A stretch of 13,203 nucleotides of DNA from Planctomycetaceae bacterium (GTDB taxonomy: Bacteria > Planctomycetota > Planctomycetia > Pirellulales > Thermoguttaceae), in contig JAIRLW010000013.1 of NCBI GenBank assembly GCA_031259095.1, positions 1 through 13,203 of the forward strand. The letters are read 5' to 3'. Of this stretch, positions 1 to 13,203 are shown one piece after another. The translations under genes were made by a program, and so were the position numbers. Below the pieces are notes generated by a model, which was not told the DNA's origin, searched no databases, and was given only the letters and a program-made list of their open reading frames with translations. Every line of letters starts with the position of its first letter. Within the stretch, counting starts at the first letter, position 1.

Positions 1-270
1 GCCCGAATCCAAAGTGTCAACGAATCAACCAATCCTGAATACGCACGTTTACTTCATGCGTTTCATAAACGACATGATTGTCCTGTTCTGGTGAATACAA
101 GTTTTAATGTACGCGGAGAACCAATCGTCTGTACACCGGAAGACGCTTATCGTTGTTTCATGCGAACGGAAATGGATTACCTCGTAATCGAAAATACCCT
201 GTTCAACAAAAAAGAACAATCCAATTTCAACGATAAAGAAAATTGGCAAAAAACATTCACGTTAGACTAA
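1..270 (+). CDS. Carbamoyltransferase, NodU/CmcH family (C-terminal fragment)
   Basis: This is the last 89 residues of a gene that begins before the window. It is read in frame 1 and ends at TAA 268-270. The translation contains VNTSFNVRGEPIVCTPEDAY followed by RCFMRTEMDYLVIEN, the conserved C-terminal signature of NodU/CmcH-type O-carbamoyltransferases. These enzymes transfer carbamoyl from carbamoyl phosphate to a hydroxyl of a sugar or secondary metabolite in the cytoplasm. The N-terminal ASKHA-type domain, which carries the catalytic site, lies outside the window, so the substrate cannot be judged. After the conserved block there is a polar tail of about 20 residues. The next gene is more than 530 bases downstream, so nothing here shows an operon partner. 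The family call is strong; the specific role is unknown. Confidence 0.9.
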   Translation, partial: ARIQSVNESTNPEYARLLHAFHKRHDCPVLVNTSFNVRGEPIVCTPEDAYRCFMRTEMDYLVIENTLFNKKEQSNFNDKENWQKTFTLD

Positions 271-497
271 AAATGTGAAAAAAATAATATAATTCTACTA
301 TTTTTCTGAAATTCCCAATTTACATCCTTTATAATTTTACTGGTCATGTACAAACGAAAATGTTGTGATTGAATGTATAAAAATTGTCATTGAGTGTACC
401 TTTTTGTTTGTACTTGACTACTAAGTAGATAAAAAAATTATCAAAAATTCTTTACAAAACCACTATTTGAAGTAAAATATAAAAATAGATTTTTGCG

Positions 498-525
498 TTG
501 TAATAGTTCATAACCCGTTTATAAT
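498..525 (+). promoter_or_regulatory. Sigma70-type promoter, TTGTAA-N16-TATAAT
   Basis: A perfect -10 hexamer TATAAT lies at 520-525 with a partial -35 TTGTAA at 498-503, spaced 16 bases. Transcription would begin near 531-533, about 275 bases before the ROK kinase start. That is either a long leader or a separate small RNA. The surrounding A+T richness makes chance matches easier, so confidence is moderate. Confidence 0.45.
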
Positions 526-530
526 CAACA

Positions 531-712
531 CTTTAGCGTCAATTCCTATACCTGGGGAATAACGCCGTTTTGAGGAGTGAACGGGACAGTGAACAGCCGC
601 TTATATGTTTTCATAAGTCTTTTTGTAGTAAAGACTTACAACACCACCGTGTCTGGTCGCCTACCTGATAGCAACCCCCCAAAATATGAAATAATCAGTT
701 TTTTTCTTTGGG
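531..712 (+). ncRNA. Possible structured small RNA or long 5' leader
   Basis: This stretch directly follows the promoter at 498-525 and is more G+C-rich than the flanking intergenic DNA. Several local stems can be drawn: CCGTT 565-569 with AACGG 580-584; AAGTCTTT with AAAGACTT around a 7-base loop (about 616-638); and a closing helix TGGGG 553-557 with CCCCA 677-681. CCCAAA 678-683 can instead pair with TTTGGG 707-712, so two closures compete. It matches no RNA family I can name with certainty. A 6S-like RNA (long closing stem, open centre, about 140-180 nt) is one possibility. It could also simply be the untranslated leader of the ROK gene. Confidence 0.25.
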
Positions 713-738
713 TTACTATTTTTGCGATGGTATCCGGT

Positions 739-744
739 TATAAT
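739..744 (+). promoter_or_regulatory. -10 element TATAAT upstream of the ROK kinase
   Basis: A perfect TATAAT lies about 65 bases before the ROK start codon. No convincing -35 hexamer is found at 16-18 bases upstream. It may be a second, proximal start for the kinase gene. Confidence 0.3.
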
Positions 745-808
745 GATCTCTCTTGCGTGTGATTCAACTTAATGAATACAAGGAAACACTTGATTTTAAC
801 ATTTGATA

Positions 809-1885
809 ATGACAGAGGAAAAAAGATTATTGCATGTGGTCAAAGAAGCAAAAACTCCGTTTTTTATCGGGGTTGATGTTGGAGGAACCAGTATTAAAAT
901 TGGACTGGTGGACGATTACGGACGTTCTATTGATTCCGGCGCGGTCAACGATGAAGGAATTCATCTGAGTTGTATTTCCATTCGAACAGAACCGCATCCG
1001 CAAACCGCAACTGAATTGATTACCGAATCAATTCATGAAATATTCCAGCGGTTACATATCGATAAATCGTCCTGTGGCGGAATCGGACTTGGGATTCCCG
1101 GAACAATGGATATGGTTACCCGAAAACTTCGGCAACCGCCAAATCTCCACAGTTGGGAAGGTTTTCCCATGTGCGACGAACTTTCCAAACTCGCCGGACT
1201 TCCCGTAGTTTTTTGTAACGACGCTAACGCCGCCGCTTACGGCGAATATTGGGTCGGTTCCGCAAGCGGACAACCAAGTATGGCTTTGTTGACGCTAGGA
1301 ACCGGAATTGGTTGCGGAATTATCATCGAAGGTCGATCTATTGACGGCGCAACGGGTTACGGCGGAGAATGCGGGCATCTGGTCATCGACGCCGCCGACA
1401 ATGCGTTGCTTTGCGGTTGCGGTCAACGCGGACATCTGGAAGCGTATTGCAGCGCACCCGGCGTTGCACGGCGGACATTGAATCTAACTGATCGCCGCGA
1501 ATCATCAATCCGGTCGAAAATTTCACCAGACACTCGGCTTGGCGAAATTCCAAAAATCGTGTATCACGAAGCCGAAAAAGGCGATCCATTGGCTTACGAA
1601 ATTGTGATGGAAACAGCAAAATATTTGAGTTTAGGAATTGTTTCGCTGTTGCACACTGTTGATCCGGCGTGTATTTTGCTCGGAGGAGCAATGACTTTTG
1701 GCGGTCGTGATGTGCCGCTCGGTCAACGTTTTCTCGCCCAAGTGACCAAAGAAGTCAAAACTCGTGCGTTCAAAGCGGTCGCGGAAAAGATTATCATTGA
1801 TTTTGCTATACTCGGTTCGGACGCCGGATATATCGGCGCCGCAGGTCTCGCACGCGAAGGTTTACTCCAAACGAAAAAAAAATAA
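809..1885 (+). CDS. ROK-family sugar kinase (glucokinase-like)
   Basis: This is a cytoplasmic kinase of the ROK family, probably phosphorylating glucose or a related hexose at the expense of ATP. From ATG 809 (358 aa), the phosphate-binding DVGGTSIK is at residues 23-30. CNDANAAAYGE carries the catalytic-base Asp138, LGTGIGCGI follows, and EcGH is at 187-190 (the sugar and zinc site). The zinc motif reads CGCGQRGHLE at 202-211, with His209 where most family members have the third cysteine. A GGA..FGG segment near the C-terminus fits the family, as does the length. There is no N-terminal helix-turn-helix, so this is a kinase and not a ROK repressor. An in-frame TTG at 803 would add two residues; ATG 809 is preferred because the context is otherwise equal. 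The nearest purine-rich stretch, AAGGAAA near 780, is too far away to act as a ribosome-binding site. Confidence 0.9.
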   Translation: MTEEKRLLHVVKEAKTPFFIGVDVGGTSIKIGLVDDYGRSIDSGAVNDEGIHLSCISIRTEPHPQTATELITESIHEIFQRLHIDKSSCGGIGLGIPGTMDMVTRKLRQPPNLHSWEGFPMCDELSKLAGLPVVFCNDANAAAYGEYWVGSASGQPSMALLTLGTGIGCGIIIEGRSIDGATGYGGECGHLVIDAADNALLCGCGQRGHLEAYCSAPGVARRTLNLTDRRESSIRSKISPDTRLGEIPKIVYHEAEKGDPLAYEIVMETAKYLSLGIVSLLHTVDPACILLGGAMTFGGRDVPLGQRFLAQVTKEVKTRAFKAVAEKIIIDFAILGSDAGYIGAAGLAREGLLQTKKK

Positions 1886-1961
1886 AACGTAAAACTGTGT
1901 AAATAAACACAGAGAACCTAATAAAAATACTTTTTTACCTATAATACTTAAGACACAAGAG

Positions 1962-2062
1962 AACTTCTAAAAACTTATTTCTCCACAGACTAAAATTGAC
2001 CGAAATCGACTAAAATCGATTTTAGTCGATTTCGGTCGATCAAAAAAGGAGTTTTTAGAAAT
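1962..2062 (+). repeat. Family A hairpin element, copy 1 (10-bp phased TCGA)
   Basis: The left end AACTTCTAAAAACTT (1962-1976) faces the right end GTTTTTAGAAAT (2051-2062). Between them is a perfect 40-base palindrome (1998-2037, half-site GACCGAAATCGACTAAAATC), extendable by three more pairs with one G-T. The tetramer TCGA starts at 2006, 2016, 2026 and 2036, with TTGA at 1996: exactly one every 10 bases. It lies 77 bases after the ROK stop. As RNA it would form a stem of over 20 pairs. Confidence 0.85.
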
Positions 2063-2165
2063 GGAATAAGAATCTTTCAATCAAAAATGTTACAAGGAAG
2101 GGATTTTCCCTCTTTACTCAAGTTTTTAACTTTTACCACTTAATCAATTAAGTAATTAAAAGACA

Positions 2166-3464
2166 ATGCGAACGACTTCAATTATTGTAGCGTTGACCAT
2201 TCCATGTTGTTTAACAGGTTGTCCGGTGACTAGTTTTAAAGCGACAACGAAGGTAGAACAGACCATTATACCGTCTCCCAAAGAGCCGAAGCAGTCCGTT
2301 TCGGCAACTCCGGCAACTCCCGAAGCCAAAGACGCTGTTACACTTGTTGACAAGTTAAAAGGTAAATGGACATTAACTCCTGCCCAAACCATTAAATCCA
2401 TTATCATTGATAGTTCGGATTTAGATGATGCGGCGTTTGATCTGTTTGCTAAACAGCCGGATTTGGAAACGTTGTTGATTTCAAATTTTCGTGAATTGAA
2501 CGACGCAATGGTTGCCAAACTTACCGGATTGAAAAAACTCAAAAATCTGAGATTAAAAAATTCGAGTATTACCGATGGTGCGGTCAAAACGATAGTGGAA
2601 TCGTTTCCTGCTCTGACCGGTTTGGATATTTCATCGAACACGCTATTGACGGATGATTCGTTGAAAGAGATTGCGAAACTAAAAGAGTTGACGGAATTGA
2701 CGGTTAATTATTGTAATTTCAGCGAGTTTGGCATGATGGATATTTCGGGCTTGCCGAAGTTGGCGACACTGGATATTCGTGCGAATATGCAGGTTGGTAA
2801 CAGCGGATTGGATTACCTTACGGCGTTACCGTCGCTGAAAAGTCTGAAACATTTGAGTCCGGCGGTGGACGATACCGGTTTGGAGTCGTTATCGGCGGTG
2901 AAAGGTCTGGAAACGCTAGAAATTCAGGACTTCAATATCACCGACCGCGCCGGTCAATTCATCAGGCAATTTGAAAAATTAACCAATCTCATTGTGATGC
3001 GTTGTCAAGGTTTTGGTTCGTCGGGAATTTTGGAACTGAAAGGAATGAAATTAAACCGGTTAACGTTGCGCGGGCTTCCGTCAATTAACGATTCCGGCAT
3101 GGAAGTGTTCCGTGAACTGACAACGTTAAAACGTTTATACCTGAATGAATTAGCATCGGTTTCCGATGCGGGAATTTTGAATCTGGTTTACTTAAAAGAC
3201 CTCGACACGCTTGACCTTTGGGAGATTCCGATTACGGATCAATCATTGGAAACGATTTCAAAATTAGCGAATCTGAAAACGTTGTCGATTCGTTCAACAC
3301 AAATTACCGACGCTTCTGTGGATTTGTTGCTGGCAATCCCGAAACTTGAAAATCTGACCTTGAAAGATAATACCAATGTAACACAAACAGCGTTGAATAA
3401 ACTGCGCGATTCAAAAAAGTTCAAAAATCTTGACTTTGGCTCTGCCGGTCAACGGGAAGAATAG
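2166..3464 (+). CDS. Leucine-rich-repeat lipoprotein
   Basis: This is a 432-residue predicted lipoprotein. The N-terminus has two basic-to-polar residues, a hydrophobic stretch, and the lipobox LTGC with the lipidated Cys19, so the mature protein should be membrane-anchored outside the cytoplasm. A proline/threonine/lysine-rich linker (about 20-60) leads into a solenoid of leucine-rich repeats running to the C-terminus. Each repeat is about 23-25 residues, of the form L..L..L.L....ITD..L..L, with recurring ITD, LTD or VSD turns. This ITD-type repeat resembles the cysteine-containing/RNI-like LRRs that are numerous in planctomycetes. No catalytic domain is visible, so a protein-binding role is the most that can be said. 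The start ATG 2166 gives an ideal signal peptide. The ribosome-binding site is weak, as elsewhere in the window. It stands alone between a family A hairpin and a 224-base gap. Confidence 0.85.
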   Translation: MRTTSIIVALTIPCCLTGCPVTSFKATTKVEQTIIPSPKEPKQSVSATPATPEAKDAVTLVDKLKGKWTLTPAQTIKSIIIDSSDLDDAAFDLFAKQPDLETLLISNFRELNDAMVAKLTGLKKLKNLRLKNSSITDGAVKTIVESFPALTGLDISSNTLLTDDSLKEIAKLKELTELTVNYCNFSEFGMMDISGLPKLATLDIRANMQVGNSGLDYLTALPSLKSLKHLSPAVDDTGLESLSAVKGLETLEIQDFNITDRAGQFIRQFEKLTNLIVMRCQGFGSSGILELKGMKLNRLTLRGLPSINDSGMEVFRELTTLKRLYLNELASVSDAGILNLVYLKDLDTLDLWEIPITDQSLETISKLANLKTLSIRSTQITDASVDLLLAIPKLENLTLKDNTNVTQTALNKLRDSKKFKNLDFGSAGQREE

Positions 3465-3688
3465 AATCATCGCGGATCGTTGAACATTGCTGATTGTTTC
3501 GGAATTTTTGGGAAGTCTGTCTGGTCAAAGCGACCTTTTGCCAAAAGGTTGCGTCCATCTTTTGTCCGAAAAGTATTTTTCGAGGTTCTCCGAAAGAAAC
3601 GTGAATTTTCCTCTTGACGTTCTTGGCGAAAATTTGGACAATCCGTTCTTCATTCCGGTTTTGGGCGGTTTCAACGATTTAGGTTCGT
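3465..3688. other. Intergenic gap with a short hairpin
   Basis: This gap separates the LRR gene from the LptF/G gene and holds no convincing gene. The only clear structure is a 7-bp stem with a 3-base loop (ACCTTTT 3533-3539, AAAAGGT 3543-3549), without an adjoining T-run, so it is not a good intrinsic terminator. It is one of only two inter-gene gaps in the window without a family A or B element. Confidence 0.5.
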
Positions 3689-4864
3689 ATGAAAATTATT
3701 CATCGTTATATTATCTGGGAACTCCTTGTTATTTTTCTTGCTTCGTTTATTGCCATGACCACCTTGTTGATCATTGGGGTACTCGTCGAAAAAGCGCTTG
3801 CAAAAAATGTTCCTATCCTACCTATTGTCCGTATGATTCCTTATGTGGTTGTCGAAATGTCGCGTTATTCACTTCCAATGACTCTTTTGCTCGCCGTAAC
3901 AACTTTTTTTGCCAAAATGTCGGGAAATAACGAAGTGATTGCGTTGAAATCAATTGGAATTCCACCTTATGCTTTTCTTTTACCGGTGATGGCGTTGGGA
4001 ATTTTCATCAGTTTTTTTGCTGTTTGGCTGAACGAAATAGCGATAACATGGGGGCGAACCGGCATCAATACTGTCCTCTATCTTTCTGCCGAAGATATTC
4101 TCTTGGAACAACTCAAAAAAAATCATACCTTCACAACAGAATCACAAGACATTACCATTGTGGTCAAAGGAGTTGAAAACCGTCGCCTGATTGCGCCAAC
4201 CATTACCTTGAAAAGTCCGCCTTCAACGATTGAAGCACAGAGCGCAGAACTCAAAATTAACTTTTCGGCTCAGACATTGACGGTGTTATTGAGTAATGTC
4301 AAAGTTGAAGGACCCGGAGCCAAATACACTGGTCATGACCGAGTCATTTCTATTGCCTTACCACAAATTGTTCAGGATACCAACGCTGAACCGAGTGTTT
4401 CCAACATGGGATTCAAAAAACTGGCGGAGGAAACAGACGCAATTCAGGAAAATCTCGATAAACAACGGCGAATTATTGCGGCACAAAAAGTTTTTGCCGG
4501 AGGAATGGGCGCAATTGACGCTTGGAGTACGCCGAAAATTACCAAACTGAACTACGAAAATCAAAATTCCGTCAAAAGATTAAAACGTGTGGCGACTGAA
4601 TATCCGCGACGTTGGGCGACCAGTTTTAGTTGCTTTTTTTTCATTTGGTTGGGTGCACCGTTGGCAATCTGGATGAAAAAAGCAGACATTTTTAGTAGTT
4701 TTTTTGCTTGTTTTATTCCGGTGTTGTTGTTTTATTATCCTTTGCTCATGTACGGATTGACGAGCGCCAAAAATGGAACACTTCCCGCTAATTCGGTTTG
4801 GGCGGCTAATATTTGTCTTGGAATTATTGGGCTGTGGTTTATGCGGCGAATCCACCGTTATTGA
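3689..4864 (+). CDS. LptF/LptG (YjgP/YjgQ) family permease
   Basis: This inner-membrane protein of 391 residues belongs to the family whose members (LptF, LptG) pair with the ATPase LptB to extract lipopolysaccharide from the inner membrane. The typical opening MKIIHRYIIWELLVIFLAS leads into TM1 (about 8-32). TM2 is about 50-75 and TM3 about 95-118. A soluble beta-rich periplasmic domain (about 120-240) follows, then a charged, probably helical segment (about 240-300) with many E, Q and K residues, and three more membrane segments (about 305-325, 332-352, 368-386). This 3+3 topology around a periplasmic domain is diagnostic. I cannot tell whether it is the LptF or the LptG type, and no partner or LptB gene lies nearby. 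The helical insertion before TM4 looks longer than in the proteobacterial proteins. Confidence 0.88.
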   Translation: MKIIHRYIIWELLVIFLASFIAMTTLLIIGVLVEKALAKNVPILPIVRMIPYVVVEMSRYSLPMTLLLAVTTFFAKMSGNNEVIALKSIGIPPYAFLLPVMALGIFISFFAVWLNEIAITWGRTGINTVLYLSAEDILLEQLKKNHTFTTESQDITIVVKGVENRRLIAPTITLKSPPSTIEAQSAELKINFSAQTLTVLLSNVKVEGPGAKYTGHDRVISIALPQIVQDTNAEPSVSNMGFKKLAEETDAIQENLDKQRRIIAAQKVFAGGMGAIDAWSTPKITKLNYENQNSVKRLKRVATEYPRRWATSFSCFFFIWLGAPLAIWMKKADIFSSFFACFIPVLLFYYPLLMYGLTSAKNGTLPANSVWAANICLGIIGLWFMRRIHRY

Positions 4865-4897
4865 AAATTGAAGATTAAAAGATGATTTGTATGTATT

Positions 4898-4981
4898 ATC
4901 CCATTTGTCCCTATCGTCCCCAATATCCCTAAAATATTCAATGTTAAGGACACTTGGGATACTAACGACTAATAGGACAAA
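4898..4981 (+). repeat. Family B hairpin element, copy 1 (9-bp phased GTCCC)
   Basis: This lies 33 bases after the LptF/G stop. On the left arm, (A/G)TCCC units start at 4898, 4907, 4916 and 4925. On the right arm, AGGAC/GGGAT/ACGAC/AGGAC units start at 4947, 4956, 4965 and 4974. Every interval within an arm is exactly 9 bases. The arms pair imperfectly, for example TTTGTCC 4904-4910 with GGACAAA 4975-4981. A small separate hairpin (CGAAAT 5081-5086 with ATTTCG 5091-5096) lies further down the same gap. Confidence 0.8.
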
Positions 4982-5142
4982 AGATTTTTTTCCCAAATAT
5001 CTTAGAAATTTTGAAATTCTGAGAAAAACGATTGCGCTGATTACAACGATTTTGCCGATAATAAAGAGACGTAGGTTTTTCGAAATAGGTATTTCGGTAA
5101 TTAAGTAAAAATAGTTTCGCTTTGTTCTGTTGCAGAGCCAAT

Positions 5143-6879
5143 ATGACTTCACACATTGAAAATCAATTCCCAGCAAACAATCGAGGGCTGTTATTGCGCA
5201 TTCTGTTGCTGGGTTTTGTTTTTTTTGTGTTGACAGGTCAGGGGCTGGCGCAAAATAAGAGTGAAAGCAAAACGACGGAGAAAAAATCGTTTTTTTCCTA
5301 TTTTCAAAAGAAGAAATCGACGGAATCTTCCGGCAATTCATTATCTCCGTTGTCGTGGTTTCGGAGCAAGCAGGACACGCCATCGAAAGTTGACCACGAT
5401 TCTAAAAAACCGCCGACGATTTCCAAGTCGTCAACATCGTCTCAGAAATCGGAGCCGAAGGCTAAAACATTGGATGATTTTTCGTCTAATGATTTAAATG
5501 TTGCTCCATTTCCTCCAGAGAATCCTTATTATGAGCGGAATCAAAAGCCGGTTTCGTCGCAGCAAAGCGTCGATTCTGTTTCGATTTCGGAGTCTGTGGA
5601 ACTGCCTGATCCGGACACGGTTCCTGCGTCAGCACAACACAGTTCACGGTTGGCGACTTCGAATGATTTGGAAGAACCGTTGCTGACTGGTGTGTCGTCG
5701 TATTCATTTGACACGCGGGATTGGGTTGAATCGTTTCCGGTCGATCATGTTACGGATTCGTTGTCGTCGAATCATAATCATAACCAGACTGTTCAGAATC
5801 AGACAGTTCAAAATCAGAATCAGACAGTTCAGAATCGTGTTGCGCAAACTCGTACAGTTCAAAATTCTGTTGCACAAAATCATGCGGCGACGGTTGTGTC
5901 GAATGTTCCGGCTGGGCAACAAGGTAATTTAGGAGTGAATTCGCAGCAATGGGACGGACAGGCAGTGCCGATTACAGAGATGATTGGGACGGTTTCCGAA
6001 GAGATGAAAACCGTCCGTCAGGCTTCACTCAATCAAACATCGCTCCGCCGTTCCGCATCGGAACAACACACTCAATCTCCGCAGATTAAGGACAAAGAAA
6101 TTGAAACGATAAACTTGGGAATTGATTTAACGCCGTCTTATGCGCCGCGGTTGAAATATTGTGAGATTTATGGAATGGTGGTGGTTCAGGCGAATTTTCC
6201 GTTGACGGAGATCAAATCGATTCTTGAGGAGATTAAGCAATTGCAAATTGATTTGAATCTTTACATGGGGATTCCTGCGCCGAAGGAAAAGATAGAACTT
6301 TGTTTATTTCGGGACGAAAAGACATATATGAAATTTTTGCAAGAAGTGTTTCCGAAGGCGCCGCGTGATCGTCGGGCGCTTTATATTAAGATTGACGACA
6401 AACCGGGGACCTTGCTTGTTCAAAAGACGGACGAATTTGAGATTGACTTGCGGCATGAGATGACTCATGCGATTATTCACACTTCCATTGCGACCGTTCC
6501 GATTTGGTTGGACGAAGGACTGGCGAAATATTTTGAAGTTCCGATCAAAGACCGTGCAGAGAAAAATCCGTACATGAAACAAATTCGTTGGAACACGAAA
6601 TTGGGGGCGGTTCCGTCGTTGAGTCGTTTGGAAAAGTTGGAACATATTGGACAAATGGGAGATCGGGAATATCGAGATTCGTGGGCGTGGGTTCATTTTC
6701 TGATTCACCATTCGCCGCAATCTCATCGACTTTTAGCCGGATATCTTCAACTCTTGTCAACACTTCCAGCCGAAAATGCGAAAAATCAAAATTCAACTCA
6801 AATTCCATCGATCAGTCTTTATCTGAACGAGGTCGTTGTCGGGGCAAAGGAAAAATACCGAGAACACTTTAATAAATAA
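5143..6879 (+). CDS. Secreted HExxH metallopeptidase (MA-like, gluzincin type)
   Basis: This is a 578-residue exported protein from ATG 5143; an in-frame TTG at 5122 would add seven residues in front of the signal peptide and is less likely. A signal peptide with a hydrophobic core (about 17-34) ends at GLAQ. A long low-complexity region (about 36-290) rich in S, K, P, Q and N follows, including a Q/N-rich array of TVQN-type units at about 210-247. The C-terminal half is a folded domain. It carries the zinc motif HEMTH at 438-442, and WLDEGLAKYFE, in which Glu458 is the probable third ligand. This HExxH plus downstream E(G)L/A arrangement is the MA-clan pattern seen in DUF1570-type proteins. 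The protein would act outside the cytoplasmic membrane; its substrate is unknown. No cysteine-switch or inhibitor domain is seen. The gene stands alone, with a family A hairpin 22 bases after its stop. Confidence 0.8.
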   Translation: MTSHIENQFPANNRGLLLRILLLGFVFFVLTGQGLAQNKSESKTTEKKSFFSYFQKKKSTESSGNSLSPLSWFRSKQDTPSKVDHDSKKPPTISKSSTSSQKSEPKAKTLDDFSSNDLNVAPFPPENPYYERNQKPVSSQQSVDSVSISESVELPDPDTVPASAQHSSRLATSNDLEEPLLTGVSSYSFDTRDWVESFPVDHVTDSLSSNHNHNQTVQNQTVQNQNQTVQNRVAQTRTVQNSVAQNHAATVVSNVPAGQQGNLGVNSQQWDGQAVPITEMIGTVSEEMKTVRQASLNQTSLRRSASEQHTQSPQIKDKEIETINLGIDLTPSYAPRLKYCEIYGMVVVQANFPLTEIKSILEEIKQLQIDLNLYMGIPAPKEKIELCLFRDEKTYMKFLQEVFPKAPRDRRALYIKIDDKPGTLLVQKTDEFEIDLRHEMTHAIIHTSIATVPIWLDEGLAKYFEVPIKDRAEKNPYMKQIRWNTKLGAVPSLSRLEKLEHIGQMGDREYRDSWAWVHFLIHHSPQSHRLLAGYLQLLSTLPAENAKNQNSTQIPSISLYLNEVVVGAKEKYREHFNK

Positions 6880-6900
6880 AAGTGGACATTTGATGAGGGC

Positions 6901-6992
6901 AACTTCTAAAAACTTGTTTTTTGATCGACCAAAATCGACCCAATTCGACTAAAATCGATTTTGGTCGATTTCAGTCGACGTTTTTAGAAGTT
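6901..6992 (+). repeat. Family A hairpin element, copy 2 (perfect 13-bp TIRs)
   Basis: The ends AACTTCTAAAAAC (6901-6913) and GTTTTTAGAAGTT (6980-6992) are perfect inverted repeats. TCGA starts at 6925, 6935, 6945, 6955, 6965 and 6975: six copies at exactly 10-base steps. The heptamer TGATGAG flanks both sides (6891-6897 and 6996-7002), separated from the ends by a few bases of G and C. It lies 22 bases after the peptidase stop. Confidence 0.88.
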
Positions 6993-7056
6993 CCCTGATG
7001 AGAATTTGTCCCCACTGTTACAAACGGCGCCCCCTTTTCTAATGAAGAATTTTTCG

Positions 7057-7062
7057 TATAAT
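7057..7062 (+). promoter_or_regulatory. -10 element TATAAT for the small basic protein
   Basis: A perfect TATAAT lies 49 bases before GTG 7111. The -35 region (CTTTTC/TTTTCT near 7034-7040) is poor. Transcription would begin near 7069, giving a leader of about 40 bases that contains the strong ribosome-binding site. Confidence 0.4.
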
Positions 7063-7096
7063 TCTTTTTTTTAATCTCAATTTTCATTCTCGACTT

Positions 7097-7101
7097 GGAG
7101 G
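7097..7101 (+). promoter_or_regulatory. Strong Shine-Dalgarno GGAGG that fixes the GTG start at 7111
   Basis: GGAGG sits 9 bases before GTG 7111. It is the best ribosome-binding site in the window, where most genes have weak ones, and it is the main reason to believe the 29-codon reading frame. Confidence 0.75.
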
Positions 7102-7110
7102 AATTTTAAC

Positions 7111-7200
7111 GTGGGAACCAAAAAAACAGGCAAAGGACGACGGAAAATCGGACGGAAAAAAAGACGAATGCGATCCAAAATCCGGCATCGTAAAAGTTAA
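7111..7200 (+). CDS. Small hyper-basic protein (29 aa), probably ribosome- or RNA-associated
   Basis: This short frame (GTG 7111, TAA 7198-7200) is supported by a strong Shine-Dalgarno site, a TATAAT upstream, and an extremely biased composition: 8 Lys, 8 Arg and 1 His among 29 residues, with no acidic and almost no hydrophobic residues. The core is RRKIGRKKRRMRSKIRHRK. This composition is that of tiny ribosomal proteins and extensions (bL36-, bTHX- or COX24/AURKAIP1-like peptides), which neutralise rRNA. The sequence does not match the bTHX or bL36 consensus I know, and I cannot assign it to a named family. I have the impression that similar short RKIGRKKRRMRS peptides occur in planctomycetes, which needs a database search. 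It is likely a real, highly expressed gene transcribed on its own. Confidence 0.75.
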   Translation: MGTKKTGKGRRKIGRKKRRMRSKIRHRKS

Positions 7201-7239
7201 GTTCGATTCAAGTTTGCTCTGAATTTGAATTTGATAAAA

Positions 7240-7405
7240 GGGAATCTCTAAAAATTTGTTTTTAATCACAGAATTATTTGTCCCAATTGGTCTCTAATGT
7301 CCCTAAAATTAAGGCTAAGGTGATGATAGAGACAAAAAGGACAAATGATTTTGAAATCAAAGTTGTGCTTAAGAAATAGTAATAATAGGTATTTTTAGAG
7401 TACCC
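7240..7405 (+). repeat. Family B hairpin element, copy 2 (with outer inverted repeats)
   Basis: The outer ends CTCTAAAAAT (7246-7255) and ATTTTTAGAG (7391-7400) are perfect 10-bp inverted repeats, bordered by GGG and CCC. The core pairs ATTTGTCC 7276-7283 with GGACAAAT 7339-7346, and TCTCT 7291-7295 with AGAGA 7328-7332. Left-arm units start at 7280, 7290 and 7299 and right-arm units at 7329 and 7338, so the 9-base spacing is nearly kept. AATCACAGAATTATTT (7264-7279) recurs inverted in copy 3, showing that the element extends beyond the GTCCC core. Confidence 0.75.
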
Positions 7406-7478
7406 AAAATATTTTAAGCGGAAATACGAAAATCATAAATTTGCCGAAATAGCGTAAGCCGTTTGATGGGAGATTGTT

Positions 7479-8651
7479 GTGTTTATGAAAAACCATCGCG
7501 TTCTCGTTCCGGTTTCGCATCCGCTTGGCGGTATTCGGACGTACATGCTCTATTATTTTCGGCGGCTTCACCGTGAAGAAGGTTATCGGTTTACGTTCCT
7601 TTCCGAAGCCGGAAACGCTTTTGAAACGTTTAAACGCGATCTTACGGATTGGGAAGGCACAGAGTATATTGAAGTTCCTCCGAAATGCGGAAGCAAAACA
7701 ATAGTTCAAACGATTCGCCAAACTCTCAAAACACAATCGTTTGCGTTGCTCCATTCGCAAGGTCTCAAAGTGGGAACAGAAACCGCGACCGCAAATTATT
7801 TCAGGAACATTCCGCATCTGATTACCTTACACGATGTGATTCTTCCGCAAAATGAAATACCAGGGCGTTTCAAATGGTTGAAAAAAGCAATCATTTCCGC
7901 CGTAACGCGTCGTGCTTCGTTTATCATACCGGTTTCTTGCGATTGTGAAGTAAATCATTTACAAATCTTTCCGGCTTGGAAACGCGGACCGGTTCGGATT
8001 AAAACAATTCTAAACGGTATTGATCTTGAACGGATTGAACATTCCCGATTGATGTTTGAAACATGTCGGGAACAACGGTTGCGTGAACAATTCGGAATCG
8101 GACGTGAAATGGTTCTCGGTGGTTTTTTCGGACGGTTCATGCCTCAAAAGGGAATCGATCTTCTGCTAAAAGCGTTGGAACTGCTCCACGAACAAGGTTA
8201 CGCAAACCGTTTTCATCTTATTATAACGAAAGATTGGAATGGTTTTCTGAATGAGACAATCAACCTTGTTGCGGGAAATCCGAAAATTTCCCGAATGATC
8301 CATTTTATCGACCCGATACCGGACATAACGCCTTTACTTCTTCAAGTTGACACAACCATAATCCCGTCACGTTGGGAAGCCTGCCCGATTCTTCCGATGG
8401 AATCGCTTGTTCTTGGAATTCCTGTTATCGGATCGGATTGTATTGGTCTTCGTGAAGTGTTACACGGTACGCCTTCATTGGTTCACCAACACGACGACCC
8501 GGAATCACTCGCAACGACCTTGATAAAATTTATCGAATCGCCAACAGCCGATGCCGCTAAACGTTACGCTATGGAGGCTGTAAAACGGTTTGATGTTCGT
8601 TTGGCAACGGATCAGTTACTCGAAATTTATCAATCAATCTGTAATAAATAA
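7479..8651 (+). CDS. Glycosyltransferase family 4 (GT-B fold)
   Basis: This is a cytoplasmic or membrane-associated glycosyltransferase of about 390 residues, transferring a sugar from a nucleotide-sugar donor to a polysaccharide, glycolipid or similar acceptor. The N-terminal Rossmann domain shows VPVSHPLGGIRTYMLYYFRR (a GG loop near residues 16-18) and LLHSQGLKVG. The second domain shows NGIDLERI, FFGRFMPQKGIDLLLKALE, and then the retaining-GT4 E-x7-E motif in EACPILPMESLVLGIPVIGS, with Glu300 and Glu308. GTG 7479 is chosen because GGGAGA at about 7467-7472 gives it a 6-7 base spacing; ATG 7485, two codons later, is the alternative. It is monocistronic, flanked by a family B element upstream and two strong hairpins downstream. 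Acceptor and donor cannot be judged, and no polysaccharide cluster surrounds it. Confidence 0.9.
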   Translation: MFMKNHRVLVPVSHPLGGIRTYMLYYFRRLHREEGYRFTFLSEAGNAFETFKRDLTDWEGTEYIEVPPKCGSKTIVQTIRQTLKTQSFALLHSQGLKVGTETATANYFRNIPHLITLHDVILPQNEIPGRFKWLKKAIISAVTRRASFIIPVSCDCEVNHLQIFPAWKRGPVRIKTILNGIDLERIEHSRLMFETCREQRLREQFGIGREMVLGGFFGRFMPQKGIDLLLKALELLHEQGYANRFHLIITKDWNGFLNETINLVAGNPKISRMIHFIDPIPDITPLLLQVDTTIIPSRWEACPILPMESLVLGIPVIGSDCIGLREVLHGTPSLVHQHDDPESLATTLIKFIESPTADAAKRYAMEAVKRFDVRLATDQLLEIYQSICNK

Positions 8652-8668
8652 TCTCAATACAACGTCAA

Positions 8669-8740
8669 GCCGGTTGATCTTTTGAACGACAACCAACCGG
8701 CGCGACCGCCCAGCGGGCGGGTCGCCTACCTGATACTTTT
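8669..8740 (+). terminator. Tandem hairpins after the glycosyltransferase gene, likely terminator
   Basis: The first hairpin pairs GCCGGTTG 8669-8676 with CAACCGGC 8694-8701 (17-base loop). The second runs 8702-8725: GCGACCGCCC, a three-base loop AGC, then GGGCGGGTCGC with one bulged G. A run of six T follows at 8737-8742, about 11 bases after the stem. The G+C content is far above that of the surroundings. The offset T-run makes this an imperfect intrinsic terminator. Confidence 0.5.
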
Positions 8741-8753
8741 TTATAAGTTGCTC

Positions 8754-8783
8754 TTGACGTCCCTTGCGACTTTACTCTATACT
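8754..8783 (+). promoter_or_regulatory. Sigma70-type promoter, TTGACG-N18-TATACT
   Basis: The -35 TTGACG (8754-8759) and the -10 TATACT (8778-8783) each match consensus at five of six positions, with an 18-base spacer. It is the best complete promoter in the window. Transcription would start near 8790, about 250 bases before the TPR gene, so the family A copy 3 hairpin would lie inside the 5' leader. Confidence 0.6.
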
Positions 8784-8824
8784 TAATGCCCTAAAGATAT
8801 TCAGGAACCTTTTTGATTATTTTT

Positions 8825-8934
8825 GATTAAGATAACTTCTAAAAATTTCGACTAAAATTGACCGGAATCGATTTTAGTCGAATTTAATCGATTTCGGTCG
8901 ATCAAAAAACAAGTTTTTAGAAGTTGCCTTAATC
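8825..8934 (+). repeat. Family A hairpin element, copy 3 (extended ends)
   Basis: The ends AACTTCTAAAAATT (8834-8847) and AAGTTTTTAGAAGTT (8911-8925) match inversely. The match continues outward as GATTAAG (8825-8831) against CTTAATC (8928-8934) with two unpaired bases between. TCGA starts at 8848, 8868, 8878, 8888 and 8898, with TTGA at 8858: a strict 10-base rhythm. Inside, segments pair in an interleaved order (8849-8858 with 8871-8880; 8860-8870 with 8889-8899), unlike the nested palindrome of copy 1. Confidence 0.85.
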
Positions 8935-9043
8935 GTTAATTTTGTCAATCTTTGTTGAACAGGAACGTTATTCGAAACGCGGGAAAAAAACCTGATTCTT
9001 TTTTTCTCCATTTTCTCCACAAACGAGATTAGGAAAAAATATT

Positions 9044-9955
9044 ATGGACAGTGGTCGTCGTCATCAGTTAGCGCAAAATGAATTATTGCATTGGCTTGTA
9101 ACACAATATGAAGAATGGCTTAAACCGAATGCCTATTGGATTGGCGGCGGGACTATTGCGATTCTGGTTTTGTTAGGAGCCTTTTTGGGTTCTTCGGGAA
9201 TATCGGAGTGGAATAAGGCTCAAATCTGGAACGGATATTATGCCGCGATTCATTCCGAAAATAGCACGGAGGCATTGCAACTCTTGGTGGAAACCTCGAA
9301 AGGAACCATCGCCGAACAAGCACGTTTGACCTTGGCGCAAATCCAACTCGGTGAAGGATGTCATCAGTTGTTCACCGATAAAGTCAAAGCAACCGAATCA
9401 CTTGAAAAGTCGGTCGAACAATTTCAGTTCCTTCAAAAAAACGCTAACAATAAAAATATTCTTTTACAAGCGAATTTTGGTCTTGCGCAGGCATGGGAAA
9501 CATTAGCGGCAGTGCGTGTTGGTAAAAATGATCTTGCGGAAGCGGAAAAAGAATACAAAAAAATTGCGGAACAATATCCTAACGAATTTCTCGGACAAAA
9601 AGCCCAAAAACAGTTGCTTCTGATTTCCAATGCCAATACCTTGAAATTTTTTGAACTTTCCGCCGCCAAAGTAACCGAACCGACCAAACAAGATGATTTT
9701 AAGGTTGAAATTGACAAAAAAGACCCGTTTCTCGATAATTCCAAAGATTTTGATGTTCAAAAGGTTTTGGAAGGCGGTTCCAGTTTGAGAACCGAGTTTA
9801 GCGATCATGCGGCAGAGTTGTTGGGTAATCCTAAGCCGGCAGAAACAACGCCGGAAGTAAAAATTGAAATAAAAACAGACGCCGATACCAAAACAGAAAC
9901 AGAAACAAAAAACACCGAAAAACCCGACGAACCACCGTCTCAGGAAAAAAACTAG
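9044..9955 (+). CDS. Membrane-anchored tetratricopeptide-type protein (YfgM-like architecture)
   Basis: This 303-residue protein has a short cytoplasmic head (MDSGRRHQLAQNELLHWL...), one transmembrane segment at about 31-49 (YWIGGGTIAILVLLGAFLG), and an extracytoplasmic helical region. That region has TPR-like helix pairs: AEQARLTLAQIQLGEG, ANFGLAQAWETLAAVRVGKN and LAEAEKEYKKIAEQYPNEFLGQKA. The C-terminal 60 residues are disordered and rich in E, K, T and P. Head, single helix and TPR repeats match the YfgM/ancillary-SecYEG architecture, and the RRHQL..NEL start resembles planctomycete proteins of this type. Such proteins scaffold periplasmic or membrane complexes; no enzymatic motif is seen. 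The start ATG 9044 has no clear ribosome-binding site. A good promoter lies 260 bases upstream. Confidence 0.75.
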   Translation: MDSGRRHQLAQNELLHWLVTQYEEWLKPNAYWIGGGTIAILVLLGAFLGSSGISEWNKAQIWNGYYAAIHSENSTEALQLLVETSKGTIAEQARLTLAQIQLGEGCHQLFTDKVKATESLEKSVEQFQFLQKNANNKNILLQANFGLAQAWETLAAVRVGKNDLAEAEKEYKKIAEQYPNEFLGQKAQKQLLLISNANTLKFFELSAAKVTEPTKQDDFKVEIDKKDPFLDNSKDFDVQKVLEGGSSLRTEFSDHAAELLGNPKPAETTPEVKIEIKTDADTKTETETKNTEKPDEPPSQEKN

Positions 9956-10008
9956 GGAATTTCTAAACATAAAATTACCTTTAGTCTAAATACCAATTGT
10001 TTTTCAAA

Positions 10009-10123
10009 AATTATTTCGTCCCATTTGTCCCTATCGTTCTTAATGTCCCTAAAATTTTCAGTGAAGGAATATTAAGGAATATTAAGGACAAATAGGACGA
10101 TTGAGACAAATAATTCTGTGATT
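10009..10123 (+). repeat. Family B hairpin element, copy 3
   Basis: The outer stem is AATTATTT 10009-10016 with AAATAATT 10108-10115. Inside, GTCCCATTTGTCC 10018-10030 pairs with GGACAAATAGGAC 10086-10098 with one mismatch. Left-arm units start at 10018, 10027, 10036 and 10045 (all 9 apart), and right-arm units at 10085, 10094 and 10103. A short tandem GGAATATTAA lies in the right arm near 10066-10085. The right end AAATAATTCTGTGATT (10108-10123) is the exact inverse of 7264-7279 in copy 2. It lies about 55 bases after the TPR stop. Confidence 0.82.
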
Positions 10124-10167
10124 GAAAAAGAAAAAAATTTTTCCCCGAGAAAATTTTTACTGAAGTC

Positions 10168-10195
10168 TTGAACGTGAAATTTTTTCCGTTAAGAT
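10168..10195 (+). promoter_or_regulatory. Candidate promoter for the cupin gene, TTGAAC-N16-TAAGAT
   Basis: A -35-like TTGAAC (10168-10173) and a -10-like TAAGAT (10190-10195) each match consensus at four of six positions and are spaced 16 bases apart, about 85 bases before the cupin start. The hexamers are weak. Confidence 0.3.
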
Positions 10196-10279
10196 ATTCG
10201 TTTAGTATTTTTGAAATTCGTTAATGGATAGCGAATTTCAGTTCACAATGAAACGTTCCCAATTTGAAAGGAAGAATGT

Positions 10280-11026
10280 ATGAATCGACGTCATTGGTTG
10301 ACAAATGTTCTTGGCGGAACCGCGATGGCTGCCGCTGTAGTGTCTGGTAGTGAAGTTCTTGCTCAGCCCTTGCAAGGACGCCTTCGTCCGCCGGGAAGAC
10401 AGACTCTCAAAAAGTACGGCAATTCCCATTTTTACAACGCGGATGGTAGTTTCAATGAAAAAGCGGCAAAAGAAGCGTACATGGAACTACTCCGATTCCA
10501 TCGTTATTCGTTACCCGATGTGGTCAACGATGAACGATTTTGGATTCGGGATTTTGGTCTTGGCGATTTCGCTAATGTCGGAATGGGCGGAATTTTTTGG
10601 CTCAACGACAAGGAACACGGTTATTTCGGTCATGAAATTTACCTTCTGCCGTTCCAGATGATTCCCGAACACGCTCATGTCGCAGCGGAAGACAAACCGC
10701 CGAAACATGAATATTGGCAAGTTCGGCATGGAAGTATTTACAATTTCGGTAAAGGAGGTTCCAAAGACGATTTGGCGAAACTGCCGGTTCAACTCCCGAA
10801 ATCCCAACTCGACGCCGATGCGATTACGGCGTTCACTTGTGTTGAACTCAAAGCGGGAACCGGAAAAGGAAGCGAAGCCGCAATCACCGGTTTGGGAGAT
10901 TACCATTTTATGATGGGCGGACCTCAAGGTGCGATTGTTACGGAATACGCCTCATTCCACGCCGGAACCGGTCTCCGATTCAAAAATCCAAAAGGTGTGA
11001 ACGACAACACCAAAGCCTCAAAATAA
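10280..11026 (+). CDS. Exported cupin protein, D-lyxose isomerase-like
   Basis: This 248-residue protein begins MNRRHWLTNVLGGTAMAAAV and ends its leader at about LAQP (28-30): a twin-arginine-like signal, so it is probably exported folded. The mature part is a cupin. IPEHAHVAAE gives His131 and His133. KPPKHEYWQVRHGS gives Lys142 and Glu144 followed by the G of the turn. GDYHFMMGGPQGAIVTEYAS gives His209, the usual fourth ligand. The H-x-H, E, H set and the GAIV.E..S..H segment match the metal-dependent sugar isomerases of the D-lyxose isomerase type, although an exported member would be unusual. A purine-rich AAAGGAAG site sits 8-15 bases before ATG 10280. It lies between hairpin elements and is probably monocistronic. 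The fold is fairly sure, the reaction is not. Confidence 0.75.
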   Translation: MNRRHWLTNVLGGTAMAAAVVSGSEVLAQPLQGRLRPPGRQTLKKYGNSHFYNADGSFNEKAAKEAYMELLRFHRYSLPDVVNDERFWIRDFGLGDFANVGMGGIFWLNDKEHGYFGHEIYLLPFQMIPEHAHVAAEDKPPKHEYWQVRHGSIYNFGKGGSKDDLAKLPVQLPKSQLDADAITAFTCVELKAGTGKGSEAAITGLGDYHFMMGGPQGAIVTEYASFHAGTGLRFKNPKGVNDNTKASK

Positions 11027-11045
11027 ATAAAACGGCTAAATTCAT

Positions 11046-11141
11046 TTGTCTCCTAAGTCCCTAATATCTCATTTGTCCCCCAATCGTCCCTTTTTATAGA
11101 GACATTAGGGACAAATGGGATGATAGGGACTGAGGGGACAA
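11046..11141 (+). repeat. Family B hairpin element, copy 4 (longest near-perfect stem)
   Basis: This is a 96-base imperfect palindrome beginning 19 bases after the cupin stop. Left-arm units start at 11048, 11057, 11066, 11075 and 11086. Right-arm units start at 11099, 11108, 11117, 11126 and 11135, exactly 9 bases apart. TTGTC at 11046 pairs with GACAA at 11137, and most of about 40 positions in between can pair. With a loop of only a few bases it would be a very stable RNA hairpin or DNA cruciform. Confidence 0.87.
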
Positions 11142-11180
11142 TCATAAAAAATCATTAACCCTATTACGATTATTATTCTC

Positions 11181-11495
11181 ATGCAATATTTACATTTTGG
11201 CGTTCCGACAACCCAAGAAAAGAATTGGTCGGGTTATCTTGCCGATCTTGGAGTTCATGTTACGGATCCGGGAGCGGATATTTTTGGCATTGAGTGGTTA
11301 AAATTCGACGCCGATAGTCCGATGCACGAATCTATTAAAACAAAACCGCACGCCGCGTTTGCGGTTGACGATCTTGACGCGGCGCTTGCCGACAAAAAAG
11401 TTATTTTACCGCCTTATTCTCCGACGCCGGGTTTTCGTATCGCGTTTATTGATTACAACGGTGCGATCATCGAATTAGCGGAAACAAAACAATAA
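11181..11495 (+). CDS. VOC (glyoxalase/bleomycin-resistance fold) family protein
   Basis: This is a 104-residue single VOC domain, presumably cytoplasmic and probably dimeric. The two beta-alpha-beta-beta-beta modules are recognisable: MQYLHFGVPTTQEKNWSGYL opens the first, and KTKPHAAFAVDDLDAALADK opens the second, ending in FRIAFIDYNGAIIELAE. Candidate metal ligands are His5, His57 and Glu98, the positions used by metal-binding VOC enzymes. The segment IFGIEWLKFDADSPMHES between the modules is typical of uncharacterised short VOC proteins and not of lactoylglutathione lyase, so no substrate is proposed. No ribosome-binding site is evident. The gene lies between two family B hairpins, so co-transcription with its neighbours would have to pass through them. 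Confidence 0.8.
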   Translation: MQYLHFGVPTTQEKNWSGYLADLGVHVTDPGADIFGIEWLKFDADSPMHESIKTKPHAAFAVDDLDAALADKKVILPPYSPTPGFRIAFIDYNGAIIELAETKQ

Positions 11496-11531
11496 AAAAG
11501 GTAACGCTAAAAATATCTTTGTCTTTTAAAT

Positions 11532-11602
11532 GTCCCATTTGTCCCTATCGTCTCTAATGTCCCAACTTTAGGGACAGACGGGATTTTAGGGACAAACGGG
11601 AA
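11532..11602 (+). repeat. Family B hairpin element, copy 5 (perfect 9-bp phasing in both arms)
   Basis: Left-arm GTCCC/GTCTC units start at 11532, 11541, 11550 and 11559. Right-arm GGGAC/GGGAT/GGGAA units start at 11571, 11580, 11589 and 11598. TCCCATTTGTCCCTA 11533-11547 pairs with TAGGGACAAACGGGA 11587-11601 with one mismatch, and TGTCCC 11558-11563 pairs with GGGACA 11571-11576 around a 7-base loop. It begins 36 bases after the VOC stop. Confidence 0.88.
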
Positions 11603-11717
11603 CTACCACTACAAAAAACGCTTTAGTCTGCTAAAATACTAAAAGTTGAAAAAAAACTTCGCTGTTTTGGGCGAAGTAAACCATTGACCCCGAAATATCA
11701 GAAAGGGCTTAAACATT

Positions 11718-12899
11718 ATGGCGAAAAAAACAATTGCTGATGTTGATGTTCAAAACAAAACCGTTTTCATTCGTGTCGATTTCAATGTTCCACTCGATGA
11801 TCACGGCAATATCACCGACGACCGGCGTATCGAAATGGCGTTGCCGACAATTAAATCTGTATTAGATCGCGGTGGGAAAATTATTCTGGCAAGTCATCTG
11901 GGACGTCCCAAAGATGCGCCGGACCCAAAGTTCTCCATGAAACCAACGGCACAACGTCTCGCCGAACTACTCAATAAAAACGTTGAGTTCGCAACCGATA
12001 CCGTCGGTCCCGACGCTAAAGCAAAAGTTAAAGCATTGCCAAACGATGGCGTGTTGGTTCTCGAAAATTTACGGTTTCAACCCGGTGAAAAAAACGGCGA
12101 TGAAACTTTTGCCAAAGAATTAGCGTCGTTTGCCGATGTTTACGTCAACGACGCTTTCGGAACTTGTCATCGAACAGACGCTTCGATGTACGCTCTGCCA
12201 AAAGCAATGGGAGCAAAACCCAAAGTCTGCGGATTCTTAGTTGAAAAAGAAATCAAATATCTCAGTAACGCCATCGCCAATCCACAGCGTCCATTTGTCG
12301 CTATTATCGGCGGCAAAAAAGTTTCCGACAAAATTATGGTCATTAAAAATCTGCTTGGAATTTGCGATCAGGTTCTTATCGGCGGTGCAATGGCGTACAC
12401 TTTCAGTTTGGCAAAAGGAGAAAAAGTTGGAAATAGTTTGGTCGAAACCGATAAAATCGATCTGGCAAAAGAACTCATGGTTCTCGGCGGAAATAAATTA
12501 GTTTTGCCTGTCGATACCCATTGCAGCGATAAATTTGCCCCAGACGGTAATAAAAAAATCGTTAAAGCCGGAGACGTTCCTGATAATTGGGAAGGTTTGG
12601 ATATCGGTCCCGAAACCGCAAAACTTTACGCCGGTATCGTTAAAAACGCTAAAACTGTTGTCTGGAACGGTCCCATGGGCGTTAGCGAAATGCCCCCATT
12701 TGACGAAGGAACCAAAGCAGTCGCCCAAGCGGTCGCCGATAGCGGCGCAATCAGTATTATCGGCGGAGGAGACAGCGCAGCCGCCATTCAACAACTCGGC
12801 TTCGCCGATAAAGTCTCCCACGTCAGCACCGGTGGAGGGGCAAGTCTCGAAATGCTTGAAGGTAAAAAATTCGCCGCAGTCGATGTCCTCGACGAATAA
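11718..12899 (+). CDS. pgk: Phosphoglycerate kinase
   Basis: This cytoplasmic glycolytic enzyme (EC 2.7.2.3) interconverts 1,3-bisphosphoglycerate + ADP and 3-phosphoglycerate + ATP. It has 393 residues, the usual bacterial length. The signature [10 protein letters not shown] is at residues 19-28. Substrate-binding SHLGRPKD and [12 protein letters not shown] follow. The nucleotide-domain motifs are [11 protein letters not shown] at about 196-206, [34 protein letters not shown], and the C-terminal GGGDSAAA and [13 protein letters not shown]. All hallmark residues are present, except that Lys200 occupies the position that is Ala or Ser in the usual GG(A/S)KVSDK. ATG 11718 is the clear start, with AGAAAGGG about 10 bases upstream. 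The gene follows a family B hairpin and a gap of about 115 bases, so it probably has its own promoter, though none stands out. Confidence 0.97.
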
Positions 12900-12923
12900 A
12901 ATCGAATAAAAATCTTAAAGAAC

Positions 12924-12975
12924 ACTTCTAAAAACGTAATATTTCAGCGGATTGGTAATCTATCAGCGGAATATT
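12924..12975 (+). repeat. Solitary family A-type end and short TCAGCGGA direct repeat
   Basis: ACTTCTAAAAAC (12924-12935) is identical to 12 of the 13 terminal bases of family A copy 2, but no matching right end or TCGA array follows. Instead there is AATATT (12938-12943 and 12970-12975) around two copies of TCAGCGGA (12944-12951 and 12963-12970). It may be the remnant of an element invaded or replaced by the repeat block that follows. Confidence 0.45.
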
Positions 12976-12999
12976 TTATTTGAGGTTAAAAAAATATTC

Positions 13000-13203
13000 G
13001 CCCTGAAAGGGCAGTCAGATTATAGCCTTCCCCAACGGGGTAGGTTAAAGTCATCACAACACCCAGCCCTGAAAGGGCGATATAATAGTTGAAAGTGGAT
13101 AGTGGATAGTAAAAATTCCGCTTGCGTAACTCTCCACTATCAACTATTCCGTTGCCCTTTCAGGGCGTTGGGTTGGCGGGGGAACTTACCCCTACCCCGT
13201 TGG
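13000..13203. repeat. GCCCTGAAAGGGC palindrome block in a large inverted repeat (cut by window end)
   Basis: The 13-base palindrome-like motif GCCCTGAAAGGGC occurs at 13000-13012 and 13066-13078, and in the inverse orientation at 13154-13166. CCAACGGGGTAGG (13032-13044) is matched by its exact complement CCTACCCCGTTGG at 13191-13203. In the centre, a GTGGATA tandem (near 13096-13110) faces CTCCACTATC near 13132, flanked by AATAGTTGA and TCAACTATT. The whole is an inverted repeat about 170 bases long whose right arm may continue beyond the window. Similar GCCCTGAAAGGGC repeats occur between genes in several bacterial phyla. I see no gene here. Confidence 0.75.

Follow-up and report, generated by a model that had tools for sequence, protein, structure and literature searches.

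The window, by which we mean the whole 13,203-nucleotide stretch of Planctomycetaceae DNA analysed here, holds five intergenic elements (copies 1–5 of family B) and three related elements of a sister family, A (Table 1). An earlier note had described the five as GTCCC units on a left arm and GGGAC units on a right arm in 9-base phasing, and all five were recovered when unit positions were read with up to one mismatch. The units of copy 5 lie at 11532, 11541, 11550 and 11559 (left) and at 11571, 11580, 11589 and 11598 (right), every step being 9. Those of copy 1 lie at 4898, 4907, 4916 and 4925 (left) and at 4947, 4956 and 4974 (right), the right-arm step of 18 being filled by ACGAC at 4965 (two mismatches, read from the sequence). 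The exact 9-base intervals ascribed to these two copies thus run throughout copy 5, and through copy 1 with 4965 counted as a unit. The spacing includes one step of 10 in copy 2, steps of 9 and 18 in copy 3, and steps of 9, 18 and 11 in copy 4. Exact same-strand pairs in the window numbered 4, 5, 3 and 0 at distances 9, 18, 27 and 36, and 4 in total at 49 other distances. The inverted 16-mer said to be common to copies 2 and 3 was likewise present, and near copy 3 a degenerate left end, GGGAATTTCTAAACA, was seen by eye at 9955–9969 (two mismatches).

Table 1 Array-bearing elements and related features in the window
Feature	Position	Strand	Description and basis
Copy 1	4898..4981		Two-armed 9-phased array; unit positions and genome matches
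Copy 2	7240..7405		Reads as a complete MITE, array hairpin inside both terminal inverted repeats; GGGAATCTCTAAAAAT...ATTTTTAGAGTACCC
Possible 4-base target duplication, left of copy 2	7236..7239		AAAA; flanks; low complexity
Possible 4-base target duplication, right of copy 2	7406..7409		AAAA; flanks
Subterminal 16-mer of one MITE subtype	7264..7279	+	AATCACAGAATTATTT; inverted copy 10108–10123
Copy 3	10009..10123		Two-armed array; sequence and unit positions
Copy 4	11046..11141		Stem −54.7 kcal/mol, most stable of the copies; right arm a G-quadruplex motif, 11108–11137
Copy 5	11532..11602		Both arms in perfect 9-phase, the right one a G-quadruplex motif, 11571–11600
Related family A MITE	6898..6995		10-base TCGACYAAAA units in an internal hairpin; ends GGCAACTTCTAAAAA/TTTTTAGAAGTTCCC
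Related family A MITE	8831..8928		
Related family A MITE	1965..2060		

We then surveyed the arrays in the window's own genome (assembly 78% complete) and in a sample of 101 contigs (690 kb) made up of the window, 60 contigs chosen because they held hits and 40 unchosen contigs taken by consecutive number. The genome contained 1,339 GTCCC pairs, against 35 of the reversed motif, and by extrapolation about 508 array clusters, a cluster being defined by three exact units, a definition that misses window copies 1 and 2. Among 5-mers of three or more distinct letters at distances 6–15, GTCCC at distance 9 was the most over-represented periodic one (309 versus 6.4 in the 690 kb; 65 versus 1.3 in the unchosen contigs alone). 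Four units predominated in 159 chains of at least three (four units in 96, three in 51, five in 6 and more than five in 6). Copy 1 as a query matched 43 places including itself, several near full length at 71–81%. Across 59 elements the conservation was 0.93 in the GTCCC core and 0.33 in the bases between units; adjacent 4-base words were less alike than random words. The genome-wide 9-base pairs, the periodicity, the unit chains and the cluster number bear out the view that this is a real family built of tandem units.

The arrays vary in whole units. One subterminal sequence, found at 27 places with up to five mismatches, ran into a GTCCC unit at 26 of them, with 1 to 9 units; only 28 pairs of copies with homologous flanks aligned without shift, and array ends differed in unit number, which made these copies unsuitable for estimating how fast core and words change. 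In the relative G004, two or more facing pairs have spacers longer than 80 nt (L134). Array flanks matched the flanks of other arrays in 98 of 257 cases (74 of 130 arrays) and control intergenic segments did so in 67 of 154, with no excess; flank-sharing was dropped as proof of a single family because control segments match as often. A 20-base alpha subterminal pattern allowing five mismatches was unspecific, since 58 of its 76 places lay without an array.

Many arrays carry transposon-like ends. The own genome held 830 end matches with up to two mismatches, against 17 for the reversed sequence. Of 260 array sides, 53 had an inward-facing B-type end no more than 110 bp away and 4 a wrongly oriented one; random positions gave 0.032 end-bearing sides each, that is, about 4 for 130. 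In the unchosen contigs the figures were 12 versus 1 (wrong orientation) of 68 array sides. One or two recognisable ends were borne by 45 of 130 arrays and both ends by 8, with 129–203 bp between CTCTAAAAAT and its inverse; copy 2 and these 8 clusters have terminal inverted repeats matching those of an autonomous element. The 23-mer around AATCACAGAATTATTT matched 26 places in the 690 kb (up to five mismatches); a GTCCC unit followed within 60 nt in 20 of them, and TCTAAAAA (up to one mismatch) stood within 45 nt upstream in 12. Exact 4-base target duplications flanked 19 of 41 end-bearing elements versus 2.2 expected, mostly of family A, while 3-base duplications numbered 2 (2.5 expected) and 5-base ones 0 (0.2 expected). 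Three recognised array-bearing elements were among the 41 (L093, L119 and L282), and one of the three had the duplication. The elements are short, without a transposase of their own and numerous, their ends numbering in the hundreds; we claim MITE membership for the end-bearing copies only.

A candidate parent element was found through the transposase domain PF01609 (DDE_Tnp_1, a domain expected of the IS5 family), which scored above cut-off. IS-like stretches of about 1.3 kb lie in two congeners, at G004:C651 (2524–3848) and G005:C429 (192–1494), both bounded on one side by a perfect GGGAACTTCTAAAAA and on the opposite side by TTTTTAGAAGTTCCC, where chance would give about 0.1 matches with up to three mismatches over the 1,591 bases read. 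By position, their open frames, 377 and 361 codons long, contain the PF01609 domain together with the N-terminus that goes with it (the stretches were read at their ends). The G005 stretch has TTAA on either side; for G004 two right-flank bases were read and did not match the left. These perfect ends are of type A, and for the B type an IS end was observed on a single side (L322 and L327); a transposase fragment on contig C457 of the own genome adjoins a B-type end. A 64-residue N-terminal transposase piece matched no Pfam family above cut-off and scored 12.4 bits (E 0.053) with the NCBIfam IS1182 model, far under its cut-off of 270, so that IS5, IS4 and IS1182 are all candidate families for the parent IS. 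Visual inspection of the longest frames between end pairs 0.5–3.5 kb apart in the sampled contigs revealed no autonomous element, and no short element with both ends occurred in the 20 G004 contigs read, although G004 has the IS. Searched against plasmids, a family A element matched three records at 21–27% coverage.

The long hairpins invite a reading in RNA, namely that they form in transcripts at gene ends as terminators or 3'-end stabilisers and that selection preserves their pairing. The better strand of every window copy outfolded 200 of 200 shuffles (z −5.2 to −8.5, copy 2 as 7266–7352 only), although the plus strand of copy 1 alone folded weakly (z −1.9; 12 of 200 shuffles equally good), and 77 of 86 two-armed clusters in the genome outfolded theirs at z < −3 (20 shuffles each). 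Each window copy starts 20–54 nt past a stop codon: copy 1 begins 34 nt past the stop of an LptF/G-type gene, and the stop before copy 2, at 7198–7200, closes a frame of 29 residues read from the sequence. With gene calls from a simple ORF picker, 35 of 51 two-armed clusters in co-directional gaps lay closer to the stop (median 49 versus 113 nt), as did 16 of 24 one-armed clusters, so the proposed association with gene ends holds weakly. At the site of copy 4 a hairpin resembling an intrinsic terminator was present in 4 of 4 relatives read (relatives were compared at 80–88% DNA identity), and the array was absent from all four; it takes the place of the terminator and is not a clean insertion, with no duplication visible. 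The array upstream of pgk (copy 5) was absent in 3 of 3 relatives read. Copy 1, alone among the five, is followed by a run of seven Ts (4985–4991), six bases beyond its last unit; a stable hairpin with a T-run directly after it was seen in none of copies 1–5, and two detectors found no terminator-like site in them. In the 24 nt past an array, T-runs (6 of 8) were no commoner on the sense side (12 of 51) than on the antisense side (18 of 51), and the consensus next to arrays, TTATTT ahead of GTCCC, is AAATAA past the right arm. Terminator-like sites in the own genome hardly exceeded the in-gene background (12 of 326 versus 8 of 238); they followed 1 of 71 array genes and 11 of 228 others (p 0.31), a difference that is not significant, and terminator replacement was given up as a general rule. 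Known RNA families yielded no match at gathering score, and relaxed matches were to eukaryotic microRNA models, i.e., generic hairpins.

The arms themselves argue against maintained pairing. Left arms matched their own right arms (17.71) no better than those of other elements (17.83; p 0.59, 59 elements), and the own arm was the best match for none of the 59. The observation that the four bases between units vary while the arms stay complementary therefore stands for the family and fails element by element. On the transcribed strand G-U mismatches were not in excess over A-C (32 versus 35), and the sense RNA was no more stable than the antisense (its energy was the lower one in 21 of 51 cases; p 0.059 in the opposite direction); thus no RNA strand preference was found. 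A word-only test was mildly positive (1.89 versus 1.63, sd 0.14, 45 elements), and exactly complementary words occurred in 19 of 82 cases in register versus 9 of 59 and 5 of 48 when shifted by one unit. Despite these slightly positive word tests the fuller arm test was flat, and covariation between arms, which the earlier note had set as the check, was rejected as a general property. That selection or template switching keeps the arms paired is not supported; their complementarity more probably goes back to a palindromic founding element and to the use of one unit in both arms than to upkeep of pairing in each copy. A function in transcripts is accordingly quite unlikely. We consider it unlikely, too, that the GGGAC-N4 units are kept as four G-tracts with 6-base loops for quadruplex formation, in which case they would be the period-9 equivalent of the Xanthomonas and Nostoc GGGNATC repeats, and MITEs a mere vehicle. 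In favour of it, arrays account for 79 of the 85 G-quadruplex motifs in the 690 kb and, among the unchosen contigs, for 14 of 15. The motif is present in three window copies (copy 1, on its minus strand, and copies 4 and 5), and chains most often have four units (96 of 159), as the accessible text of Rehm et al. reports for heptamers (PMC4692102). However, the full motif of at least four G-tracts with short loops is present in only 72 of 130 arrays and in neither copy 2 nor copy 3. T2 and G1 of GTCCC are dispensable for a quadruplex, yet T2 is conserved at least as well as the C-run (0.97–1.00 in the 96 four-unit chains, selected for up to one mismatch per core; mutation bias may contribute). 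In an acidobacterial genome, exact-unit runs ranged by eye from 3 to 14 with no mode at four among the matches listed. That the elements are REP-like and mobilised by a RAYT (Y1) transposase is hardly credible. They are short intergenic palindromes in high copy, and in other groups the array-rich genomes searched have 2 to 19 PF01797 matches each, but the domain is absent from the own genome (78% complete) and from G008, both array-bearing, and present in G001, G006, G011 and G018, all without a three-unit array. We rejected this origin; Y1 enzymes, moreover, are not known to make 4-base duplications.

Taken together, the data favour, with a probability of roughly 0.64, the reading that the members of family B are non-autonomous mini-transposons (MITEs), or decayed remnants of them, with a 9-base minisatellite in each arm. 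A complete copy would be roughly 140–215 bp long and bounded by ends GGGAAYYTCTAAAAAY, with short subterminal sequences inside them; its centre would be a palindrome, each arm a small minisatellite of GTCCC-N4, usually of three or four units. The DDE_Tnp_1 transposase of an IS resident in the genus and having like ends probably moved the array-bearing copies, and such spread would leave 4-base target duplications; after insertion the arrays would change in whole 9-base units. Arrays without recognisable ends are presumably decayed copies. Arrays with the GTCCC core and period 9 recur in several other phyla (the wide search across genomes covered GTCCC as its one 5-mer, with MITE ends outside that search), and because of this the array may predate the MITE of the own genome and be independent of it. 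It is possible, though we hold it tentatively, that 9-phased GTCCC-N4 arrays, often in facing pairs, form a class of repeat in their own right, independently expanded in Planctomycetota, Verrucomicrobia/Lentisphaeria/Victivallales, Acidobacteria and others with 4-base words particular to each genome; a widespread reader, either a DNA-binding protein or a quadruplex-handling machine, might then recognise five bases every nine, transposons being local carriers. These results point to an insertion sequence that probably spread an abundant repeat through these genomes, and they illustrate that a striking hairpin can seem selected for pairing though its arms evolve independently; the more general point is that five conserved bases every nine recur across phyla.

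Several known systems bear comparison. REP/REPIN elements, the GTAG- and CGTC-tagged palindromes known in PVC bacteria (PMC3733652), are likewise short, intergenic and in high copy; unlike them, the family here lies in a genome without a RAYT match, and the accessible text of that paper contains no word beginning GTCCC or GGGAC. The GGGNATC and GGGGA(C/T)T heptamers of Xanthomonas and Nostoc, as described in the accessible text of Rehm et al. 2015 (PMC4692102), also lie between genes in short arrays, each unit containing a G-run; four units are preferred, and the arrangement is sometimes inverted. Their period is 7 and transposon ends go unmentioned in that text, whereas here the period is 9, the words between units vary and a third of the arrays bear ends. 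BrickBuilt of Porphyromonas gingivalis is an intergenic MITE with IS5-family-like ends and an internal tandem repeat, for which the accessible text gives 19 copies, 4 of them with both ends (PMC4596501). Family B shares the MITE ends, the internal tandem repeat, the intergenic position and the many incomplete copies. In BrickBuilt, as far as that text goes, the repeat is a direct tandem of 23 nt with no spacers and the copies number 19, whereas here 9-base units with variable 4-base words fill both arms of a palindrome in an estimated 500 array clusters.

We confirmed, by reading the sequence and listing its units, that the window holds five elements with GTCCC-like units on the left arm and GGGAC-like units on the right at steps of mostly nine bases (family B); in each, one or both strands folded much better than shuffled sequence. 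The own genome assembly (3.84 Mb, 653 contigs, 78% complete) contained 1,339 matches to GTCCC(N0-24)GTCCC and 35 to the reversed motif. Periodicity was ranked for 5-mers containing three or more distinct letters at distances 6–15 in 101 contigs (690 kb), comprising the window, 60 hit-bearing picks and 40 consecutive contigs picked regardless of hits. GTCCC at distance 9 ranked first in this set (309 vs 6.4) and again in the 40 unchosen contigs (65 vs 1.3); the next signal in this genome was TCGAT/TCGAC at distance 10. In 20 of the chosen contigs GTCCC preceded GGGAC 239 times and followed it 14 times; for the 40 unchosen contigs the counts were 113 and 20. The unchosen contigs held 34 array clusters (at least three exact units) in 257 kb, 20 of them two-armed, extrapolating to ~508 per genome; decayed copies escape this count because the threshold passes just copies 3, 4 and 5 of the window, with copy 3 scored as one-armed. 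Twenty contigs from each of two other genomes gave GTCCC at 9 as the top periodic 5-mer (G004, 19 vs 0) or among the leading ones (G017, 25 vs 0.1). A CTCTG/CTGTG core also forms a 9-base array in G017 (contigs L147-L166, 33 vs 0.2 at distance 9) and, less often, in G004 (L127-L146), so period 9 is not limited to GTCCC.

Repeats and insertion sequences (IS) located in the analysis
Feature	Sequence	Position	Description
Family B copy 1	window	4898-4981	
Family B copy 2	window	7240-7405	complete element; AAAA on either flank
Family B copy 3	window	10009-10123	
Family B copy 4	window	11046-11141	
Family B copy 5	window	11532-11602	upstream of pgk
Family A MITEs	window	1965-2060, 6898-6995, 8831-8928	sister family of B with similar ends; hairpin of 10-base TCGACYAAAA units
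Third repeat type	window, near contig end	13010-13203	GCCCTGAAAGGGC-like short palindromes, GTGGATAGTGGATAGT heptamer runs
Single GTCCC-N4-GGGAC palindromes adjoining ACATGTT	G017 L149	9014-9245	TTTTTAGAGA ends
Same	G017 L153	4005-4221	TTTTTAGAGA ends
Same	G017 L160	7997-8278	
Arrays with long common flanks, protein-coding-looking by eye	L067; L088; L307; L312	10207; 186; 232; 3338	
IS, transposase frame between perfect GGGAACTTCTAAAAA and TTTTTAGAAGTTCCC	G004:C651	2524-3848	right flank, just two bases read; no match to left
Same	G005:C429	192-1494	TTAA at both flanks

The single palindromes of G017, a separate repeat, consist of the array's core and 4-base gap, inverted. The flanks shared by the arrays on L067, L088, L307 and L312 suggest that a duplicated gene may have carried these along.

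Many elements, in the window and across the genome, end in GGGAAYYTCTAAAAA facing its own inverse, and the 15-mer GGGAACTTCTAAAAA (up to 2 mismatches) had 830 matches vs 17 reversed. Among 130 array clusters, 45 had a correctly oriented B-subtype end no more than 110 bp away on at least one side, 8 of them on both; such ends lay on 53 array sides, and wrong-way ends on 4. Elements with both ends no more than 260 bp apart, the majority of family A, carried a 4-base flanking duplication in 19 of 41 cases (2.2 expected); duplications of 3 or 5 bases were not in excess, and there was a single match of 7 bases. No autonomous element was recognised in the fetched contigs; on contig C457 of the own genome a B-type end adjoins a transposase N-terminus. 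Of 21 congeneric genomes, 15 hold relatives of this transposase and 20 have PF01609 matches. The IS in G004 and G005, read at their ends only, have related right ends in G017 and G011, and are provisionally labelled 'IS5-type' because of domain, size and 4-base duplication. We favour, at a probability of about 0.64, the reading that family B elements are MITEs of an IS; this likely vehicle is ordinary, its cargo unusual.

We analyzed that cargo in 180 triplets with exact outer units and an unconditioned middle core. The middle core agreed with GTCCC at 0.93 per base, a figure inflated since the search misses arrays with decayed cores, and neighbouring 4-base words agreed at 0.33, lower than random words from the same genome (0.43). 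The same pattern appeared in G004 (core 0.97, neighbours 0.37, random 0.55; 15 triplets) and G017 (0.89, 0.52, 0.61; 11 triplets). Neighbouring units are therefore not fresh slippage copies, and the GTCCC core is constrained or else preferentially re-created. A subterminal sequence with 27 occurrences is followed by a GTCCC unit in 26 of them, with 1 to 9 units (mode 4); thus whole 9-base units are gained and lost. Four units make up 96 of 159 chains of at least three. Single-base changes in 40 sandwiched units were mostly transitions (15 G1A, 11 C4T, 5 C5T, 3 C3T, 1 T2C; 5 transversions). Maintenance of the arrays through quadruplex formation is an unlikely explanation.

The earlier note proposed that pairing between the arms is maintained by selection or template-switch copying; for the single hairpin this was not supported. 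In 59 of 86 two-armed clusters (clean order, arms of 30 nt or more), the best local matches of left arms averaged 17.71 to their own right arms vs 17.83 to those of other elements (p = 0.59), and the own arm was the best partner in 0 of 59. For 45 elements, a stricter comparison restricted to the words scored 1.89 vs 1.63 (sd 0.14). Words in register were exact complements in 19 of 82 comparisons, against 9 of 59 and 5 of 48 after a shift by one unit. There may thus be a weak register effect, which the positional consensus of the words (ATTA/ATTT outermost, then TATC, then TAAT/TAAA) could explain. A function as RNA hairpins is quite unlikely: on the transcribed strand, 48 stems had 936 Watson-Crick pairs, 32 G-U, 35 A-C and 104 other mismatches, and the sense RNA folded more stably than the antisense in 21 of 51 cases, where selection for such hairpins should shift both the opposite way. 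T-runs followed arrays in 12 of 51 cases in sense and 18 of 51 in antisense, with no sense excess. We conclude that the arms are complementary because they descend from a founder that was palindromic.

Two-armed clusters lay in 51 co-directional, 7 convergent and 9 divergent gaps (about 42, 8 and 17 of 67 expected from intergenic bases), with 1 intragenic and 18 at contig edges; the 44 one-armed clusters numbered 24, 4, 5, 5 and 6, respectively. A DNA search found copy 4's flanking genes on one contig in six congeners, G019 and G020 among them. The four read (G011, G018, G005 and G001; L334-L337) all lacked the array and had at its site a hairpin and T-run resembling a classic intrinsic terminator, missing from the own genome; these sequences are suggestive of a takeover, in which copy 4 may have displaced the terminator. 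Copy 5's array was absent in all three relatives read (G014, G013 and G005), aligned on the pgk side only. Genome-wide, terminator-like sites accompanied 1 of 71 genes with arrays vs 11 of 228 without, a difference that was not significant, and none of the 12 sites found by the terminator scan fell at the five window copies.

Broad searches used the GTCCC core only, and other cores may act alike. Three units at 9-base steps occurred in 10 of 40 genomes of the first set (614 in G004, 294 in G017, 274 in the own genome), with no match in 13 of the 21 congeneric genomes, and in 22 of 149 phylum genomes, including G277 (158 vs 0 in the control); several others had one or few matches, some equalled by the control. 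Four units occurred in 10 of 119 family genomes, and at 80 or more loci in named genomes, where coding repeats were mixed with intergenic arrays. All 22 genome entries searched whole had matches; these were 19 from loci picked by eye, four of them probably duplicates of G004, G012, G017 and G131 (identical counts), plus G131, G277 and G253. Chosen for holding an array, they show recurrence, not frequency. Among listed places with both arms, G277, the acidobacterium and the Thermoanaerobaculia genome had the arms reversed, GGGAC first.

Array matches in genomes searched whole
Genome	Matches
Acidobacterium	258 vs 2 reversed
Planctomicrobium	164 vs 0 reversed
Victivallales, two genomes	157 vs 0; 40 vs 0
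Planctomycetaceae D1_Bin_8	144 vs 0
Planctomycetaceae D4_Bin_5	21 vs 0
Verrucomicrobia subdivision 3	126 vs 2
Second verrucomicrobial genome	75 vs 0
Lentisphaeria	51 vs 0
Fischerella	30 vs 3
Hydrogenedentota	28 vs 0
Symploca	20 vs 2
Thermoanaerobaculia	35 vs 26, little or no excess
Schlesneria	3 vs 1, little or no excess
Actinobacterium	2 vs 0, little or no excess

Our literature searches returned no recognised paper on a GTCCC-N4 9-base repeat; of five literal array strings, just GGGACNNNN turned up, in an unrelated cloning paper. Within these searches, the nearest known systems to the GTCCC arrays are BrickBuilt and the G-quadruplex heptamers.
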